From positions 1-64,000 of IMG/VR virus record IMGVR_UViG_3300032298_000540: DNA of 64,000 bases; one strand, written 5' to 3'. The notes beneath the pieces were generated by a model. That model made no database searches, was not told the origin of the DNA, and saw nothing but the letters and a program-made list of their open reading frames with translations. The stretch's first letter is position 1, and each line of letters starts with the position of its first letter. The DNA is from a virus. The translations under genes and the position numbers were made by a program. Positions 1 through 64,000 of the stretch are shown here, one piece after another.

Positions 1-59
1 AGGTTAAGAATTGATTAAGTATATAGGGTAGTTTAATGTCATACCCAGGACACTTACTT

Positions 60-371
60 CTATACTTCTGAATAGTTTATCTTTTCAGACTTGAAATCTA
101 CACTGTAGATCATGTCTGCATTCGTTGGATCCTCATAGCCGGAGACATCTATTGGATCGATGTCTGGATAGTAGACAGGATAATCGATACGAATATCCAT
201 AAGCATAGCGTCATACTTCTTAGTCATCTTGACCCAGTCTTCTGACAACCACGTGAGTGCGTGTTGTTTGTTGATCAGAAAGACTGATCGATCTTGCCAG
301 ATCTCATTGATCTTGATCCTGTACTCGATGACGGCACCGAAGAGGGTACCGCCTACGTCTGTAGTAGTCAT
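60..371 (-). CDS. hypothetical protein, 103 aa
   Basis: Unknown function. It is an acidic soluble protein rich in Asp and Tyr, with no signal peptide, membrane segment or recognised motif. It is the last visible cistron of the leftward small-gene set. Its start (371) has no purine-rich ribosome site; the upstream mRNA is pyrimidine-rich. The reading frame is called from its uninterrupted length and ordinary composition. Confidence 0.6.
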   Translation of the reverse strand: MTTTDVGGTLFGAVIEYRIKINEIWQDRSVFLINKQHALTWLSEDWVKMTKKYDAMLMDIRIDYPVYYPDIDPIDVSGYEDPTNADMIYSVDFKSEKINYSEV

Positions 372-436
372 GGTGGGAAGGGAGGGGATAGTAGTAATGT
401 AGTAGATGGTGAGTGATCAGTGCAGTAAATGACGGA

Positions 437-802
437 CTACTTTATGTATAGGTAGCCGCCTGCCCAATCAGCTTGCTCTAGACATTCTGCATAAGATGCA
501 TCGTCTAGTAAGTTGTATCTTACATGTTTAGCAGGTGCTCGATAACCTGCTGGTTTGTAGATAGCACCTGTTTGTCTGCAGACAAAAGCATGGACTGATT
601 TACCGGTAACCAATCCGATTGAATAGGTTACTTGCATGATCTTATAGTATTTAGTACCTTTGTTAAGTTCAAAGGACATGCAACCGTATCTTTTAGGATA
701 GGCTTTCTCAAAGCTACGGATTAGCTTGGAGATAAGACCGTCGATACGATCTTCTATTGTCTTAGTAGTCTTCTCGAGACTTGTTGTAGATGCGATGACC
801 AT
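437..802 (-). CDS. conserved phage hypothetical protein, 121 aa
   Basis: The N-terminal half is helical and basic. The C-terminal half carries the pattern V-H-A-F-V-C, then T-G-x-I-Y-K-P-A and A-P-A-K-H-V-R-Y-N-L-L, ending in A-D-W-A-G-G-Y-L-Y. I associate that tail with a small protein widespread in marine and freshwater cyanophages whose function is unknown to me. It follows the 95-aa gene in the same leftward set. The 55-nt gap before it contains a small hairpin (TGTC/GACA) resembling one downstream of the 103-aa gene. Confidence 0.72.
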   Translation of the reverse strand: MVIASTTSLEKTTKTIEDRIDGLISKLIRSFEKAYPKRYGCMSFELNKGTKYYKIMQVTYSIGLVTGKSVHAFVCRQTGAIYKPAGYRAPAKHVRYNLLDDASYAECLEQADWAGGYLYIK

Positions 803-856
803 TAGTTGATTGCGATGGAATGTAAGCAGTTTAATGTCATGCTTAGGACATGTGAT

Positions 857-1144
857 TTAAGAATGCAATAGCTTTGAGTGAGCTCTTGCTATCTCATACA
901 TTTCATTAGCTGTTACCGGTGGTTCACCCCCAGTATTGTCATATAGATATTGAGGAGTTGGATCATAGTCGATTTCATTCTCTAGCAAAGGAATGATCTC
1001 CTCTTCTAGTAGTGCAAGGAAGGAGAGAGTTAGGTCAGCGCATTCCATTGGGCGCTTGTTCTCCCTTGCTACAACTTCGTTCAGTTCTTTGAGGATTCGT
1101 TTGAGTACTGTGTACTCATTGATGCGTCTTGGAGTGGTAGTCAT
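857..1144 (-). CDS. hypothetical protein, 95 aa
   Basis: Unknown. It is a helical, acidic protein with an N-terminal basic stretch and a Leu/Glu-rich middle that could form a coiled coil. There is no membrane segment. It is a leftward cistron preceded by a 69-nt intergenic stretch holding a two-tier hairpin (1174-1209). Confidence 0.6.
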   Translation of the reverse strand: MTTTPRRINEYTVLKRILKELNEVVARENKRPMECADLTLSFLALLEEEIIPLLENEIDYDPTPQYLYDNTGGEPPVTANEMYEIARAHSKLLHS

Positions 1145-1173
1145 GTTAGGAAGAGATTAAGGTTTGATTAAGT

Positions 1174-1209
1174 ACCTGGGACTTACCCCATGGTGATGGG
1201 TGCCCAGGT
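1174..1209 (-). other. intergenic two-tier stem-loop
   Basis: Arms ACCTGGG and CCCAGGT (7 bp) enclose a second stem (ACCCAT against ATGGGGT with one bulge). No U-tract follows, so it is not a standard terminator. It lies between two leftward cistrons and could be a processing or stability element. Confidence 0.5.
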
Positions 1210-1213
1210 TTAG

Positions 1214-1576
1214 TTATACCAGGCTAAGTATCTTTAGCCAGCTATCAGGATGATCAGGTTCTACTTCGTCACCTGCTGGGGTATAGCAGGTGTCGTCGAA
1301 CGTGTACTCTTCGATGTCTTCAAGCGTTGGCACGTCGTACCACCCTTGGAGCTCGTCTTTCTCTTCGGAGGTGTAGTTGTCTCCTGCTGGAATCCAGTAG
1401 CAGCGGAGGGTACCGTGCTTATCTTTACGGACGTTCCCTGTACAGGGGATTGCTCCTTTAGAAGGAGGGGTCGGGAAGTCAACATCGGCTGGGTACTGAG
1501 CAGTACCTTCGTCACCGTCAAGGGCGACGTAACCGATTGCTGTTGCGATTTGCTGTTGCTCTGGAAGTAATGCCAT
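1214..1576 (-). CDS. hypothetical acidic protein, 120 aa
   Basis: Unknown. It is strongly acidic (many Asp/Glu) with Pro/Gly turns and four cysteines. The middle has a C-T-G-N-V-R-K-D-K-H-G-T-L-R-C stretch that could be a small knuckle. The C-terminal half is rich in D, E, Y and P. The same DNA is open in another minus-strand frame (1261-1668), but composition favours this frame. Confidence 0.6.
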   Translation of the reverse strand: MALLPEQQQIATAIGYVALDGDEGTAQYPADVDFPTPPSKGAIPCTGNVRKDKHGTLRCYWIPAGDNYTSEEKDELQGWYDVPTLEDIEEYTFDDTCYTPAGDEVEPDHPDSWLKILSLV

Positions 1577-1668
1577 GTTTCTAGGATGAGTTGAAATAGT
1601 AGTGTGAATAGGATTGAGACGATGGTAATGCTGATGACTATTACGTCATCTTCTCTTGAGTTGTTCAT
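1261..1668 (-). CDS. possible overlapping membrane-anchored ORF
   Basis: The first ~37 residues look real: Met-Asn-Asn-Ser, an acidic patch, then a ~22-residue hydrophobic helix. The start shares the sequence ATGAACAACTC with the gene at 2161. Beyond that the frame runs antiphase through the 120-aa gene and becomes Ser/Thr/Lys-rich low-complexity sequence, as expected from an out-of-frame reading. Either a long overlap exists or only the start is meaningful. It overlaps the end of the preceding cistron by 23 nt. Confidence 0.25.
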   Translation of the reverse strand: MNNSREDDVIVISITIVSILFTLLFQLILETWHYFQSNSKSQQQSVTSPLTVTKVLLSTQPMLTSRPLLLKEQSPVQGTSVKISTVPSAATGFQQETTTPPKRKTSSKGGTTCQRLKTSKSTRSTTPAIPQQVTK

Positions 1669-1858
1669 GTTGTGTTGGAGTCAAGGGTGTGGTTATATCA
1701 GAGCCTAACCCTGCTGTTATGACAATAGCCATCACAGCAGCGGCTCCGATGAATGTAATGATATTTAATATGGTTAGCTTTAACTGTTTAATATCTTTAC
1801 TGCGACGATACGTGTCTAGTTCCACGTACCTGCCGCAGATCTTGTGAGTGTTCTTCAT
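1646..1858 (-). CDS. small membrane protein, 70 aa
   Basis: The N-terminal ~27 residues are basic and polar, followed by one long hydrophobic segment (about residues 29-52, with A-A-A-V-M-A and a Gly) and a short basic tail. It is predicted to be a single-span inner-membrane protein. Function is unknown. Its start lies 28 nt downstream of the ribozyme, so a cleaved transcript would carry a ~55-nt leader from the cut site. Confidence 0.55.
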   Translation of the reverse strand: MKNTHKICGRYVELDTYRRSKDIKQLKLTILNIITFIGAAAVMAIVITAGLGSDITTPLTPTQHEQLKRR

Positions 1859-1885
1859 AGTAATGATGCAATAGGTTTCTGATGT

Positions 1886-1958
1886 GGACTCATCAGGGCA
1901 GTAATTAACTGCCGACTAAGTTACAACATCGTTATAATGTTATAACTTAGTTTCGTCC
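1886..1958 (-). ncRNA. type II hammerhead ribozyme
   Basis: Reading the minus strand 5' to 3': GGAC (1958-1955, stem II 5' side); core GAAA (1954-1951); stem III, 14 pairs with one C-A mismatch (1950-1937 with 1929-1916) closed by a 7-nt loop; cleavage triplet GUC (1916-1914); stem I GGCAGT/ACTGCC (1913-1908 with 1902-1897) with a 5-nt loop; core CTGATGA (1896-1890); then GTCC (1889-1886), which pairs with GGAC. Every invariant hammerhead core base is present, and stems I and III are closed while II is open, which defines type II. Predicted cleavage is between 1914 and 1913. It lies 2 nt past a stop codon and 28 nt before the next start. Confidence 0.85.
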
Positions 1959-1960
1959 TG

Positions 1961-2161
1961 TTAGTTAAGGTGCTTCTTATCAACGCAGTACCATGCATCA
2001 CCCTGGAACAGGTGAAGATAGACTAGTTGACGATTAGGTGTACGCCAGCAGTTATCAATAGCCTGTGCATTAATCATTTTCTGGCCTACCACTGATAGTG
2101 CCATGCCAAGACCAGTGCCTATGATAACGGCTAGTACAGGACTTAATAGTGAGTTGTTCAT
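1961..2161 (-). CDS. small membrane-anchored protein, 66 aa
   Basis: An N-terminal hydrophobic segment with a G-x-G-L-G motif (about residues 5-25) is followed by a short soluble domain with two Cys and several aromatic residues. It could be a single-span membrane protein or be exported. Function is unknown. Its start is 4 nt after the stop of a six-codon upstream ORF that begins inside structured leader copy A. Its stop is 2 nt before the hammerhead ribozyme. Confidence 0.55.
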   Translation of the reverse strand: MNNSLLSPVLAVIIGTGLGMALSVVGQKMINAQAIDNCWRTPNRQLVYLHLFQGDAWYCVDKKHLN

Positions 2162-2165
2162 TGAG

Positions 2166-2186
2166 TTAGTGTTGTGCGGTACCCAT
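2166..2186 (-). CDS. six-codon upstream ORF in leader copy A
   Basis: The ATG lies in the loop of the GCGG/CCGC hairpin and reads M-G-T-A-Q-H then stop, 4 nt before the ATG at 2161. In leader copy B the same ATG context starts an 81-aa gene, so this may be a truncated relic or a coupling peptide. No direct evidence of translation. Confidence 0.3.
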   Translation of the reverse strand: MGTAQH

Positions 2187-2245
2187 CTCCGCTAAGGGTA
2201 ATAACTGCCGGTGGGTTTGCACCACCGGACCCGCTTGTACGGATC
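2176..2245 (-). ncRNA. structured leader RNA element, copy A
   Basis: A 70-nt element with three hairpins on the minus strand: GATCCG/CGGGTC around a 6-nt loop; directly after it CCGGTGG/CCACCGG around a 7-nt TGCAAAC loop; and GCGG/CCGC with the start ATG in its loop. Copy B at 2479-2548 has the same length and layout, and its first stem shows a compensatory C-G to T-A change. The first hairpin overlaps the stop codon of the upstream gene. It does not match a riboswitch class I can name. Confidence 0.55.
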
Positions 2246-2489
2246 AGCCGTAGTTCTCTGGAAGCTCTACAAGCTCCGCAAGAACTTGGTGTTGCAGCTC
2301 GCGTTCGCCAGCAATCTTAAGACCCCATGCGGCGATCTCAAGTGCTTGCTCACGGCTTAGTAGCTGCGAGTGGCCTGACTCCATCCAATACTGGATGGTG
2401 TCGTAGGCTTTAGCCGCTAGCTCTTCCCTGGTAGGAAGTGTAGCTGTAGTAGCGTTGGTCACGGTGTTCTCCGTGTGTGCGGTACCCAT
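2244..2489 (-). CDS. hypothetical protein, 81 aa
   Basis: The N-terminus is Thr/Asn/Ala-rich and probably disordered. The C-terminal two thirds are helical and acidic (S-R-E-Q-A-L-E-I-A-A-W-G-L-K and a Leu/Glu-rich end). Function unknown. I place the start at 2489, the ATG in the conserved leader hairpin, rather than at 2528, because the 2528 start would translate the structured leader. A repeat of the leader lies just downstream. Confidence 0.5.
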   Translation of the reverse strand: MGTAHTENTVTNATTATLPTREELAAKAYDTIQYWMESGHSQLLSREQALEIAAWGLKIAGERELQHQVLAELVELPENYG

Positions 2490-2548
2490 CTCCGCTGGAG
2501 GTAATTGTTGCCGGTGGGTTTGCACCACCGGACTCGCTTAGACGAATC
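2479..2548 (-). ncRNA. structured leader RNA element, copy B
   Basis: The second copy of the three-hairpin leader, upstream of the 81-aa gene. Its first stem reads GATTCG/CGAGTC and the second CCGGTGG/CCACCGG with the identical TGCAAAC loop. The third, GCGG/CCGC, holds the start ATG, with GGAG only one base away, so translation could be gated by folding. Divergence from copy A is concentrated in the loops and the linker. Confidence 0.55.
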
Positions 2549-2610
2549 AACTTACAACCCAACATTCGTTTGAGAACGAAAGCATGCGATTCTAGCACGA
2601 CCTAATCTAT

Positions 2611-2631
2611 AAACGTTAAGAAAACGTTAAG
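2611..2631. repeat. tandem AAACGTTAAG pair
   Basis: Two AAACGTTAAG copies at 2611-2620 and 2622-2631, 11 bp apart, about one helical turn. They sit between the first leftward leader and the 26-bp repeat array, so they may bind a regulator or form part of the leftward promoter. Confidence 0.55.
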
Positions 2632-2683
2632 ATCATAGGTTATACTAGGTAGGCGCGGGCCCTTACGGTTACTTACGCCTATC

Positions 2684-2802
2684 AACGTAGTAAACTAAGG
2701 TAACTTCCTAACGTAGTAAGATCTCTTAACCACTTAACGTAGTCAGATCTCTTAACTTACTAACGGAGTTAACCTTCCCTTACTCTCAACAACGTAGTCA
2801 GG
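2684..2802. repeat. iteron-like array, 26-bp period
   Basis: Five copies of AACGTAG (one is AACGGAG) start at 2684, 2710, 2736, 2762 and 2791. The spacing is 26, 26, 26 and 29 bp. Flanking bases are partly conserved (TCAGATCTCTTAAC and variants). The array lies in a ~450-bp non-coding region between leftward and rightward gene blocks. Candidate roles are a replication origin or regulator-binding array. Downstream to 2940 is low-GC DNA with a CCAC-TTCG-GTGG hairpin and no ORF. Confidence 0.7.
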
Positions 2803-2940
2803 AAACACCTCACCTCACCAACACGCTCGCTACATGGCGCATCTCACACAACATATACACACCCATACCCCCTATTCTTTTTTTTCTTCCCACATTCCAC
2901 TTCGCGTGGGTGGGTGGAGAACAGTAACGAAATTTTTACC

Positions 2941-2989
2941 CTAATTAGGCCCCTTTATAGTGTTTTTAGTATGTAAAATCCCTAATTAG
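2941..2989. repeat. paired CTAATTAG palindromes
   Basis: The 8-bp palindrome occurs at 2941-2948 and 2982-2989, each preceded by CC and followed by GCCC or GGCCC, in AT-rich non-coding DNA. It is a possible operator pair. Confidence 0.3.
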
Positions 2990-3004
2990 CCCAAAAATAC
3001 AGAC

Positions 3005-3028
3005 AAAAAAACCGGGTTTAAGCCCGGT
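3005..3028 (-). terminator. leftward rho-independent terminator
   Basis: On the minus strand ACCGGG-CTTAAA-CCCGGT is followed by a T6 run. It sits 21 nt past the stop of the 75-aa gene and separates that transcript from the non-coding hub. Confidence 0.85.
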
Positions 3029-3048
3029 GGTTTAACTTTTATTTGAAA

Positions 3049-3276
3049 TCAGTCAACAATAGGATCTGTCGCCTGTTGTCTTTTATATTCTAACGCAAGA
3101 GCCTTAGATTTTCTAAATTGATCTTCTTCTGGTATCGCATAAGCAAGCCCTTTTTTCGCTTCTGTTACAAAATCACGTACTTCAAATGCATCAGCACCGG
3201 TACTAGCAATATTTAATGCTTTTTTTTGGATGCTTTGCAACCCTTTGATTCTTGCTAGCCTGGCTTCTGGGTTCAT
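3049..3276 (-). CDS. hypothetical helical protein, 75 aa
   Basis: Basic, Ala/Lys-rich and helical throughout (A-R-L-A-R-I-K-G-L-Q-S-I-Q-K-K), with no membrane segment. Function unknown. It is a single leftward gene with its own terminator. It diverges from the rightward virion block, with only 90 nt between the starts. Confidence 0.6.
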   Translation of the reverse strand: MNPEARLARIKGLQSIQKKALNIASTGADAFEVRDFVTEAKKGLAYAIPEEDQFRKSKALALEYKRQQATDPIVD

Positions 3277-3326
3277 TTATGGTTAAACTTGTTTTATTAT
3301 TTTACTATAACCTAGATTATCAACAT

Positions 3327-3332
3327 TAGAAT
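3327..3332 (+). promoter_or_regulatory. TAGAAT box before first virion gene
   Basis: TAGAAT in an AT-rich divergent intergenic region, 34 nt before the ATG at 3367. No -35 match is visible. It is the leftmost member of the TADAAT family described in the findings. Confidence 0.4.
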
Positions 3333-3366
3333 ATTTACAGAACAAAAATAAAGACAATAAATCTAA

Positions 3367-4980
3367 ATGGCTCTTTCTCCAACTGATTTCTACGCATATA
3401 GTCGTGCTACTGGAACACCATTCCCAGAAGATCCAGAAGAAAGGGCACAGATGGCACCTGAGGTGCTTGAATTCAAGCGTAATCAGCTTAAAGCACCAGA
3501 ACAAGGTCCTAATTATGGCGCTATTGCAGGACTTACTGCTGCAGGATTAGGTCTTGCTGCTGGAGGACTAGGTTTATCTCGTTTATTTAGAAAAAGTGCT
3601 CCTCGAGCTACTGCTCAAAGTAATATAGATCTTGCTACAAGAGCATCTCAACCAGTTACAACAATTAGTAAAATAGATCTTCCTGTAGTACAACCGTCTA
3701 AAGTTGTAGTAGAACCTAAATCATTTACTAAAAATTATTTGGATGAAGTATTAGAAGAAGCAGATGCAAAAGTTGGTGCACTAACTGAATCAGAAAAGAC
3801 TATTGAATCCAAACCATTTAATTTAACGTATATTGAAACAACCGGAGCAAAAGCACCAGATCTTACATCAATACAACAATCTCAATTACCTGTGATTTCT
3901 GCACAGCAAAGAGCTGCTATTGAATCAGGAGAAGATCAAATAACAGGTCGAATAAAACATCGCTTACAACAAGATGAAGATTTAGATACAAGTCAAGTAG
4001 AAGTAATGGAAGGGATGGCACAGGAACAATATCGTATTGGCATGGAACAGAAAGATCCAATTGTTTCTTCACAAGAATTTGTAGATTTAGCAAAACAAGA
4101 AATGATTAATAGAAGGCAAGCAGTTCAAGCAAGTGGGTTACGTCCAGGTACAGAAAGATTTGAACGTGCTCTTGCACAATCTTTTGTAACTAAATCTATA
4201 CCAGGAGCAGAACCAGGAACTGTTAATTTTAGAAATTTGCAAGACTTAAATAAAATTGATATTTCATTACCTTCCACGATACGTAGAGCAGTTGATATTG
4301 TTGAAGAGACAGGTCCAGAAGAAGCTCTTGAACCAAAGAAATTACGCGCCGTATTGAACGTTGGTCCACTAGCAGAAATTACTACAACAGCAATGGGAGG
4401 TGCAATACGTGGTGCATCGCCGCTTTATCATGAAGCGTTACCTAAACAAAGTCAACGACAGATTTTTGGAACACCTGATGTTTTAGTGCGGGGAGCGCCT
4501 GATGAATTAACTTCTGATATACCAGGTAGACAGCGGTTATCTAGTGCGTTGTCTGCTGATATTCCTGCAGAAGAACTTTCTAAACAAGAAATTCAATATG
4601 GTTTTTTAAATGAAACTCCTATTGCAACACCTAAAGGAGGAAGCGCTGGTATAGGATTATATGGAATAGAGCCTAGATATGTTCCTGGTGCAATGAGTAA
4701 AGTTACAGGAGAGTATTCTGAAAAAGCAAGTCAAAGACCTAGTTATGTTCCTGGTTGGCTTTTAAGGCGAGAGGAAACTCCTTTTTCTAATGTTTCAAAT
4801 GAAGGGCTTCAACGAGCATTGGAAAAGTCAGGTTCAACGGGAGCACGTTCTATTACCAAAGAAATAGAACGACGCGAAAAAGGAAATAAAAGTTTAATAG
4901 TAAGTGAGGCATTACGTAGAGCTAAGATTGAAGGACGTGATCCACAAATGATTCTTAAACAATTAGGTATAGGTATTTAA
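3367..4980 (+). CDS. putative virion or ejection protein, 537 aa
   Basis: The N-terminus (about residues 1-45) is polar. A Gly/Ala-rich hydrophobic segment (about 50-70) ends in L-F-R-K-S. The rest is polar, Glu/Gln/Pro-rich and probably extended. The single glycine-rich membrane-active segment recurs in several following genes, which suggests proteins injected with the genome, as in podovirus internal virion proteins. This is inference from composition and position; no family was recognised. It heads the rightward block. Confidence 0.5.
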   Translation: MALSPTDFYAYSRATGTPFPEDPEERAQMAPEVLEFKRNQLKAPEQGPNYGAIAGLTAAGLGLAAGGLGLSRLFRKSAPRATAQSNIDLATRASQPVTTISKIDLPVVQPSKVVVEPKSFTKNYLDEVLEEADAKVGALTESEKTIESKPFNLTYIETTGAKAPDLTSIQQSQLPVISAQQRAAIESGEDQITGRIKHRLQQDEDLDTSQVEVMEGMAQEQYRIGMEQKDPIVSSQEFVDLAKQEMINRRQAVQASGLRPGTERFERALAQSFVTKSIPGAEPGTVNFRNLQDLNKIDISLPSTIRRAVDIVEETGPEEALEPKKLRAVLNVGPLAEITTTAMGGAIRGASPLYHEALPKQSQRQIFGTPDVLVRGAPDELTSDIPGRQRLSSALSADIPAEELSKQEIQYGFLNETPIATPKGGSAGIGLYGIEPRYVPGAMSKVTGEYSEKASQRPSYVPGWLLRREETPFSNVSNEGLQRALEKSGSTGARSITKEIERREKGNKSLIVSEALRRAKIEGRDPQMILKQLGIGI

Positions 4981-4982
4981 TT

Positions 4983-5207
4983 ATGACAAAAGAAAAAAAA
5001 GAAAAATCCAAAAAGTGGATTCAAAAAGCTGAGATTAAAGAAGGAACCTTTACAGCAAAAGCTAAACGGAAAGGTATTACTTCTTCTCAACTGCAAGAGA
5101 ACGTGCTTGCGGCACCAGACAAGTATGACGAAAAAACTGTTAAGCAAGCCAACTTGCGTAAAACTTTGGTAAAGTTAAATAACCGTAAAAAGGAAAAGGC
5201 TAGCTGA
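4983..5207 (+). CDS. small basic protein, 74 aa
   Basis: Highly Lys-rich (about one residue in four), helical, with no hydrophobic core segment. The K-I-A-T-type middle (K-A-K-R-K-G-I-T-S-S-Q-L) could be a mini helical DNA- or protein-binding domain. It begins 2 nt after the 537-aa gene and its stop overlaps the next ATG, so it is translationally coupled within the virion operon. Confidence 0.6.
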   Translation: MTKEKKEKSKKWIQKAEIKEGTFTAKAKRKGITSSQLQENVLAAPDKYDEKTVKQANLRKTLVKLNNRKKEKAS

Positions 5208-5848
5208 TGTCAAAGGATGCCCGCCTTGATCTAGGTCGTTATATTACTAACCCTTTCAACAGGGGAAACTATGATCATAAAAAACTTTCTTTTGATGATT
5301 TGTTTCGTACAAAAGCAAGTAGTAACAGAGCGCCATGGACACCGTCTCGTTTTACAGAAGAAGATTTACTAAATCGTGTTAAAACAAAACAACTTACTTT
5401 AAACTCAGATCTTAACTTTATTTCTAATTCACCTTTCTTTGATACTAATGAAAAAGTTAATAGTGATTATGAATTATTTAAAGGTTTAGGACGATTCAAA
5501 CGCAGAGAAGATTATGATTTTCAAGAAGGACGCGCTCTTACTAAACAACGTCCACAAGATCAACCAGATTATCAACCCCTTTGGTTAGATGCATATAAAC
5601 TTAGTCCTACTTTAAATCCTGCTAAACGAGCTAAGAATCCAATGCCTACAATGTCTAATCCAGATCCAAGAGGTTTCTTGATGGATATAGCTGAACAACG
5701 CGCAGAAGATGAAGCAGAAGGAAAAATGAGTGTTGCTGATTTGTTACCATCAAAACAAACAAGTCCACAAATACGTAAAGAACAACAAGAAGGAAGCAAA
5801 ACTGCACAAGAAGAAAATAAACTCCCCTTGGAACCTAATCAGAAATAA
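5207..5848 (+). CDS. hypothetical virion-block protein, 213 aa
   Basis: Polar, rich in Asp, Asn, Lys and Pro, with a Gln/Glu-rich C-terminal tail. There is no hydrophobic segment and it is likely largely disordered. It has a TGATG overlap with the preceding gene. Function unknown; assigned to the virion block by position only. Confidence 0.55.
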   Translation: MSKDARLDLGRYITNPFNRGNYDHKKLSFDDLFRTKASSNRAPWTPSRFTEEDLLNRVKTKQLTLNSDLNFISNSPFFDTNEKVNSDYELFKGLGRFKRREDYDFQEGRALTKQRPQDQPDYQPLWLDAYKLSPTLNPAKRAKNPMPTMSNPDPRGFLMDIAEQRAEDEAEGKMSVADLLPSKQTSPQIRKEQQEGSKTAQEENKLPLEPNQK

Positions 5849-5854
5849 TGCGTA

Positions 5855-5860
5855 TAAAAT
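5855..5860 (+). promoter_or_regulatory. TAAAAT box before glycine-rich gene
   Basis: TAAAAT lies 23 nt before the ATG at 5884 in the 35-nt gap between genes, suggesting a new transcript start within the block. Confidence 0.3.
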
Positions 5861-5883
5861 AAAGATAGTATAGGATAAATAAA

Positions 5884-6468
5884 ATGTTAGGTGGAATAGC
5901 AAAATTAGCAGGTAAATATTTTAGTAAAGGTGGCTTAGGAAGAGAAGTAGCAAAAGACGTAGGTATACAATCTGGTATATCAGGATTATTAGGATTGGTT
6001 ACTGGAGGACCAGTAGCTGGAGTTGCTTACGGTGCAGGTGATTTTCTTACAAACTTACCTTTGGTAATGGCAGCAAGAAAATTTGCTCCTGGTGTAAAAG
6101 GAACATTACAAGTAAAAGATGCGACAGGTAAACTTATAAGTAAACCTTACATGGCACCATCTGCTATAGAGCAAGGTGTTAACCTAGGTGCTTCTATGTT
6201 GTCACCTATAGCTGTTGATATGGTGACAGGAGGAAGTTTATACCCACAAGTAACGCCTACTGTAATTTCACAAGAACAACAGTTATATCATCAAGGATTA
6301 CAATTCCAAACTTTAAATAATGGTGCAACACAATCTATTGCACAAGGAACAAGATTTCAATTACAAGGATTACCAGAAAGAGTTACGTCAGCACCTGTCC
6401 CAGGTATTAACTTACTTCCTGAACAACAAGCTTATTTAGCAGAACAAATGAAACAATTGCAATATTAG
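5884..6468 (+). CDS. glycine-rich putative ejection protein, 194 aa
   Basis: The N-terminal ~70 residues form a Gly/Ala/Leu-rich amphipathic to hydrophobic segment with G-x-x-x-G spacing (G-L-L-G-L-V-T-G-G-P-V-A-G). A more polar middle and a Gln-rich C-terminal third follow. This pattern suits a membrane-inserting virion protein. No homologue was recognised. It is followed after 2 nt by the next gene of similar character. Confidence 0.5.
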   Translation: MLGGIAKLAGKYFSKGGLGREVAKDVGIQSGISGLLGLVTGGPVAGVAYGAGDFLTNLPLVMAARKFAPGVKGTLQVKDATGKLISKPYMAPSAIEQGVNLGASMLSPIAVDMVTGGSLYPQVTPTVISQEQQLYHQGLQFQTLNNGATQSIAQGTRFQLQGLPERVTSAPVPGINLLPEQQAYLAEQMKQLQY

Positions 6469-6470
6469 TC

Positions 6471-7427
6471 ATGAGTCTTATTTCACAATTAAAAGATTTA
6501 GGAACAGCGGGACGAAAAGGGTACCGAGTAGGTTCACAGGTACAAGCCAGTATGGCAGGGATGGGGGGAACGCAAGGTGGTCGTGCTCCAGGATATTATG
6601 GACAAAGTGTTTTATCACCATTATTTAAAAAAAACTTAGCAATAGAAGGAATAACGGCTCGTGAAACACCAATGCAATTCCTTGGTGCTTATACTTCTCG
6701 TGTCATCGTAGATGCAGCAAATGATGGAACACGTACATATTGGTGGCGTTATAATCATCCTTTGGCTATTGCACAACGTGTATCTGATTTAGTTTTAGAT
6801 AAAGCAGGGATGCCACAGAGTCCAGTAACAAGATCTCTTATTGGTTTAGGAATAGGTTTACCATCAATTGCCGCCGCTGGTACATACGACATTACTAATC
6901 CAGAACAACAATTCAGACCAAAAGGTTATTCGCAAGCTTATGCAGAAGAAGGTGCAGACGATCGTCGTGAATCAACTCAACCAGCACAAGAGTTATTTGA
7001 ACGTTTTTTCTTAGGTAGAACAGGACGTCCTCTTAAATATGAAACAGCAAAACAAGATATTCCTGATCTAACACCTGAACGGTATGGTAATTATTTAAAT
7101 TATCTTTACAATGATAAAGGTTTTCTTAATCTTGGTATTGTTAAAGGAACAACAGAAAATTTACAAGGTGTTCCTGAAGCCCGCTTATTAGGTTTTCCTG
7201 CTTCTATTCCAATGGTTGGTGGATTTGCTGCAGGCACAGCAGGTGCAATCATAGGTGCTAAAACCGCCCCTGGTATAACTAAGATTGCAGGCCGCAGTAT
7301 TATGGGAGGTGCTATAGGATCAGCCGTAGGTGTTGCTATGGGGCAAGTAGTAAATGAAACAATAGCTGCGGCTAATAGACCACAGTTATCTAGACTTTCA
7401 GATTATCAACAACAAGATAATATCTGA
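6471..7427 (+). CDS. glycine-rich putative ejection protein, 318 aa
   Basis: Contains two Gly/Ala-rich hydrophobic regions, near residues 120-145 and 240-290 (A-G-T-A-G-A-I-I-G-A and I-G-S-A-V-G-V-A-M-G), flanked by polar stretches with aromatic residues. G-x-x-x-G and small-residue zippers fit transmembrane channel formation. Located in the run of similar proteins upstream of the terminase. Function inferred only. Confidence 0.5.
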   Translation: MSLISQLKDLGTAGRKGYRVGSQVQASMAGMGGTQGGRAPGYYGQSVLSPLFKKNLAIEGITARETPMQFLGAYTSRVIVDAANDGTRTYWWRYNHPLAIAQRVSDLVLDKAGMPQSPVTRSLIGLGIGLPSIAAAGTYDITNPEQQFRPKGYSQAYAEEGADDRRESTQPAQELFERFFLGRTGRPLKYETAKQDIPDLTPERYGNYLNYLYNDKGFLNLGIVKGTTENLQGVPEARLLGFPASIPMVGGFAAGTAGAIIGAKTAPGITKIAGRSIMGGAIGSAVGVAMGQVVNETIAAANRPQLSRLSDYQQQDNI

Positions 7428-7433
7428 TAGAAT
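7428..7433 (+). promoter_or_regulatory. TAGAAT box before 7465 gene
   Basis: TAGAAT followed by TTAAG, 31 nt before the ATG at 7465, within the 37-nt gap after the previous stop. Confidence 0.4.
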
Positions 7434-7464
7434 TTAAGTACATAAATAAACGGTTAAACAATAA

Positions 7465-8289
7465 ATGGCAGACCTAGTTACGTACGATCCAACACAGGCT
7501 TTTTTGTCTAGATTTAGTAAATATGGAATAGAACAAGCTGTTGCAAGTGCAAAGCAAAAATATGATAAACTTCTCCAATCAAAAGCAGCACAATCTCTTA
7601 CAGGTCGTGCGGGCATGATCGGTGCTGGGGCAGCCGGTTTAGGAGTTGCTGCTAATCAGCTTTTAGGAGGAGAGCCTCTTGGTGCAGTTGCAGGATTGGG
7701 AGGCAGTGTTGTAGGTGGAAGAATAGGTTCTTCTATGGGTAGAGTATTTGGTACCCCTGGTAGATTAATTGGTGGTGCTCTTGGTTCTGTAGCAGGAGGT
7801 TTGATTGCTGGTCAAGGTGCAGAATATGCTAAAGCAGCTGTTACAGGTGCGGGTAAAGGAACAGCTCCTGGCGGTACAGAACCCCCTGCTTATATTCCCG
7901 GTACTAATATCCCATTAAATGAAACAGCACGATATCTTGAGAGTCAAAAAGCTATAGGTAATCAACAACTTGATTTATATAAAGGATACAGTGCAGCAGA
8001 TAGAGCAGGAATGAAAGACATCATTCAACATAGTATGGAAACACAAATACAACTTTCTAAACGGCTAGATCCAATTATTCAACAATCTAAAGATAAAGAT
8101 ATGGTGCGTACCCAAGCTTTAATGAATACAGGAGGTAACATAGATGCACGTCTTGGCATGTTAGCTACACAAGGAGCTTTAGCAAAAGGAGCCCAAGCAG
8201 AAGCTGGAGCATTAGCCCGTACTTTTGCAGGCACTAATCCGTATGCACAATTTGCTAATCGTCAATCACCTAATATTCAATTTGGTTAA
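7465..8289 (+). CDS. glycine-zipper putative ejection protein, 274 aa
   Basis: The centre (about residues 50-125) is an almost continuous Gly/Ala/Val/Leu stretch with repeated G-x-x-x-G. It is followed by a Pro/Gly linker and a polar helical C-terminal half rich in Gln, Lys and Asp. It resembles membrane-penetrating virion proteins in composition. It has its own candidate promoter, and the next gene follows 2 nt after its stop. Confidence 0.5.
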   Translation: MADLVTYDPTQAFLSRFSKYGIEQAVASAKQKYDKLLQSKAAQSLTGRAGMIGAGAAGLGVAANQLLGGEPLGAVAGLGGSVVGGRIGSSMGRVFGTPGRLIGGALGSVAGGLIAGQGAEYAKAAVTGAGKGTAPGGTEPPAYIPGTNIPLNETARYLESQKAIGNQQLDLYKGYSAADRAGMKDIIQHSMETQIQLSKRLDPIIQQSKDKDMVRTQALMNTGGNIDARLGMLATQGALAKGAQAEAGALARTFAGTNPYAQFANRQSPNIQFG

Positions 8290-8291
8290 TC

Positions 8292-8783
8292 ATGGCAAAC
8301 TATAGTAATTATTTTCCGCTTGCTGGAACTTCTATGGGATTAGGAGCCAAAGATTTATTCACTGCTTTTGGACCCGAAACACAGTTTGGTACTAGGACTT
8401 CTGGACAAGGTTCTTTTGATCCTTCAAAAATGGGTGAGTTAGCACAGGCGTTGTATGTAGCAAATCTAGGTAAACCAAGTCAAGCAGAAGAATTTAAAAC
8501 TCTGGTTCCATTACTGAAAGAAATGAGTACATTTCAAGCTGATATAGCTAATAAAAATGCGCAACGTAAATTTGGACAAGAAATGTTAGGTGCAGGAATA
8601 GGTGCATTAGGAAGAGGAGTACAAACAAGCATTGCTGGTGGTAGTCCAGAGATGCTTGCTTACCTGGCACAAGGCCCAGTAAGAGCAGCAGAAGCCTATC
8701 AACGAGGTATAACATCTATGCCTCGTCAAGATGTACCAGTATTTGCTGCACGACCCACACCTGATCGAAGATATTTTAGTTAG
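8292..8783 (+). CDS. hypothetical virion-block protein, 163 aa
   Basis: Mixed polar and Ala/Gly-rich, with a short small-residue segment (G-A-G-I-G-A-L-G-R-G) near residue 100 and Pro/Arg-rich C-terminus. Function unknown. Tightly spaced (2 nt) with both neighbours. Confidence 0.5.
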   Translation: MANYSNYFPLAGTSMGLGAKDLFTAFGPETQFGTRTSGQGSFDPSKMGELAQALYVANLGKPSQAEEFKTLVPLLKEMSTFQADIANKNAQRKFGQEMLGAGIGALGRGVQTSIAGGSPEMLAYLAQGPVRAAEAYQRGITSMPRQDVPVFAARPTPDRRYFS

Positions 8784-8785
8784 AT

Positions 8786-9337
8786 ATGGCTTATGATTGG
8801 AGTAAAGCAGATTTAAACGCTGGACTTGGAAATTGGAGTACACTAGGTTCAAGTAAAGGAGGAAAAGACATGTTTTTTGCAGGAGCGGCGGGTCCTATCT
8901 TAGGAGGACTCATTGGACTTGGCGGTAATATTTTACAAGGAGGAGCTGATAGAGAATCAGCAAATCAACAACGTAAGTCTGCAAAAGAACAAGCCATATA
9001 TGGCATGCTTGGCACAATGCAAGCAGCTAATGATGCACGGGCAGCTAGATCTACTGCAGGTGCAATGAATGTATTTGGACAACTTGGTGGGTCGTTATAT
9101 AATGCACCTATTGATTATGCATGGCAACGCAGAGGTAAAGAAGAGGACTTAGGATTTAAAGCAAGGCAATTCGCAATGGCAAGAGAAGAGAGTCGTTTAG
9201 GAGAAGAACAAGAACAGACTCCTTTATTTAAAAAAGGTAGGGAAGATACCGCTAGAATGGATAGATTAGCAGGGAGATATGCAGCAGCATTACCTGCCAT
9301 GACCCAGTGGGGTCAATTTAACTTACCCAATGCATAG
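8786..9337 (+). CDS. hypothetical virion-block protein, 183 aa
   Basis: A Gly-rich hydrophobic segment near residues 30-50 (A-G-P-I-L-G-G-L-I-G-L-G-G) precedes a long charged Ala/Arg/Glu-rich helical region. One small-residue membrane segment plus helix fits the ejection-protein theme. Function unproven. Confidence 0.5.
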   Translation: MAYDWSKADLNAGLGNWSTLGSSKGGKDMFFAGAAGPILGGLIGLGGNILQGGADRESANQQRKSAKEQAIYGMLGTMQAANDARAARSTAGAMNVFGQLGGSLYNAPIDYAWQRRGKEEDLGFKARQFAMAREESRLGEEQEQTPLFKKGREDTARMDRLAGRYAAALPAMTQWGQFNLPNA

Positions 9338-9347
9338 GAGATAAATT

Positions 9348-10466
9348 ATGGGAGCTGGAGGAGGTGGATCTAAAGGTGGGGGTAATGACATGATGATGTA
9401 TGTCATGATGAACCAACAAGCAGCAGCAGCTGAGAAAGAAAGACAGGAAGCAAGAGATTTTCAAAACAGAATAATAAGTGAAGCACAAGCTGAGAAAAAA
9501 GCTGAACAAGATAGAATTACGCAAAAAGAAGCAGCTCGTAAAGCTACCGGAGAAGCCGGACGGGGAGCTTATATTTCAAATGTTAAACAACGTGTATCTA
9601 GTGGTCTAATAGGAGAAGAATCAGCACAAAAATTAATACAAGATTATTACACTAACTATGATCTTACACCAGCAACAGATGAATTAACAGGTATAACTGA
9701 CGCATACCAGCAGTTTGCACCAAAGAAACGTGCAGCAGAACTAAGTGCGCTTTACCAACGCACCGTGGGACGCCCTGCAACAGCAGATGAACTAACAGAA
9801 AAACAATCACAGATGGCCCTGGGGCGCACCATTGGTGATATAGAACAAGACATACAAGCTAGTACAGAATACAAAAAACAACGCCCTGGCAGTGCTTTTG
9901 AAGCTGAACAGGAGGCTCGTTATGGTGGGCCAGTATTAGACACCACTGGTACAAGAACGGGAACATATAAATATAATTTTGGAGCTACGAATTTACCTGG
10001 TCTTTCTGAGGATCTCGTAAAACAAATAGGCGTTACAGCACCTTCTTTTACTGGTAAAGAGTTTATTGGTTCAGCAGAAGAAATCGAAGGCGCTAAACAA
10101 GCTAAAAATAATTATGAAACTTTTTTATATAACTCAGGATTAACGGCTTTAAAAGGAAATCTTGATAAAGAAATCAGTAAATATGCACAAGATAAAGAAA
10201 CAGAAAGAACAGAAAAAACTGTAAAAGGTCAAATAGATATAGAAGGTATAAGACAAACAGGTCAAAAAGCAATAAGTGATTTTGCACAGTTAGAAGAAAC
10301 AAGAAGAACTGAAAAAGTTGTAGCGGGACAAAAAGACGTAGAAGATATAAGAGTTAGGGGACAAAAAGAAATAACTGAACAAACTATTAAAGGAGATATC
10401 AGAAGGAATAGAGAGCAACAAGCGTATGGATTACTACAAGGTGTTGTTGGATCATTTAACTTTTAA
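9348..10466 (+). CDS. putative virion protein with DUF4214-like motif, 372 aa
   Basis: It begins with a Gly/Met-rich stretch and a charged coiled coil (about residues 25-75). Near residue 135-175 the pattern L-Y-Q-R-T-V-G-R-P-A-T-A-D-E-L and I-Q-A-S-T-E-Y resembles the DUF4214 repeat found in surface and virion proteins. The C-terminal third has charged helical repeats (about 20 residues with R-x-x-G-Q-K and E-x-x-R-R-T-E-K-V-V). A GGAG site precedes the ATG. Confidence 0.5.
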   Translation: MGAGGGGSKGGGNDMMMYVMMNQQAAAAEKERQEARDFQNRIISEAQAEKKAEQDRITQKEAARKATGEAGRGAYISNVKQRVSSGLIGEESAQKLIQDYYTNYDLTPATDELTGITDAYQQFAPKKRAAELSALYQRTVGRPATADELTEKQSQMALGRTIGDIEQDIQASTEYKKQRPGSAFEAEQEARYGGPVLDTTGTRTGTYKYNFGATNLPGLSEDLVKQIGVTAPSFTGKEFIGSAEEIEGAKQAKNNYETFLYNSGLTALKGNLDKEISKYAQDKETERTEKTVKGQIDIEGIRQTGQKAISDFAQLEETRRTEKVVAGQKDVEDIRVRGQKEITEQTIKGDIRRNREQQAYGLLQGVVGSFNF

Positions 10467-10468
10467 TT

Positions 10469-10603
10469 ATGGAAAACACTGAAAGGGAACAACCAAAAGA
10501 CACTCAAGAAAAACCTCAAAATAACTTTGATGTTAATGCTTTTAAGTCATTATTAAAAGCATTAAAAGCTAGACAAGAAGCTGATATACCTTTTCAAGAT
10601 TAA
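10469..10603 (+). CDS. small hypothetical protein, 44 aa
   Basis: Very polar, Glu/Gln/Lys-rich, with a short helix near the C-terminus (F-K-S-L-L-K-A-L-K-A). It starts 2 nt after the previous stop, matching the tight packing of the block. Function unknown. Confidence 0.5.
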   Translation: MENTEREQPKDTQEKPQNNFDVNAFKSLLKALKARQEADIPFQD

Positions 10604-10607
10604 GTTG

Positions 10608-10617
10608 CTATAATTAA
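10608..10617 (+). promoter_or_regulatory. CTATAATTAA promoter box
   Basis: The same ten bases occur before the two fibre genes (38562 and 40369). TATAAT ends 22 nt before the ATG at 10637; no -35 element is evident. Confidence 0.5.
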
Positions 10618-10636
10618 TTCAGTACAAACAGAAAAA

Positions 10637-10888
10637 ATGGCTTACGCAGATCAGTTAACAAGCTTAAAGCAGTCTCTTGCCGCAGGTAATATTGATCAAA
10701 CAACATATGAAGAATTGCGTAAGCAACTTGCAGAAGGTGAGTACACACCTAAAGCAGATCTTACTCAATTTGAAACTCTTTTAGGTAAATTAGAAGGTTC
10801 TAAAATGCGTCAGCAACGTCAAAAATCTGTTGAAGGACGCAGAGATGTCTTTAGTCAAGGCCTCGCTAGCATGATGAGTAATTTCTAA
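10637..10888 (+). CDS. hypothetical helical protein, 83 aa
   Basis: An amphipathic helical protein rich in Gln, Leu and Glu (Q-L-T-S-L-K-Q-S-L-A, Y-E-E-L-R-K-Q-L-A-E). It resembles the short-C-terminal-domain (SHOCT-like) pattern in which a helix carries I-x-x-x-x-Y-E-E-L-R-x-x-L. Function unknown. It has its own candidate promoter. Confidence 0.5.
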   Translation: MAYADQLTSLKQSLAAGNIDQTTYEELRKQLAEGEYTPKADLTQFETLLGKLEGSKMRQQRQKSVEGRRDVFSQGLASMMSNF

Positions 10889-10896
10889 TAAGTTCC

Positions 10897-11157
10897 ATGG
10901 CAACCACCACAACCACAACTGATCCTCTGGATTCAGCTTATACTGATGATTGGTTTGATATTGACAAATATCGCCAAGCAGCTGGTGTTGCTTATGAGTT
11001 TTCTAAAAAGAAACTAGAAGATACAGCTAAAGAAGGAAGAGAAACTATTGGAAAACAAGCAGGTGAAGAGCGTACAGGAGCTGAGCAAAGGCAGAAATTT
11101 AGTGAAGCCGACGAAGCCAGGGACGCTGCCCAGGCCCGTGGAGCTTACAAATACTGA
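10897..11157 (+). CDS. hypothetical polar protein, 86 aa
   Basis: A Thr-rich N-terminus, an acidic aromatic stretch (D-D-W-F-D-I-D-K-Y) and an Ala/Glu/Arg-rich helical tail. Its 3' end overlaps the start of the next gene by about 56 nt. Function unknown. Confidence 0.5.
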   Translation: MATTTTTTDPLDSAYTDDWFDIDKYRQAAGVAYEFSKKKLEDTAKEGRETIGKQAGEERTGAEQRQKFSEADEARDAAQARGAYKY

Positions 11158-11644
11158 AGTCTTTGATGCGTGGGTAGAGGGATTAGATCCTGGTACTCAT
11201 GAGTCATTCTGTTCTTTTTGTTCAGAAAACTATTCAACAATTGAATGTTTTCTTTATGCACGTTTTCTTGGTTACCTAAGTAGCATCACTGCATGTGAAG
11301 AATGGATAAAAGAAAAGTATCAAAAACCTGACCACAGGCAGATACTACTGGATGAAATTGGGTACATGAAAGATGACATCCGTTTATTACGTGATGATAT
11401 TGAAAATATGGGTGTAAAGAGAGAAGCAGGCGTTGCACGTATTGCAGCAATGGAAAAAGAACTCCGTGGCACCATTAACCAAGTAGAGCAATTTACAGCT
11501 AACAAAGACAGGAAAGGCTTGTTGATGGCTGGGGCAGACCGTGCTATACGTGAATTAGCTTTTATATTTAAAGATGATCCAATTGAAGGACCTTTAAAAG
11601 AAGCAGCAATGAGTGTATGGGCAAGAATGCAATTAGAAGAATAA
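11102..11644 (+). CDS. conserved coiled-coil protein, small-terminase candidate
   Basis: The N-terminal part is aromatic and Cys-rich with A-W-V-E-G-L-D-P-G-T-H and F-C-S-F-C. A charged coiled coil (about residues 80-130) and a helical C-terminus follow. I chose the GTG at 11102 after an AAAGG stretch, because the TTG at 11048 would lengthen an out-of-frame overlap with the 86-aa gene. Its position ~0.8 kb before TerL and its coiled coil would suit a small terminase subunit, but no helix-turn-helix is evident. Confidence 0.45.
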   Translation: MKPTKPGTLPRPVELTNTEVFDAWVEGLDPGTHESFCSFCSENYSTIECFLYARFLGYLSSITACEEWIKEKYQKPDHRQILLDEIGYMKDDIRLLRDDIENMGVKREAGVARIAAMEKELRGTINQVEQFTANKDRKGLLMAGADRAIRELAFIFKDDPIEGPLKEAAMSVWARMQLEE

Positions 11645-11679
11645 TGTACTAAAATAAGTTTATTACTGAAGTATCAGAC

Positions 11680-11856
11680 ATGGCTGGCAAAGTACCCCCC
11701 AAGGGGAAAGAAGAGATGAAAGGTGGCAAGAAAGCTATTCCCCCTAATCCGCCCAAAGGCGGTAAGCCTGTTGCTAAAGGCGCTGCAAAGCCTGTTGACA
11801 AGAAAGAGGACATGAAGACCAAGATGGATCGTTTACGCGCCCTTAAGGGTAAGTGA
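11680..11856 (+). CDS. small Lys/Pro-rich basic protein, 58 aa
   Basis: About one third Lys, with P-P-N-P-P-K-G and G-A-A-K-P-V motifs and a C-terminal helix K-T-K-M-D-R-L-R-A-L-K. It is disordered and could bind nucleic acid. A TAAAAT box at 11650-11655 precedes it. Function unknown. Confidence 0.55.
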   Translation: MAGKVPPKGKEEMKGGKKAIPPNPPKGGKPVAKGAAKPVDKKEDMKTKMDRLRALKGK

Positions 11857-11863
11857 GGTAATT

Positions 11864-12247
11864 ATGGGTGCCGGAAACCAATCTCCCCAAATGGGAGGCA
11901 AAACTGCAGATGCAGGCAAACAAGCAATGATGGAAGCAATGATGCGCCGTCAAATGGAAGATCGAGTTAATCAGGATGTCAGGCGTTCACAACCAAGTTC
12001 TCCCGAGACCGAACTAGGTTTACCAGCAGGATATCGTCCTGGTTTAGCTCCTGATTATCAAAACGCAGAAGCAGAATCTCGCCTAAGAGAACTTGCAAAT
12101 AGCTCTAACGTAGAAGCAGCAAATCCATCTAGTGGATTTAATGCACCAATTAAAGGCGGTATTTCCATGGGACCAGGGAGATCTAGTCGTTATACAGATG
12201 AAGAAGCACAGGAATTAATGCGACGCGCTCAAGAGCAACGTCGTTAA
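11864..12247 (+). CDS. hypothetical polar protein, 127 aa
   Basis: Rich in Met/Gln/Ala at the N-terminus and Pro/Gly/Ser in the middle, ending in a charged helix. No known domain. It lies 7 nt downstream of the basic 58-aa gene and is a likely minor virion or assembly protein by position. Confidence 0.5.
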   Translation: MGAGNQSPQMGGKTADAGKQAMMEAMMRRQMEDRVNQDVRRSQPSSPETELGLPAGYRPGLAPDYQNAEAESRLRELANSSNVEAANPSSGFNAPIKGGISMGPGRSSRYTDEEAQELMRRAQEQRR

Positions 12248-12251
12248 TTAG

Positions 12252-12404
12252 ATGGCTAAAAAATCAATGCCCCCTGAAGTTCTTGAGATATTCAAGAATA
12301 AAGAAGCAAAAAAAGAAGACGGCTCTAATATGACAGACAAAGAAAAACGTAGGGCAGCTTTAGATAAAGCTCGTAGATATAAAGAACAAAAAACTAAATC
12401 TTAG
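12252..12404 (+). CDS. small basic protein, 50 aa
   Basis: A Lys-rich helical peptide (P-E-V-L-E-I-F-K-N-K-E, then K-R-R-A-A-L-D-K-A-R-R-Y-K). It lies 4 nt after the preceding stop and just before the terminase transcript. The size, charge and helix could suit a terminase accessory or DNA-binding role; unproven. Confidence 0.5.
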   Translation: MAKKSMPPEVLEIFKNKEAKKEDGSNMTDKEKRRAALDKARRYKEQKTKS

Positions 12405-12433
12405 GCTATATTTGAGCTAGTTAGTTTCTTGGC

Positions 12434-15400
12434 ATGCCCTCATATTTACATCTTGCGTATCGACGCAACGCAAGGGCGGCTGCAAAAAACTACACAGTTA
12501 AACCAGCTGATAACCAAGAAGCAGTAAAAAAAGCTAGAGAAGATTTTAGTTTCTTTTGTGAATATGTTGCTAACAAACCACCAGCCTCTCATCACAAAGA
12601 CTGGCACGGACACTTTGTAACAGGTGAAGATAGCGTTTGTTTAAAGAGTATAGCCGGTCCTAATATTGATCTACTTGGTCCCCGCGGACCACTAGCTGTA
12701 TCTACACCGGTAGCTACTCCTAATGGATGGGTACCCATAGGCGAACTACAAGTTAGTGATATTGTTTTTTCTGAACACGGGCAATTAACTGAAGTAGTAG
12801 GTATTTCAGATTACGAAGAATCTCTTACATGGGAAGTCGTCTTTACTGATGGTTCTTCTGTTCGTTGTGATGACCAACACCTATGGAAGGTTCGACGAAT
12901 GGGAACAGACGGAAAAGGAGATTGGCGCAGCATGACGCTTAATGAAATACGTACACAAAAAACAGTAGGGATTAAAGGGAATGGTCGCCCTGGAGCACTG
13001 ACCCAAAGAGTTACTGCAACATGTGAGTCAGGAGAAACACCTTGGTTAGATAGTAGAGGTTATCCTCGTTATCAGATTCCTGTCACACAACCAGTTGAAT
13101 ATCCAGCAACAGAGCTTCCTCTTGATCCATATTTATTAGGGGCATTACTTGGTGATGGTTCTCTTAGTTCCAATAACCTTTCCTTATGTAGTGCAGATCC
13201 AGAGATTGTTGAACGTTGTTCCTTAGGATTACCAGAAGATTATCGTTTTAAAAAAGTAGCAAAATATGGATATAATATCTCACATGTTAAAGGGGTTCTT
13301 GCGGGAGGAAAACCAAGTGTTGTGCGAGAGATCCTAAAAACACTTGGGGTCTATGGTAAAACATCAATTGATAAGTTTATTCCTAAGTCTTATTTGACAG
13401 CATCGATACCTGATCGAGAAGCATTGTTACAAGGGCTGCTAGACACAGATGGTACTGTTGCATCTACAGGAGGGGTGTCTTTTTGTACAACATCTACAGC
13501 TCTTGTTAAAGATGTAACAGAACTAGTTCAATCCCTTGGAGGGATAGCAACACAACGTGCGTCACAATTAAATACATACCTAAACAAACATCAAGAGCGT
13601 GTACGTACGACAACACCATCAGTTACCTTAGGTATCAAATTACCAGATAGCATTAAACCTTTTCACTTACACCGTAAAGCCCAAAGATATTCTCCTTGCA
13701 CCAAGTATCTTCCTTGCCGCAGCATTAAAGATATTCGTCCATCAACAACAGAAAAAGTACGTTGTATTGAAGTAGCTGACACCTGTCATACTTTCTTAAC
13801 TAAAGATTATATTGTTAGTCATAATTCGGCAAAGTCAACGACCTTAGGTTTGTTTACTGCATGGGCTATTGGTGTACATACCACAGCTAAATTACCTTTA
13901 CAAATTCTTTATCTTTCTTATACTGTTGAAATTGCACGTCCTAAGTCAGCTGCAATTAAACGTATTATAGAAAGTCGTAAATATCAAGAAGTATTTCCTG
14001 CAGTAAGACTTCTTAAGAACGTAACAAGTAATGAATACTGGTCAGTGGACCATAAATTTGCAGGCATAGAAAGTATCGGAGACGAGATGTTTACTCTCTG
14101 TGCTGCAGGCTTAAAAGGCTCAGTGACATCTAAGCGTTCCCATCTTTGCCTGATAGGGGATACACTGGTGTTAACAAATCATGGCAACGTTCCAATTGCC
14201 ACTATTTATGCAAATCCTGACGACTACCAAATTGCTACCAGAAATCACACCACAGATCAAATTGAGTGGAGCAACGTGGCCGCAGTTACAAAACGTAATA
14301 CCAAAGGAATTATTAGCATTGAAACAGAATGTGGAAATAAGATTCAATGCACTCCCGAACATCCTTTCATTACGGCGGACGGAAGGCAAAAGAGGGCAGC
14401 AGATTTTAGTCCAGGGGAAACCATTGTCGGATTATCCAACAGGGGACAAGTTGACACATTTACTAATTCTTGCAAGAGATTGTTCAATTTGCGTTGGTTG
14501 CAACACCTCGGAACACAAATAGCTATTAAACAACGGGCAACTGAGAACCAATCTTTGTGTCCACCATATAGATCACAATCTTTCAAACAATACCCCACAA
14601 AATTTAATCACGTTGTGCAGGCAGTGCCATGTAGCACATCACCAGATAACAGACAAAGCTGGGAGGCCGTCACCATTTCTAGAGTTGAGTTCTTTAGCGA
14701 AAAAGAGGAGTTTGTCTATGACTTAGAAGTCAGTCATAGCAGTCATAATTTTATTGCTAATGGTTTAAATGTTTTGAATTGTTTAATTGACGACTGTATA
14801 AAATCTGCTACGGATATAGCTAACCCTGATATACGTAAGGCAATGCAAGATAACTGGAACGCAGTTATTTCCCCAACTATGTTTGAAGGTGGAAGAGCAA
14901 TATGTCTGGGCACCAGGTTTAGACATGACGATATACATGCCACTACATTTAATGAACAAAATAATTGGCGACAGATCGTATTGTCTGCAATTCAACAAGA
15001 TCCTAAAACAGGAGATGAACTTTCCTATTGGCCTGAAATGTGGTCACTTGAATACCTAAAGGAAAAAAAACGAACGGCACCTATTGCATTCTCTTTTCAG
15101 TACATGAATCAAATAGTCAGACAAGGTGAATTATCCCTGGCACCAGAACTAATTGTAAAAGCCGAGATAGCAACAGAATTTGATTCACTTGGAATAGGGG
15201 TTGATTTATCTGCTGGTATTAAAGAAAAGAATGACTACACCGTAATGGTTCTAGGTGGACGCATTGATGATCGTATCCATATTATTGATTACCGCAGGAT
15301 ACGGGCCATGGGTAATCTAGAAAAGCTAGATGAAATGAAAGAATTACTTAATGATTGGTCAATCATAGGAAAGGATGACAATGGGAATTACTTCCCAACC

Positions 15401-15730
15401 TTTTCTACTTGTGATGTTTGGTCAGAAGCCGTCCAGTATCAAGCCTCTCTCGAAGCCGACTTTAAGAGGATTTGCCTTAATGACGAAGGTCTGCACAACT
15501 TGATCTGGCACCCCGTCAAGGGCTTCCGTGCAGATAAGCTGGCGCGGTTTAGGGGGATTATAGGCATGTTTGAAGAACGAAAAATAATCTTTAATCGTTT
15601 TCGGAACTTCACTAATCTCTTCGAGGAACTCACAAATTTCGGCGTGAGTAGTCATGATGATTGTGTGGATGCGTTGGTATGGCTAGTAAATGGATTGGCC
15701 AAAAAAGGAAAGCTCCAATTTGATTACTAG
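12434..15730 (+). CDS. terL: terminase large subunit, two inteins
   Basis: This is the packaging motor ATPase and headful nuclease; it acts at the prohead portal. The 1098-aa precursor loses 379 and 211 residues to give a ~508-aa product, normal for TerL. The spliced Walker A reads G-P-R-G-S-A-K-S-T and Walker B L-C-L-I-D-D. The nuclease part has G-V-D-L-S-A-G, T-C-D-V-W-S-E and a C-terminal S-H-D-D-C-V-D-A-L. The frame is uninterrupted through both inteins. A CTATATTT box lies ~20 nt before the ATG. Both inteins sit in ATP-site motifs, so activity requires both splicing events. Confidence 0.93.
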   Translation: MPSYLHLAYRRNARAAAKNYTVKPADNQEAVKKAREDFSFFCEYVANKPPASHHKDWHGHFVTGEDSVCLKSIAGPNIDLLGPRGPLAVSTPVATPNGWVPIGELQVSDIVFSEHGQLTEVVGISDYEESLTWEVVFTDGSSVRCDDQHLWKVRRMGTDGKGDWRSMTLNEIRTQKTVGIKGNGRPGALTQRVTATCESGETPWLDSRGYPRYQIPVTQPVEYPATELPLDPYLLGALLGDGSLSSNNLSLCSADPEIVERCSLGLPEDYRFKKVAKYGYNISHVKGVLAGGKPSVVREILKTLGVYGKTSIDKFIPKSYLTASIPDREALLQGLLDTDGTVASTGGVSFCTTSTALVKDVTELVQSLGGIATQRASQLNTYLNKHQERVRTTTPSVTLGIKLPDSIKPFHLHRKAQRYSPCTKYLPCRSIKDIRPSTTEKVRCIEVADTCHTFLTKDYIVSHNSAKSTTLGLFTAWAIGVHTTAKLPLQILYLSYTVEIARPKSAAIKRIIESRKYQEVFPAVRLLKNVTSNEYWSVDHKFAGIESIGDEMFTLCAAGLKGSVTSKRSHLCLIGDTLVLTNHGNVPIATIYANPDDYQIATRNHTTDQIEWSNVAAVTKRNTKGIISIETECGNKIQCTPEHPFITADGRQKRAADFSPGETIVGLSNRGQVDTFTNSCKRLFNLRWLQHLGTQIAIKQRATENQSLCPPYRSQSFKQYPTKFNHVVQAVPCSTSPDNRQSWEAVTISRVEFFSEKEEFVYDLEVSHSSHNFIANGLNVLNCLIDDCIKSATDIANPDIRKAMQDNWNAVISPTMFEGGRAICLGTRFRHDDIHATTFNEQNNWRQIVLSAIQQDPKTGDELSYWPEMWSLEYLKEKKRTAPIAFSFQYMNQIVRQGELSLAPELIVKAEIATEFDSLGIGVDLSAGIKEKNDYTVMVLGGRIDDRIHIIDYRRIRAMGNLEKLDEMKELLNDWSIIGKDDNGNYFPTFSTCDVWSEAVQYQASLEADFKRICLNDEGLHNLIWHPVKGFRADKLARFRGIIGMFEERKIIFNRFRNFTNLFEELTNFGVSSHDDCVDALVWLVNGLAKKGKLQFDY
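12689..13825 (+). mobile_element. TerL intein 1 (Walker A), LAGLIDADG homing endonuclease
   Basis: Precursor residues 86-464. The N-terminal splicing block is P-L-A-V-S-T-P-V-A-T-P and the C-terminal end is I-V-S-H-N before Ser. The LAGLIDADG motifs are L-L-G-A-L-L-G-D-G (234-242) and L-L-Q-G-L-L-D-T-D-G (331-340), both with Asp, so the endonuclease may be active. There is Pro rather than Cys/Ser at position 1. Trp151 in block B and Cys444 in block F match the class 3 triad; the expected Thr next to the penultimate His is Ser462. Confidence 0.87.
14147..14779 (+). mobile_element. TerL intein 2 (Walker B), mini-intein
   Basis: Precursor residues 572-782. It starts C-L-I-G-D-T-L, has a block B T-P-E-H-P-F, and ends F-V-Y-D-L-E-V then H-N-F-I-A-N-G-L-N-V-L-N before Cys. 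That is the class 1 layout with Cys1 and Cys+1. At 211 aa it has no LAGLIDADG or HNH motif, so it is probably endonuclease-free. The penultimate residue is Leu instead of the usual His, known in a minority of inteins and often linked to slower Asn cyclisation. Confidence 0.87.
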
Positions 15731-15734
15731 ACCT

Positions 15735-15740
15735 TAGAAT
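15735..15740 (+). promoter_or_regulatory. TAGAAT box before 15767 gene
   Basis: CTTAGAATAG right after the terminase stop, 26 nt before the TTG start at 15767. Confidence 0.4.
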
Positions 15741-15766
15741 AGTAGCAGAAAGAACAGGCTGACGCA

Positions 15767-16042
15767 TTGGGACCCGAACTCTTGCTGGTTATTATTGGCT
15801 TTTCGGTACCAGCTGTTACTGGTGTTGGGTGGGTGACAAATAAATTGTTAGGCCGTTTTCATGAACGCATCCTTCGTGTGGAAAAACGAATGGACAACAC
15901 CGATGCCGATCTGAATTCCATGTATCATCGTTTACCTATTGAGTATGTTCTTAAGGTTGATTTTTTAAGAGAGATGCAACAAATGCAGGATAATTTTAAA
16001 CAGATTAATATTAAACTTGATAAACTAATTGAAAAGTTGTAA
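15767..16042 (+). CDS. membrane-anchored coiled-coil protein, 91 aa
   Basis: A TTG start opens an N-terminal hydrophobic helix (about residues 4-24) followed by a charged coiled coil (E-R-I-L-R-V-E-K-R-M-D-N) and a C-terminal helix (I-N-I-K-L-D-K-L-I-E-K-L). The architecture is like small phage membrane proteins (holin or spanin accessory types), but there is no specific match. It is followed 4 nt later by the AbrB-like gene. Confidence 0.6.
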   Translation: MGPELLLVIIGFSVPAVTGVGWVTNKLLGRFHERILRVEKRMDNTDADLNSMYHRLPIEYVLKVDFLREMQQMQDNFKQINIKLDKLIEKL

Positions 16043-16046
16043 CCAA

Positions 16047-16229
16047 ATGAATTACACCCTTGAAATCCAAGAAGACAGCAACGGAGATTATTTTATTGAA
16101 TTTCCCACTGAAATAGTAGAAGCCCTTGGTTGGGCAGAAGGAGATATTTTAGAATGGAAATTAAAAGCTCAAGGTGTAATTTTATCAAAACTTAATGATC
16201 CAACAGGATATGAAGCAATAGAAGAATAG
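16047..16229 (+). CDS. AbrB/SpoVT-like small protein, 60 aa
   Basis: Sequence layout: short beta strand, D-G-D-Y-F-I-E-F-P, a helix E-I-V-E-A-L-G-W-A-E-G-D, then strands I-L-E-W-K-L and G-V-I-L-S-K-L. This matches the swapped-hairpin AbrB/MazE fold used by DNA-binding regulators and antitoxins. No toxin-like partner is adjacent, so I favour a small transcription regulator. I take the ATG at 16047 rather than the frame-open 16029 because it avoids overlap with the previous gene. Confidence 0.6.
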   Translation: MNYTLEIQEDSNGDYFIEFPTEIVEALGWAEGDILEWKLKAQGVILSKLNDPTGYEAIEE

Positions 16230-16234
16230 GTTGA

Positions 16235-16240
16235 TAGAAT
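16235..16240 (+). promoter_or_regulatory. TAGAAT box before 16263 gene
   Basis: GATAGAATAG lies 22 nt before the ATG at 16263, just after the AbrB-like stop. Confidence 0.4.
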
Positions 16241-16262
16241 AGAAACAATGATTGATAAATAA

Positions 16263-16799
16263 ATGAGAGTAAGTGGATTTCAGAATGTTCCAGGGGCACC
16301 TGGTAATTTACTAGCTGGCATTAACATGTCAGGTTTTGATATTAATAAGAGACCAGGAACACTAGGAGGACGTGCAGGAGAACAGCTTAAAGGTATTTAC
16401 GAAGGTGGTACACAACAGAATCAACAACTGAACGAAGAGTTAAGAAACAGAGGCATCATGCCACGAGGTGTGAATCTTCCTTTAGTTCAAGGAGGGCCTT
16501 CCCCTCTTGGTAATGCAGGATTCTTTGAAGGGCAAAATATTAATGCTTTCCAAACTCCTTTTTCTAATCCTTTACTAGCAGAAAATCAAGGACCTAGTAC
16601 ACCTGTTAAATACTATCCTGATGCAAATAAAGGACAAGGAGGATATCTTCCTAATCGTGGTGCAGGCTATCCCGCAAATGTGCGCCCTAAAGGCCAGCAG
16701 CTTCTTGCTCAAGGGGATCCCGATAACGTTGAGGACAACGAACAAATGTTAAATCAATTTTCTTTACCAAATGGATTTATTAATAAATACATCTCTTGA
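16263..16799 (+). CDS. hypothetical virion-block protein, 178 aa
   Basis: Gly/Asn/Pro/Gln-rich, with little predicted structure. No signal or membrane segment. Located between terminase and portal; probably a minor virion or assembly protein. Function unknown. Confidence 0.5.
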   Translation: MRVSGFQNVPGAPGNLLAGINMSGFDINKRPGTLGGRAGEQLKGIYEGGTQQNQQLNEELRNRGIMPRGVNLPLVQGGPSPLGNAGFFEGQNINAFQTPFSNPLLAENQGPSTPVKYYPDANKGQGGYLPNRGAGYPANVRPKGQQLLAQGDPDNVEDNEQMLNQFSLPNGFINKYIS

Positions 16800-16840
16800 A
16801 GTTATTAATCTTTAACTAAATTAGTAATTTATAACGTGTT

Positions 16841-17461
16841 ATGAATCCTTTTCAACAATTACTAGCTAATTTAAAAGCTCCAAAAATACTTGATGATTTA
16901 CCTCAATTAACTGGTGTAATACCCTCTTCGACTGCTTTAAGACATTCACCAGTTGCAGCTAATTTATTTAGTGCTTTTACAGGTGGTCCTTTAAAGTTAA
17001 AGGATTTTAATAATACGGGTAGTGCAACTATTAACCCTCTGGCAGGAGGAATGAACCTGTCTTTTGGAAATGGTTTTGGCGTAGATTTAAATGCAAAAAA
17101 TAAACAAATAGGACTACAGACCCCAATTGGCACTTTAAGCGGTAATTTCAACAAGGACAACCCAGGGGTAAATGTAGCATTTCCTGTAGGAAAAACTGCT
17201 GATGTGCAAGCTGGTTACGATCCTACACGCGGAGCGTTTGGCGAATTTAATTTTAACATTCCTTTTGGCGGTAATCAACAACCTTCTGGCGGACGTTTAC
17301 CTATACCTTCTTTACCCTCAAACCCAGTACCAGAAGTTGTTCGCCCACCTTCTACAGGAAGATTTCTTTCTGGTGATACACCTCTCCACCTTCTTCCAAA
17401 AGCAGAATTATCTGATCCTGAACAAAAATTTCTAAATGATTTTATACGTGGCCGACTATAA
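16841..17461 (+). CDS. hypothetical virion-block protein, 206 aa
   Basis: The N-terminus starts M-N-P-F-Q-Q-L-L, similar to the M-N-P-V-Q-K-L-L of the gene at 24638. The middle has alternating hydrophobic/polar strands with many Gly and Asn (G-N-G-F-G-V-D-L-N-A, G-L-Q-T-P-I-G-T-L-S-G), suggesting a beta-rich domain. The C-terminal part is Pro-rich. Function unknown; the position suggests a virion component. Confidence 0.5.
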   Translation: MNPFQQLLANLKAPKILDDLPQLTGVIPSSTALRHSPVAANLFSAFTGGPLKLKDFNNTGSATINPLAGGMNLSFGNGFGVDLNAKNKQIGLQTPIGTLSGNFNKDNPGVNVAFPVGKTADVQAGYDPTRGAFGEFNFNIPFGGNQQPSGGRLPIPSLPSNPVPEVVRPPSTGRFLSGDTPLHLLPKAELSDPEQKFLNDFIRGRL

Positions 17462-17522
17462 ATGTCCTAAACTTTCACTAGAGATGCTAAGATTTACAAA
17501 ACCAAACTTTAATAAATAAGCT

Positions 17523-19811
17523 GTGGACGCTAACTCTCGCCTAAAAGAAATTATTGATTCCTACATCGAGAAAGATGGCGGAGCAAATATTGACACAGGT
17601 ATTGTTGCGTCCCATGTAGCACAAATGAAACTCTTTGGTATCCGCCAAGGGGTAGAATTTTTTCCTTCTCAAGATAATTTTGGTAATCAACGCAAAGATT
17701 TTGTCGATAGGGTACTCAAATACAACAGGATGGATACCCGCTTAGATTCAATCTGGGAGTATTTTCTGTGTGATGGACAAGGTTTGTTTTATATCAGACC
17801 TACTGAGTCTAATTACCGACTTTACTTTTTCCGCCAGCATGAATACCGTTCTTACTACGGAATCAATGGCGAGTTAGAAGAAGTAATTATTATCTATAGC
17901 TATAAAGTAAGACAAGGATCAGGTTTCAGCGATGGTGTTAACATCACTAATATCTCAGGTAATGCTATTACTGGTCCACAGGGAGCCAAGCGATATATTA
18001 AATTATCAATTAAAGATAAGGTAATCGAAGAAACGCATAGTGAAGGAGAGATGTCCTTTGACTTGCCTAGTTATAATGTCCCCGGACGTACTCAAACATT
18101 TAAAAATACACTCGGATTCATTCCTTGTGTAGAAATCTTCAATAGTCCCAAGGGTTTTTCTAACGAAGGGGTAGGAGAATTTGATGCATTAGCCAATCAT
18201 ATTGTCACGCATGACGAAATGGTACGTACCATGCGTAAGAATGTACAGTTCTTTGGTAATCCAACTCTTCTTTCATCAAGACCTAAGACAGATCTTATGG
18301 AAGCAGGATCTGATTCTACTGTTCAACGTCCTTCTATTGCAGCAAACTCTGGTTTTACTGGATTAGGTTCATTAAGTCAATCACGATTTAAATCAGATCC
18401 TCTTTCTAGAGGAATGGATGGACAGATCAGAGTACCTAGGGTGATTGCCAACCTGGAACCGAATGATCGTGTTGGTTATATTGTCCCAGATGCTATCACT
18501 GGAGATCAAAATAACTTTGCACGTCAGTATCGAGAAGAAATACGAACAGCTCTAGGGGGTGTAGACGATCTTTCTATCTCCGCTGGTATCACAGCAACAG
18601 AATATAAATCATTATTCGGTCGTGTATCAGCAACATCCAAGAAGAAAGCAAATGCTATTTATACATATGGTATTTGTAGGTGTTTAGAGTTAATCATCTA
18701 TCAAGAAGAACGTTTATTTCGTGATACATTAGCTGCTTCTAGTGGAATTGAAAAGCCAATAGAACCATCAGAGAATGCATCTAAAGAAGAAATTGATTTA
18801 TATGAAGCCAGTTTAAAAGGATTTGAAGAGAAAGTTAAACAAATAATGAAGGCTTGTGTAGAAACTCAATACATACCAACAGGCGTCATGGGCTTAATAC
18901 CAGACGGGGATCTAACCATGCTTTGGAGGTGGTTAGGTCCTGTTTACGAAGACTCCACGCAAGATATTTTAAATAATTCTATCGTGGTACGTAACCTCCA
19001 AGAATTAGGTGTTGATAGTATTGAAGCACTGAAGTACCTCTTCCCGTCAAAAACGGATGAGGAGCGGGCCTCGATGTTATCGGGATTCCCGTTCAGGATG
19101 GTCAACGAATTGCAAGGTGCTTACTCAGCCTTTGCAAAATTAGTGGGGGGCATGATGCAGACCCCTCACCCGCAGTCACCAGATTTACCGATGGCTGCAG
19201 ACCCACGTCTTGACCTTACACCTTATCTGTATCGTACCTTAGAAGCATTACAAAAGGAGATGAGTTATGCAGGACGCTACCGTCCAATCGATCCCACAGA
19301 TGAGCCAAGTACCAACCGCAGTAGCGCCAAGCAGCTACGTGGCAGTACCAGCGCCTCAAGCTCCAGCACCGAGCTACCAGGGACCGGTCAATTACCAGGT
19401 GGGTACCAGTTACCCCCAAGCGGTGCCACAAGCGCCTATCAGCTACCAATCAAGCCCTACTCAGTACGCCCCCCAATCCCAACCGGCGGCACCCCAGAAC
19501 AGCCCATGGGAATCGGCGTTCAACAAGGTGGTGGGTCTGCTGAGCGCACCAGTCCAATCCCCGTTCCAGGGTCAACCCTCGGCTCCGACGCCAACATACG
19601 CCCCGGCCAATTACGGTCAGACGTACAACGGCCAAGCTACGCCCAACTTGGGGACGCAGACCTCGTATCCCAACCAGGAATCCTCAGCCAATTATTCCCA
19701 AACTTCCTCGAGTCCCTCACTGCCCGAAATAGCGGACTACCTGGGCCTGAGCAACGAAAGCCGCCAGGTGATCGACGCGTTCGGGGTAGAAGCACCAGCC
19801 GTCCTAAATAA
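17523..19811 (+). CDS. portal protein
   Basis: The portal forms the dodecameric ring at the capsid vertex and is the gate for DNA packaging. The call rests on position after TerL and before the capsid gene, on length, and on a portal-like pattern: aromatic/charged N-terminal core, G-F-I-P-C-V-E-I-F-N, T-H-D-E-M-V-R-T-M-R-K and a long helical C-terminal wing. It has a GTG start. The frame stays open for 762 aa. The last ~180 residues are Pro/Ser/Gly-rich and overprint the next gene, so the conserved part probably ends near residue 590. Confidence 0.72.
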   Translation: MDANSRLKEIIDSYIEKDGGANIDTGIVASHVAQMKLFGIRQGVEFFPSQDNFGNQRKDFVDRVLKYNRMDTRLDSIWEYFLCDGQGLFYIRPTESNYRLYFFRQHEYRSYYGINGELEEVIIIYSYKVRQGSGFSDGVNITNISGNAITGPQGAKRYIKLSIKDKVIEETHSEGEMSFDLPSYNVPGRTQTFKNTLGFIPCVEIFNSPKGFSNEGVGEFDALANHIVTHDEMVRTMRKNVQFFGNPTLLSSRPKTDLMEAGSDSTVQRPSIAANSGFTGLGSLSQSRFKSDPLSRGMDGQIRVPRVIANLEPNDRVGYIVPDAITGDQNNFARQYREEIRTALGGVDDLSISAGITATEYKSLFGRVSATSKKKANAIYTYGICRCLELIIYQEERLFRDTLAASSGIEKPIEPSENASKEEIDLYEASLKGFEEKVKQIMKACVETQYIPTGVMGLIPDGDLTMLWRWLGPVYEDSTQDILNNSIVVRNLQELGVDSIEALKYLFPSKTDEERASMLSGFPFRMVNELQGAYSAFAKLVGGMMQTPHPQSPDLPMAADPRLDLTPYLYRTLEALQKEMSYAGRYRPIDPTDEPSTNRSSAKQLRGSTSASSSSTELPGTGQLPGGYQLPPSGATSAYQLPIKPYSVRPPIPTGGTPEQPMGIGVQQGGGSAERTSPIPVPGSTLGSDANIRPGQLRSDVQRPSYAQLGDADLVSQPGILSQLFPNFLESLTARNSGLPGPEQRKPPGDRRVRGRSTSRPK

Positions 19812-20235
19812 CTATGCTCTCCAATTGGAGACAATGTTGGACAATGCTGTTGCATGGGGCCAAAAAGCTAATGGTTTGCTGCATGGTTATGCCAACTTTG
19901 CTGTAAATGAGCACCAAGAGAATCTCGCTTATAACGAAATTCTGACTAATCCTGATGTACTGAGTGACTACACTTTGAAGTTCTTCGGTCCTGAAGGTCC
20001 TTATCCTGTATATGAAAGTGAGGGCGAATTGGAAACACCTGGTTATCGCACAGAGCAAGTAGTACCTGGTTATGGGAATTTCCCTGCACCTCCTGATGCT
20101 GCTGCTCCACAACAACCCCAAAACTTCTGGGGTGGATTCAATGAAATCATGGCACGAGATCCCCAGAATGCCTGGCGTGTTCTTAACCAAGCTCAACCTA
20201 ATACTGTAGCTAACAAGCTATTTGTAATGGAGTGA
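19267..20235 (+). CDS. scaffold-like protein overlapping the portal gene
   Basis: It starts inside the portal gene in the +1 frame, with AAAGGAG seven bases before the ATG, the clearest ribosome site in the region. About 180 residues are Pro/Gln/Tyr/Ser/Ala-rich low complexity. From about residue 150 there is a helical domain (L-P-E-I-A-D-Y-L-G-L-S-N-E-S, L-Q-L-E-T-M-L-D-N-A-V-A-W). A Pro/Gln stretch and a terminal helix follow. The position just before the capsid gene and the helical C-terminus suit a scaffold; this is inference. Confidence 0.65.
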   Translation: MQDATVQSIPQMSQVPTAVAPSSYVAVPAPQAPAPSYQGPVNYQVGTSYPQAVPQAPISYQSSPTQYAPQSQPAAPQNSPWESAFNKVVGLLSAPVQSPFQGQPSAPTPTYAPANYGQTYNGQATPNLGTQTSYPNQESSANYSQTSSSPSLPEIADYLGLSNESRQVIDAFGVEAPAVLNNYALQLETMLDNAVAWGQKANGLLHGYANFAVNEHQENLAYNEILTNPDVLSDYTLKFFGPEGPYPVYESEGELETPGYRTEQVVPGYGNFPAPPDAAAPQQPQNFWGGFNEIMARDPQNAWRVLNQAQPNTVANKLFVME

Positions 20236-20239
20236 GGCC

Positions 20240-20767
20240 ATGCGTCCACTTCTTAAATACGGAATCCCTGCAGCCGCTGGTTTAGCTACCGGTGGTTATG
20301 CTCTTTCACAAGGTGAAGATCCAGGTTCTGCTGCGGTAGCTGGACTTACTGGCGCTGCTGGTGCATATGGAGGTCTTCGTTTAGCTGGTAAATACAGCCC
20401 TTCGCTTGCGCAGGATAGTAAACGTTTACTTGGTAAAACAGAAGACAAGCTATCCCGTGCAAGTTACAACACCGAAAATGATCGTATCTCAGACGTATTA
20501 TTAGGTCTTTCTGGTGCTGCAGGTAATGTTGCCGACCGTATTACACCTAGGGGTATGGGTAAAGTTACAGCAGCGGGCTTAGTTCCTGGGGCTTCAGCAC
20601 TTGCTGGATTAGGTGGAATTGCCCTTGGTGCTATACCTAGTTCTATGGGGATTCCAGGATTTGCCGATCAACCCATTGATCCCGAATCTTACGGATCTAG
20701 CAATTCACCCGGTGCCCGGTACAAACAAACAACAGGCACTGCAGGTATTAGTAACTATCAACGATAG
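20240..20767 (+). CDS. glycine-rich protein, 175 aa
   Basis: Two Gly/Ala/Leu-rich stretches (about residues 10-40 and 110-135, with A-G-L-A-T-G-G-Y-A and A-L-A-G-L-G-G-I-A-L-G) are linked by a polar segment. It may insert in membranes, like the ejection-type proteins at 5.9-8.3 kb. A GGAG site lies before the ATG and the gap to the previous gene is 4 nt. Function unknown. Confidence 0.5.
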   Translation: MRPLLKYGIPAAAGLATGGYALSQGEDPGSAAVAGLTGAAGAYGGLRLAGKYSPSLAQDSKRLLGKTEDKLSRASYNTENDRISDVLLGLSGAAGNVADRITPRGMGKVTAAGLVPGASALAGLGGIALGAIPSSMGIPGFADQPIDPESYGSSNSPGARYKQTTGTAGISNYQR

Positions 20768-20862
20768 TTAAATTAGTACCTGCTAAAATTTTCATAGATA
20801 AAGACAGTTGTACGTCTGAATCTTTTCACCATACATCCTGCAATATAGGAGGATAAACTAAA

Positions 20863-22029
20863 GTGTTTATTGATACCGATTTTCCAAAGATCTTAGGTGC
20901 AGAACTTTACCGTCCTCACCCTGCTTACATCTGCGAGATGGCCGTAGAACCAGTAGTGGTTCATGACTTTACTCGTCAGCCTGGTCAAACCGTTCAACTT
21001 GATCGCTACAAATTCTGGGGCACTCCTGGTACTAAGGATAGCCGCGAACGTATTTCCGATCAAACCATTGGTACTGCCAACAGCCGTAACATCACCAAGG
21101 AAAAAGTCCTTGTGGTGCTTAAGGAATACACTGGCCCTGCGGATCCTTCTGATCCTACTCAGCCTAGTACCTTTAAGATTGCTCGTGAAACTCTGATTAC
21201 TGCTCAGCGCATGTTGCTGGACACAGGTAATCTGAATATGTTCCACCAGTCTATTGGCTCCCTTACACTTCTTGATGATTATCGCCGTTGGCGTGATCGT
21301 GTGTTTATTGATGAACTAGCCAAAGCAGAAGCTAATGGCGAAGCATCAACATCACAAGGTGGTTACTACTTCCCAACTGGTGCTGCTAAGGATTCCAGTG
21401 GCCGTATTTCTTACACCACTGCTCAGTACACAGCTAACGCACAACAGTTCCACGTATCTACCGACCTGTTGAATGTTGTTAAGGATCTCCGTAAGCGCAA
21501 CGTACCTACCTTCTCTGATGGTCTGTATCGTTGTATTTGCGATCCTACATTCATGATGCACCTGCGTCGTGATGCTGACTTCCGTGAAATTGCACGTTAT
21601 TCAGGTAATCCTGGTCAAGGCATGTATATGTCTGGCAATCCCATGATGCCTAATAATGCTAGTTTCTACCAAGGTCCTCAAGCGGGTCAAGGTTACTTCC
21701 TGGCTGGTGAACCTGTAATGCCTACTGGCGTTCAGTTTGAAGGTGTTAAATTCTATGAATCTACCAACTTCCCAACCAAGAATATTACAGCTAGCTTTAC
21801 TGATGCTCCTGCTTATACTTCCCAGGAAGTAGCCCAAGGTTTCTTCTTTGGTCCTCAAGCAGTAGGCGTTGGTGTAGGCGGTCCTAATGCTCAAGTTCTC
21901 ATTAACAATAATGATGACTTCAGCCGCTTTATCATTCTTATCTGGCAACTGTATGCTGGTTTTGAAATCCTGAACAAGGACTTTGTTACCACTGCTTACA
22001 GCTTTGTCAGCGATGACGGCGTTCTTTGA
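20863..22029 (+). CDS. major capsid protein
   Basis: Probable shell protein, 388 aa. The call rests on position after portal and scaffold-like genes, on strong expression signals (AGGAGG before a GTG start and a ~70-nt leader) and on a codon choice richer in C-ending codons than the neighbours. It has alternating beta strands and a coat-like C-terminal region (I-I-L-I-W-Q-L-Y-A-G-F-E-I-L-N). No specific fold motif was confirmed. A TAAAAT box at 20784-20789 precedes it. Confidence 0.78.
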   Translation: MFIDTDFPKILGAELYRPHPAYICEMAVEPVVVHDFTRQPGQTVQLDRYKFWGTPGTKDSRERISDQTIGTANSRNITKEKVLVVLKEYTGPADPSDPTQPSTFKIARETLITAQRMLLDTGNLNMFHQSIGSLTLLDDYRRWRDRVFIDELAKAEANGEASTSQGGYYFPTGAAKDSSGRISYTTAQYTANAQQFHVSTDLLNVVKDLRKRNVPTFSDGLYRCICDPTFMMHLRRDADFREIARYSGNPGQGMYMSGNPMMPNNASFYQGPQAGQGYFLAGEPVMPTGVQFEGVKFYESTNFPTKNITASFTDAPAYTSQEVAQGFFFGPQAVGVGVGGPNAQVLINNNDDFSRFIILIWQLYAGFEILNKDFVTTAYSFVSDDGVL

Positions 22030-22059
22030 TACAATAAATAAAACAACAAGGAGAAATAA

Positions 22060-22893
22060 ATGACTTATTTGACTTCCAAAAAGATCTACCCTGGCAACTG
22101 GGTAGAAGCTCTTAATGGCTGGTACAAAAACTTTGACTCCACTGGCGCTGGTGGAAGTGCAGATGCGTCTAAGGCTGGCCCTACATCTGTTCTAGCTATT
22201 CCCGGTTATCGTTACTTTCAGCAACGTGGTTATGTTCCTGTAACCTGGGTGTCTGGTGATTCTGCTACTTATGGTCAAACCATGAGTGTTATCATCCCAT
22301 CTCCTTACAGGCAAGATGATACTCGTACTGATATTACCGGAATGGTAATCAGTGGTAACTCCACCCAAGCAGGCTATGTTTACCGCGCTGCAATCTCCGT
22401 TGGTTCTGGCTGGGGAGACAATCGTGTTGCTTCTGGTGTTTACGCCGCAACAGGTAACGTAATTGCCTTTGGTCGTGATAGCTCTGGTCCAGTTGCCGCT
22501 TCTGGTGAATCAGTGGCTGCTGCTGTACTATCTTCTACTGTTTCAGGTGAAGGCGCTGGCACTGTTTATTTTGCAGGTGGTAATCAAGCCTTTGGTTCAG
22601 TTCCTGTATTTATTGGACCTGCATCTGGCCTACAAGTTACAACTGGTTCAGGTTTTGTAAACAGTGGTGCTGTATACAAACAGATTACTTCTGCTACAAC
22701 CTTTAAGGTATACGCCAAATCTTCTGGTGATGCCACTGCTGTTTCAGGCGGTGTGTACATCTCACAAGCAGACAAAAATGCTGGTTTAACCGGTTACCTG
22801 TTTGTGGAAGTTTGCTACCTGGTTCCTGATAACGCCCCTGATTACAGCGATCTAGAAGCTTATCTTAATAATCGGACCGTCAGTTCGACTTAA
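22060..22893 (+). CDS. putative capsid decoration protein, 277 aa
   Basis: Beta-rich, with Gly/Ser/Thr/Val and many small residues (S-G-V-Y-A-A-T-G-N-V, S-G-E-G-A-G-T-V-Y-F). There is no signal peptide. The start has a strong AAGGAG site, matching the capsid gene's signals, so it is likely made in quantity. It directly follows the capsid gene (30 nt). Role as decoration or minor capsid protein is inferred. Confidence 0.55.
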   Translation: MTYLTSKKIYPGNWVEALNGWYKNFDSTGAGGSADASKAGPTSVLAIPGYRYFQQRGYVPVTWVSGDSATYGQTMSVIIPSPYRQDDTRTDITGMVISGNSTQAGYVYRAAISVGSGWGDNRVASGVYAATGNVIAFGRDSSGPVAASGESVAAAVLSSTVSGEGAGTVYFAGGNQAFGSVPVFIGPASGLQVTTGSGFVNSGAVYKQITSATTFKVYAKSSGDATAVSGGVYISQADKNAGLTGYLFVEVCYLVPDNAPDYSDLEAYLNNRTVSST

Positions 22894-22907
22894 TTAGGGT
22901 AAACTAA

Positions 22908-22924
22908 TACCAGAACACCTGGTA
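22908..22924 (+). promoter_or_regulatory. hairpin 3 nt before a start codon
   Basis: TACCAG-AACAC-CTGGTA forms a 6-bp stem immediately before the ATG at 22928. It could limit ribosome access to the HhH-domain gene while the upstream capsid genes are highly translated. Confidence 0.45.
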
Positions 22925-22927
22925 CCC

Positions 22928-23338
22928 ATGCTTTATCAACACACCAAAACCGGCGCTCGGATTAAAGTTATTAGTGAATGGGATAATGGCGAATGGTTCA
23001 TGGTCGAAGACCAGGACGGTCGCCTTTATACCGTTTACAAGACTGAAATCAAGCCGGATGAGTCCGCTAATAAAACGGTTAAGACTCTACAGGTAAAAGA
23101 TAAAGCAGCAAAGGAAGCACCCCGTGCCTTTCCCCCAGATCATCGCTTGAATCTTAATTCAGCAACCGCTCAAATGATTGCTGATCATATTAAAGGGATT
23201 GGTCTCAAGACAGCACGTGAGATTAAAGACATACAGATGAGTCTTTCTGGTGAAAAGTTCAGTAATCTAGATCAGTTAAAACAGATTAAACGTGTTGATT
23301 GGGACTCTGTATTTGCTGCTGATTTGGTACGTGTGTGA
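22928..23338 (+). CDS. helix-hairpin-helix protein, 136 aa
   Basis: The N-terminal domain (about residues 1-45) is a small beta unit with W-D-N-G-E-W-F-M-V-E-D-Q-D-G-R, perhaps an SH3-like fold. The C-terminal half has L-N-L-N-S-A-T-A then I-K-G-I-G-L-K-T-A-R-E-I, the ComEA-type helix-hairpin-helix pattern that binds DNA without sequence specificity. It lies between capsid and peptidase genes, so it may be a head or connector protein touching packaged DNA. Confidence 0.65.
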   Translation: MLYQHTKTGARIKVISEWDNGEWFMVEDQDGRLYTVYKTEIKPDESANKTVKTLQVKDKAAKEAPRAFPPDHRLNLNSATAQMIADHIKGIGLKTAREIKDIQMSLSGEKFSNLDQLKQIKRVDWDSVFAADLVRV

Positions 23339-23343
23339 TGTAA

Positions 23344-23372
23344 GCCCTGCTTCGGCGGGGCTTCTTCATTTT
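23344..23372 (+). terminator. rho-independent terminator after capsid genes
   Basis: GCCCTGC-TTCG-GCGGGGC is followed by a T-rich stretch, 5 nt after the HhH-protein stop. It ends the portal-capsid transcript. Confidence 0.85.
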
Positions 23373-23377
23373 AGAAT
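23372..23377 (+). promoter_or_regulatory. TAGAAT box after terminator
   Basis: TAGAATTGAAAT lies 17 nt before the ATG at 23395 and directly follows the terminator, which makes it a likely restart of transcription. Confidence 0.45.
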
Positions 23378-23394
23378 TGAAATAAAGTAGTAAA

Positions 23395-24126
23395 ATGACA
23401 AATTCAGGTGGTAGGTTTTTTGTAGGCAATATTGGCAGTACTGGTACAGCCACTGGTCCTCATATTCATAAATATGTCAAGGATTTAAAGACAGGTTCTT
23501 ATATTGATCCATCGACAATTAAAAGCGCTTTAACCGGGATTCAGATAGGAGAGAAAAGAACTCCTTTGGTTAGACGTACCTCTACAGGTGGTTTTGAGTG
23601 GAATCCTGATACAGGATTAGTAGTTACCTCACCGTTTGGCCGAAGGACAGCACCAACGGCAGGAGCATCGACTGATCATAGAGGCATCGATTTTGGTGGC
23701 ACAGCTGGAACACCAGTTTATTTACAAGGTTATGGTAAAGCTTTACCTGTACCATCAGCAGGTGGTTACGGTAACTTAATGACGTTTAAAACAGCAGATA
23801 ATAAATATGAATTAGGTTTTGGTCATATGAGTAAGCTGGGACCAGAAGCCCAAATATATGCATCAAATTTAAACACAAAGCCAACGGCACCTGCATTACC
23901 AGCATCTGATTTTGCTGTTTACAATCAGGGACAGCAAGCAGGACAAGGGTTAGGTGCCTTAGCAACATTAGGTTTTATGAGTAAATTATTAGGAGATGCA
24001 AAAAGCAGTAGGAGTAGTTCTAGTGGTTTGTATAGTAGTTTAATAGGATCTTTATTAAAACCTGAACAAAATACAACTACTGATTTCTTGATGAACTATA
24101 TGATGAATAATCCTTATGAAGTATAA
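23395..24126 (+). CDS. M23-type peptidase, halves in permuted order
   Basis: M23 (LytM-like) zinc endopeptidases cut peptidoglycan cross-bridges. The ligand-bearing motifs are visible but rearranged. At the N-terminus is G-S-T-G-T-A-T-G-P-H-I-H (His23, His25) and Y-I-D-P, normally the C-terminal half. After a linker come T-S-P-F-G-R-R, D-H-R-G-I-D (His95, Asp99), G-G-Y-G-N and G-H-M-S (His144). The C-terminal ~90 residues are Gly/Ser-rich. A terminator precedes the ATG, so it is not a fragment of a larger upstream gene. Likely a virion-associated murein hydrolase. Confidence 0.72.
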   Translation: MTNSGGRFFVGNIGSTGTATGPHIHKYVKDLKTGSYIDPSTIKSALTGIQIGEKRTPLVRRTSTGGFEWNPDTGLVVTSPFGRRTAPTAGASTDHRGIDFGGTAGTPVYLQGYGKALPVPSAGGYGNLMTFKTADNKYELGFGHMSKLGPEAQIYASNLNTKPTAPALPASDFAVYNQGQQAGQGLGALATLGFMSKLLGDAKSSRSSSSGLYSSLIGSLLKPEQNTTTDFLMNYMMNNPYEV

Positions 24127-24142
24127 GGTTGATTTATTACAC

Positions 24143-24152
24143 CTATAATAAA
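24143..24152 (+). promoter_or_regulatory. CTATAATAAA promoter box
   Basis: TATAAT lies ~22 nt before the GTG at 24172, in the gap after the peptidase stop. Confidence 0.45.
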
Positions 24153-24171
24153 AGAATGATGGTAACAAGAA

Positions 24172-24633
24172 GTGCAGCTATCTGATTTTGATAAAAGTAG
24201 AGTAAGGTATCATCTAGGGTATTTTACTGTTTCTATTCCAGCGGGAGACTACGCTCGTCTAGAAGAAGCATTGAATACTGTACCAGATTCTTATTTCTAC
24301 AATAAGATCACTATTCAGATTGGGCGTTGTGATACAGCTGAAAAGAAAACTGAAGTTGCAACATCTCCTTCCACAAGGATTGAAAGCATCCTTGGAGACG
24401 TAGACCGTACTATCCGATCTTCTAATGCAAAAGAAGCCCTTAAAGTATGGGATGAAATATACTTGTATGAAACAAATCGGCTAGCAATGATTCTTTATGT
24501 ACCAAATTATAAAGATCCATTCCAAGCACGTTATCGTTATGAACGTTCAGGTGCTGAATATATTCAAGCATTACCTGGACCCGCTGATACTGCCGTAGGT
24601 AGTAATCTTTATCTTCACGTAAACCATAGGTAG
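24172..24633 (+). CDS. putative head-tail connector protein, 153 aa
   Basis: It begins M-Q-L-S-D-F-D-K-S-R-V-R-Y-H-L-G-Y with G-D-Y-A-R-L-E-E-A-L after it, and ends A-L-P-G-P-A-D-T-A-V-G. I associate this start and end pattern with small conserved connector-type proteins of cyanobacterial phages. GTG start. Four nt separate it from the next gene. Family assignment is by recollection only. Confidence 0.5.
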   Translation: MQLSDFDKSRVRYHLGYFTVSIPAGDYARLEEALNTVPDSYFYNKITIQIGRCDTAEKKTEVATSPSTRIESILGDVDRTIRSSNAKEALKVWDEIYLYETNRLAMILYVPNYKDPFQARYRYERSGAEYIQALPGPADTAVGSNLYLHVNHR

Positions 24634-24637
24634 TATC

Positions 24638-25456
24638 ATGAATCCAGTTCAAAAATTATTACAAAGTATTTCAGGATCAGGTATTCAACGTGTTGCTGAA
24701 TCTCTTCTTCCAAAACAAGCATTTAATCCCATTGGCGGTGTGGGTGGTTTAATTCAAAATTTAAATAAATTAACACCAGCGGGTGCAGTAAAGCCAGGAC
24801 TTAAACTTGGAGGTACTATCACAGGAATAGGGGATGTAATACTGACAGGATACAAAGGATCTGTACAACAAAACGAATTAGGAGGACTTCTTTCTCCTAC
24901 AGGAGCTGCCTACGGTGCAGCACGTATGCTTACAGGAGGTCCCTTTTCGCTATTACCTGAAATAATGGATATAAAAATACCACGAACTTCAGGTACACAA
25001 ACAAAAAAAGGGACATTAGATACAGGACGTTACATCCCTGGCGACCAACAAAAAACTATTTTTACAAAACAATTTGATCCAGCACCTCCCGTTACTACTC
25101 CTCCTGTTAATACAGGATCTACGCAAGCAGGTACTCTAAACACTGGTATAGGATCACCAGATCAACGACGTGTAATAGAAGAACGTAATTATCAAACTCA
25201 ATTAAGTAATGCTAAACAACAATATGCCACACCTGATCCTATGTCTTCAGACTTTCAAGGATATCCAAATGAATTAGCTGCTCAGTATGGATTAGAGCAA
25301 TCCTACGGACAAGAATTAAAACAAGCTGGAACCTTAGTACCCCAGTTACAAGAAGCAGGAGCAGGCGCTGGTATGACACCTGAAAACTTTGCAGCCTGGG
25401 CTAAAGCTAATCCAGGACTTGCTGTACGTTTACTAAGTCAAGGACAAAGAAACTAA
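24638..25456 (+). CDS. hypothetical virion protein, 272 aa
   Basis: The N-terminus resembles that of the gene at 16841 (M-N-P-x-Q-K-L-L). It has a Gly-rich first half with a weakly hydrophobic stretch (G-L-K-L-G-G-T-I-T-G-I-G-D-V-I-L), a Pro/Thr linker and a helical Gln/Glu-rich C-terminus. The next gene starts 1 nt after its stop. Function unknown. Confidence 0.5.
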   Translation: MNPVQKLLQSISGSGIQRVAESLLPKQAFNPIGGVGGLIQNLNKLTPAGAVKPGLKLGGTITGIGDVILTGYKGSVQQNELGGLLSPTGAAYGAARMLTGGPFSLLPEIMDIKIPRTSGTQTKKGTLDTGRYIPGDQQKTIFTKQFDPAPPVTTPPVNTGSTQAGTLNTGIGSPDQRRVIEERNYQTQLSNAKQQYATPDPMSSDFQGYPNELAAQYGLEQSYGQELKQAGTLVPQLQEAGAGAGMTPENFAAWAKANPGLAVRLLSQGQRN

Positions 25457-25457
25457 A

Positions 25458-26123
25458 ATGGCACCTAACGTTATTAGTCCACAAGCGGCTGCTCTTTTAA
25501 GAGTTATCCGCCACGCAGAAGGAACTGCTGGTCCAAAGGGATATTCTACGATGTTTGGTGGAGGTCAATTTGATCCATCAAAAGGACATCCAGATCGAGT
25601 TGTAAAAAGTGGTGGGTATTCTTCAGCCGCAGCAGGTGCGTACCAATTTATGCCAGATACCTGGAGAGGCGTGTCAAGTAAACTTAAACTTCCAGACTTC
25701 TCTCCCGGTTCACAAGATTTAGGTGCCTTACAGTTAATTAGAGCACGTGGTGTAAATCCAGATCAGCCATTAACACCGCAAAGTTTAAATAAATTAGCCC
25801 CTGAGTGGGCATCTTTACCTACACTAAAAGGTACTAGTTACTATGGACAACCTGTAAAAGCTGTTAAAGAATTATTAAATATATATCAACAAAATTTGAA
25901 TCCTGATCCTTCTTCTGTACCAAAGAAACCACAACAACTGTCACAAGCACCAGACACTCTAAGACAAGTTTCAGCCGGTAACTTATTCGGAGGAATGACA
26001 ATGGAAAGCCTTATGAAACAAGGCATACAAGAAGAACTTTTAACTAATTTGATTCAACCAGAAGAAGATAAAACCAATTTATTTGCTCAACTTTTAAATC
26101 AAACTAGACCATATTACAGTTGA
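25458..26123 (+). CDS. lysozyme-like virion protein, 221 aa
   Basis: The N-terminal ~110 residues match the phage-lambda-like muramidase layout: I-R-H-A-E-G-T-A-G with the probable catalytic Glu, Y-S-T-M-F-G-G-G-Q-F-D, H-P-D-R, S-S-A-A-A-G-A-Y-Q-F-M-P and W-R-G-V-S-S-K-L. It would cleave the glycan backbone of peptidoglycan. The C-terminal half is polar, probably a virion-anchoring part. It lies in the structural block, so it may act during entry rather than lysis. Confidence 0.75.
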   Translation: MAPNVISPQAAALLRVIRHAEGTAGPKGYSTMFGGGQFDPSKGHPDRVVKSGGYSSAAAGAYQFMPDTWRGVSSKLKLPDFSPGSQDLGALQLIRARGVNPDQPLTPQSLNKLAPEWASLPTLKGTSYYGQPVKAVKELLNIYQQNLNPDPSSVPKKPQQLSQAPDTLRQVSAGNLFGGMTMESLMKQGIQEELLTNLIQPEEDKTNLFAQLLNQTRPYYS

Positions 26124-26129
26124 ATAAGC

Positions 26130-26135
26130 TAGAAT
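26130..26135 (+). promoter_or_regulatory. TAGAAT box before 26164 gene
   Basis: GCTAGAATTTAAA lies 28 nt before the TTG start at 26164, right after the previous stop. Confidence 0.45.
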
Positions 26136-26163
26136 TTAAATACGAAGAATTAAGGTAAGGAAC

Positions 26164-26949
26164 TTGTCATCTACTTCCACGAATAAACAACCTCTGTTTA
26201 TTGATCGTCCTTTATTTGATACAGTTCGTGTAACGACACAAACAGTTGGTAGTGCAGGTTCTAATACATTAGAAGTTCAAGGGGGACAAGCTCCTTCTAT
26301 TCTTGTTGATGTAGATGCTGCTCTTAGTGATGATACAAATAATGGTGTTGTTATAGACGCTATTACAATTACTCGCAGTGATTTTTATCGTCCTGCGGAC
26401 TACACTCTGAGTGCAAGTACATCAGGTACGGTTGTTTCAATTGCAAGTGGTCAAATTGTTAATGTAACAACAACAGGAAGTTTCACTGGTGCAGGTGTTG
26501 TTGAGAGCGGTGTTGGTCATTACACATATACAGGATCAACTACATTAACTGGCGTTAATACAACACTTCGTTATTCAGGGGGTACTTCTTCAGGCTTTAC
26601 ATATAAAGGTGTATCTTATGGGCAACAACCTGCTGTAACTTTTGTCTTTTACCAAACACGGGGTACAACAGTACCGATCCCTGCTTCTTTTGATTATCAT
26701 ATATTGTTTTCTAAGACTGTTACTGATGGGGTCGATACAATCGATTGTTCAGATGTAATGCCTCAGTTAGCGGCTCCTGTCATGTCAGCGGGTAATACCA
26801 GTGGGTTAGGTAGTACTGCACCACTACGTAATAAAGGAATCTACCTGGAACGGGGCGACCGTTTATACGTAGGTGTTTTTCCTGATGGGCCTAATGTTGG
26901 CGGGTATACTCCAGGGGCATATGTGTACGCACAAGGTGGCTTCTTCTAA
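26164..26949 (+). CDS. structural protein candidate, 261 aa
   Basis: TTG start after AAGGTAAGGAAC. Beta-rich, with Ser/Thr/Gly (S-G-T-V-V-S-I-A-S-G, Y-T-G-S-T-T-L-T-G-V) and few charges, typical of capsid-exterior or tail proteins. A T-P-G-A-Y-V-Y-A-Q-G-G-F-F end could be a strand-exchange tail. The next gene follows after 2 nt. Function unknown. Confidence 0.55.
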   Translation: MSSTSTNKQPLFIDRPLFDTVRVTTQTVGSAGSNTLEVQGGQAPSILVDVDAALSDDTNNGVVIDAITITRSDFYRPADYTLSASTSGTVVSIASGQIVNVTTTGSFTGAGVVESGVGHYTYTGSTTLTGVNTTLRYSGGTSSGFTYKGVSYGQQPAVTFVFYQTRGTTVPIPASFDYHILFSKTVTDGVDTIDCSDVMPQLAAPVMSAGNTSGLGSTAPLRNKGIYLERGDRLYVGVFPDGPNVGGYTPGAYVYAQGGFF

Positions 26950-26951
26950 TA

Positions 26952-28520
26952 ATGCCTTTTAAAGGTAATGATAATTTTGGATTCTTTGGTAGACCAAAAG
27001 ATTTTAAACCTTTTGAAATAAAGCCGATCACCACAGAATTTTCACAAGGTGGTGTCCCAGGTTCAATTACTGTATTAAACAGAGAATCAGCATGGGCTAG
27101 ATGGCGCCGTGGTTATGAAATATACTCTTCTAATATCTATAACAATCCATATGAATTTAAATTTATTTATAACATTCCCTTTCCTTCTGGGACGATAACT
27201 CCCTCCGGTTCCAATCCGACATCTATCGTCTCAGGTGCATTTAAAGGTTTTCCAACTCGAACAAAAGAATTTGGAATGCACTGGACTGGATTAAGACGAG
27301 GGGGAAATATGCGTACAGATAATCTACTTGATTCAGCTGGCACCAGGCTTTCTATCGCAGGTGTAACAGAAGATTCTTCTTATTGGTATGTACAATTAGC
27401 CGGAACCTGGAGTTCAGGTAATCCTTTACCTTCTCCTTTATTTGCCACGGTATCCGGTATAACAACACCTTTGAAACCAACTAATGGTGAAATACTAGAA
27501 GATAGAATTCTCACTGTTAGTGGTGAAGTGCTGACACCTGATTCTATTAATCCAGATACACAAAGAAGATATGGTTATGTCCAGGCTGTCTTGGCAGATG
27601 TCATTGAAGACACAGGCGTCCTAAAACTAAAAAAAGCAGGATCAGTAGAAGTAACACCTGATAAACAATTCTTAACCCCCTCGACAAAACCTCCTGCTAT
27701 TGGACGATTCCTGTTGACAGGTAATAGGTATGCTTGTACGTGTCAAGATTTTACACGCAGGGAATATACCTTCATGACAACAATCAATGATACAAGTAAA
27801 ACCAAAAGAAGAAAATATTTTCCTCACTCTAGTGTTGCTTCTGTTAAGCCAGGAAGACACGAAGATACTTTAAGTGACGGCGTATATAACAATAATGCAA
27901 TGGTAACATCTTTAGAAAATAGATCTTTGAATGTAGAAGCGCCTGCTGCATTGTTTGTACTACCGGATTCAATTGCAACATCAGCAGTAAACCGCCTATC
28001 AACAAGGGATAACCCTGGTATATATCAAGATTTTGGAGCTACGTATAAACGTAATATAGAAGCCCCATCGCTCCCTGGTAACAAACCAGATGGCTTACCT
28101 GTATATGAAGACTACACTGCTTCGCAAGATGTCATAACTTCGTTAGGAGATTATTGGGAACCAGTATTAGACGAAATGCGTTATTGCAAACATGTCTATG
28201 CACTTAAGTTTGCAGAGAGAGTATTTCCTCCTGAACCTTCCGATTATCCTGTTGAGTATGAATCAATGGCGGAATGGGAACAAACCTTGGTGCAAGAAGC
28301 AGAAAGTAATCAACAAAAATATGAAACGTTTCAAGTAACCAAAAATTCTTTAAGCTATATGGATGTTCCTCCTTATAATTGCCAGTCCCCAACTGTTGCA
28401 CCCATGCTGCAAAAATTATTTAATATTCCTAATCAAATTGTATTTTTATCAGGGTTCACCATGATAGACAAGACAGGGCGCACATATGTACCAGCCTCAG
28501 GTGAAAAACCTTCTCTTTAG
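26952..28520 (+). CDS. large structural protein candidate, 522 aa
   Basis: Mixed beta-rich protein with many aromatic residues. Notable parts are G-M-H-W-T-G-L-R-R-G-G-N, a Cys-containing segment A-C-T-C-Q-D-F-T-R and a charged C-terminal region with W-E-Q-T-L-V-Q-E-A-E. No known domain was recognised. It is the last gene before a promoter-bearing gap, so it closes the main structural block. A tail-tip or baseplate role is possible. Confidence 0.5.
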   Translation: MPFKGNDNFGFFGRPKDFKPFEIKPITTEFSQGGVPGSITVLNRESAWARWRRGYEIYSSNIYNNPYEFKFIYNIPFPSGTITPSGSNPTSIVSGAFKGFPTRTKEFGMHWTGLRRGGNMRTDNLLDSAGTRLSIAGVTEDSSYWYVQLAGTWSSGNPLPSPLFATVSGITTPLKPTNGEILEDRILTVSGEVLTPDSINPDTQRRYGYVQAVLADVIEDTGVLKLKKAGSVEVTPDKQFLTPSTKPPAIGRFLLTGNRYACTCQDFTRREYTFMTTINDTSKTKRRKYFPHSSVASVKPGRHEDTLSDGVYNNNAMVTSLENRSLNVEAPAALFVLPDSIATSAVNRLSTRDNPGIYQDFGATYKRNIEAPSLPGNKPDGLPVYEDYTASQDVITSLGDYWEPVLDEMRYCKHVYALKFAERVFPPEPSDYPVEYESMAEWEQTLVQEAESNQQKYETFQVTKNSLSYMDVPPYNCQSPTVAPMLQKLFNIPNQIVFLSGFTMIDKTGRTYVPASGEKPSL

Positions 28521-28530
28521 CGTTTTGTAG

Positions 28531-28536
28531 TATAAT
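28531..28536 (+). promoter_or_regulatory. TATAAT in near-palindromic TTGTA site
   Basis: TATAAT sits in TTGTAGTATAATACAA, which is nearly its own reverse complement, so the box may overlap an operator. It precedes a 100-nt leader with a GGCCGAC/GTCGGTTC hairpin (28567-28597). Confidence 0.4.
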
Positions 28537-28633
28537 ACAACAAAGGTTAAAACCTTGTAAGTTTAAGGGCCGACAAATCTTGTATTCAGGGTCGGTTCTG
28601 TCTATAGTCCAGGTAAAAATATGATCCCCTCCC

Positions 28634-29059
28634 ATGACCCACGTAATTTCCCCTCCTCTAGATCAGAGGATAGTTGACGATTTTTTCCAGCTGGCACAAA
28701 GCAGAAAAACCTATAAGCTAGCCTGGTTCTATGGAATGCTTGCAACCTTTGGTGTAAAAGCTGAACATCTCTGGGGGTTTACTTGGAACCCAGATGGTAC
28801 TATCAACATTCAAAACAAAAAGAAACCGATTCGACCCATGCATCCGCAGTGGGTTTTCTTGTTTCAACTAAAAGAAAAACAGCCTTCAGATCTTGAAGAC
28901 TGTTGGAAAGATGCTTGGTTACTAATCTATAAAGCAATGGCATGCAAAGAAGTTCAATGCAATGTGTTTGAACTACTCCTGGCCTACAAGATGCGTAAAG
29001 CCTTCTACAAGCCTGCTAAACCATCGAAGGTACTAGAACCTGCTCTTGCTTGCTCATAG
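28634..29059 (+). CDS. tyrosine-recombinase-like fragment, 141 aa
   Basis: The middle A-W-F-Y-G-M-L-A-T-F-G-V-K-A-E-H-L-W then D-G-T-I-N-I-Q-N-K-K-K-P-I-R-P-M-H-P resembles the first catalytic segment of phage integrases. The usual G-R-x-x-E Arg is replaced by Val-Lys and no C-terminal catalytic Tyr is obvious. L-L-A-Y-K-M-R-K-A-F-Y could echo the H-x-L-R-H box. If the kinship is real it is probably a catalytically dead relic or regulator. It overlaps the antisense excisionase-like gene by 44 nt. Confidence 0.35.
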   Translation: MTHVISPPLDQRIVDDFFQLAQSRKTYKLAWFYGMLATFGVKAEHLWGFTWNPDGTINIQNKKKPIRPMHPQWVFLFQLKEKQPSDLEDCWKDAWLLIYKAMACKEVQCNVFELLLAYKMRKAFYKPAKPSKVLEPALACS

Positions 29060-29264
29060 TCTTCTGAACAGCTCTGCGGTTCCATAGGTAACTTCCCCTG
29101 GAGTACGTCTTACCTTTAAAAGCAGCATAGTGACGCCCAAGCTTTAGCGTTCCATCATCCATCATGCTAATTAGCTTGGTGCGAGGAACTTCAAGCGTTT
29201 CTGCCATTTGATTGGTTGTCAACCATCCAGTGGGTGTGCACATAAAATAAAAGGCCTTGTACAT
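29016..29264 (-). CDS. excisionase-like helix-turn-helix protein, 82 aa
   Basis: It contains W-L-T-T-N-Q-M-A-E-T-L-E-V-P-R-T-K-L-I, a helix-turn-helix of the Xis/MerR-like type. Then comes D-G-T-L-K-L-G-R-H-Y and S-Y-L-W-N-R-R-A-V, the wing pattern of short cyanobacterial excisionase-like regulators. The start is the ATG at 29264; the frame opens upstream at a TTG (29297). It faces and overlaps the recombinase-like gene, a classic integrase/excisionase pairing. Confidence 0.55.
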   Translation of the reverse strand: MYKAFYFMCTPTGWLTTNQMAETLEVPRTKLISMMDDGTLKLGRHYAAFKGKTYSRGSYLWNRRAVQKTMSKQEQVLVPSMV

Positions 29265-29351
29265 GTTTACGATACACAAAAGGACACCTGATAGCAAGGA
29301 TTTAATAAAGGTTTTATAAGTTTACTATTCGTCACAGAGATTGGGCTATCT

Positions 29352-29357
29352 TAAAAT
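29352..29357 (+). promoter_or_regulatory. TAAAAT box before HNH gene
   Basis: CTTAAAATTAG lies 22 nt before the ATG at 29380. Confidence 0.35.
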
Positions 29358-29379
29358 TAGGTAATGGCAATTATAGAGT

Positions 29380-29760
29380 ATGTTCGCAACAGAGCATGAC
29401 CCTCTCGCCCTACTGGTTGAATTAACACCAAAGCTTGCCAAAAGACGTTTTCGAGAAGAGATATACAAATCCTGGGACCACTGCTGTGGTTATTGTGGGG
29501 CTACTGCAACTAGTCTTGACCACATAATTCCCCGCTTTAGGTCTGGCTCTAGTAATAGAAACAATCTTTTACCTTCTTGCCAGCAATGCAATAACCATAA
29601 AGGCAGTAGTAAAATGGAGGAATGGTATATGTCTCAAGCCTTTTTTAGTGATGATAAACTACAAAAAATTAAAGATTGGAGAAATCAAGAAGTTCTTGAC
29701 CTTTTCCAGTACACTAGTGATTATATTATTAATGAATTAAACAATAAAAATGCCTCCTGA
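29380..29760 (+). CDS. HNH endonuclease, 126 aa
   Basis: A canonical HNH core: C-C-G-Y-C-G (zinc), L-D-H-I-I-P-R (catalytic His), N-N-L-L-P-S-C-Q-Q-C-N-N-H-K-G-S (second zinc pair). It would nick or cut DNA. As a stand-alone gene it could be a homing nuclease, a terminase-assisting HNH or a host-DNA nuclease. The stop of this ORF overlaps the next gene's start by 11 nt. Confidence 0.88.
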   Translation: MFATEHDPLALLVELTPKLAKRRFREEIYKSWDHCCGYCGATATSLDHIIPRFRSGSSNRNNLLPSCQQCNNHKGSSKMEEWYMSQAFFSDDKLQKIKDWRNQEVLDLFQYTSDYIINELNNKNAS

Positions 29761-32700
29761 TTTTAATTGGCAGAGTTATCTAAACGCTAATCCGGATGTA
29801 GCTAATGCATTGGGGTACAGTGAAGATGCTGCTGTCAACCATTACTTAAATCATGGGCAATATGAAAATAGACCTTTAAGTTTTGATTGGCAAAGTTATT
29901 TAAACGCTAATCCTGATGTATCTAATGCACTGGGGTACAGTGAAGATGCTGCTATCAAGCACTACAGAGAATATGGATACAAAGAAAACCGTCAGTTAAG
30001 TGGCCCTCCTCCTCCTACACCTACTACACCTACTACACCTACTACACCTACACCTCCCCCCACACCTACGCCTCCTAATGTTTCAATAGGAACAATAGGT
30101 TCACGTATACCTGCATCTGAGATAGCACCGACAACAGCACCTTTGATTTATCAAGGGGTGACTATTCCTGTATATACTCAAAACAATATAGAACCTAATC
30201 TTGTTTATGATAAAACAAATAAAAAATGGATTAAAACTTCAGGTACAACAGATAATAAAACAGATCATGTAACAAATAACAAAACGGATTATCCAGCTGC
30301 TTACAGAACGGATTATAAAACAAATTACAGAATAGATTATATAACAGATTATAAAACAGACTATAAAACAGATTACCAAACAAATTTACCTACAGACGCA
30401 CCTACTAATAACGCTGCACAATATCAAACAGCAATTAATAATTATTTACAAGCAGGAGGGAAACAAAGCGGCCCAGCATGGACCAACATACAAAACACTA
30501 AAAAAAACTTAGAAGCAACAGATAAAAATAATGCAACTGCAAATCAAAATAACGCAGAGGCAAACGCAAGAAACGATCAATTAAACAAAGAAAACGCAAG
30601 TGCAAATAACACAAATACTACAACTAATACAGAGAATAGAAAAATAAATGAAGAAAACAGACAATTAAATAGCAATAATGAAAGGGCCAACAATGATAAT
30701 TTTAAAGCAAATGAAGAAAATAAAAAAACAAATGAAAACAATAAAATAGCAAATCAAAAAGGACAAGATTTTAATCAGCAAAATACTAATTTAAATAATC
30801 AAAATACCAAAAATAATCAAGCTTTTGATAAAACTTATTCCATTGCAGCTAATACAACAGGTGGTGATTACTTAGAAAAAAGAAACATGATAAGGCAACT
30901 TGAAAAAGAAGGTTTAATTAATGAAACAACAAAAAATAAATTAGAAACTGATTTTAAAACGTTTTATAGCAATGAAAAATTAACTCCGTGGGATCCAAAA
31001 ACAGCAGCTAAACCACCCTCTCCTGGTGGAACAAAGGAATTAGATCTTGCTTTCTATGCTAAACAAGTTCCCTCATTAACATCTCAATGGGCAGAAGCTG
31101 TCATTAATGATGATTTAGATATTGTAGGAAGGTATAACAATAATTGGAAAGATTACTTTTCTGCTCATTACACAACACAAGGAAGACTAAATGGTATCCG
31201 AGGATATGAAGAAGAATCAACAGATAGAGCAGATGATTATGTAGAGACACCAACAGACTTAGATAAACAACGCGTCATGGATGCGACGCTTGGTGCAGGT
31301 ACAGCTTTTGATACATTAATTAAATCAATATTAGGTCCAAAGGAAGAAGAAGAGACTAAACAGTATTCAGCATTAGTAGAAAACACATTAAAAGATACGA
31401 TTGCAAAATTGAACAAAGTTAAAAATCAAGAATTACAATGGGACCTTTACCGTAATCTAGATGGCTTTACTGAAGTAATGGATTTAAATAAAACCTTAGC
31501 CAATTCTATTATGGGAGATTCAGGAATTGGTGGTTATTTAGCGGCAAGCGCAAAGAAAACAGAAGCTGAATTAACAACAGATTTAGAAACACAATTAGAA
31601 AAAGCTACTGGTCTTCAAAGTAATGTTACATACAATTGGCAAAAATGGTTTGATGATCAATTAACTGAAAAATACGGAATTGATTATAAGCAATTTCAAG
31701 CAACAGAAGATACACTTGACATCGTTAACACAGCTTTAAAAACAGATGCTACAAAAATATACGACAAGCAGGGTAAAAAATTTACGGATGAGTTTATAAA
31801 AAAAGCTGGCTTTAATACAAATGAAGCTCTTACTGAATTCTTAAACAAACAAGGAGTAACGGGGACAGATTTATTAACTCGTTTGCAAAATCCTACTTCA
31901 AATATACAAACAGAATTAACAACTTTAAAAACAAATTTAGAAAAGAAAGTTACAGAAATAGATGCAACCAAGAATAGAGATTTAAAATTAACATACAAAG
32001 GTGCTGATAGCATTCCAGAAGAAGTTAAAGTAGAAGCTTCGTTTGCACGTCAATTTATTGATGAATACTTAAAACCTAGATTTGATTTTTCAAAATCTAT
32101 GGATGAGTTCCGCGATTATTTAAACGTTATTGAAAAAGATAAAAACATATTTCAAACAACAGACCGTTTAACTGAAGTAAAAACGTATGCACAAAGTGTA
32201 GCAAAAGCAATAGCTCCGGATTTAAACACACGTTTTAATTATGCTTTTGGACAAACAGAAGAGGGAGGAACAGATTTTTATTTTAATCCAGTAGATAAAT
32301 ATGCTCCACCTGAAATGCAAGCTACTTATAAAAAACAAAAGGACATGGTAGCAAAAGATTGGGAAACAGCTAAGAATAATCCCAATGCATTAGTAAACCC
32401 AAGTATGCCGTATCTAGGAACATGGGCAGAGAATGCATACATGTACAACGTAAAAGATTTATCTAATAAAAATAATTTTGCTAAATTACATTATCAAATT
32501 ATTGGTTCTTTGCCTGCTTTTGGTTTTGACCCAGCTATGAATCCAAGCTCAGTACTAAAAGTAAAATTTGAAAGTCCTATCACAACAAAAGCAGCATCGA
32601 TAGAAACAGTCTTTGGTGAGTTTACAACACCTGAAAGTTATGCTGATACAATATTAAAAAATATTGATCCTTTTGCAGATAAAGAAACATGGGAAAAATT

Positions 32701-33232
32701 ATTAGAACAATATGATTTAGATGAAGATGCAACTAAAGATGAAATCAAAAAAGTAATAGTAGACGCTTTAACCTCAGGTACAGCGGAAGAAATTAGAACA
32801 CGCATTAAAGAATTACAAGAATTAGAAGAGATACCAACACAAGAAAAATTAGGTGTTACCTATATAGAACGACCAGAAGATAATCTTGCGACGATAGAAA
32901 AAACTGAATTGTATAAAATTTTTAAAGATGCGGGATATACAGGCACAGAAAAAACTTTTTACACTGACTATATGACAGATACAAGTCCAGAAGACATTAA
33001 ATTATTAACTGATGCAACAAAAGGAAAAATGCCTGAATTTGATTTTACATTTGACACAAAAGATCCGGCGTCTACATTAAGTAAATTAAAAGAATTAGAA
33101 ACACCATCAACTAAAAAAACAACTGATAAAACAACTAGTTACTTTAAAATAGGATTAGATGATGAGGAAGAAGAAAAAGAAACTGATCCTGATTCCTTCC
33201 TTAGTGATTTTGCCGCCCTCTTTAAAAAATAA
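29750..33232 (+). CDS. large repeat-rich virion protein candidate, 1160 aa
   Basis: It begins with two ~44-residue copies of W-Q-S-Y-L-N-A-N-P-D-V then S-E-D-A-A and H-Y, a module I know from cyanobacterial surface and secreted proteins. Then come a Pro/Thr linker, 4-residue K-T-D-Y-like repeats (about residues 165-215), and a long Asn/Glu/Lys-rich region of ~7-residue spacing (about 255-350). The last ~800 residues are helical and charged with Leu/Lys/Glu. Likely a long virion or adhesion protein; exact role unknown. Confidence 0.55.
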   Translation: MPPDFNWQSYLNANPDVANALGYSEDAAVNHYLNHGQYENRPLSFDWQSYLNANPDVSNALGYSEDAAIKHYREYGYKENRQLSGPPPPTPTTPTTPTTPTPPPTPTPPNVSIGTIGSRIPASEIAPTTAPLIYQGVTIPVYTQNNIEPNLVYDKTNKKWIKTSGTTDNKTDHVTNNKTDYPAAYRTDYKTNYRIDYITDYKTDYKTDYQTNLPTDAPTNNAAQYQTAINNYLQAGGKQSGPAWTNIQNTKKNLEATDKNNATANQNNAEANARNDQLNKENASANNTNTTTNTENRKINEENRQLNSNNERANNDNFKANEENKKTNENNKIANQKGQDFNQQNTNLNNQNTKNNQAFDKTYSIAANTTGGDYLEKRNMIRQLEKEGLINETTKNKLETDFKTFYSNEKLTPWDPKTAAKPPSPGGTKELDLAFYAKQVPSLTSQWAEAVINDDLDIVGRYNNNWKDYFSAHYTTQGRLNGIRGYEEESTDRADDYVETPTDLDKQRVMDATLGAGTAFDTLIKSILGPKEEEETKQYSALVENTLKDTIAKLNKVKNQELQWDLYRNLDGFTEVMDLNKTLANSIMGDSGIGGYLAASAKKTEAELTTDLETQLEKATGLQSNVTYNWQKWFDDQLTEKYGIDYKQFQATEDTLDIVNTALKTDATKIYDKQGKKFTDEFIKKAGFNTNEALTEFLNKQGVTGTDLLTRLQNPTSNIQTELTTLKTNLEKKVTEIDATKNRDLKLTYKGADSIPEEVKVEASFARQFIDEYLKPRFDFSKSMDEFRDYLNVIEKDKNIFQTTDRLTEVKTYAQSVAKAIAPDLNTRFNYAFGQTEEGGTDFYFNPVDKYAPPEMQATYKKQKDMVAKDWETAKNNPNALVNPSMPYLGTWAENAYMYNVKDLSNKNNFAKLHYQIIGSLPAFGFDPAMNPSSVLKVKFESPITTKAASIETVFGEFTTPESYADTILKNIDPFADKETWEKLLEQYDLDEDATKDEIKKVIVDALTSGTAEEIRTRIKELQELEEIPTQEKLGVTYIERPEDNLATIEKTELYKIFKDAGYTGTEKTFYTDYMTDTSPEDIKLLTDATKGKMPEFDFTFDTKDPASTLSKLKELETPSTKKTTDKTTSYFKIGLDDEEEEKETDPDSFLSDFAALFKK

Positions 33233-33519
33233 TGTCAAACAAACATAAAAAAGCAGCTAGTGCCGCTAAGCGGTACAAAAAAGAAAACATGGAGTGCAAT
33301 AAACCAAAACGCGCCCCCACTGGAGACAAGCATAAGTATGTCGTAAAGGGATGCCAGGATGGTAAAGAGGCAATCGTTCGTTTTGGTCTTAGAGGATACT
33401 CCGATTACCTTTCGCATAAAGATGAAAAAAGACGGGCTAATTTTAAAGCTCGCCATAACTGTGACGAAAAGAAAAACAAACTAACTCCTGGTTATTGGGC
33501 TTGCAACCATAACTGGTAA
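33232..33519 (+). CDS. conserved small basic protein, 95 aa
   Basis: Central K-Y-V-V-K-G-C-Q-D-G-K-E-A-I-V-R-F-G and C-terminal R-R-A-N-F-K-A-R-H-N-C match a family of small phage and environmental proteins with similar G-R-x-x-F and R-A-x-F-R-A-R-H pattern. It has Cys and His residues that could bind zinc. Function unknown. The ATG overlaps the preceding stop. Confidence 0.65.
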   Translation: MSNKHKKAASAAKRYKKENMECNKPKRAPTGDKHKYVVKGCQDGKEAIVRFGLRGYSDYLSHKDEKRRANFKARHNCDEKKNKLTPGYWACNHNW

Positions 33520-33541
33520 CTCTTTTTAAAGCTGTCAAAAT

Positions 33542-33547
33542 TAAAAT
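33542..33547 (+). promoter_or_regulatory. TAAAAT box that decides the lysozyme start
   Basis: The box at 33542-33547 would start transcripts at about 33554. The upstream in-frame ATG at 33553 could then not be translated, supporting the ATG at 33586. Confidence 0.4.
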
Positions 33548-33585
33548 ATTGTATGTATGATAGGTGTAATGTGTCTATCTCAATC

Positions 33586-34221
33586 ATGCAAGACTTACCC
33601 ACTGGCATTGACATCATTATCAATTATGAAGGGTACAATGAAAAAGCGTTCCCGGATCCAACTACCGGTGGGGCACCCTACACGATAGGTTTTGGAACAC
33701 AATACTATCCTGACGGTGAACCAGTCGAACGAGGTCAGCTTTGTACCTATAAAAAAGCTAAAGAATATCTTCTGCATGAAGTAGAAAAAATTAATAAACT
33801 TTTAATAAAAGAAATGCCTGATTTAGACGAATGCATGAAAGAAGCTTTAATTTCTTTTATTCATTCAATCGGATGGGAGCCCTTTCTTTACAGTGATATC
33901 CTGGATGCAATAGAAGAAAACAAATGGGACACTGCAGCAGAAGAAATGTACAGATGGGTATTTGATCAAGATTACCAAGTGATTAGTAATTTGATCCATA
34001 GGCGTAGGGATGAAATTGATCTGTTCTTAACGGGAGTACAGAAGAACAATTGTGGATTTGGTGGGCAACTTCTACTGAATGCTTTTATGCTTTTTGATTC
34101 ATCTCCTAATCAAATCAAAGCTATTAAACGTCTAGAGTCGGGTATTCATGCCGTTATCCTTGCTGAATTTACTAACGAATTCAAGTTGCCGGTATTGCAC
34201 CAAGGTGAAATTACAGTGTAA
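33586..34221 (+). CDS. T4-type lysozyme (GH24 family)
   Basis: Muramidase that hydrolyses the peptidoglycan backbone. The N-terminal domain shows I-I-N-Y-E-G-Y with the catalytic Glu (15 residues from the chosen start), then Asp nine residues on in F-P-D-P, and Y-T-I-G-F-G-T. A-L-I-S-F-I-H-S-I-G-W-E-P-F and N-L-I-H-R-R-R-D-E-I follow, as in GH24 folds. The C-terminal ~60 residues are an extra helical part. No signal sequence, so release would need a holin or a signal-arrest mechanism that I cannot see. Confidence 0.82.
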   Translation: MQDLPTGIDIIINYEGYNEKAFPDPTTGGAPYTIGFGTQYYPDGEPVERGQLCTYKKAKEYLLHEVEKINKLLIKEMPDLDECMKEALISFIHSIGWEPFLYSDILDAIEENKWDTAAEEMYRWVFDQDYQVISNLIHRRRDEIDLFLTGVQKNNCGFGGQLLLNAFMLFDSSPNQIKAIKRLESGIHAVILAEFTNEFKLPVLHQGEITV

Positions 34222-34225
34222 GCTT

Positions 34226-34231
34226 TAGAAT
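34226..34231 (+). promoter_or_regulatory. TAGAAT box before 34247 gene
   Basis: CTTTAGAATAGA lies 15 nt before the ATG at 34247. Confidence 0.35.
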
Positions 34232-34246
34232 AGATACAGGCAGAAA

Positions 34247-34558
34247 ATGAAACCTCTAATGGACCCCTCATGTGAGCCCAAAGAATTAGAACTCCCCTTG
34301 GAGTTTAAATTTGCTATGCGCAAAGCTGAGTTACGTGCATCAGAAATGACATGGGAGCAACTTCACCAAGCTCTACTGAACCTGTATCAACAACGTCTTA
34401 TTGAGATTACAGCCATCAAAGACATAATGGAAGAAGAGGGCGTCAATATTGAATTTGATATTCCCACAGAACTAGAACTAGAAGAACTAGCTTTTATGTG
34501 TGGTGATGACGAAGAAGATGACGAGGAAATTGATGAGGATAATCTTCAACCTTTCTGA
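34247..34558 (+). CDS. acidic protein, 103 aa
   Basis: A helical N-terminal two thirds (Leu/Glu/Gln-rich) and a C-terminal tail of alternating Asp/Glu. No recognised domain. Its end overlaps the convergent DUF3310 gene by 13 nt. A highly acidic tail could mimic DNA or bind basic partners; unproven. Confidence 0.55.
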   Translation: MKPLMDPSCEPKELELPLEFKFAMRKAELRASEMTWEQLHQALLNLYQQRLIEITAIKDIMEEEGVNIEFDIPTELELEELAFMCGDDEEDDEEIDEDNLQPF

Positions 34559-34923
34559 AGACGGTCCAGGTACCACGTAGCTTTCTTAAGAGACTCGTCT
34601 TGTCCCTTCAGGCGTTCACGCCATACATATTTAATTGCATTACCTTTACAGTACCCACGAAATTCTTCTGGTGTCAACGCTGCTTCAATAGCTTCAATAC
34701 ACTCAACAGACCCTTGATTGTAGTGAAGAGGGTTATTGATTAGATCTACTAGATGCCGCGACGCATCGCTGACAACTTCTTCTCCCGTGTTGGTATTGCA
34801 CCTAGATCCAGTACCACTGCACCCTTCGGTAGAGGAGCAGCTCCCACTTCCATCCCCTCCTCCACACTTGGAATATATCCCGTCAATCCTGGACGAGTGT
34901 TTGACATTGGTGAAGTCGGACAT
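34546..34923 (-). CDS. DUF3310 family protein, 125 aa
   Basis: The C-terminal ~70 residues carry the DUF3310 pattern: N-P-L-H-Y-N-Q-G-S-V-E-C-I-E-A-I, F-R-G-Y-C-K-G-N-A-I-K-Y-V-W-R and K-A-T-W-Y-L-D-R-L. The family is common in phages and sometimes linked to nucleotide kinases, but its activity is unclear. The N-terminal ~50 residues are Gly/Ser/Cys-rich and overlap the upstream gene by 175 nt. The start is backed by AGAAGG six bases before the ATG. Confidence 0.8.
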   Translation of the reverse strand: MSDFTNVKHSSRIDGIYSKCGGGDGSGSCSSTEGCSGTGSRCNTNTGEEVVSDASRHLVDLINNPLHYNQGSVECIEAIEAALTPEEFRGYCKGNAIKYVWRERLKGQDESLKKATWYLDRLQKG

Positions 34924-35144
34924 TGGTTACCTTCTAGGGCAAGGTTTTGACGAGGCCGATCCGCTTGGGTCAAAGCCAGACCTCTATTATACTGATCATA
35001 CAAGGGAACGTCATTCTCCTCGTTATCCAGTTGCCCGCCAAAATCACAAGCCGTTAGCTCGCGTCTGCTGACTTCGTCATCGATACGAATACCACGTTGC
35101 ATGAAGCCATCAAGGAAATCGTGAGCATCTACTGCGTTATGCAT
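34749..35144 (-). CDS. hypothetical protein overlapping DUF3310, 131 aa
   Basis: The N-terminal ~75 residues are acidic and look like a folded or helical protein (D-A-H-D-F-L-D-G-F, E-V-S-R-R-E-L). The C-terminal ~55 residues share DNA with the DUF3310 N-terminus in another frame and also with a plus-strand open frame, so only part is convincing. Function unknown. A GAAGAAG site lies ~10 nt before the start. Confidence 0.45.
   Translation of the reverse strand: MHNAVDAHDFLDGFMQRGIRIDDEVSRRELTACDFGGQLDNEENDVPLYDQYNRGLALTQADRPRQNLALEGNQCPTSPMSNTRPGLTGYIPSVEEGMEVGAAPLPKGAVVLDLGAIPTREKKLSAMRRGI
34753..34950 (+). CDS. possible plus-strand ORF over two leftward genes, 65 aa
   Basis: The peptide has N-P-G-R-V-F-D-I-G, which resembles N-P-G-R-A-Y-D-V-D in the 35177 protein. 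No TADAAT box or ribosome site precedes it. It overlaps two opposite-strand genes. It may be a real antisense gene, a relic, or a coincidence of GC-rich sequence. Low confidence. Confidence 0.15.
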   Translation: MPRRIADNFFSRVGIAPRSSTTAPFGRGAAPTSIPSSTLGIYPVNPGRVFDIGEVGHWLPSRARF

Positions 35145-35176
35145 TTGCTTAAATCTTCTTCGTTTACAATATTAAC

Positions 35177-35542
35177 ATGGGACGATTCAACCAACCACTA
35201 AACAGAGCAGGGAAGGAGATAATCCCTGGTACTTATGACCCGTCACTTGATGCGGGTACATCAGCGACAGATACGTCAGACCTTAATCCAGGTCGTGCAT
35301 ATGACGTTGATATCCGACGTTTAGATAATAATGAACGAGATATTTCTAAAAGAGCTGATAATGAAAGACAACAAGAAAGAATAAATAAATTTATGGCAGC
35401 TGCAAAATCAGCAGGTAAGTTCAGACAAAGCGCATTACTTAATGAACCAACTAGTGCCGATCAAGGAGAAACATTTTCTCCTGTTGGAAGTGTAGGTTAT
35501 GCACGTAAACCACAACCTAACTTTGGCTCACCCTTCGTCTAA
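35177..35542 (+). CDS. hypothetical protein, 121 aa
   Basis: Polar and Asp/Arg/Asn-rich, with charged coiled-coil-like middle (N-E-R-D-I-S-K-R-A-D-N-E-R-Q-Q-E) and a Pro/Gly-rich tail. No known domain. It runs opposite to and overlaps the next leftward gene by 15 nt. Function unknown. Confidence 0.5.
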   Translation: MGRFNQPLNRAGKEIIPGTYDPSLDAGTSATDTSDLNPGRAYDVDIRRLDNNERDISKRADNERQQERINKFMAAAKSAGKFRQSALLNEPTSADQGETFSPVGSVGYARKPQPNFGSPFV

Positions 35543-35746
35543 GTAGTGTCCATAATCTTGCATTTCTAAAGCATCTTGTAATTGTTGAAACATCTCGTTG
35601 ATCATGTTTAAAGTCCACTGCACATTATCAGATTTAAATCTAGATAACTCAGCCATTAACAAAGGATTGTTTTGATGGACTACTGTATCAGTAATAATTT
35701 GTAACATCCTAAGGCGTTGATCCACATCAAGCGAAGTTGGTTTCAT
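35528..35746 (-). CDS. hypothetical helical protein, 72 aa
   Basis: Entirely helical with Leu/Met heptads (R-L-R-M-L-Q-I-I-T-D-T-V, W-T-L-N-M-I-N-E-M-F-Q-Q-L). Function unknown. Its start overlaps the end of the dCTP deaminase gene by 4 nt, so it is translationally coupled to it. Confidence 0.6.
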   Translation of the reverse strand: MKPTSLDVDQRLRMLQIITDTVVHQNNPLLMAELSRFKSDNVQWTLNMINEMFQQLQDALEMQDYGHYLDEG

Positions 35747-36330
35747 ACTCGACAGGTCACAATTTCTTTTGCTTGATCCTGGTACTTACCTGCGCGATCT
35801 TCATAGGTAACGCTGCAAGGATTACCACGGAAAAACAAGAGTTGAATAATACCTTCATTGGCGTAAATACGATTAAACAACGGAGTAGCATTACTGATTT
35901 CAAGTGTTAAATGTCCGCGCCACAGCGCTTCCGCAGGCGTGATATTTGCAATAATCCCTGTTCTAGCATATGTACTTTTCCCCATTGCAACAACAGTTAC
36001 ATCCGCTGGTAACGATAACCGTTCTTCTGCTACTCCTAAGCAATAACTGTAAGGAGGAATAAGAAAGTATTTACCTCTTTCATCTTCTAGTAATTCAACA
36101 GGACGTAAGATATCAAGATTAAAATTCTTTGGATCAGTTTCACCAACATCAATACGACCAAGCACTAGACATTGCGTTGGCGACAGCCGAATATCGTAAC
36201 CGTAAGAACCAAGTCCATAACTTAGAACACGTCTCCCTTCCTCTTCCTTAACCATATGATCAACAAACGGACTGATCATCTCATGATTTAAAGCTAAATC
36301 CTTGATTTCAAGATCACAAAGGATGCTCAT
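35743..36330 (-). CDS. dcd: dCTP deaminase
   Basis: Converts dCTP to dUTP, feeding dTTP synthesis during phage replication. Motifs: S-Y-G-Y-D-I-R-L-S (42-50), G-K-S-T-Y-A-R (117-123), I-A-N-I-T-P-A-E-A-L-W with the catalytic Glu (134), L-T-L-E-I-S-N and I-Y-A-N-E-G-I-I-Q-L-L-F-F. Length (195 aa) equals the family norm. It lies in the leftward nucleotide and DNA-modification cluster. No dUTPase or thymidylate synthase is seen in this window. Confidence 0.92.
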   Translation of the reverse strand: MSILCDLEIKDLALNHEMISPFVDHMVKEEEGRRVLSYGLGSYGYDIRLSPTQCLVLGRIDVGETDPKNFNLDILRPVELLEDERGKYFLIPPYSYCLGVAEERLSLPADVTVVAMGKSTYARTGIIANITPAEALWRGHLTLEISNATPLFNRIYANEGIIQLLFFRGNPCSVTYEDRAGKYQDQAKEIVTCRV

Positions 36331-36384
36331 CTGATGCCTGACTTTTGTTTACTGTACTGCAGTTACAAGGAAAGTGCTTGTTTC

Positions 36385-36960
36385 TTAATAAAGAACACGG
36401 CCTTTCTCTTCGTAAACATCAATGAATCTTTGGGTAGCGTCTCCAGAGTTATCCTTAGGTTGTAGGTAGACTAGTAAACTTGTACACGTCCGGTGTTTAT
36501 CTATTCCTTTGCTGGAATATCTAATTAATTCAGGAGGTGTTTTAAGGATACAAATAGGAAAATCAAATATTTTTTGCTCGTATCGAATCATGTCAGGACA
36601 GTTGGTAAAAAATAGACCCTGCTCAATTTCATTATTCAACCAAGCACGATACAACCTCTGGAACCACACAGCATGAGATGACGTAACAGTACCAGCACTA
36701 ACCCGCGTCATCTTCCATTTGTCTAACGCTTTATTAAAAAAGTAAGATCCACTAGGTGGAAATAAATATACCTTACCAAACCACTGTTGTGCATTAAGAC
36801 CATCATCTTGAGGTGTGAAATATTTTATAGCGCCTACGTATTCATTTGCAGTGTGGGAACTAGCTGGATCCAAGTCAATTTCACCCATCAACATATGAGC
36901 AGCTGCCGCTAGATCAGAGTTTGTAATTAACTCTTGATCTTCTTTCCTTAATGGTTTCAT
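36385..36960 (-). CDS. phage Dam-like N6-adenine methyltransferase, motif IV altered
   Basis: The pattern D-L-D-P-A-S (29-34), A-N, Y-F-T-P-Q-D-D-G-L-N (47-56) and W-F-G-K-V matches phage DNA N6-adenine methyltransferases. Where those have N-P-P-Y/F, this protein has F-P-P-S-G (67-71), so the catalytic motif is degenerate. It overlaps the next gene by 4 nt. If it has lost catalysis it could serve as a DNA-binding or decoy protein. Confidence 0.6.
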   Translation of the reverse strand: MKPLRKEDQELITNSDLAAAAHMLMGEIDLDPASSHTANEYVGAIKYFTPQDDGLNAQQWFGKVYLFPPSGSYFFNKALDKWKMTRVSAGTVTSSHAVWFQRLYRAWLNNEIEQGLFFTNCPDMIRYEQKIFDFPICILKTPPELIRYSSKGIDKHRTCTSLLVYLQPKDNSGDATQRFIDVYEEKGRVLY

Positions 36961-37343
36961 TGGTCTGTTAACTGGTTGTAGTCTATTTGGAAATAGCGAA
37001 TGCCATCGTTATCATTGATGATATAACCAGCACTTGCTTCTGGATCAATCTTTTGAGCTGACTCAAGAATACGTCGCAAACTTTCTGCTAGATCACCATT
37101 ATCATCTTGTTCACACGTTTCTTTTGCTAAATGAATTTCTTGAAGCGTCCAGTAAAACATACTACGTTCTTGTGACGTAGGCTGAAATACCATAACACCA
37201 GGACCTTCGGTATTCCAAAAATTAATATACATTTTACCCATATCACTAAGGATAAAACGCACCGTGGTATCAAGGATCTTAGCCTTCTCTTGTGAGAAGT
37301 CTTTATCTAATAGGGTTGATAGTAAACGCTCACGTTTGTTCAT
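36957..37343 (-). CDS. hypothetical protein, 128 aa
   Basis: Helical N-terminus, followed by mixed alpha/beta (I-N-F-W-N-T-E-G-P-G-V-M-V-F) and an acidic C-terminal region. No known motif. 4-nt overlaps with both neighbours place it in the methyltransferase operon. Function unknown. Confidence 0.55.
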   Translation of the reverse strand: MNKRERLLSTLLDKDFSQEKAKILDTTVRFILSDMGKMYINFWNTEGPGVMVFQPTSQERSMFYWTLQEIHLAKETCEQDDNGDLAESLRRILESAQKIDPEASAGYIINDNDGIRYFQIDYNQLTDQ

Positions 37344-37798
37344 GATTGCACCAGGTTTTGTTTAACAAGAGATTCAAGAAGTTTAGGGAGGGGTTGGTAA
37401 ACACACACCATTTTACCAATGGCACCACGACGTTTGATCAGTACACCTTCATCATCTTTTAATTTATCAAATTCTTTAGCTCTAATCAAGTATTCAGCTA
37501 CACACCTTAACCTTCTCTTAAGAGATAATTCGGCTTGTGGAAATCTTCCACAGATTGTATCAGGTTGCATGTTAGCAAAAGCGATACGAAGTCTATTGGC
37601 AAGAGTCAAACTTGAATTAGCATCTTCCTCTTCATAATCTCTTATGTTTTTCAGGTATCGTTGCAGACAACCATCGTCAAAAGAGCCAGAAGGAGGCAGG
37701 AAAATTTTAACCTGCTTGCCAATAATACTAGGTAGTAATTGAGAATAGTTCTCAAGAGTGACGGTTGTAACGTCCAAGTCTTCAATTAGATGTGACAT
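37340..37798 (-). CDS. hypothetical protein, 152 aa
   Basis: Starts M-S-H-L-I-E-D-L-D-V at 37798, one nt after the stop of the helix-turn-helix gene, rather than at the more distant TTG-type start at 37879. Contains K-I-F-L-P-P-S-G-S-F-D, echoing the F-P-P-S-G-S of the methyltransferase-like protein two genes downstream. The C-terminal half is helical and basic. Function unknown. Confidence 0.55.
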   Translation of the reverse strand: MSHLIEDLDVTTVTLENYSQLLPSIIGKQVKIFLPPSGSFDDGCLQRYLKNIRDYEEEDANSSLTLANRLRIAFANMQPDTICGRFPQAELSLKRRLRCVAEYLIRAKEFDKLKDDEGVLIKRRGAIGKMVCVYQPLPKLLESLVKQNLVQS

Positions 37799-37799
37799 A

Positions 37800-38207
37800 T
37801 CATAAGTGACTGCTATGACTACTTTGGTACAAAGATCTGTTCCTGAAATCAGTGACGTCTGCTTCTCTGTTCTTAGCAAAAGAACGGATCAGCTCATTCC
37901 AGGGAATCCTAATGATAGCCTTTTTATTTTCTCTTGGGCAAATATTAATATAATGAATGCCTTCAATCCAACCTTTACCTTGAGTACTTTTAGATTGAGC
38001 GATCCAATTCCTGATGGTTTGATCTGATATCCCTAATCGTTTTGCACATTCCTCAGTCGAAATATATTCATCTGCATAAAGCTCTGGATTCATCAGATCA
38101 GTTTCTTCTGTCTTGTAGCGAGAATGCCACATGGAACCTAAGATTGTCCTAATACCTTTCAACTCAGCTGCAATGTCCTCAAGACCTTTTCTTAACCCGT
38201 AATTCAT
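37800..38207 (-). CDS. helix-turn-helix DNA-binding protein, 135 aa
   Basis: The middle I-S-T-E-E-C-A-K-R-L-G-I-S-D-Q-T-I-R-N-W-I is a clear helix-turn-helix of the excisionase/MerR type. K-G-W-I-E-G-I-H-Y-I and I-I-R-I-P-W-N form the wing. It is the first gene of a leftward operon that includes the methyltransferase-like and dCTP deaminase genes, so it may be their transcription regulator. Confidence 0.7.
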   Translation of the reverse strand: MNYGLRKGLEDIAAELKGIRTILGSMWHSRYKTEETDLMNPELYADEYISTEECAKRLGISDQTIRNWIAQSKSTQGKGWIEGIHYINICPRENKKAIIRIPWNELIRSFAKNREADVTDFRNRSLYQSSHSSHL

Positions 38208-38251
38208 AATGTCAATATAACTTTTTTTATGCTAGCTTTAAATCAAGTAAA

Positions 38252-38554
38252 TTGTCACTCATGGAAGAAAATCAAGTTCCTGCCAGCATGCCTCCTCAGA
38301 CCCTTCCTACAATAGAAGATTACCTAACACCTGAAAACCTGGAGCAGCTTAAAGCACAGGCTCGTATGCAAGCTATGCAAGCAGCAAGAGTACAGGTACC
38401 TTCACCTGGAAGAGTTGTTTATGTACGACGAAATCTAACTGTTGCTGAACTTATTGTTGTATTTTTAATTTCCTGTGGTCTTGTTTTAGGTATCCAGGGA
38501 ACCTGGCATCTTGTCAACAATCTTCCTCGCATTGAAGTTAAGTGGAGTAAGTAA
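38252..38554 (+). CDS. single-span membrane protein, 100 aa
   Basis: A Pro/Gln/Glu-rich N-terminal region, then a hydrophobic segment near residues 64-84 (A-E-L-I-V-V-F-L-I-S-C-G-L-V-L-G-I) and a short basic tail. Probably membrane-anchored. Function unknown. It precedes the fibre genes. Confidence 0.5.
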   Translation: MSLMEENQVPASMPPQTLPTIEDYLTPENLEQLKAQARMQAMQAARVQVPSPGRVVYVRRNLTVAELIVVFLISCGLVLGIQGTWHLVNNLPRIEVKWSK

Positions 38555-38561
38555 AAGGGAC

Positions 38562-38571
38562 CTATAATTAA
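38562..38571 (+). promoter_or_regulatory. CTATAATTAA box before fibre gene 1
   Basis: It lies in the 42-nt gap after the membrane-protein stop; TATAAT ends 28 nt before the ATG at 38597. Confidence 0.5.
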
Positions 38572-38596
38572 AATAGGAGTATTTGTTGCTTAATAG

Positions 38597-40348
38597 ATGG
38601 CTAACAGAAGGATATCCGAACTTCCTTTATTAGATGGTACGCAGGTAGCAGAACAAGATCTGTTTACTGTGGTTCATGTATTTGAAGTCGATCCAACGTT
38701 AAAAAATAAAAAAATTACCGTATCAGGCTTAAAACAATATCTAGATACATATTACCTAACAGCTAGTGGATCTACAGTTTACGGTTCTTTAGTCGTTCAA
38801 AATAATTTAACAACGTCAGGGCTTATAGTATCCAATTTATCAACTCTTTCAAATGTAATTGTACAGAATAATTTAACAACGTCAGGCACAATAAGTGGAG
38901 CTACTATAACCGGTAATACGGGACAATTTACAAATATCACATTTGTTAACGGTGTTGGCACCACTCAAATTTCAGGTGCTTTAATCACTGGTGACACAGG
39001 GCTTTTTACAACAATCACTGGCGCTAGTGGAATTTTTACTAGTTATTTATTCGGTGCAACAATCACTGGTAATCAAGTCAGTGCGACAACAGGTACTTTT
39101 GGAACTTTAGTTACCAGTGGACATACTGTTCAAAACGATCTAACTGTATCCGGAAATCTTAGGGTTTTAGGATCAGGTTCTTTTGCTTCTGGTGTAACAG
39201 TAACAGGAACGCTAAGCGGAACTACCATTACTGGAACAACGGCCAATTTTACATCTGGTAATTACAGCACACTGAGTGGCACCACAGTTACCGGCGATGT
39301 TGGGCAATTTACTTCAGTCACAGGTATATCAGGTGTATTCACTACTCAATTATCAGGATCAACTGTTACAGGTAACGTTGGACAATTTACTTCAGTAACT
39401 GGGATATCTGGTATATTCACTACTCAACTATCAGGGACAACCATTACTGGTAATCAAATCAATGCAACAAGTGGTACGTTTGAAACACTAGTTACCAGTG
39501 GACATACTGTTCAAAACAATCTTACTGTATCAGGAAATTTAAATGTACTTGGTTCAGGATCTTTTGCTTCAGGTGTAACGGTAACGGGAACTTTAAGTGG
39601 AACCACAATCACAGGAACTACAGCACAATTCACCACAATCACAGGAAGCGTTGCAGGATTTACCAGTATTACTGGAATAACTGTAACTGGTACCACCGCT
39701 AATTTTGCTACTGTTTCAGGAACAACAACTACTGGTACAACTGCAAACTTTGCATCAGGTGTATTCAGCGCACAAATATCAGGAGCAATCGTAACAGGAA
39801 ATACTGGTCAGTTTACTACTCTTACAGGAGGAGCAGCTGGATTTACTTCTGTTACAGGAACAACTGTTACAGGTACAACTGCTAATTTTGTTACTCTTTC
39901 AGGAACAACAGTAACAGGAAATGCAGGCCAATTTACAACTATTACTGGTGACATTGTTAATTTCACAAGTGTTACAGGAATTACCGTAACAGCGACAACG
40001 GGTGTTTTCGCTAACCTTACTTTCACCAATGTAACAGTATCAGGAAACCTTAACGTATTTGGCTCAGGTTATTTTTCATCTGGTGTAAATATAAGTGGAA
40101 CTTTAAGCGGAGTAACAATTACAGGAACAACAGCACAATTTACATCAATCACAGGAGGCACAGCAGGTTTCACTACTGTTACCGGCACGACGGTGACAGG
40201 TGCAACCGCTCTATTTACAAACATAACTGGAACAACACTACATGTAACAACCCCATCTGGTGCCACACCTGCAATCATTTGTTCAGGTGTTGTCTCTGGT
40301 AGTACAGCAGGATTTATTATTCAAGGGCCATTAATAATTCTTCCCTAA
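38597..40348 (+). CDS. repetitive fibre protein 1, 583 aa
   Basis: After a charged N-terminal head (~60 residues), the protein is built of short repeats around V-T-G-T-T-A-N-F and I-T-G-x-V/A with Gly/Thr/Ser/Val. This is typical of beta-structured trimeric receptor fibres. Three longer blocks (near 39111, 39490 and 40030) repeat V-T-V-S-G-N-L-x-V-L/F-G-S-G. The C-terminus is short and hydrophobic, so this may be an adaptor or a shaft joined to fibre 2. Confidence 0.72.
   Translation: MANRRISELPLLDGTQVAEQDLFTVVHVFEVDPTLKNKKITVSGLKQYLDTYYLTASGSTVYGSLVVQNNLTTSGLIVSNLSTLSNVIVQNNLTTSGTISGATITGNTGQFTNITFVNGVGTTQISGALITGDTGLFTTITGASGIFTSYLFGATITGNQVSATTGTFGTLVTSGHTVQNDLTVSGNLRVLGSGSFASGVTVTGTLSGTTITGTTANFTSGNYSTLSGTTVTGDVGQFTSVTGISGVFTTQLSGSTVTGNVGQFTSVTGISGIFTTQLSGTTITGNQINATSGTFETLVTSGHTVQNNLTVSGNLNVLGSGSFASGVTVTGTLSGTTITGTTAQFTTITGSVAGFTSITGITVTGTTANFATVSGTTTTGTTANFASGVFSAQISGAIVTGNTGQFTTLTGGAAGFTSVTGTTVTGTTANFVTLSGTTVTGNAGQFTTITGDIVNFTSVTGITVTATTGVFANLTFTNVTVSGNLNVFGSGYFSSGVNISGTLSGVTITGTTAQFTSITGGTAGFTTVTGTTVTGATALFTNITGTTLHVTTPSGATPAIICSGVVSGSTAGFIIQGPLIILP
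39105..40140 (+). repeat. long direct repeats in fibre gene 1
   Basis: Near-identical DNA blocks start near 39111 and 39490 (379 bp apart), with a diverged third near 40030. Each contains the stretch encoding H-T-V-Q-N-x-L-T-V-S-G-N followed by the G-S-G-S/Y-F-A/S-S-G-V repeat. Shorter TGTAACAGG-type repeats run through the whole gene. These can drive length change by recombination. Confidence 0.65.
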
Positions 40349-40368
40349 TTTCGATCAAGTTTTTGAAG

Positions 40369-40378
40369 CTATAATTAA
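40369..40378 (+). promoter_or_regulatory. CTATAATTAA box before fibre gene 2
   Basis: TATAAT ends 22 nt before the ATG at 40397. Identical to the boxes at 10608 and 38562. Confidence 0.5.
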
Positions 40379-40396
40379 AAAAACAGTTAAATAACC

Positions 40397-42742
40397 ATGC
40401 CATACGGAACCGTTAAGGTAGACAACGTCACCTTTACCAACAATTCAGTAGACGCAACAACCACTTTTTCTGGTATCTATGCATCAATAACAAATAATTT
40501 AACGTTATCAGGAACAGCAACAGCAGCTACTTTTACTGGTACCACAGCTAATTTTACTAACGTAAACGCTCAAAATATTGGTGTAACAACTTCATTAAGC
40601 GGGCTTGCTATTACAGGGGGTACAGCAGGTTTTACTACTGTTACTGGTACAACTGTCACAGGAACAACGGCTAATTTTGTAACTGTTTCTGGTACTACGG
40701 TAACAGGAACAACAGCAAGATTTATCAGTGGAGTATTTACAAGTCTCAGTGGGACAACACATACTATTACATCAGGAGTTTTTGCGTCAGGTACTGCAGC
40801 TCTTCCAAGTATAAGTTTTGTAAGTGATCCAAACACAGGTATCTACAGCCCTGGTGCAGACCAAGTAGCCATCTCAACTAGTGGCACGGAGAGGGTACGC
40901 ATTGATGCCAGCGGGAACGTAGTTATAGGCACAACAACTCCTACAAGTACAACATATCCTTTCTATGTTGAATCATCAACGGGTATTTTTATAAGTAATG
41001 GGTCTAACGTTGCCGCCACATCTCCTTCGTTTTCTGTAAGCCGCCGCAGAACTTCACTTGCTTCTGTAACCAGTGGAGACAGCCTTGGAAAGTTTAATAG
41101 TTTTGGTTGGGATGGCACAGGTTTTGTTGAAGCCTCACGCATTGAAACATTAGTAGACGGCACCCCCGGCACTAACGATATGCCGGGTCGTTTGGTTTTC
41201 AGTACCACGCCAGACGGCTCAGCTACTCCAACCGAACGCCTACGCATTACTTCCGCAGGGCTGGTAGGTCTGGGGACTAGTAGCCCTGGCGCGCTGCTCG
41301 ACGTAGCAACCAGTGATGGTAGCTCAACTGCCACAGTTCGAATTAGTAACACATCTACAGCCGCTACAGGCAACGCATCTACAGCAGCGCTTGAGTTCTA
41401 TTCCGGCGATCTATCAACCCCAGCAGGCGCTTCTGTTCGTGCCAAGATTGACATCTTTGCCAACACTAATGGCGGAGCAAGCGATCTTCGTTTTCTCACC
41501 AACAATTCGAGTGGCGGGATTGATGAGCGCCTGCGTATCGACTCCTCAGGCCGCTTGGGTCTGGGGACTATTACCCCTAATTCAACCTTTCACGCAAAAA
41601 CAGGATCACAGTTTGACGCGACACTTGCAGTAACTACTCCCGGCATCTTTATTGAGCAAACAGGAGGAACAGCAGGCAGTGGTGTCTATTCAACTGCTTT
41701 GACACTAAGCAAAATTAATAGCAGTCGCCCCGGTGCTGCAATTGCGTCTGTGCAAACAAGCGCAGATGACGACCAGCTTGGTCTCGCTTTTCTTACCCAT
41801 TCTTCGGCCGTGTCAACTGATGCTCTTGCCGAGGCCATGCGTATTACGCACGGAGGGCTAGTAGGGATTGGCACTACTAGCCCTGGCGAAAAACTACAAG
41901 TCAACGGAAACATCCGAACGTCGGGCGATGCTGGAACTGGGTATGAGTTGAATGATGCGAATACAAAAATTTCTATCCCCGCTGCAAACTCAATAGCATT
42001 TAGTACCAGCTCATTAGAACGCGCCCGCATCGACAACTCCGGCAGGCTCTTAGTGGGGACTTCTACGGCAGTTAGTACTTTTAATTATTTAGGTACAGAT
42101 CGCACTCCACGCTTTCAAGTATTTGGCGATGACCTTAATAACGGAGCTGCAGCAATTGTCCGCTCTGGACATGCTCCTTCTTTGTTTTTTGGATCAGGTG
42201 CAAGTGGAAGTGATATAACCATTAGCAATACAGTTGCTCGACTGGTATTTAGCGGTTATCACACGGACAAATACTATACGACTGCTGATATTCAAGTTCA
42301 AATAGACGGCACCCCTGGTGTTGGCGACATGCCGGGCAGATTGGTCTTTAATATCACGCCAGACGGTTCGGCTACTACTGTAGAAGCTTTACGCATCACA
42401 AATGATCGGGTTATTGCTTACAACCAACCCACACCAACCAGCAAAAGTGCCGCTGCCACACTTACAATAGCTGAATTAAAGACCAAGATAATTGAATATA
42501 CAGGTGCTGTCGCAACACTTACGTTGCCAACTGGAACACTTATGGAAGGCGGCTTTAGCGGGATTTACACCAATATGGCATTTGAATGGTCAGTAATCAA
42601 TACTGGTGCCGGAATCTGCACTGTTGCCGCTGGCACTGACCATACTGTCGTTGGTAGTGGTGCTGTTGCAATCAGTGCATCAGCGCGATTTGCTTCACGG
42701 CGAACTGCTGCAAATACCTTTGTCTCTTATCGCGTAAGCTAA
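40397..42742 (+). CDS. tail fibre protein 2, 781 aa
   Basis: The N-terminal ~140 residues share the T-G-T-T-A-N-F repeats of fibre 1. Then come repeated G-L-V/I-G-I/L-G-T-S-S-P-G units and E-R-L/A-R-I-D-x-S-G units typical of phage tail fibres. The C-terminal ~110 residues form a distinct domain, the likely receptor-binding tip. DNA from about 40850 is richer in GC and uses more C-ending codons than the 5' part, suggesting a module swap. Confidence 0.78.
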   Translation: MPYGTVKVDNVTFTNNSVDATTTFSGIYASITNNLTLSGTATAATFTGTTANFTNVNAQNIGVTTSLSGLAITGGTAGFTTVTGTTVTGTTANFVTVSGTTVTGTTARFISGVFTSLSGTTHTITSGVFASGTAALPSISFVSDPNTGIYSPGADQVAISTSGTERVRIDASGNVVIGTTTPTSTTYPFYVESSTGIFISNGSNVAATSPSFSVSRRRTSLASVTSGDSLGKFNSFGWDGTGFVEASRIETLVDGTPGTNDMPGRLVFSTTPDGSATPTERLRITSAGLVGLGTSSPGALLDVATSDGSSTATVRISNTSTAATGNASTAALEFYSGDLSTPAGASVRAKIDIFANTNGGASDLRFLTNNSSGGIDERLRIDSSGRLGLGTITPNSTFHAKTGSQFDATLAVTTPGIFIEQTGGTAGSGVYSTALTLSKINSSRPGAAIASVQTSADDDQLGLAFLTHSSAVSTDALAEAMRITHGGLVGIGTTSPGEKLQVNGNIRTSGDAGTGYELNDANTKISIPAANSIAFSTSSLERARIDNSGRLLVGTSTAVSTFNYLGTDRTPRFQVFGDDLNNGAAAIVRSGHAPSLFFGSGASGSDITISNTVARLVFSGYHTDKYYTTADIQVQIDGTPGVGDMPGRLVFNITPDGSATTVEALRITNDRVIAYNQPTPTSKSAAATLTIAELKTKIIEYTGAVATLTLPTGTLMEGGFSGIYTNMAFEWSVINTGAGICTVAAGTDHTVVGSGAVAISASARFASRRTAANTFVSYRVS

Positions 42743-42838
42743 TTAGTCAACGCCACTACTGCGTCTGACACTTTTGTTGTAATATGGCAGGGCAGCGAGT
42801 TTACGGCTCCTGCCCCTGGCCACGATTCCCTAGAAACC

Positions 42839-43015
42839 ATGACCCAACAAGATTACCCCAGGTTAGCAGTCGGCTACCAGGCACCAAAGATTGATTGCCC
42901 AAAGCACGGGATTCACAGCCACACAATTGTGAGCACTATTCCAAGTCACGAAGGCTATTGGTGCCAAATTTGCTGGCTGGAGTCACTTGGTGAACCTCTG
43001 CCTGTAGTTGAGTAA
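42839..43015 (+). CDS. small Cys/His protein, 58 aa
   Basis: C-P-K-H-G-I-H-S-H and W-C-Q-I-C-W form C-x2-H and C-x2-C, a plausible zinc ribbon. I recall similar short proteins in cyanophages. It lies in a higher-GC segment behind the fibre gene. Confidence 0.55.
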   Translation: MTQQDYPRLAVGYQAPKIDCPKHGIHSHTIVSTIPSHEGYWCQICWLESLGEPLPVVE

Positions 43016-43063
43016 TCATTCCCACTCGTCTATCCTATAGTCCTACAGCCACCCAAACTGCCC

Positions 43064-43243
43064 ATGACTAATACCTATATCGAGATCAGCACCGAAGACA
43101 ACAAGGAAGACGTGACCGGACTGGTCAAGCACGTCGCTGATCGAACCCCTGGCGTCACCGTTGAAACCAAAGAAGGCGGCGGCATCAAGATGACTGGTGA
43201 TGCCAAGATCAGAATCTCAGGCGGCGCCATCAAGTTTGGCTAA
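43064..43243 (+). CDS. small hypothetical protein, 59 aa
   Basis: Starts M-T-N-T-Y-I-E-I-S-T-E-D and has Gly-rich beta-like tail (G-G-I-K-M-T-G-D-A-K-I-R-I-S-G-G). Codon use is GC-rich compared with neighbours, as in the fibre tip. Function unknown. Confidence 0.45.
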   Translation: MTNTYIEISTEDNKEDVTGLVKHVADRTPGVTVETKEGGGIKMTGDAKIRISGGAIKFG

Positions 43244-43252
43244 CTCATTTCT

Positions 43253-43268
43253 GGGGTGTTATCACCCC
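43253..43268 (+). other. hairpin GGGGTG/CACCCC
   Basis: A 6-bp GC stem with TTAT loop lies 9 nt after the 59-aa gene's stop. No T-tract follows. A weaker GTTCA/TGAAC hairpin follows at about 43297. It could be a weak terminator or processing site. Confidence 0.35.
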
Positions 43269-43424
43269 CAACTTGAGTAGTCAACTCAGGGTTAGTGTTC
43301 AACTTGCTGAACATAATACTTTTGCGCACCACAGGTCTGGCAAGCATGTTTTTTGTTTGCTAGACTTGGTTTTTTACGATTTCAACAAAAGGCTATTCTA
43401 TGAAAATTCTAGTTAGGGCAAGCA

Positions 43425-43760
43425 ATGTCTATTGACGACACTTCAGTTACAAGAACTCAACCCTCCTGGCGCCAACTAGCTGTTATTCCTGAGTCGGTAC
43501 TCAAGGCATCCGTACTTAAAGCTTGTGGTGTAGTACCACCTGCTGCTGGAGTAAGTCGTACATTTGACGGTGGTAGCTTTCGCGTATTCGCAAATGTCTC
43601 CCCTGGTACACACAATACCGAGGGTGTGTGGTTTACGTTGTACCAGGACACAGGCTCACAACTGTTTACTAACCCTAAACAATTATTAAAAGCAGTACGT
43701 ACATCACCAGGTACAGCTACAGGTGATGCCATAAGAACTTGGTTTACGTTTTTTACCTAA
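43425..43760 (+). CDS. hypothetical protein, 111 aa
   Basis: Beta-rich with Val/Thr/Phe/Gly (R-V-F-A-N-V-S-P-G-T, G-V-W-F-T-L-Y-Q-D-T-G). Lies behind the fibre genes and could be a small fibre accessory or tail protein. No known domain. Confidence 0.5.
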   Translation: MSIDDTSVTRTQPSWRQLAVIPESVLKASVLKACGVVPPAAGVSRTFDGGSFRVFANVSPGTHNTEGVWFTLYQDTGSQLFTNPKQLLKAVRTSPGTATGDAIRTWFTFFT

Positions 43761-43869
43761 CCTACATCCTGACTAGACAACACTAGACTTAATTTTATTA
43801 TTACCGTATGATAAGCTTTAGATTTATAATCGGAAATTATCCGACTTTGTACTTAAAAAGGAACATCAA

Positions 43870-44040
43870 ATGACACCACAACAAAACGACGTCCTGCAAG
43901 CTGCTGTTGATTTAGTAAATGGTGGAATGGACACGGAAGAAGCATTGGGCTGTTACCGCGTTATTTCTCAATATGTTCTAAATACAATTCCCCCTGACGC
44001 TAAGGAGATTGACGAGCAAGTTGAAACAACTAATCTTTAA
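43870..44040 (+). CDS. small acidic helical protein, 56 aa
   Basis: Helical with Gln/Asp/Glu residues (N-D-V-L-Q-A-A-V-D-L-V, G-G-M-D-T-E-E-A-L). It converges with and overlaps the KilA-N gene by 11 nt. A GGAAC stretch lies just before the ATG. Function unknown. Confidence 0.5.
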   Translation: MTPQQNDVLQAAVDLVNGGMDTEEALGCYRVISQYVLNTIPPDAKEIDEQVETTNL

Positions 44041-44773
44041 GTAATGTAAGCACTGAAGTCAACCAGTTTTTTTGATAGCTTTTAACTCTCCTTGGGGCGC
44101 CATCCACATATTGAATGCGTGTTGGAGGCTCTTGTTTAAACTCAACACGGTATTTTTGAGCAACAAATTTACCAACATTACTCATTTGATTACGTGGTAA
44201 ATTCTTTTGGAATAACTCTAGATAAGCATCACTTATGGTTATTTCCTCGTCCCCAGGGGGAAGAAGAAAGTCTGAGTTAACACGCATTGCGTTATTTCTA
44301 GCTAAATCTGAAAACAAAATACGATCCCTATCTTCAAGGCACCCTAACTCTTTAATAAAATCTACAGATTCTTTTAACAAGTTAAGTATATTTGCACCAG
44401 AAATGGCAGGTTGTGGTTCAGCTTTTTGTTTTTGTGTATTTTCAAATTGTTCAAGAAACCAACCATCCATCCACACTGCGAATGGTGCATTGATCCAGCG
44501 AGCCAAGTCAATAGCAATCTGAGGATGAACCCAGGTACCGCCACCCTGGCCCTGGTGGGACTCGATCAGGTCAAACATCCGAATTTCGGAGGTTTCAGCC
44601 AGAGCATCGAGATAGGTCTGACAACGTTCGCTTTCCCGGTACTTCGACCATTGTTTGCCGTTGGCCTTGCACATGGCAGTGGCGTTAACGTAACCATCAG
44701 TGGTGCGCCGAGAGATCGGAGTGTCGTTCCATACACGAACAACAAGTGAGTCAGAGGGTGTTAGGCTATCCAT
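44030..44773 (-). CDS. KilA-N domain protein, 247 aa
   Basis: The N-terminal ~110 residues fit KilA-N: D-G-Y-V-N-A-T-A-M-C-K-A-N-G-K, W-S-K-Y-R-E-S, G-G-G-T-W-V-H-P-Q-I-A-I-D-L-A-R-W and F-A-V-W-M-D-G-W-F. KilA-N proteins of phages and large viruses bind DNA and often regulate or act as anti-repressors. The 5' half of the gene is visibly more GC-rich than its 3' half. A single-gene leftward unit. Confidence 0.85.
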   Translation of the reverse strand: MDSLTPSDSLVVRVWNDTPISRRTTDGYVNATAMCKANGKQWSKYRESERCQTYLDALAETSEIRMFDLIESHQGQGGGTWVHPQIAIDLARWINAPFAVWMDGWFLEQFENTQKQKAEPQPAISGANILNLLKESVDFIKELGCLEDRDRILFSDLARNNAMRVNSDFLLPPGDEEITISDAYLELFQKNLPRNQMSNVGKFVAQKYRVEFKQEPPTRIQYVDGAPRRVKSYQKNWLTSVLTLLKD

Positions 44774-44781
44774 GAGAAGGT

Positions 44782-44810
44782 AAGGACGGGGTAACAGCCG
44801 TCCTTTTTTT
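44782..44810 (+). terminator. rightward terminator beside KilA-N start
   Basis: AAGGACGG and CCGTCCTT (8 bp, 8-nt loop) with a T-run on the plus strand. Its orientation would stop rightward transcripts that pass antisense through KilA-N. It may have been carried in with the gene. Confidence 0.75.
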
Positions 44811-44881
44811 ATGGTAGCAAAGACAGGGATTGACCAGTAGTGCGTAACAGCGTAGTGTAACCGACTAGTTTATATATTGAT

Positions 44882-44891
44882 GTATAATAAG
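44882..44891 (+). promoter_or_regulatory. GTATAATAAG box before 44905
   Basis: TATAAT ends 16 nt before the ATG, after the terminator. Confidence 0.45.
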
Positions 44892-44904
44892 AAAAAAGAG
44901 TTTT

Positions 44905-45231
44905 ATGACTGACGTTACTCCTGCTACACCTGAATGGAATATTGCTCAACTCGAACGCCATCTAAGTGATGGTGCCGTCTACACCGCACACTGGACAGTA
45001 AATTTACAAGATCAAGGTGAGAGTGCTGGCTGCTACGGCAGTATTGGATTTAGTGATCCAGATCCTACTAATTTCACGCCTTATGATCAATTGACCCAAG
45101 AACAAGTCATTGGTTGGGTAAAAGATACTTTAGGAGAAGAGCAAGTCACTTCTATCGAAACAGGATTAGCTACTCAAATTGAACAGAAACTACAGCCAAC
45201 AGATGCGCAAGGGCTCCCCTGGGGCAGTTAA
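44905..45231 (+). CDS. conserved phage protein, 108 aa
   Basis: Starts M-T-D-V-T-P-A-T-P-E-W-N-I-A-Q-L-E-R and contains Y-T-A-H-W-T-V, G-C-Y-G-S-I-G-F-S-D-P-D. I recall this layout as a protein widely found in cyanophages, function unknown. Ends with W-G-S. Confidence 0.65.
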   Translation: MTDVTPATPEWNIAQLERHLSDGAVYTAHWTVNLQDQGESAGCYGSIGFSDPDPTNFTPYDQLTQEQVIGWVKDTLGEEQVTSIETGLATQIEQKLQPTDAQGLPWGS

Positions 45232-45264
45232 TTCTGCTATATTTTAAACAGTTATTTATTTGCC

Positions 45265-45435
45265 ATGTCTATCCAGGAAAAAATTGACAGCTCTATGGAG
45301 CAATTGCAACAAGCTGTCGATCAATACAACCAAGCTAATCAAGTAGCACAAACATCAAGGGAGCAAATTTTGTCTTTGCAAGGTGCAATTAGTGCATTGA
45401 AAGAATTGCAAAATGAGACTCCTCTTGTAGACTAA
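45265..45435 (+). CDS. coiled-coil small protein, 56 aa
   Basis: Heptad-patterned helical peptide (I-D-S-S-M-E-Q-L-Q-Q-A-V-D-Q-Y-N-Q-A), Gln/Leu-rich. A CTATATTTTA box precedes it (45237). Located between the 108-aa gene and a small membrane protein. Function unknown. Confidence 0.5.
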   Translation: MSIQEKIDSSMEQLQQAVDQYNQANQVAQTSREQILSLQGAISALKELQNETPLVD

Positions 45436-45455
45436 TACTAAACACATATAAACCC

Positions 45456-45596
45456 ATGGACCCAGCTACAGTAGCTATTGTTGCAATTGTCGTTGCCGCA
45501 GGCAGTGAAATTATTGCTTTGTCAAAACTAAAAGCAAATAGTTGGATTCAACTTTTGCTACAGGTTGCTCGTTTACTTTTTCCAAAACAAAAGTAA
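45456..45596 (+). CDS. small membrane protein, holin candidate, 46 aa
   Basis: A 20-residue N-terminal hydrophobic helix (A-T-V-A-I-V-A-I-V-V-A-A-G-S-E-I-I-A-L) is followed by a second amphipathic helix and a basic C-terminus. It lies directly upstream of the endolysin gene, which favours a holin-like role. The lack of a second clear span and the terminator between the two argue for caution. Confidence 0.5.
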   Translation: MDPATVAIVAIVVAAGSEIIALSKLKANSWIQLLLQVARLLFPKQK

Positions 45597-45606
45597 ATTA
45601 TAAATA

Positions 45607-45636
45607 AAACCCCTTAGACTAACTGAGGGGTTTTTT
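45607..45636 (+). terminator. rho-independent terminator
   Basis: CCCCTTAG-ACTAA-CTGAGGGG stem (one G-U pair) followed by T6. It ends the small-gene transcript just before the endolysin. Confidence 0.9.
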
Positions 45637-45642
45637 AATGCC

Positions 45643-46734
45643 ATGGCAGACAAACTTATTGATGCAGCTAGGTTCTATAAAGGACTTAAACAGCAGAATG
45701 ATGCTTTTAATTGGTTAGAAGCAACACTTACTACTGATAAACTAAAGGAATTCTTTATTCGTTATCGGACTGATCCACCTGTTGACAACAGCTATACCAA
45801 CGATTGGGATGGTGTTGTAAAAGCAGCTAAAGTTTCTGGTGCCAAATATCCAGAATTAGTAGCAGCACAGTGGGCAGTAGAATCAAGCTGGGGAAAACAT
45901 GTATCAGGAAAAAACAATTACTTTGGACTTAAAGGATCGGGAACTAATCAATCTACGCAGGAATTTATTAATGGCAACTGGATCACAATTACTGATGGGT
46001 TCCTTGATTTTCCTGACCTACGTACTTGTGTTTCCTATCTCGTTGACCGGTGGTACAAAGACTATAAAGGATACAAAGGTGTCAACAACGCAGCCAATCG
46101 TAATGAAGCAGCCAAACAACTTAAAGAACAAGGCTATGCTACAGACCCTGATTACCCCACAAAACTGATTCAGGTAATGGATCAAAAACTTAGTGTGGCA
46201 GCAGATGACACACCTAGGTTAAATCCTTTGCCTGTTCTTTACATGAGTCAACGGGATAATTACAGAGACGCAGGTAGAACATGTTTTAGTTCTAGTTGTG
46301 CCATGATGTTGAAGTATTTAAAACCAAAATCAATAACAGGTGATAATGATTACATCAAAACTGTTTTTACTTATGGTGATAGTACTGACAGTACAACGCA
46401 ATTAAAAACTTTATTTAAATATGGTATAGAAGCAAGATTTAGTACTAAAGGAACACCTGAGATAATTAAAAAACAAATTGACAGTAATAAACCTGTACCA
46501 GTAGGTTTTTTGCATCATGGTACGGTAACTGCCCCTAGTGGTGGTGGACACTGGCTTTGTATCATTGGGTATAACGAAAGTAGTTACATTGTCCATGATC
46601 CTTGGGGTGACATGGATTTAATTGGTGGACAATATCTGAATACAAACGGCGCAAGACTGAATTACAGCTACAAAAATTTTAACCCTAGATGGCTTGTAGA
46701 TGGGCCGAATTCTGGGTGGTGTATTCTTGCATGA
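45643..46734 (+). CDS. bifunctional endolysin: GH73 plus C39-like peptidase
   Basis: The first domain (about residues 55-180) fits glucosaminidase GH73/FlgJ: L-V-A-A-Q-W-A-V-E-S-S-W-G-K (Glu80), N-N-Y-F-G-L-K-G. The second (about 195-360) has Q-R-D-N, R-T-C-F-S-S-S-C-A-M-M-L (Cys214 likely nucleophile), G-G-H-W-L (His303) and H-D-P-W-G (Asp319), the C39 triad. So it would attack both glycan and peptide parts of peptidoglycan. No signal peptide; release would depend on a holin. Confidence 0.82.
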   Translation: MADKLIDAARFYKGLKQQNDAFNWLEATLTTDKLKEFFIRYRTDPPVDNSYTNDWDGVVKAAKVSGAKYPELVAAQWAVESSWGKHVSGKNNYFGLKGSGTNQSTQEFINGNWITITDGFLDFPDLRTCVSYLVDRWYKDYKGYKGVNNAANRNEAAKQLKEQGYATDPDYPTKLIQVMDQKLSVAADDTPRLNPLPVLYMSQRDNYRDAGRTCFSSSCAMMLKYLKPKSITGDNDYIKTVFTYGDSTDSTTQLKTLFKYGIEARFSTKGTPEIIKKQIDSNKPVPVGFLHHGTVTAPSGGGHWLCIIGYNESSYIVHDPWGDMDLIGGQYLNTNGARLNYSYKNFNPRWLVDGPNSGWCILA

Positions 46735-46889
46735 AAATAAAACAGAATCCTTGGATAAGGGTCAGTCTTTGTTATCAATTAAATAAAGAACGTAGATGTG
46801 TATGTGTAAACAAAGAAACTGCTTATAAATTAAGAAAAGAAATTGAAGCTCAAAACGGAACTATCTACTGGTTTCAACCGGTTGAATAG
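46731..46889 (+). CDS. small basic protein, 52 aa
   Basis: Begins M-K-I-K-Q-N-P-W-I-R-V and is Arg/Lys/Cys-rich (E-R-R-C-V-C-V-N-K-E-T). The start at 46731 overlaps the endolysin stop as ATGA, so translation is coupled. Its 3' end overlaps the convergent leftward gene by 29 nt. Function unknown. Confidence 0.5.
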   Translation: MKIKQNPWIRVSLCYQLNKERRCVCVNKETAYKLRKEIEAQNGTIYWFQPVE

Positions 46890-47295
46890 TTTTTAAATAA
46901 TAAAACAAAAGTTTATCAGGATCAGTGTACCAGTCATTATTTTCACGCTGTTTGAACCAACGAGAATACACCTTAAATTGTTTAAGTTTTTCTTTAGATT
47001 CACATAAGAAGAAAATACAATCACCAGGGGGGAGTTCTTCTGTCCACACACGCAAATGACGGACGGCCATAAGCTGGGGCAACAAACCAGAATTACCCGT
47101 TAAGTTGGTAGCTAACTTTTTAGATCTTTTGTTTTTACGTTTATTTAACCAGTCATTTAATTGACGTTTACTTTTACTTATTCCAAGAGATAATAACCAA
47201 AAAGTTTGATCTTGCAAGCGTCCCCACTTGATAAGTCTAAGCTTAATGTATGTATTTTCAGGTTTAAAGTAAATGGTTTTAACCTTATACTTCAT
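46861..47295 (-). CDS. hypothetical basic protein, 144 aa
   Basis: Lys/Arg-rich middle (K-R-K-N-K-R-S-K-K-L-A) and aromatic termini (W-F-K-Q-R-E-N-N-D-W-Y, L-L-F-Y-Y-L-K). No known domain. Its start overlaps the end of the next leftward gene by 4 nt. Function unknown. Confidence 0.5.
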   Translation of the reverse strand: MKYKVKTIYFKPENTYIKLRLIKWGRLQDQTFWLLSLGISKSKRQLNDWLNKRKNKRSKKLATNLTGNSGLLPQLMAVRHLRVWTEELPPGDCIFFLCESKEKLKQFKVYSRWFKQRENNDWYTDPDKLLFYYLKTIQPVETSR

Positions 47296-48221
47296 GAAGT
47301 TGTAATTAAAGAATCAAAAAGAACAGGTAATGTATCTAAAGGACTCCTTTCGCGTTGCCATGCAGCAAGATATTCAGCACGAGAATGTTCATGAATAGAC
47401 TCAAAATCAAAAGAATCAGAAGGTTCAATTATAAAAGGATCTCCAGATTCTGTTTCAGTAGCTTCAGCAGCAATTAACCAAGACGAATCAAAAGGTATTT
47501 CAACTGTCACACTAAAATTTATTGTTGCAAGAATAACAGTAAAAGCATTAAAAGTAGCAGGAAGAGAATAATTTACTGTGAATGTAGGACCTATGGTAAT
47601 AGTATTATCTGAATCAATAAGTGTTTCTTGAGTTAAAAAACTAACATCTAAATCTTCTAATAACAAAAACATTTCTGTTATTGCTATTTCTATAATAAGT
47701 CCTAGTGTGTAATTAAGTAACTCATTACGAGTAGTTGAAACACACAATAAATAACTACCTACACCTAATGCAAAATAACGATCATCTCCTCTTCCTAAAG
47801 CATTAGGATCAAATGTATTATACAGATCAGATGGTGCCCCCATTGTATGATCAATATAAGGATAGTAAGTTCCATCAGTAACACTTGTTGTGGATACACT
47901 ATCACCTTGAAAAATACCTTGTCCTTCAATCGGATTTTTATTTAGATCATAGGCAGACACTTGAATATAATTAGGACGCGGCCCACCTTTAGTAGTAATT
48001 ATCCAAGCAGGAGACGTCAGATTTATTTGGTACCAGTGATTGTAAGCTCCTCCACCAAAACCGCCATTTGAATATTGATTAGTATCAGCACGGCCAACAA
48101 CAACATTCTTGGGTCCTAATGTACCAGTAAGAACACGCAGTGAAGTTTCATTAAAAGAACCAAGAACTAAAGGATTGTTCTGAGTACGTTGGCGTTGGGA
48201 AACTTGGGATACCCTACTCAT
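47292..48221 (-). CDS. structural protein candidate, 309 aa
   Basis: Beta-rich with Gly/Asn/Thr (G-G-F-G-G-G-A-Y-N-H-W-Y-Q-I-N) in the first half and Leu/Ile/Thr-rich stretches later. The C-terminal R-A-E-Y-L-A-A-W-Q-R-E-R-S-P-L-D-T-L-P seems cyanophage-like. Probable virion or surface protein, function unknown. Codon use resembles the virion block though it runs leftward. Confidence 0.5.
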   Translation of the reverse strand: MSRVSQVSQRQRTQNNPLVLGSFNETSLRVLTGTLGPKNVVVGRADTNQYSNGGFGGGAYNHWYQINLTSPAWIITTKGGPRPNYIQVSAYDLNKNPIEGQGIFQGDSVSTTSVTDGTYYPYIDHTMGAPSDLYNTFDPNALGRGDDRYFALGVGSYLLCVSTTRNELLNYTLGLIIEIAITEMFLLLEDLDVSFLTQETLIDSDNTITIGPTFTVNYSLPATFNAFTVILATINFSVTVEIPFDSSWLIAAEATETESGDPFIIEPSDSFDFESIHEHSRAEYLAAWQRERSPLDTLPVLFDSLITTS

Positions 48222-48235
48222 TTATAACTACTGTT

Positions 48236-48916
48236 TTACTCATTGTACTCTGAATTATCAGTTACATCTAGAGGATGAGCAATTGTGGGTTTCATATCTT
48301 TGCGTATAAGAGTTTGAATATTGTTCTGTAGCTTTGTTCGATTGAATAGCATCAACTGTTCAGCTTCAAATTCTGTAGTAAAAGGAAAAATTGCAGCAGG
48401 AGGGCTGCGTCTATTCCAGTTGGAAACCAGATGCAGGGGATTTGCACAGTTCTTGTTCCTGCAAAGGTGTGTGACAAATGTACTACCCACATCTCCCCAT
48501 GCACATTGATAGATGGCTTTATGAAAGGACACGTTTTCAGCTTTCTGTTCGCTATAGAAGGACCGATAGGACGGAAAACAGACTCTTTTGTTACCTCGAT
48601 TGATAGGGGTATCGATGGACCAGCAGCTATCCCACCCACCTATGTCAACCCGTTTCCAGAGTTGCAGGTATTTGACCTTGTACTCCTCATTTATAAAATT
48701 AATGTTAAATCCACAGTTGTTTGAAAGGATCTTTTCGACGCAGTGATAGCAGAAATGGGTCTCAATATCCCGAATAACGTGGTTGTGAGGGCAGGAAAAG
48801 CCTCGATAATAACCATTTTCCTTTAGGTTTTCTTTATCTTTGCTGTCAATGTTGGGGACGTAGCGAAAGGGAATTGTATCCGTTGATACCTTTTGTTCTT
48901 CAGATGGGCTCGTCAT
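48236..48916 (-). CDS. HNH-like endonuclease with zinc ribbon, 226 aa
   Basis: Contains a C-P-H-N-H and C-Y-H-C-V pattern near the N-terminus, then V-T-H-L-C-R-N-K-N-C-A-N-P-L-H-L near residue 170, like the core of HNH_3-type homing nucleases. The stretch between could be a DNA-binding domain. It overlaps the next HNH-like gene by 17 nt, an unusual tandem. Confidence 0.7.
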   Translation of the reverse strand: MTSPSEEQKVSTDTIPFRYVPNIDSKDKENLKENGYYRGFSCPHNHVIRDIETHFCYHCVEKILSNNCGFNINFINEEYKVKYLQLWKRVDIGGWDSCWSIDTPINRGNKRVCFPSYRSFYSEQKAENVSFHKAIYQCAWGDVGSTFVTHLCRNKNCANPLHLVSNWNRRSPPAAIFPFTTEFEAEQLMLFNRTKLQNNIQTLIRKDMKPTIAHPLDVTDNSEYNE

Positions 48917-49271
48917 TGGCTTGCTCCTGTGTGTTTTTGGATTTGTTCTTACGTGCAGAAGGTGGACGAACGTGTCGTACCAAGTCTTTTCGGTTGTCCT
49001 TGTCTATGTTATCAGGCAAATGAAGTACATCTGCATTACCAGGATCCTGTCCTGTACGTAAAAAGTACACCAATCTGTGGCCATGGAACTGTTCACCTGA
49101 CATGCGTACCAGGTAGTAGCGCCCTGGGAGAGTCCAGCGCCCTGCCATATCCCCAGTCCTGTGATAGTAAGCGTTCTCAACCCACTCAAGACCACTGGGA
49201 TACCGATCAGAAAGCTTTAGTTTTTCTTTTACGTACCAGATGGGAAACATTCTGGTGTAGGCACGAGCCAT
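48900..49271 (-). CDS. HNH endonuclease family protein, 123 aa
   Basis: F-H-G-H-R-L-V-Y-F-L, D-P-G-N-A-D-V-L-H-L-P-D-N and N-R-K-D-L-V-R-H fit the HNH_3-type nuclease (first His, central His, Asn). The C-terminus is Lys/Asn-rich. Its transcript likely starts within or upstream of the long inverted repeat at 49301-49470, because a terminator stands just beyond that. Confidence 0.72.
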   Translation of the reverse strand: MARAYTRMFPIWYVKEKLKLSDRYPSGLEWVENAYYHRTGDMAGRWTLPGRYYLVRMSGEQFHGHRLVYFLRTGQDPGNADVLHLPDNIDKDNRKDLVRHVRPPSARKNKSKNTQEQANDEPI

Positions 49272-49300
49272 GGAAAAATCGTCTTAGCGGTCAAAGTGAG

Positions 49301-49470
49301 GGCGTCATTTCCGACTATACCCCTATTTATATCTTTATATAGAGTAAATGACACTTTTGGTTTGAACCCCCTTTTCTTCTAGTACTTCTGTACTCCCTCC
49401 TTTTCTGCCTTCAAAAGTGTCATTTGCCTTATGTAAAGTATAGATGGGGGGTAAAGTCGGAAAGTCCGCC
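49301..49470. repeat. long imperfect inverted repeat, 60-bp arms
   Basis: Arms 49301-49360 and 49411-49470 align without gaps to each other's reverse complement at about 44 of 60 positions. A perfect inner block is 49346-49359 against 49412-49425 (AAATGACACTTTTG), and TTTCCGACT is shared near the outer ends. The spacer holds a small hairpin AGTAC-TTCT-GTACT (49381-49394), so the whole can form a long cruciform or RNA stem. It might be a MITE-like insertion, an origin, or a structured RNA. Confidence 0.72.
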
Positions 49471-49492
49471 CTACCTCTCTTCCCTACCCCAT

Positions 49493-49521
49493 AAAAAAGC
49501 CCCTACCTGAAGTAGAGGCCC
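49493..49521 (-). terminator. leftward terminator after glycosyltransferase gene
   Basis: On the minus strand GCCTCTAC and GTAGGGGC pair (one G-U) around a short loop and are followed by T6. It isolates the inverted-repeat region and HNH genes from the operon to the right. Confidence 0.85.
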
Positions 49522-49546
49522 TCGTGGTTATTGATCCCGATCTAAC

Positions 49547-50803
49547 CTAAGTGGCAGTCATGAGCTCGCAGACGCCAGGCTTTGCCTGTTCCTCTACTAC
49601 TTCAACAGAAGCTTCGGTAGGTGCCTCTAGAACCTCTTCAAACTCCTCTTTGAACTGGTTTGCTACTGTGTCCCAGTCAAACTCTTTGCTTGTTGCCCGC
49701 TCATAACAAAGGTCTGCTACAGAAGCCAACCTTTCCCTGTCCTCATACAACTCATTCAGCAGCTCAGTTAGATGCTCTGAACTAGGACATGGCATCTCCC
49801 TCCCATAATTCGTATCTACATCCACGTGATCACATCTGATCAGTGGTGCATAACCCTCAAACAATTCCTTACACGAAGTATGGTCTGGCACAATCTGTGC
49901 TACGCGACAGGCAGCATGTTCAAAATTAACCAGCCCAAACCCTTCCCCCTTACAGGTATTAACACCTACATCAACAGCATTATAAATACTATTCAAAAAC
50001 TCAACAGGTACATTAGGTGGATGTGGGCTATTACCTGTAAAAATAATCCTGTTATTAGGATCCAACCCCCTCTTATTCATCTCTCTGGCAAACAAAGGCA
50101 TTAGATCCCACCCTTGATCTTTCATTCCCATATGCAGATACAACCGAGCATCTGGCTTATCTACAGCGAAGTCAGCAAAAGCGGATATCGTAATATCTTG
50201 CCTCTTCCTAAACTGATTCCTGTTCCCATTAAACACAATAAAATGCTCATCAGGTAGTCCCAGCTTCTTACGTGCGGCTGCCTTATCCTCTGGATAGAAC
50301 TGACCCTTTGTCACCCCATGGGGAATAACTGTAATAGGTCTACGTATCCCACCTCTGATTGCCTCATTAGCACCAAATTCCGTATAACAAACACAACCGT
50401 CCCAATCATTAGCTGTTTCACCTAGTGATCCGTACCAACCATACGAATCCATTGGGAAATACCCAACAAACTTAAACTGCCCAGCCTTATGTAAATCAGC
50501 AATCTGTCGATACTGCTCATTGATAATCCAAATATCATTAATAGTAAACACAAGATCAGGCTTTTCCCTCTCTACAATTTCTCTAAACCGTTGTACACCA
50601 AAGGGTTCAGTCTGATTTCTGTTGCTTGAAGGATAGATCTTATACTTCTCCTGCAAGGGGTGTGGGTCACCCCAATAGTTATTACCTAAAACAATAACCT
50701 CATAATCATCGCAAATACGTTCAAGGATATTTTCGGTTACCCTTGCAAAACCAGTCATGGCAATAATGTCACCAGACCAAAGTAACTTTGGCTTCTTAGT
50801 CAT
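49547..50803 (-). CDS. GT-B fold glycosyltransferase (family 4-like), 418 aa
   Basis: Transfers a sugar from a nucleotide donor, probably to DNA, a virion protein or host glycan. N-terminal part has W-S-G-D-I-I-A-M-T-G-F-A-R. Near the centre is N-G-N-R-N-Q-F-R-K-R-Q (donor-phosphate contacts in GT4). Then G-E-G-F-G-L-V-N-F-E (286-295), the characteristic acidic GT4 motif. The C-terminal ~35 residues are Glu/Val-rich. Terminator downstream. Confidence 0.85.
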   Translation of the reverse strand: MTKKPKLLWSGDIIAMTGFARVTENILERICDDYEVIVLGNNYWGDPHPLQEKYKIYPSSNRNQTEPFGVQRFREIVEREKPDLVFTINDIWIINEQYRQIADLHKAGQFKFVGYFPMDSYGWYGSLGETANDWDGCVCYTEFGANEAIRGGIRRPITVIPHGVTKGQFYPEDKAAARKKLGLPDEHFIVFNGNRNQFRKRQDITISAFADFAVDKPDARLYLHMGMKDQGWDLMPLFAREMNKRGLDPNNRIIFTGNSPHPPNVPVEFLNSIYNAVDVGVNTCKGEGFGLVNFEHAACRVAQIVPDHTSCKELFEGYAPLIRCDHVDVDTNYGREMPCPSSEHLTELLNELYEDRERLASVADLCYERATSKEFDWDTVANQFKEEFEEVLEAPTEASVEVVEEQAKPGVCELMTAT

Positions 50804-50834
50804 GTTCTATCAGAAACTTTACACAGTATAAACA

Positions 50835-51194
50835 CTAATCTTGTTCAGTTGAACATGATGTTCTAACCAATTCTTTTTTGTTAATTGTTGTCGCCTTACA
50901 TTCTTTAATCAAGAAATCAGCAGCCTTCTCTGTATTCGTCGTATCTCCACAGGTATATAAGTCGATAGCTGCATAACCTAACTCAGGCCAAGTATGAATA
51001 CTAGAATGTGACTCAGACAACAAGGCCAACAAAGTAACGCCCTGCGGCTGGAACTTCTCGCCAATGATATGTAGTACATTAGCACCAGCAAGGTACATAG
51101 CTTTCTCCATTAGCTCAGTCAACAATCCGTAATCGTCTAGCACCAAGGGGTCACACCCATCTAGGTCAAGAATTAAGTGTCGTCCTTTTGTCAT
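50835..51194 (-). CDS. speD: S-adenosylmethionine decarboxylase proenzyme
   Basis: Makes decarboxylated AdoMet for spermidine synthesis. The self-cleavage site L-L-S-E-S-H-S-S-I-H-T-W-P-E (59-71) contains Ser62, which becomes the pyruvoyl group, plus His67 and T-C-G (81-83). 119 aa is normal for the short prokaryotic type. Its start overlaps the primase-helicase stop by 4 nt. Phage SpeD may adjust polyamine pools needed for DNA packaging; that role is inferred. Confidence 0.9.
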   Translation of the reverse strand: MTKGRHLILDLDGCDPLVLDDYGLLTELMEKAMYLAGANVLHIIGEKFQPQGVTLLALLSESHSSIHTWPELGYAAIDLYTCGDTTNTEKAADFLIKECKATTINKKELVRTSCSTEQD

Positions 51195-53854
51195 TCGTCT
51201 GATTCTTTCCCTTCTATTCTCTCATTGTTTTCTTGACAATCCAATGTATCTCCATAGTATTCCTTAAATTTTTCTTTATCTGCAGATACTTCCATTAACG
51301 AAGGATGCTTTCTATTCTCGTCACTATTTCTGATTGCAATATTAAATACCTTCATTCCTTTTGATGTTCTCTTGTGATAAATATTAAGCTTCAACTGATG
51401 TTGACACGTATCAAAAAACAAGGGTTCAAATCTATTCCTTGACATGATATTCACATTAGATCTCTTACAGAATTCACAGTAACTTGCATACAACCATTTA
51501 TCCCACATGAGGTATGGCATGTTATGTCCTTCTGGTTTTGCAAAGCCAACAGGACACATCTCCCCTGGTGCAAAATAAAGAGTGTGCTCCATCCAATCCA
51601 ACAAAGGACTAGACCTTAAGCTTTGAGTCTTAGCGTAAGTCTTAAGGAATTGTACCTTATCGCCAGTGTTCATAATGTAAGCTCTCATATCTTCTGTGCT
51701 CATATCCAATAACCAATTAACCAACCCTGGCAAGAGAGCAGCAAACTCACCTTGTGGATTACCTTCTGAATCAAATTTAATTAGTTCTCTCTGTGCAGTG
51801 TGACTACCATCAAATGGTCTATCGAATGGAATTGTTAAACGACGACGAGCTAACCCTGATGTATAGTCCGTAGATTGAATTGCTTCGTTAGCGGTAATCA
51901 TTACAAGACCATGAAACTGAAATGGTTCTGGATTCTCTGATTGATATTTACGTTCTATACGAATCCAGTCACCACCCGTCAGTGCTTTCAACTTAGATAC
52001 TGAACCACCCCATCTATCCATATCTTGGAACAACACCAGCTTTTTACCCATCAAGCTAGTACTTTCAAAACGGTTAGTCTCTAACTGATTAAAATCTGTA
52101 CTATGTACATTATTTTTACCTACTAGGGCTACAGCAAGGTTGGCGTAAGTACTCTTGCCACTTTTACCGGGGCCAATAATCTCAATAAATTTTTGCATGT
52201 CATAACAACTTAACAAGGTTGCTCGTAACCAAGCCCTAAGAACTTGCACCCGACCCCAGTTATCACGTTGTGTATATTTCAACCATGTAATAATGTCTTC
52301 ACAATTAGCTTCTGAATTGTAGTCATAAGGCATATGTTGCGTAAGGTATAGATTTTTATTGAAAGGTAAAAGTTTCTTTGCTTCTACATCTAATACACCA
52401 TTGTTAAACAACAAGTACTTGTTATTGTCATACCACTTATCAAAAAGAAGAGATATCTGTAATTGAGAAAATATATCATTAACTAAATTGATACTAAAAC
52501 CTTTTGGCACCAGGGACTCACCCATCTTTTGTATTCTGTTTCTTATGTCTCCCTTTACATTTTCTGTGGGCATCCAAGACCACAAACCCTGGTTATGTAA
52601 TTCATAACAGAAAAACTTATTCTGGACTCTATTGAATAACAACCTCCCCTTATAATCTTGCATCAATACATCAGCAATAACACTAGCCGGGGCATTACGT
52701 ATCTTATCTTTCTTTCCTTTCTCTTGTAATTCCTTTTCTTCTATCAAAGGTAATGTGTTGCGTGTATCAACCAGTTCCACTGGGGCAATCAAAGCAGTAG
52801 TACCATTCATCTGAGGGGTAGGATCAGGGGGATAATTAAAAGTAGTTTCTTGTTCTAAAGCCAAGTTGTTTAATAAGAGAGCTGTTTGTTCTACTAGTGC
52901 ATCATCCGCAGGTAGTATCTTGTGATCTTGCGGTGGATGCCAACCATAATCTTTTGCTACATAGATAATGCTTCCCACACCTCGCCCACCTTCTTTACTG
53001 AAAGACTTCCATCTTTTATGGCATTCACCCTCTTTATATTTATCACTCAACCTTGACCAGTTATCCCAATGCTCCAGTAATGATTCATCTAATGAATGTA
53101 GACTTTGCCCTATAGTTATCCAGATATCGTGATCATCAGCAGCCTCTGGTGGACAGGCATACATACCTTCGAGTGCTAACTTGATATCTCTTTCAAGAGA
53201 AATTGTTGTATTAATAGCAAACCCCGGACCAACAAAACGACTGTGCTCTGCTGCAGGCTTGCCCTGCCTAACATTTTTATTTATGATCCCATTCAATAAC
53301 CAAGCAGGAAGCAATGGTAATTTATGTGCCCATTCAAATCCTTCCCCTTCCGCCGTAAAATAGCCATCGGTCTCTGGATGTAAACCCATCAATGCCCCTT
53401 GGTGTTTTTCCCAAAGGACTTCTAGTTGTTCACGGTTAGCTTCTGCATGCCAAACATATTTATTGCGTGTGAAATGTTGCCAGTCTTTACGCTCTAACTT
53501 ATATAGCTTGCGGAACCTCCCTTCTTTCCCACTCTTAATAGTAAGCGTTTTAGGTAAAGCTTCTTCTAATGAGCAACCAGCAGTATCAACAATAAGTTTG
53601 GCAACACTGGGACCATCAGCATCCACCCATACTAAACCGTAGGGATTATTAAAAGCAGGGCCTGACATCAGACCGATTGCTTTACAATGCCCTTCTACCA
53701 ATTCTGTTTCGATTTCACTGACACCGAATGGTTTGTTTTGCCAACCGGCTTTATAAGGATTTTTTCTTTCTCCTAAAGGAGTTAAGGGCCAATCAAGTGG
53801 AATAAGATCAAGCCTTATCTCACCAGGTGCCAGGGAGGTTTTTTGTCCTTTCAT
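51191..53854 (-). CDS. primase-polymerase and SF3 helicase, 887 aa
   Basis: Replication initiator. The N-terminal part has a prim-pol signature G-L-V-W-V-D-A-D-G (Asp78, Asp80) and about residues 217-305 match PriCT_2 (S-L-E-R-D-I-K-L-A-L). The C-terminal D5/SF3-type helicase has Walker A G-P-G-K-S-G-K-S-T (561-569), Walker B-like L-V-L-F-Q-D-M-D (607-614), sensor Asn in I-T-A-N-E and Arg finger candidates at 670-672. It overlaps both neighbouring genes by 4 nt. Confidence 0.9.
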   Translation of the reverse strand: MKGQKTSLAPGEIRLDLIPLDWPLTPLGERKNPYKAGWQNKPFGVSEIETELVEGHCKAIGLMSGPAFNNPYGLVWVDADGPSVAKLIVDTAGCSLEEALPKTLTIKSGKEGRFRKLYKLERKDWQHFTRNKYVWHAEANREQLEVLWEKHQGALMGLHPETDGYFTAEGEGFEWAHKLPLLPAWLLNGIINKNVRQGKPAAEHSRFVGPGFAINTTISLERDIKLALEGMYACPPEAADDHDIWITIGQSLHSLDESLLEHWDNWSRLSDKYKEGECHKRWKSFSKEGGRGVGSIIYVAKDYGWHPPQDHKILPADDALVEQTALLLNNLALEQETTFNYPPDPTPQMNGTTALIAPVELVDTRNTLPLIEEKELQEKGKKDKIRNAPASVIADVLMQDYKGRLLFNRVQNKFFCYELHNQGLWSWMPTENVKGDIRNRIQKMGESLVPKGFSINLVNDIFSQLQISLLFDKWYDNNKYLLFNNGVLDVEAKKLLPFNKNLYLTQHMPYDYNSEANCEDIITWLKYTQRDNWGRVQVLRAWLRATLLSCYDMQKFIEIIGPGKSGKSTYANLAVALVGKNNVHSTDFNQLETNRFESTSLMGKKLVLFQDMDRWGGSVSKLKALTGGDWIRIERKYQSENPEPFQFHGLVMITANEAIQSTDYTSGLARRRLTIPFDRPFDGSHTAQRELIKFDSEGNPQGEFAALLPGLVNWLLDMSTEDMRAYIMNTGDKVQFLKTYAKTQSLRSSPLLDWMEHTLYFAPGEMCPVGFAKPEGHNMPYLMWDKWLYASYCEFCKRSNVNIMSRNRFEPLFFDTCQHQLKLNIYHKRTSKGMKVFNIAIRNSDENRKHPSLMEVSADKEKFKEYYGDTLDCQENNERIEGKESDE

Positions 53855-54042
53855 TTTGCTGTTGCTTCTTCTTCTAGTGTATATGTAAAAGGTTGCTGAG
53901 AAAAATTAGATTCTTTTACAAGGAGAAAGGCATGAACGTGTTGGGACGACGGGAGGCGAAAACAAGTTGGTATGTCAGTGTTTCCTGACATCTGTTCCAC
54001 TAAGGTCTTCATCCACTGTCCTGTGCTGACGTAAATGTCCAT
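53851..54042 (-). CDS. small hypothetical protein, 63 aa
   Basis: Polar with one weak hydrophobic stretch (H-A-F-L-L-V-K). Overlaps the primase-helicase start by 4 nt and precedes it in the operon. Function unknown. Confidence 0.5.
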   Translation of the reverse strand: MDIYVSTGQWMKTLVEQMSGNTDIPTCFRLPSSQHVHAFLLVKESNFSQQPFTYTLEEEATAK

Positions 54043-54103
54043 CCCCTTGTGGCAACATCTACCATCCTACCGCCACTGATGTGACCCAATCTCTAAGGAA
54101 TCT

Positions 54104-54904
54104 TTAAATTAGATCAGGATCATGCATCACCTGATTCTCCATCTGTTGATAGTATTCCTCTACAATCTTGAACCAATCTTCCCTTAAGCTATCCAAAAAC
54201 CTCCTGGATATTTTAAAAACTTGTGTCCTGATAGGAGTTGAAACAAGGATGGCTGCCTGCTGGACCTTCATCCCAAGAGTCTGTTCGATACCTAAGTCGT
54301 ATGCAGCTAGTTGTTTTAAAGTCTTTTTAAATTTCATGTGACCTCCCAGTAGATCACGCCATTCAGCCGAACCTTTCTCTAGATCTTTAGGCCAATTTCT
54401 TGAATAAGGTTTAACACTAGTCTTGAGATCAGCTAATGTTAACTTGTTGTTAACCACCCCAATAAGGTCAGGTGATCCAGCCCAAGCTCTATCTTCATGG
54501 TCCTTACCCCATACTCTGCCTACCCCATCTTCTGACAAAGCAAATTGATGTTTATCTAGTAGGGGTGTCTCAGCCCAAAGTATCTCATCAAACTGATCTA
54601 ATATCTTTGGCATCCCTTCCCAGTAAGGTTGGTAATCCTCGGGTATTTCAACTGGAACCTTCTTACAGTAATTCTCCATACAACTATGTATAAAGGTACC
54701 TCTCTCCGCAGCAGCTTCTTTTACACCAGGATTATTCTTAGACCACATCTCCAGTTTTTTCTTGTTGGCTTCTGATGCAGTCTCCGAAAGAATTGTGGTT
54801 ACTGAAGGTGCAGGCCCCGTATAGAACGGTGTATTGTAATGGCGTTTACCATTAATTGTGACCCTGGAAGGTAGCTGATTTAATTCTGCGTAATCAACAG
54901 ACAT
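54104..54904 (-). CDS. PD-(D/E)XK exonuclease, RecB/Cas4-like, 266 aa
   Basis: Probable phage recombination or resection nuclease. Motifs: R-G-T-F-I-H-S (His73), A-E-T-P (Glu112), A-G-S-P-D-L-I-G (Asp146), L-A-D-L-K-T-S (Asp159-x-Lys161). A later helix with Q-L-A-A-Y is usual in this fold. No Cys cluster for iron-sulfur binding is visible, so it is closer to the plain PD-(D/E)XK exonucleases than to Cas4. First gene of the leftward replication operon. Confidence 0.85.
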   Translation of the reverse strand: MSVDYAELNQLPSRVTINGKRHYNTPFYTGPAPSVTTILSETASEANKKKLEMWSKNNPGVKEAAAERGTFIHSCMENYCKKVPVEIPEDYQPYWEGMPKILDQFDEILWAETPLLDKHQFALSEDGVGRVWGKDHEDRAWAGSPDLIGVVNNKLTLADLKTSVKPYSRNWPKDLEKGSAEWRDLLGGHMKFKKTLKQLAAYDLGIEQTLGMKVQQAAILVSTPIRTQVFKISRRFLDSLREDWFKIVEEYYQQMENQVMHDPDLI

Positions 54905-55052
54905 TACAAGGTTTTAACTTATCTTAAATATAGTCTATCTCAGAATTTAATACGATCCTACCTATTCTCTTAATATTTTCTTTATTGTTGTTACCTCTTC
55001 TTTTCTTCCGTTATACTTGATCTAAACCCCCTACTCTTATGTGTCCCTCATT
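54905..55052. promoter_or_regulatory. divergent promoter region, replication vs glycan operons
   Basis: The minus strand carries GATAGACTATATTTAA, very like GATAGACTATATGTAA upstream of the leftward gene starting at 61062, so these may be a second promoter type. The plus strand has TTATACTTGATC 41 nt before the ATG at 55053. Otherwise AT-rich, no ORF. Confidence 0.4.
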
Positions 55053-55199
55053 ATGAGCTGTAATATTTCTCGCTTCTACATCTGTACGGACAAGGAAGAG
55101 TCGGATGGATACGTCACAGATATTTTGACTGATGAAGCTGATGAATACGAAGTAACTCTTATTGCTAAGGACGCAGATTACCTACGTATAGACCTATGA
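55053..55199 (+). CDS. small acidic protein, 48 aa
   Basis: Asp/Glu/Tyr-rich with C-N-I-S-R-F-Y-I-C-T and D-A-D-Y-L-R-I-D-L. It opens the rightward glycan operon and overlaps the glycosyltransferase start as ATGA. Function unknown. Confidence 0.5.
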   Translation: MSCNISRFYICTDKEESDGYVTDILTDEADEYEVTLIAKDADYLRIDL

Positions 55200-55930
55200 A
55201 AAAACTTGACTTGATCGCTGTCCCCATCCTGGTAGACGGCGACAAACTCATACGTCATTTTGAAACAATTGATGTACCCCTTAAACGGTATTTCATCCTA
55301 GATAACTCCATGGGCAAAGACCCTTCCGTGGGTGAAGCCATAAAACATATCATCAACTGGAAGCCAGCACACATTGATAAAGTTGTTGTCTGTTCCCTGC
55401 CACAAAACGTAGGCTTCCCTGGGGCAGTAAACCTAATAGTCCGTCAGAATACTGACTGCAACCACTGGATTATTACAGGATTTGATTGGTGGGTAGCCCC
55501 TAGTGAATGGCAGAAAGTCCTTAGTAAAATCGATCTGCTCCCCTTTGGTGCAACCCTTGGCACTGGAAACGATGAGATGTGTGGTCTCGTATTAACTCCT
55601 ACGCTTTTAGATCGTGTGGGTTGCTTTGATGAAAACTTTTTCCCCGGTTACTTTGAAGACAACGACTATCGCTACCGTCTTAAGCTAACCAATACCAAGA
55701 TTACATCCATCCCCCTTACTAATGAACACCAGACGAGCAGCACTTTAAAAAGTTCTACTATCTTCCAACAAAAAAACAACTTTACATTCCAAGAAAATTA
55801 CAACTATTATATAAAGAAATGGGGAGGACCTCCCAACAAGGAAACCTATGTTACGCCTTTTAACAAAAACTATCCAGTCGATTACTGGAAATATGATCCA
55901 ACCCGAACGCAACGACTTAGGTGGATCTGA
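55196..55930 (+). CDS. family 2-like glycosyltransferase, 244 aa
   Basis: GT-A-type features: I-A-V-P-I-L-V-D-G-D, Y-F-I-L-D-N-S, Q-N-V-G-F-P-G-A-V-N (the N-x-G-x-x-x-A-x-N pattern of GT2), F-D-E-N-F-F-P-G-Y-F-E-D-N-D (acceptor-side E-D). The metal motif may be in T-G-F-D-W-W. 83 nt of it overlap the frame-open start region of the next gene. Confidence 0.75.
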   Translation: MKKLDLIAVPILVDGDKLIRHFETIDVPLKRYFILDNSMGKDPSVGEAIKHIINWKPAHIDKVVVCSLPQNVGFPGAVNLIVRQNTDCNHWIITGFDWWVAPSEWQKVLSKIDLLPFGATLGTGNDEMCGLVLTPTLLDRVGCFDENFFPGYFEDNDYRYRLKLTNTKITSIPLTNEHQTSSTLKSSTIFQQKNNFTFQENYNYYIKKWGGPPNKETYVTPFNKNYPVDYWKYDPTRTQRLRWI

Positions 55931-57089
55931 ACAAACCTTAGTTAATCTAGGTACCCAACCTTTAGTCAACAACTTGTGTAAGACAAGGAAGGAAGCTCTA
56001 TCAGCTAAACGCTATCCATTGAAGGCGACCATAGATGACAAGCTAGTTATTAAACTTAATACTGCTGTACCACCAGACAAGTTATACAAGAACTACCTTT
56101 ATCATTCAGGAGTCAACAGGCCTTACATTAACCACTGCTACCTTCTCTGGCACAAACTAAAACATCTCACACACAATACCATTATTGACATTGGAGGAAA
56201 CGATGGCACACTCCTTAAAGCTTTTCAATCGCAGACAACAGATAAACTACGTTTGATTAATGTAGATGCCAGTACTTCTTTCTTAGAAGAAAATCGTATT
56301 GCCAATATTGAATACGTTAATGCATACTTCAATAAAGACTTAGCCTTACCTAAAGCTGATCTAATAATCTCTACTAATGTATTTCAACATACTTCAGATG
56401 CCCGTAAATTTGTTGAAGGCATCAAGGAACACCTAGATGGTGTATGGATTCTTGAATTTCCTTACACGTTAAATACCCTTAAGACTTTACAGTTTGATCA
56501 GTTTTATCACGAACATTATTACTATTGGCTTGTGTCACCGCTACAAAAATTATTTGAAGAGTATGACCTACACATCTTTAATGCAGAAGAACTTCCTATA
56601 CATGGGGGAACAATGCGTCTATGGATAACAAATAAAGAAGTCTATGCCAGTACAAACGCGCATCTTGGCTTTATAAAGCAAGAACAGGAGTTTGATTTTA
56701 AACAATGCCGTTCTAAACTTGATGTAAAAATTGTAAAAGATATATGTTTTCTTAATAATCTAGAAGGAGAGACTGCCTACTTTGGGGCAGCGGCCAAAGG
56801 ATGTGTATACCTGAATGCATTAGATGTAACAACTGCTACTAAACCCAGGGCTTATGTTGTTGATGACACTATATCCAAACAAGGTCTATACGTTCCTGGT
56901 ACTGGGATGCAAATTATGGATCGTGATTACCTATACAAGAATCAACCAGATAATTTGATTGTGTTAGCCCACAACTTTAAAGATTACATTATCAAAAGTT
57001 TAAGGCCTCACTACAAAGGACGTATTATTACAATGCTTCCTGCCACCGAGATTAGTATGTATAGTGACTATATGAATGATCTGGAATGA
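55893..57089 (+). CDS. C-methyltransferase-like sugar or acid methylase, 398 aa
   Basis: SAM-binding I-I-D-I-G-G-N-D-G-T (residues ~97-106), S-T-N-V-F-Q-H-T-S and C-terminal Y-F-G-A-A-A-K-G-C-V fit the NDP-hexose C-methyltransferase type (methyltransferase 13/14). The usual N-terminal zinc cysteines are not all present, although L-G-T-Q-P-L-V-N-N-L matches that region. I chose the ATG at 55893 to limit overlap with the glycosyltransferase. Confidence 0.72.
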   Translation: MIQPERNDLGGSEQTLVNLGTQPLVNNLCKTRKEALSAKRYPLKATIDDKLVIKLNTAVPPDKLYKNYLYHSGVNRPYINHCYLLWHKLKHLTHNTIIDIGGNDGTLLKAFQSQTTDKLRLINVDASTSFLEENRIANIEYVNAYFNKDLALPKADLIISTNVFQHTSDARKFVEGIKEHLDGVWILEFPYTLNTLKTLQFDQFYHEHYYYWLVSPLQKLFEEYDLHIFNAEELPIHGGTMRLWITNKEVYASTNAHLGFIKQEQEFDFKQCRSKLDVKIVKDICFLNNLEGETAYFGAAAKGCVYLNALDVTTATKPRAYVVDDTISKQGLYVPGTGMQIMDRDYLYKNQPDNLIVLAHNFKDYIIKSLRPHYKGRIITMLPATEISMYSDYMNDLE

Positions 57090-58426
57090 TGACTAAACTT
57101 GCTGTCTTCTATCATGTGTTTCCTTGTGAACCTCATGCATGGGAAGCCATGTACCAAGAACAGATGGGAGCAGTTTGGTTGAGTGGTCTTTATGATTCCC
57201 TAGATTATTTTCATATAGGAGTAAATGGAGATCCCTCTTTAATCAAAGCTCCAGCCAAGGCTGTCGTAATAGAAAATACTAACAAGACAGAAGAAACAAA
57301 TACGTTAGAAGCGTTACATACCTGGGCAAAAGCTAATCCAGATTCGTATGTATTGTATATGCATACCAAAGGAATCTCACGTATAGATCAACCAGACTTC
57401 AAGTATGTAGAAGATTGGCGTCATTGCATGGAATATTTTACAATTCATAACTGGTCTAAGTGTGTGTCTTATCTAGACGAGGGGTATGCAACAACAGGAA
57501 TCAACTGGCAAACACAAACAATGCTAGGTGACTACCCCCATTTCTCTGGAGGATTCTGGTGGGCAAACACCAACTACATTGCAGCCTTGACCGATGAGTA
57601 CCTGCTTCATAAACCGGTACGTTACTTTAGAGAATTCTGGATCGGTAGTAATAATCCAACAGTTAAAAACCAATGGGAAACAGGATTAAATAAATTAAAT
57701 AACGCTCAGCATTATGCACAACCTTACCCTAAAACCAGTTATAGTAAAAAATATCTGACAGATACTGAGCCTCCCAAGATGACAACAACTCAAACCAAAC
57801 CAAAACTATCTGCTCTTTCCTGGTGTAACCCAGCAAATGACATTGTAGAAATCCTAGATAAACACAAGGTAAATGGGTTTGAATATCCAGGTGGAACAGA
57901 TAAAAACAGTCTGCACAACTACACAGGGATCTATGATCATGTGCTGAAAAGTTATCGTAACTCCCCTGGAACCCTACTAGAGATAGGTATACAGCATGGT
58001 GGATCTTCTTTATTGTGGCATGATTACCTACCTCAATTTTCTTTACATCTAGTTGATATTGCAGATGTTGTCCCTAGTAAAATCTGGAACAGCATGGACG
58101 AAGATCGTTATAAATTCTATTGTACTAATGCATATGATGATAGTTTAGTACAACGGTTTAAAGAAGAAGTACCCAACGGTTTTGATATTATTATTGATGA
58201 TGGTCCACACTCTTTACATAGTCAAAACTTTGTTGTGGACAATTACTTTCCCTTATTAAATCTTAATGGTATTTTAATAATTGAAGATATTCAAGACAGT
58301 AATCATCTTGATGTTTTAACCAGTCGGCTGCCTGCAGAACACCGTAGTTCTGTACGTACATTTGACGTACGCCGAACCAAAGGTAGGTATGACGATTTGA
58401 TCTGGACAGTAACCAAGACCTGCTAA
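57086..58426 (+). CDS. glycosyltransferase-methyltransferase fusion, 446 aa
   Basis: The N-terminal ~225 residues look like a glycosyltransferase accessory domain (V-L-Y-M-H-T-K-G-I-S-R, S-G-G-F-W-W-A-N-T-N-Y). The C-terminal ~200 residues are a Rossmann methyltransferase: T-L-L-E-I-G-I-Q-H-G-G-S, L-H-L-V-D-I, I-I-I-D-D-G-P-H-S, I-L-I-I-E-D-I-Q. Likely works with its neighbours on a methylated glycan. Overlaps the previous gene by 4 nt. Confidence 0.72.
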   Translation: MMTKLAVFYHVFPCEPHAWEAMYQEQMGAVWLSGLYDSLDYFHIGVNGDPSLIKAPAKAVVIENTNKTEETNTLEALHTWAKANPDSYVLYMHTKGISRIDQPDFKYVEDWRHCMEYFTIHNWSKCVSYLDEGYATTGINWQTQTMLGDYPHFSGGFWWANTNYIAALTDEYLLHKPVRYFREFWIGSNNPTVKNQWETGLNKLNNAQHYAQPYPKTSYSKKYLTDTEPPKMTTTQTKPKLSALSWCNPANDIVEILDKHKVNGFEYPGGTDKNSLHNYTGIYDHVLKSYRNSPGTLLEIGIQHGGSSLLWHDYLPQFSLHLVDIADVVPSKIWNSMDEDRYKFYCTNAYDDSLVQRFKEEVPNGFDIIIDDGPHSLHSQNFVVDNYFPLLNLNGILIIEDIQDSNHLDVLTSRLPAEHRSSVRTFDVRRTKGRYDDLIWTVTKTC

Positions 58427-58468
58427 CATAACACAAGACAATTATTCCCACCTAACCAAAGCAATCCC

Positions 58469-58669
58469 ATGGCACTCACCAAACAAGTAGATGACTCTGT
58501 AAACGAAGCAATCGCAAGCTTACGTAATGGCTTAGCTTTCTCCGCTCGTGGAGAACACCCTATTATTATCCAAGCTTTATCTGAAGTTCTTCTTAAGTTA
58601 GATGCTATTAAAAGCATTGAACACTTCATCAATAGAGCAAGTGATCCATCTAAGTGTGGTCCCTATTAA
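58469..58669 (+). CDS. hypothetical protein, 66 aa
   Basis: Helical with Ala/Leu/Ile and few charges (V-N-E-A-I-A-S-L-R-N-G-L-A-F-S, I-I-Q-A-L-S-E-V-L-L-K-L-D-A). Last gene of the rightward operon, converging with and overlapping the next gene by 4 nt. Function unknown. Confidence 0.5.
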   Translation: MALTKQVDDSVNEAIASLRNGLAFSARGEHPIIIQALSEVLLKLDAIKSIEHFINRASDPSKCGPY

Positions 58670-59742
58670 GCAAAGGGAACCCGTTGACCTCTAGGATTTA
58701 TCTTATCCCAAATAGGAGACGGTCTAAACTTTGGATCACCGGGAGTTTTAATTTGATTTGGATTCCATCCTTCAGTAGGAAGAGGAGTATAAGGTCCACT
58801 TGGTTCAGTAGCCATTAGTTTATTTTCATCTTCAAATACACTTAAGTTATTTAATAAACTAACAGTATTTGAAAATTCTTCAGTAGGAGAAGTTCTTTGT
58901 TCTGTTTGCTCTATTTTAGATTTTTTTAATTGTGTTAATAAGTCATCATATTTAGTTAATGTTTCATCTTTACTAACAGAAGAAGTTTGTGGTGTTACCT
59001 TTGCTACAAAATTCTCATATGTTTTTTCTGGTGTTTCTGATAACCCTGGTCCTGTTGAAGGACTGTTTTTAAAAGGCTCTATTAGGTTATATCCCTCTCC
59101 AGGTTTGAATTTAGAGCCAGGTGTAATAATGGGGATAATACCCCTGGGATCATATGAACGTGGATCTGTATAACCAGAAGGACCTGGTTTAACTTGAGCT
59201 ACAAAATTCTCGTATCTACTCTCAGGTGTTTCTGAACTAGCACTTTTTGTAGGTGATTTTGGTTCGGGTGGTTTTGGTTCAGGTGCTTTATACCCAGGAC
59301 CTAGTGTGCCACTTTTAGGCCATTGAATATTAAAAGGATCTCCATATCCTGCCTTACCAGATTGATTATATCCAGCAATTAAATCTCCTTGATTAGTATT
59401 ATTTAAAAGATTTTCAAATTGATTTTTTTTATTTTCTTCTTCTTCATTTAAAGAAGAGTTTTCTACCTTTACAGTGGTGTCTTCTTTTGTAGAGTCAGCA
59501 GCTTTTCCATAGTCTACAGTTTGTGAAATCCCTTGTGGCATAGATTCAAGTTGTCTTCTCCTAGAATATTCTTCAAATGATTCACTCTTTGGAGCTACTA
59601 TACCGTTAAGTGCATCAAGAGCTGTTTGATTTTGTACTATTTTGTAATATTGTTTTGCCTGATCAACCGTTGCAGGTGAATAAACAGGAGTACCCCAGCC
59701 TCTGCGTATAGTTTCAAATTCCTGTAAATAATCTTTAGCCAT
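58666..59742 (-). CDS. Pro/Ser-rich virion protein candidate, 358 aa
   Basis: Largely disordered: Pro/Ser/Lys/Glu-rich, with two repeats of E-T-P-E-(S/K)-x-Y-E-N-F-V-A-(Q/K)-V (about residues 178 and 235). The N-terminal ~60 residues are helical. It could be a structural or scaffolding linker protein. The leader carries a TAGAAT box on the minus strand, as for the late genes. Confidence 0.5.
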   Translation of the reverse strand: MAKDYLQEFETIRRGWGTPVYSPATVDQAKQYYKIVQNQTALDALNGIVAPKSESFEEYSRRRQLESMPQGISQTVDYGKAADSTKEDTTVKVENSSLNEEEENKKNQFENLLNNTNQGDLIAGYNQSGKAGYGDPFNIQWPKSGTLGPGYKAPEPKPPEPKSPTKSASSETPESRYENFVAQVKPGPSGYTDPRSYDPRGIIPIITPGSKFKPGEGYNLIEPFKNSPSTGPGLSETPEKTYENFVAKVTPQTSSVSKDETLTKYDDLLTQLKKSKIEQTEQRTSPTEEFSNTVSLLNNLSVFEDENKLMATEPSGPYTPLPTEGWNPNQIKTPGDPKFRPSPIWDKINPRGQRVPFA

Positions 59743-59798
59743 TTAACTTCTTACTATCACTTTATATATTCTACTAGTAAAAAATTTAAGATTTAAAT

Positions 59799-59996
59799 TT
59801 ATTTCTTTTTAGGTGTTCTTGCTTTCTTGCTAGCTTTCTTAGCTGCTTCCGTATTAGGTACAAATTGTTTACCTTGTTTACTACCAGCTTTTTTCTTTGC
59901 GTCAGTTTTAGCTCGTTCTTCTTTTGATAAAGAAGCCCATGCTTTCTCTGGTAGGTAACGTTTAGTCTGATCAGGTTGTATTGCTTTGTCAGCCAT
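59799..59996 (-). CDS. conserved basic protein, 65 aa
   Basis: K-R-Y-L-P-E-K-A-W-A-S-L-S, T-D-A-K-K-K-A-G-S-K-Q-G-K-Q-F-V-P-N-T and a K/A/R-rich tail match a family of small Lys-rich proteins in phages and environmental bacteria. Possibly nucleic-acid binding. It is followed by a second gene of this kind at 60230. Confidence 0.65.
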   Translation of the reverse strand: MADKAIQPDQTKRYLPEKAWASLSKEERAKTDAKKKAGSKQGKQFVPNTEAAKKASKKARTPKKK

Positions 59997-59999
59997 GAT

Positions 60000-60230
60000 T
60001 TAACCTAATATGCCAGTAGTTGCTTGCATAATGATAAATTTAATTTCATCTGAATATGGGCTATTTTTTAATTCGGACATTTTAAAGGGAGATTGAAAAT
60101 TTAATGCTGCATGCTTTAACTCAGGGTTTGTTGATTGAGTTGCATACCGCTGCATTATTTGTTTGTCAGGCATTACGTCTGGTTCAAAATATGGCCTATT
60201 GTTTTGTGTGTATTTACCAGCTAATTCCAT
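60000..60230 (-). CDS. hypothetical protein, 76 aa
   Basis: Soluble, Gln/Pro/Asn-rich with D-V-M-P-D-K-Q-I-M-Q-R-Y and M-Q-A-T-T-G-I-L-G end. Lies between two conserved basic-protein genes and overlaps one by 1 nt. Function unknown. Confidence 0.5.
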   Translation of the reverse strand: MELAGKYTQNNRPYFEPDVMPDKQIMQRYATQSTNPELKHAALNFQSPFKMSELKNSPYSDEIKFIIMQATTGILG

Positions 60231-60514
60231 TACTTACTCTCCTTATATTTTTTAGCAGCAGCTTTAGCTTTACTACGTTTTTCGTATTCATCTTTTGTTT
60301 GCCATTTTTCTTTCCCCCATTTTTCCAACGATTTTTGTTTAGAGTCTTTTCCACCTTGGTACCCACCACCAGCTTTTTCATATTCTTGTGCAACAAGTTG
60401 AGCCCTCCTAGCACTCCATTGACCAGGCTTCCCTGCTTTGCTACCTGCCATTATACGATCTTTGATACGTTCACGTAACTCAGGCTTAGTATATTTGTTA
60501 GCATCTTGTGACAT
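60230..60514 (-). CDS. conserved basic protein (DUF5872-like), 94 aa
   Basis: K-P-E-L-R-E-R-I-K-D-R-I-M-A-G-S-K-A-G-K-P-G-Q-W-S-A-R-R-A-Q-L-V then K-S-L-E-K-W-G-K-E-K-W-Q-T. I recall this as DUF5872, present in cyanobacterial, phage and giant-virus genomes. Highly basic; the basic tail may bind nucleic acid. One-nt overlaps with both neighbours. Confidence 0.72.
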   Translation of the reverse strand: MSQDANKYTKPELRERIKDRIMAGSKAGKPGQWSARRAQLVAQEYEKAGGGYQGGKDSKQKSLEKWGKEKWQTKDEYEKRSKAKAAAKKYKESK

Positions 60515-61062
60515 TAACTACTCCTTAAAGTAGCTTTAACCATCCATGCAGCCTTAAAGATTTCTCCTGCTAGTTCTGCTATATAATTTTGAATATCAAT
60601 AGCATGCACCTTAGCAGCAAGAGCTTCTACTTTCTTGCAGTGCATAGCAAAATCTTCTAAGTTTTTATAGTATGTAACTAACATATCATTTGCTTTATAG
60701 CTAGTAACATCTTTAAATGCAGGACAGCTATCAGCTAATCCCTTGGAACACATAGGCATTAGATAATCCATAGAACGTATGAATTCACCTAAGTTATCAA
60801 ACTGTTCTTGATGTGCTTCATATTGTTTCTTTAGGAATTCATGGACACCAAAGAAATTTGGTGCTTCATAATTTAAATGTATTAGATGTGCCTGTGTTCT
60901 CAGTTCTGTTAATTGAGCACAGAGTGAAATACATTCTTGTATAAAAGATGCAATGTCTTCATCGGTAGATTTTGCAGGTAGATTTACTTTAGTAGGTTGA
61001 GATACCTCTTGAGTAGCAGGGGTTTGAGGTTGTCTAACCATTTGTGGTCCAGGGGTATACAT
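60514..61062 (-). CDS. hypothetical helical protein, 182 aa
   Basis: Nearly all-helical with several aromatic and Cys residues (I-Q-E-C-I-S-L-C-A-Q-L-T-E-L, M-D-Y-L-M-P-M-C-S-K-G-L). No membrane span. First gene of a leftward group with the basic proteins; the leader has the GATAGACTATAT motif. Function unknown. Confidence 0.55.
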   Translation of the reverse strand: MYTPGPQMVRQPQTPATQEVSQPTKVNLPAKSTDEDIASFIQECISLCAQLTELRTQAHLIHLNYEAPNFFGVHEFLKKQYEAHQEQFDNLGEFIRSMDYLMPMCSKGLADSCPAFKDVTSYKANDMLVTYYKNLEDFAMHCKKVEALAAKVHAIDIQNYIAELAGEIFKAAWMVKATLRSS

Positions 61063-61116
61063 ACAATCTTTACTATTACATATAGTCTATCAAAGTTTAT
61101 TTTAAAAATCTTAAAT

Positions 61117-61122
61117 TAGAAT
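61117..61122 (+). promoter_or_regulatory. TAGAAT box before 61140
   Basis: ATTAGAATAAG lies 17 nt before the ATG at 61140, in the divergent 78-nt gap. Confidence 0.4.
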
Positions 61123-61139
61123 AAGAAAAAGAGTTTGTT

Positions 61140-61475
61140 ATGGCTAACGCAGAAAGTTTCTTTGTTACATACGATACATTAACAGCACCTGGATCTGGAG
61201 TTGCGACACCTGTTCAACTAGGTAGTTCTATTAGCACAAGGAATTATATTTTGTTTGTTACTGTTGCATCTGTTAACACTAACGTCATTGTTGCGTTAGA
61301 AGGTTCTATTGATGGTACAAATTATTCAAAAATAATTGCTAACAATACTATTACTGCTAATGGTACAACTCATTACAATATTGCTAATCACCCAGTTAAA
61401 TTTGTACAACCTGTTTTTGTATCTGAATCAGGTGGTACAGCAGCTACTGTATTGTTCAGTGTAGGGGCAAATTAG
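61140..61475 (+). CDS. small beta-rich structural candidate, 111 aa
   Basis: Thr/Val/Ser/Asn-rich strand pattern (V-T-Y-D-T-L-T-A-P-G-S-G, V-A-L-E-G-S-I-D-G-T-N-Y-S) resembling small virion or host-interaction proteins with a jelly-roll-like fold. Single rightward gene in a leftward region, with its own candidate promoter, overlapping the next gene's end by 20 nt. Confidence 0.5.
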   Translation: MANAESFFVTYDTLTAPGSGVATPVQLGSSISTRNYILFVTVASVNTNVIVALEGSIDGTNYSKIIANNTITANGTTHYNIANHPVKFVQPVFVSESGGTAATVLFSVGAN

Positions 61476-62124
61476 ATTCTTGTTCTTTTAGGGTATCCCA
61501 GAAGTAATCAGTCTCATCACCTAAAGCAAGACGATCATATGTATTTTCTACTTGGTAATACTGAGTAGATACTTTAAAGTCAGGTGTTTTTGGTTCTGCT
61601 GGTGTCAAACTATTATCATAGATTCTCATTCTGTTATTAGGGTAGAGAGCATATTGACCATTCTCTAACTCAATTAAATTAAAAGATTTATGCTCAGCAG
61701 GACTTTCACTGGTAGCATAATCAATTACATCAGGATCTTGATGATAATTATCTATAGTACAAAGATAAATTCCTTTTTGGTTTCCATGATCACGAGTACG
61801 AATCTCATAATCCATTGAACCAATAAATTGTTTCTGTACAACAGTTATTCCATAGTCCATACAATTCCAAAACTGTAAGTTTGGAAGACTCATATCAGGA
61901 GAAGGCGTAGTAGGTGATGAAGTGAATGCACTGATAGGCAACTTATCATACATAGCTGCATACTCAGGTAGATAAGTTTCAAAATAAAAGGTGCGTCCAG
62001 GCATTGACTTAACAGATACCCACACACCTTTAACAAATTCACCCCATCCACCTTGGTGATCCATCAAATATTCTTTACGTACCCATACTTCTTGTGATGG
62101 AAGATTAGCAATCAAACAAGCCAT
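61456..62124 (-). CDS. hypothetical protein, 222 aa
   Basis: Mixed alpha/beta with several Trp and Tyr, a W-G-E-F-V-K-G-V-W-V and H-H-Q-D-P-D-V-I-D-Y-A-type sequence, and a Tyr/Asn-rich C-terminal half. No recognised domain. The leader has a TAGAAT box (minus strand). Function unknown. Confidence 0.5.
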   Translation of the reverse strand: MACLIANLPSQEVWVRKEYLMDHQGGWGEFVKGVWVSVKSMPGRTFYFETYLPEYAAMYDKLPISAFTSSPTTPSPDMSLPNLQFWNCMDYGITVVQKQFIGSMDYEIRTRDHGNQKGIYLCTIDNYHQDPDVIDYATSESPAEHKSFNLIELENGQYALYPNNRMRIYDNSLTPAEPKTPDFKVSTQYYQVENTYDRLALGDETDYFWDTLKEQESNLPLH

Positions 62125-62147
62125 CTGTATCTTTTAGCTATATTTTA

Positions 62148-62294
62148 TTATTCTATAAGATCATTTGTAAAAACGTCTAGGTCAATACCCTTTAAAGCAG
62201 CACAAGCTTTCTTGTAAAAATAACAGTCTGTCTTGCCTGCTTCTTCTAGGGCAGCTTTAACTTTTTCCCATTTCTTGATCTGATCTTCATCCAT
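62148..62294 (-). CDS. small acidic helical protein, 48 aa
   Basis: Helical, K/E-rich (Q-I-K-K-W-E-K-V-K-A-A-L-E-E-A) with Cys-Tyr-Phe-Tyr centre. Its ATG overlaps the preceding stop (ATGA), so it is coupled to the 126-aa gene. Function unknown. Confidence 0.55.
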   Translation of the reverse strand: MDEDQIKKWEKVKAALEEAGKTDCYFYKKACAALKGIDLDVFTNDLIE

Positions 62295-62674
62295 CAGAAA
62301 ACTGTTTGTTCTTTCTTAAGGTTTGACATAAGAACAACAGCTTGCGCATGTTCTTTACCACTACGTTCGAGTTCATCTATAGCTACCTTCATGATTGCTT
62401 CAAAGAAATCCTCAGAAGAAAGGTCACCTTCTGAAACAAATTCAGTGTAGCTGTCGTACAAATAGTTGTACAACCTAGTTTTTTGCTCTTCTTTATTCTT
62501 AGCTATCTCTTCTTCTGTCCTTTCTTTTAAAGGAGGAAGCTCACTTGTCACATAGTAAAATGTTTCACGGCTTTCTTTAGAGGGAGAAGGAGAACTATGG
62601 AAAGAACTAAAAAGATCCTGTTGACTTTTCTTCCACTCTTCGTAAACAGGATTGGTGAAACCGGAGTAAGTCAT
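62294..62674 (-). CDS. hypothetical protein, 126 aa
   Basis: Charged helical protein rich in Glu, Lys and Ser (E-E-E-I-A-K-N-K-E-E-Q). No known motif. Overlaps the upstream 59-aa ORF by 68 nt and is coupled to the downstream 48-aa gene. Function unknown. Confidence 0.5.
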   Translation of the reverse strand: MTYSGFTNPVYEEWKKSQQDLFSSFHSSPSPSKESRETFYYVTSELPPLKERTEEEIAKNKEEQKTRLYNYLYDSYTEFVSEGDLSSEDFFEAIMKVAIDELERSGKEHAQAVVLMSNLKKEQTVF

Positions 62675-62786
62675 GGATAGCTTGGTGGTAACCTTCTAAC
62701 CAAGAAGGGTCTTGTACTTCTTTAACATAGCGCAAATACTCACGATCTAACAGGTTAATAGACTTTAGATTTTGTGTGGATTCCAC
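62607..62786 (-). CDS. possible GTG-start small protein, 59 aa
   Basis: An uninterrupted frame of ordinary composition (S-I-N-L-L-D-R-E-Y-L-R-Y, D-P-S-W-L-E-G-Y-H-Q-A-I-H) that fills the otherwise empty gap between two genes. Only GTG is available as start. It overlaps the next gene by 68 nt in another frame. Likely real but unproven. Confidence 0.5.
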   Translation of the reverse strand: MESTQNLKSINLLDREYLRYVKEVQDPSWLEGYHQAIHDLLRFHQSCLRRVEEKSTGSF

Positions 62787-62793
62787 GACATAG

Positions 62794-63048
62794 TTACTGA
62801 TTGGATTCAGTTATAGCATCTTCTTCTTCTACAAGTTGTTCTGCTACCTGTCTAAGGGCTACATCCAATTGAAAATCCTTAATGAATTGTAACTTTGCAA
62901 AGTATTCATTACGACAATGTTCAGCAGCTTCTCCCTTGAAGCGTTCCCATAAACCAGTATACAAATGATTAGCAGGCTGGTACACCTCATAGAGATGTTC
63001 CATGAAATCAGCTTTCTGCTGTTCTTTTATGGGATCAGAATAGATCAT
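62794..63048 (-). CDS. hypothetical protein, 84 aa
   Basis: Helical with many Glu and aromatic residues (D-F-M-E-H-L-Y-E-V-Y-Q-P, R-F-K-G-E-A-A-E-H-C). Overlaps the upstream gene by 14 nt, showing operon packing. Function unknown. Confidence 0.5.
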   Translation of the reverse strand: MIYSDPIKEQQKADFMEHLYEVYQPANHLYTGLWERFKGEAAEHCRNEYFAKLQFIKDFQLDVALRQVAEQLVEEEDAITESNQ

Positions 63049-63238
63049 TGGTATTCACATCGGTAATACTGGTGTAGATACCTAGTACATCAGGAGAAAC
63101 TTCCATCAATAGGTTATGCATCTGATCTTCTATTAAGTCTGCTATCTTTTCAGGGGTATTTCCCTTAAACGGATCATAACATACTTCAAGATCTACCGCA
63201 TATGAAATGCGGACAATAGGCTTCAATTCAGTTTTCAT
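63035..63238 (-). CDS. hypothetical protein, 67 aa
   Basis: Starts with a short beta part (I-V-R-I-S-Y-A-V-D-L-E-V) followed by an amphipathic helix (I-A-D-L-I-E-D-Q-M). No known motif. Operon member by its overlap with the 84-aa gene. Function unknown. Confidence 0.5.
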   Translation of the reverse strand: MKTELKPIVRISYAVDLEVCYDPFKGNTPEKIADLIEDQMHNLLMEVSPDVLGIYTSITDVNTNDLF

Positions 63239-63264
63239 CTTATCGATGAGGGTACCTGCGCAGT

Positions 63265-63489
63265 CTAACGTTCTTTTGGTGGTGTGACACCAAGCCCTAA
63301 TAAAGTAGCAAGCAAAGCTGACAAGGTGCCAGCAGCTCTTTCTCCTGGAGCTTTACATACACTTGTTGTATTTTCATTTGCTCCTGCTTGAGGTAAAAGA
63401 TAAAACATACAAGCTGCCCAATCAGCTACTGATACTGTTGAAATTGTAACAACAACAATAAGAACAGAAGTAGAAAGCCAACGTCCCAT
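63265..63489 (-). CDS. two-span membrane protein, 74 aa
   Basis: N-terminal hydrophobic helix (about residues 7-25) and a second weaker helix (A-G-T-L-S-A-L-L-A-T-L-L-G-L-G-V) joined by a polar loop containing Cys and Asn. The size fits a small class II holin, but it is not adjacent to an endolysin. Start at 63489 overlaps the previous gene's stop by one base. Confidence 0.5.
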   Translation of the reverse strand: MGRWLSTSVLIVVVTISTVSVADWAACMFYLLPQAGANENTTSVCKAPGERAAGTLSALLATLLGLGVTPPKER

Positions 63490-63749
63490 TACCCCTCCAG
63501 TAAACGTTCTAATGTATGAACCTGTTGCTGCTGATACACACCTAATCGTTCTTCTATTAGATTGTTATAAGCAATTGCTGCATCTACTAACTCGGCAGGT
63601 TCTGAATTAGAACATACTGAATCATTTGAAATGAGGGCAGCCACTAGTATGGTTACCCTCATTTCTTGCTTGGTACCAATCAAAGCAGGTAAAGGTGTAC
63701 CACCATTTGTGAATGACTCTAACAATTGATATAGTTGTTGAGAATCCAC
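63489..63749 (-). CDS. hypothetical protein, 86 aa
   Basis: Helical, Leu/Glu/Gln-rich with a V-D-A-A-I-A-Y-N-N-L-I-E-E-R motif in the middle. No known domain. It is followed by the two-span membrane protein. Function unknown. Confidence 0.5.
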   Translation of the reverse strand: MDSQQLYQLLESFTNGGTPLPALIGTKQEMRVTILVAALISNDSVCSNSEPAELVDAAIAYNNLIEERLGVYQQQQVHTLERLLEG

Positions 63750-63779
63750 AATATCTTAGCCGTTATCTTCACTGTAGCA

Positions 63780-63995
63780 TTACTTATCTGACTTAATACC
63801 GTAGTACCAATAGGCTCTGGCTGCTGTTAGATGAAACCGTTTACCTGCTAATAACTTAAGTCTTTTATTCTCCATCTCTTCAAACTCTTCTTCTTGGTAC
63901 GGTAAGACATCATCTTCTGGCATGAGCGAACGACTAATGTCATTCATCTCAATTTGAATACTAAAGTCTTCTGCTGCATGGTTATGGCATGACAT
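63780..63995 (-). CDS. hypothetical protein, 71 aa, at window edge
   Basis: Begins M-S-C-H-N-H-A-A-E-D-F-S and has an acidic middle and a basic end (K-R-L-K-L-L-A-G-K-R-F-H). The start lies 5 nt inside the window edge, so an earlier start may exist outside. Function unknown. Confidence 0.45.
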   Translation of the reverse strand: MSCHNHAAEDFSIQIEMNDISRSLMPEDDVLPYQEEEFEEMENKRLKLLAGKRFHLTAARAYWYYGIKSDK

Positions 63996-64000
63996 ACGTA

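Follow-up and report, generated by a model that had tools for sequence, protein, structure and literature searches.

A complete type II hammerhead ribozyme of 73 nt lies on the minus strand between two leftward small genes of a viral genome. The virus is IMG/VR record IMGVR_UViG_3300032298_000540 (76.9 kb). The window analyzed here is the 64,000-nt stretch from position 1 to 64,000 of that record, and the ribozyme runs from window position 1958 to 1886. We give a probability of about 0.88 to the reading that this RNA, carried in the leftward small-gene operon of an S-EIV1-like phage, cuts itself after C17 and separates the fates of the two cistrons. Coordinates are reported in Table 1.

Table 1. 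Features of the ribozyme and of the neighboring junctions (window coordinates).
Feature	Position	Strand	Basis
Type II hammerhead ribozyme, whole	1886..1958	-	Core and stems in sequence; fold z -7.3; R1 model 58.4 bits, E 8.6e-14
Stem II 5′ strand GGAC, pairs with GUCC 1886-1889, open-ended	1955..1958	-	Predicted fold; sibling-set consensus GGAC/GUCC with flanking A...A
Core GAA, then A15.1 at 1951	1952..1954	-	Sequence
Stem III 5′ strand, 16 nt including A15.1; loop 1931-1935	1936..1951	-	Predicted fold; two pairs with changes on both strands in 3 relatives
Stem III 3′ strand, 16 nt including U16.1	1915..1930	-	Predicted fold; alignment of relatives
C17, last base of GUC triplet; predicted cleavage between 1914 and 1913	1914	-	Alignment to hammerhead core
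Stem I, 6 bp GGCAGU/ACUGCC, UAAUU loop (U-N-A as in siblings)	1897..1913	-	Predicted fold; R1 match
Core CUGAUGA	1890..1896	-	Sequence
Stem II 3′ strand GUCC	1886..1889	-	Predicted fold
CAUCAG, complementary to core CUGAUG; possible core-sequestering hairpin 1879-1896	1879..1884	-	Energetics; unchanged in 3 relatives
Upstream cistron, 66 aa, stop TAA 2 nt before ribozyme	1961..2161	-	Homologues in S-EIV1 and many relatives
Downstream cistron, 70 aa, start 27 nt after ribozyme	1646..1858	-	96% identical in L002/L003
Structured intergenic RNA, two copies, at junctions just upstream in the same operon	2176-2249 and 2479-2552	-	Covariation

The minus strand reads, 5′ to 3′, GGAC GAA A-CUAAGUUAUAACAUU-AUAAC-GAUGUUGUAACUUAG-U C GGCAGU-UAAUU-ACUGCC CUGAUGA GUCC. 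The invariant core (CUGAUGA ... GAAA ... UH, with U16.1 and C as H17) is present at a three-way junction. With loops closing stems I and III and a 4-bp stem II left open, the element was assigned to type II. The hammerhead is the exact minimum free energy (MFE) fold of the 73 nt by RNAfold (-29.9 kcal/mol, z = -7.3), and none of 200 shuffles was as stable. Sequence and MFE fold thus bear out the core bases, the 6-bp stem I, the open 4-bp stem II, and the topology that an initial sequence-only reading had described, and alignment to the core confirms its placement of the predicted cleavage site. Its account of stem III was corrected: instead of a 14-bp-class helix with a C-A mismatch, the window has 16 pairs, including A15.1-U16.1 and two G-U wobbles, and zero mismatches. 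An A-C mismatch occurs in the stem III of two relatives. The predicted cut leaves a hairpin on each new end. By inspection, the 12 nt after stem II hold no 4-bp complement of loop I that could form a loop I/3′-tail pseudoknot.

Chance resemblance has in its favor that the motifs of a hammerhead core are short. A looser descriptor (stems of at least 3, 4, and 4 bp) found one site in the window, the ribozyme itself, and gave 2 matches in 400 dinucleotide shuffles, or ~0.005 per window. Chance is an extremely improbable explanation, already refuted by conservation, by the 58.4-bit score described below, and by covariation in the sibling set.

Rfam at gathering cut-offs returned zero matches for the ribozyme in the window. 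RF02276 (Hammerhead_II; gathering cut-off 37 bits), which shares architecture and core with the element, did not report it up to E = 10. RF00008 (Hammerhead_3, type III) was rejected at 20.9 bits against a cut-off of 48.5; its match, obtained at relaxed thresholds, was mis-threaded over 1870-1921 onto a downstream GAAAC and left stem III positions unpaired. Two sibling phage hammerheads with perfect cores scored 29 and 26.8 bits with RF02276, also under its cut-off, and the gathering search missed every pattern-matched hammerhead site in 11 loci. The negative result in the window thus reflects the reach of the model, and Rfam is blind to this phage subset.

Siblings were collected from IMG/VR with the pattern GACGAAAC N20-50 GTC N12-24 CTGATGAGTC, which matched 118 stretches. 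A slightly looser local pattern gave 153 sites in the fetched loci, redundant copies included, of which 139 have both stems. About 85–97 distinct phage hammerheads were obtained with one pattern. A covariance model, R1, was built from 34 distinct sibling phage hammerheads, excluding the S-EIV1-like ones closest to the window. Its training set has 99.2% of cells paired, double changes in 14 of 19 pairs, and a covariation of 0.873 (0.159 when shuffled). R1 scored the window element at 58.4 bits (E 8.6e-14), its sole match in the window and in the whole 76.9-kb record. The sequence-only reading had set a covariance-model scan beforehand as a test that could refute it: the Rfam gathering search came back empty, and R1 recovered the element. 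Together with relatives that keep the core and the distinct phage hammerheads collected, this independent model upholds a complete type II hammerhead between two leftward cistrons.

The element resembles the phage subset of the form GGAC-GAAAC...GUC...CUGAUGA-GUCC (A1/R1) in its 4-bp stem II flanked by A and A, its 17–18 nt stem I with a U-N-A loop, an adjacent stop codon, and a start ~25 nt downstream; the U-N-A loop I and the flanking A/A of the sibling set are both present in the window. It differs in its longer stem III, in a UAAUU loop where the subset has UNANG, and in a competing CAUCAG hairpin that a minority of the subset has. In phage contigs L048, L060, L085, L046, and L013, consecutive gene junctions carry type II hammerheads, three to five per contig. 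In L049, a contig from another phage, a Twister-P5 ribozyme (745-803, minus strand, 45.2 bits) and a type II hammerhead lie within 0.8 kb of each other.

A comparison with 50,697 phage records gave Synechococcus phage S-EIV1 as the only DNA relative of the region. Judged from sequence, the host genome of the ribozyme is a freshwater cyanophage related to S-EIV1. A 1098-aa open frame at 12434-15730 on the plus strand of the window resembles, by eye and from its translation only, a large terminase with intein-like inserts. Two closer IMG/VR contigs, L002 and L003, also have the ribozyme, without any change in its core, stem I, or stem II. Most of the differences in stem III preserve pairing (a U-A/U-G/C-G series, an A-U/G-C exchange, and a U-G/C-G change), and one pair is broken. 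Across the three relatives two pairs vary on both strands, which on its own is weak covariation. An exact-stem search of IMG/VR for the particular stem III of the window found none, and the stem sequence varies even among close relatives.

True ribozyme matches occur in 2 of 50 S-EIV1-like records (L002 and L003). The other 48, S-EIV1 included, lack one; many of the 50 are fragments, and several are 60–84 kb. Two further hammerhead candidates were rejected for broken cores or stems: G001, a relative, gave a second one at 20.6 bits, and G022 gave one at 15.8 bits. More distant contigs with weak protein similarity to this phage (L054, L071, L103, L109, and L117) have hammerheads at other places. 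The ribozyme is probably a lineage-specific occupant of its junction, with repeated gain or loss across the wider group. Its absence from most relatives would also fit a degenerate or inactive relic, kept as a stable, non-catalytic intercistronic hairpin that blocks exonucleases. The 16-bp stem III would by itself protect a 3′ end, and a competing fold described below is 2.6 kcal/mol lower. A relic would be expected to lose its core; in three phages, however, core and stems I and II stay the same while stem III and the 3′ flank have diverged. We regard a relic as quite improbable.

Neither the 66-aa nor the 70-aa cistron has a family match in Pfam or PHROGs. A search of IMG/VR for exact peptides of the upstream gene confirmed none, and relatives of this gene were found by tblastn among the fetched loci. 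S-EIV1 encodes a homologue of the upstream gene (44% identity) and a later gene of the operon (68%), and lacks both the downstream gene and the ribozyme. In L003, another gene is inserted between; its end, TAA-CA, likewise abuts the ribozyme, and the junction thus persists despite a changed upstream cistron. The exact change of gene at the stop/ribozyme border in L003, and the joint absence of ribozyme and downstream gene from S-EIV1, would be consistent with a sequence conserved as a boundary at which gene cassettes recombine, with catalysis incidental. This is improbable: stem III, in the relatives and in the sibling set, compensates rather than keeping an identical sequence, and compensatory changes point to selection on RNA structure, not on DNA identity.

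The upstream stop codon is at 1961-1963, and the spacing of 2 nt from it, as first read, stands; the distance to the next start, first given as 28 nt, is one nucleotide shorter. A stop codon of a frame of at least 40 codons is found within -4 to +6 nt of stem II in 61% of 74 distinct phage hammerheads, versus 6% of random positions, and a start lies within 60 nt in 92%, versus 63% at random positions. The placement of the window ribozyme is typical and obeys this general rule of phage hammerheads. A promoter scan gave no more matches than shuffled sequence.

Six nucleotides of the core, CUGAUG (1896-1891), can pair with CAUCAG (1884-1879) just downstream. The hairpin exists as the sequence-only reading described it and is somewhat over-represented in the sequences compared; the proposal that it switches the core off is only suggestive, from energetics and an excess of CATCAG. 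In silico, an RNA ending 3 nt past stem II favors the hammerhead (stem II probability 0.999). With 7–9 nt past stem II, and with tertiary contacts ignored, the hairpin is favored by 1.4 to 2.6 kcal/mol, stem II probability falls to 0.12–0.02, and the competing hairpin becomes the MFE fold (-34.2 vs -31.6 kcal/mol). CAUCAG is constant in the three relatives while the remainder of the leader varies. CATCAG occurs within 4 nt of GTC in 5 of 97 distinct phage hammerheads (0.22 expected; 0 of 3000 column shuffles), and a 6-bp version allowing Watson-Crick and G-U pairs in 8 of 97 (1.9 expected; 2 of 3000 column shuffles). Hairpins of this type are spread over about six lineages. Core-complementary words downstream of hammerheads, pooled over all 5- to 7-mers, showed no significant enrichment; only CATCAG stands out.

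These observations allow for a regulated ribozyme, in which the conserved CAUCAG switches the core off, for example with transcription timing or ribosome movement, and cutting is conditional. The constancy of CATCAG in the relatives, its excess across lineages, and the energetics favor such regulation. However, ~90% of phage hammerheads lack the hairpin, the CATCAG test was prompted by the window itself, the pooled tests were not significant, and the hairpin is equally explicable as a lock on the product after cutting. Regulation is a tentative refinement of intercistronic cutting, compatible with it and somewhat unlikely.

Hammerheads cut 3′ of H17 and leave a 2′,3′-cyclic phosphate and a 5′-OH (PMC3088659). 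Examples of type II hammerheads from prophages cut during transcription in vitro, and the one from A. tumefaciens also cuts in E. coli (PMC3088659). Perreault et al. proposed in 2011 that processing of long phage transcripts yields mRNAs of operon or gene length (PMC3088659). The likely function of the window ribozyme, by analogy with that proposal for other prophage operons, is to cut a polycistronic RNA. RNA polymerase would pass the stop of the 66-aa gene and complete the 73-nt element, and the RNA would fold with stem II open. The folded RNA would cut itself after C17 (1914/1913). The upstream messenger would then carry a 2′,3′-cyclic phosphate at the end of its terminal 16-bp stem III hairpin, and the downstream messenger would begin with a 5′-OH on the stem I hairpin, 55 nt before its AUG. 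Stability or translation of the two cistrons would be decoupled and their fates separated. Before the cut, the CUGAUG/CAUCAG hairpin would compete with the core; after it, the downstream product may refold the core into this hairpin, which would make cleavage irreversible. The ribozyme is real and correctly named, and with good probability it functions as proposed. The analysis shows its anatomy, conservation, phage setting, and placement; cleavage in the infected cell, its effects on the messages, and the role of the competing hairpin are what we infer.

Intercistronic type II hammerheads of phages were already known in 2011 (PMC3088659). The window ribozyme shares with those of prophage operons (Perreault et al. 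2011, PMC3088659) its core, a stem II left open, loops on stems I and III, and a position between phage cistrons. It differs in being a single copy, in showing no 4-bp loop I/3′-tail pseudoknot, and in an unusually long (16 bp), A/U-rich stem III. That pseudoknot is used by ~40% of hammerheads and is common, not obligatory (PMC3088659). No earlier hammerhead report for S-EIV1-like cyanophages was found in the literature searched.

Structured RNAs were also found at neighboring junctions. The two-copy RNA just upstream in the operon is a three-way junction with a T-loop-like hairpin (UGCAAAC), followed on its 3′ side by an H-type pseudoknot in about half of the collected copies. Across 20 distinct copies with the pseudoknot, 99.6% of cells are paired and double changes occur in each of the five helices; covariation is 0.457 versus 0.162 shuffled. 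The pattern of this RNA matches 113 IMG/VR stretches. Of 104 distinct copies in S-EIV1-like phages, 89 contain the TGA stop codon of the gene upstream. P1 and P3 total 12 bp, like an acceptor plus T arm; ARAGORN calls no tRNA. Rfam at E <= 10 gave nothing credible for it. The three-way-junction RNA with its pseudoknot is apparently undescribed, and may be an RNase P site, a riboswitch-like leader, or an undescribed ribozyme. A variant near locus position 1771 in L217 and L212 has a 7-bp P1, a 5-bp T-stem, and a tRNA-like AUCGAAU loop, then the same pseudoknot.

A short TGTCC...TGACA repeat (TGTCCTRRGYATGACATTAAACT) occurs in the window at 829-850 and 31-52 on the minus strand, ~6–8 nt after stop codons. 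In S-EIV1 and L293, this repeat occupies the junction corresponding to that of the hammerhead. A third junction element, CTGCAC-hairpin-TCTGCAG-hairpin, was seen for example in L225, L229, L230, and L242, including the junction 3′ of homologues of the 66-aa gene. This two-hairpin CUGCAG element is found at the hammerhead-equivalent junction in most other relatives, and 31 of 47 distinct copies have a stop codon whose end lies exactly 3 nt upstream. CUGCAG is common to both hairpins, which suggests alternative folds.

At the stop codon, junctions of the S-EIV1-like small-gene operon may bear structured RNAs that substitute for one another (hammerhead, tRNA-like RNA with pseudoknot, CUGCAG element, and TGTCC...TGACA repeat). 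Because relatives carry one of the other elements where this phage has a hammerhead, those elements may also serve in RNA processing, possibly as RNase P-type sites or as self-cleaving ribozymes not yet described. We consider this extension unlikely as it stands.

The ribozyme is a clean, conserved hammerhead in a freshwater cyanophage group, missed by current RNA libraries, and shows type II hammerheads of phages set precisely at stop codons. It also provides an entry point to neighboring junctions, where a structured RNA absent from Rfam is supported by covariation, and these junction elements may be worth more than the ribozyme itself.
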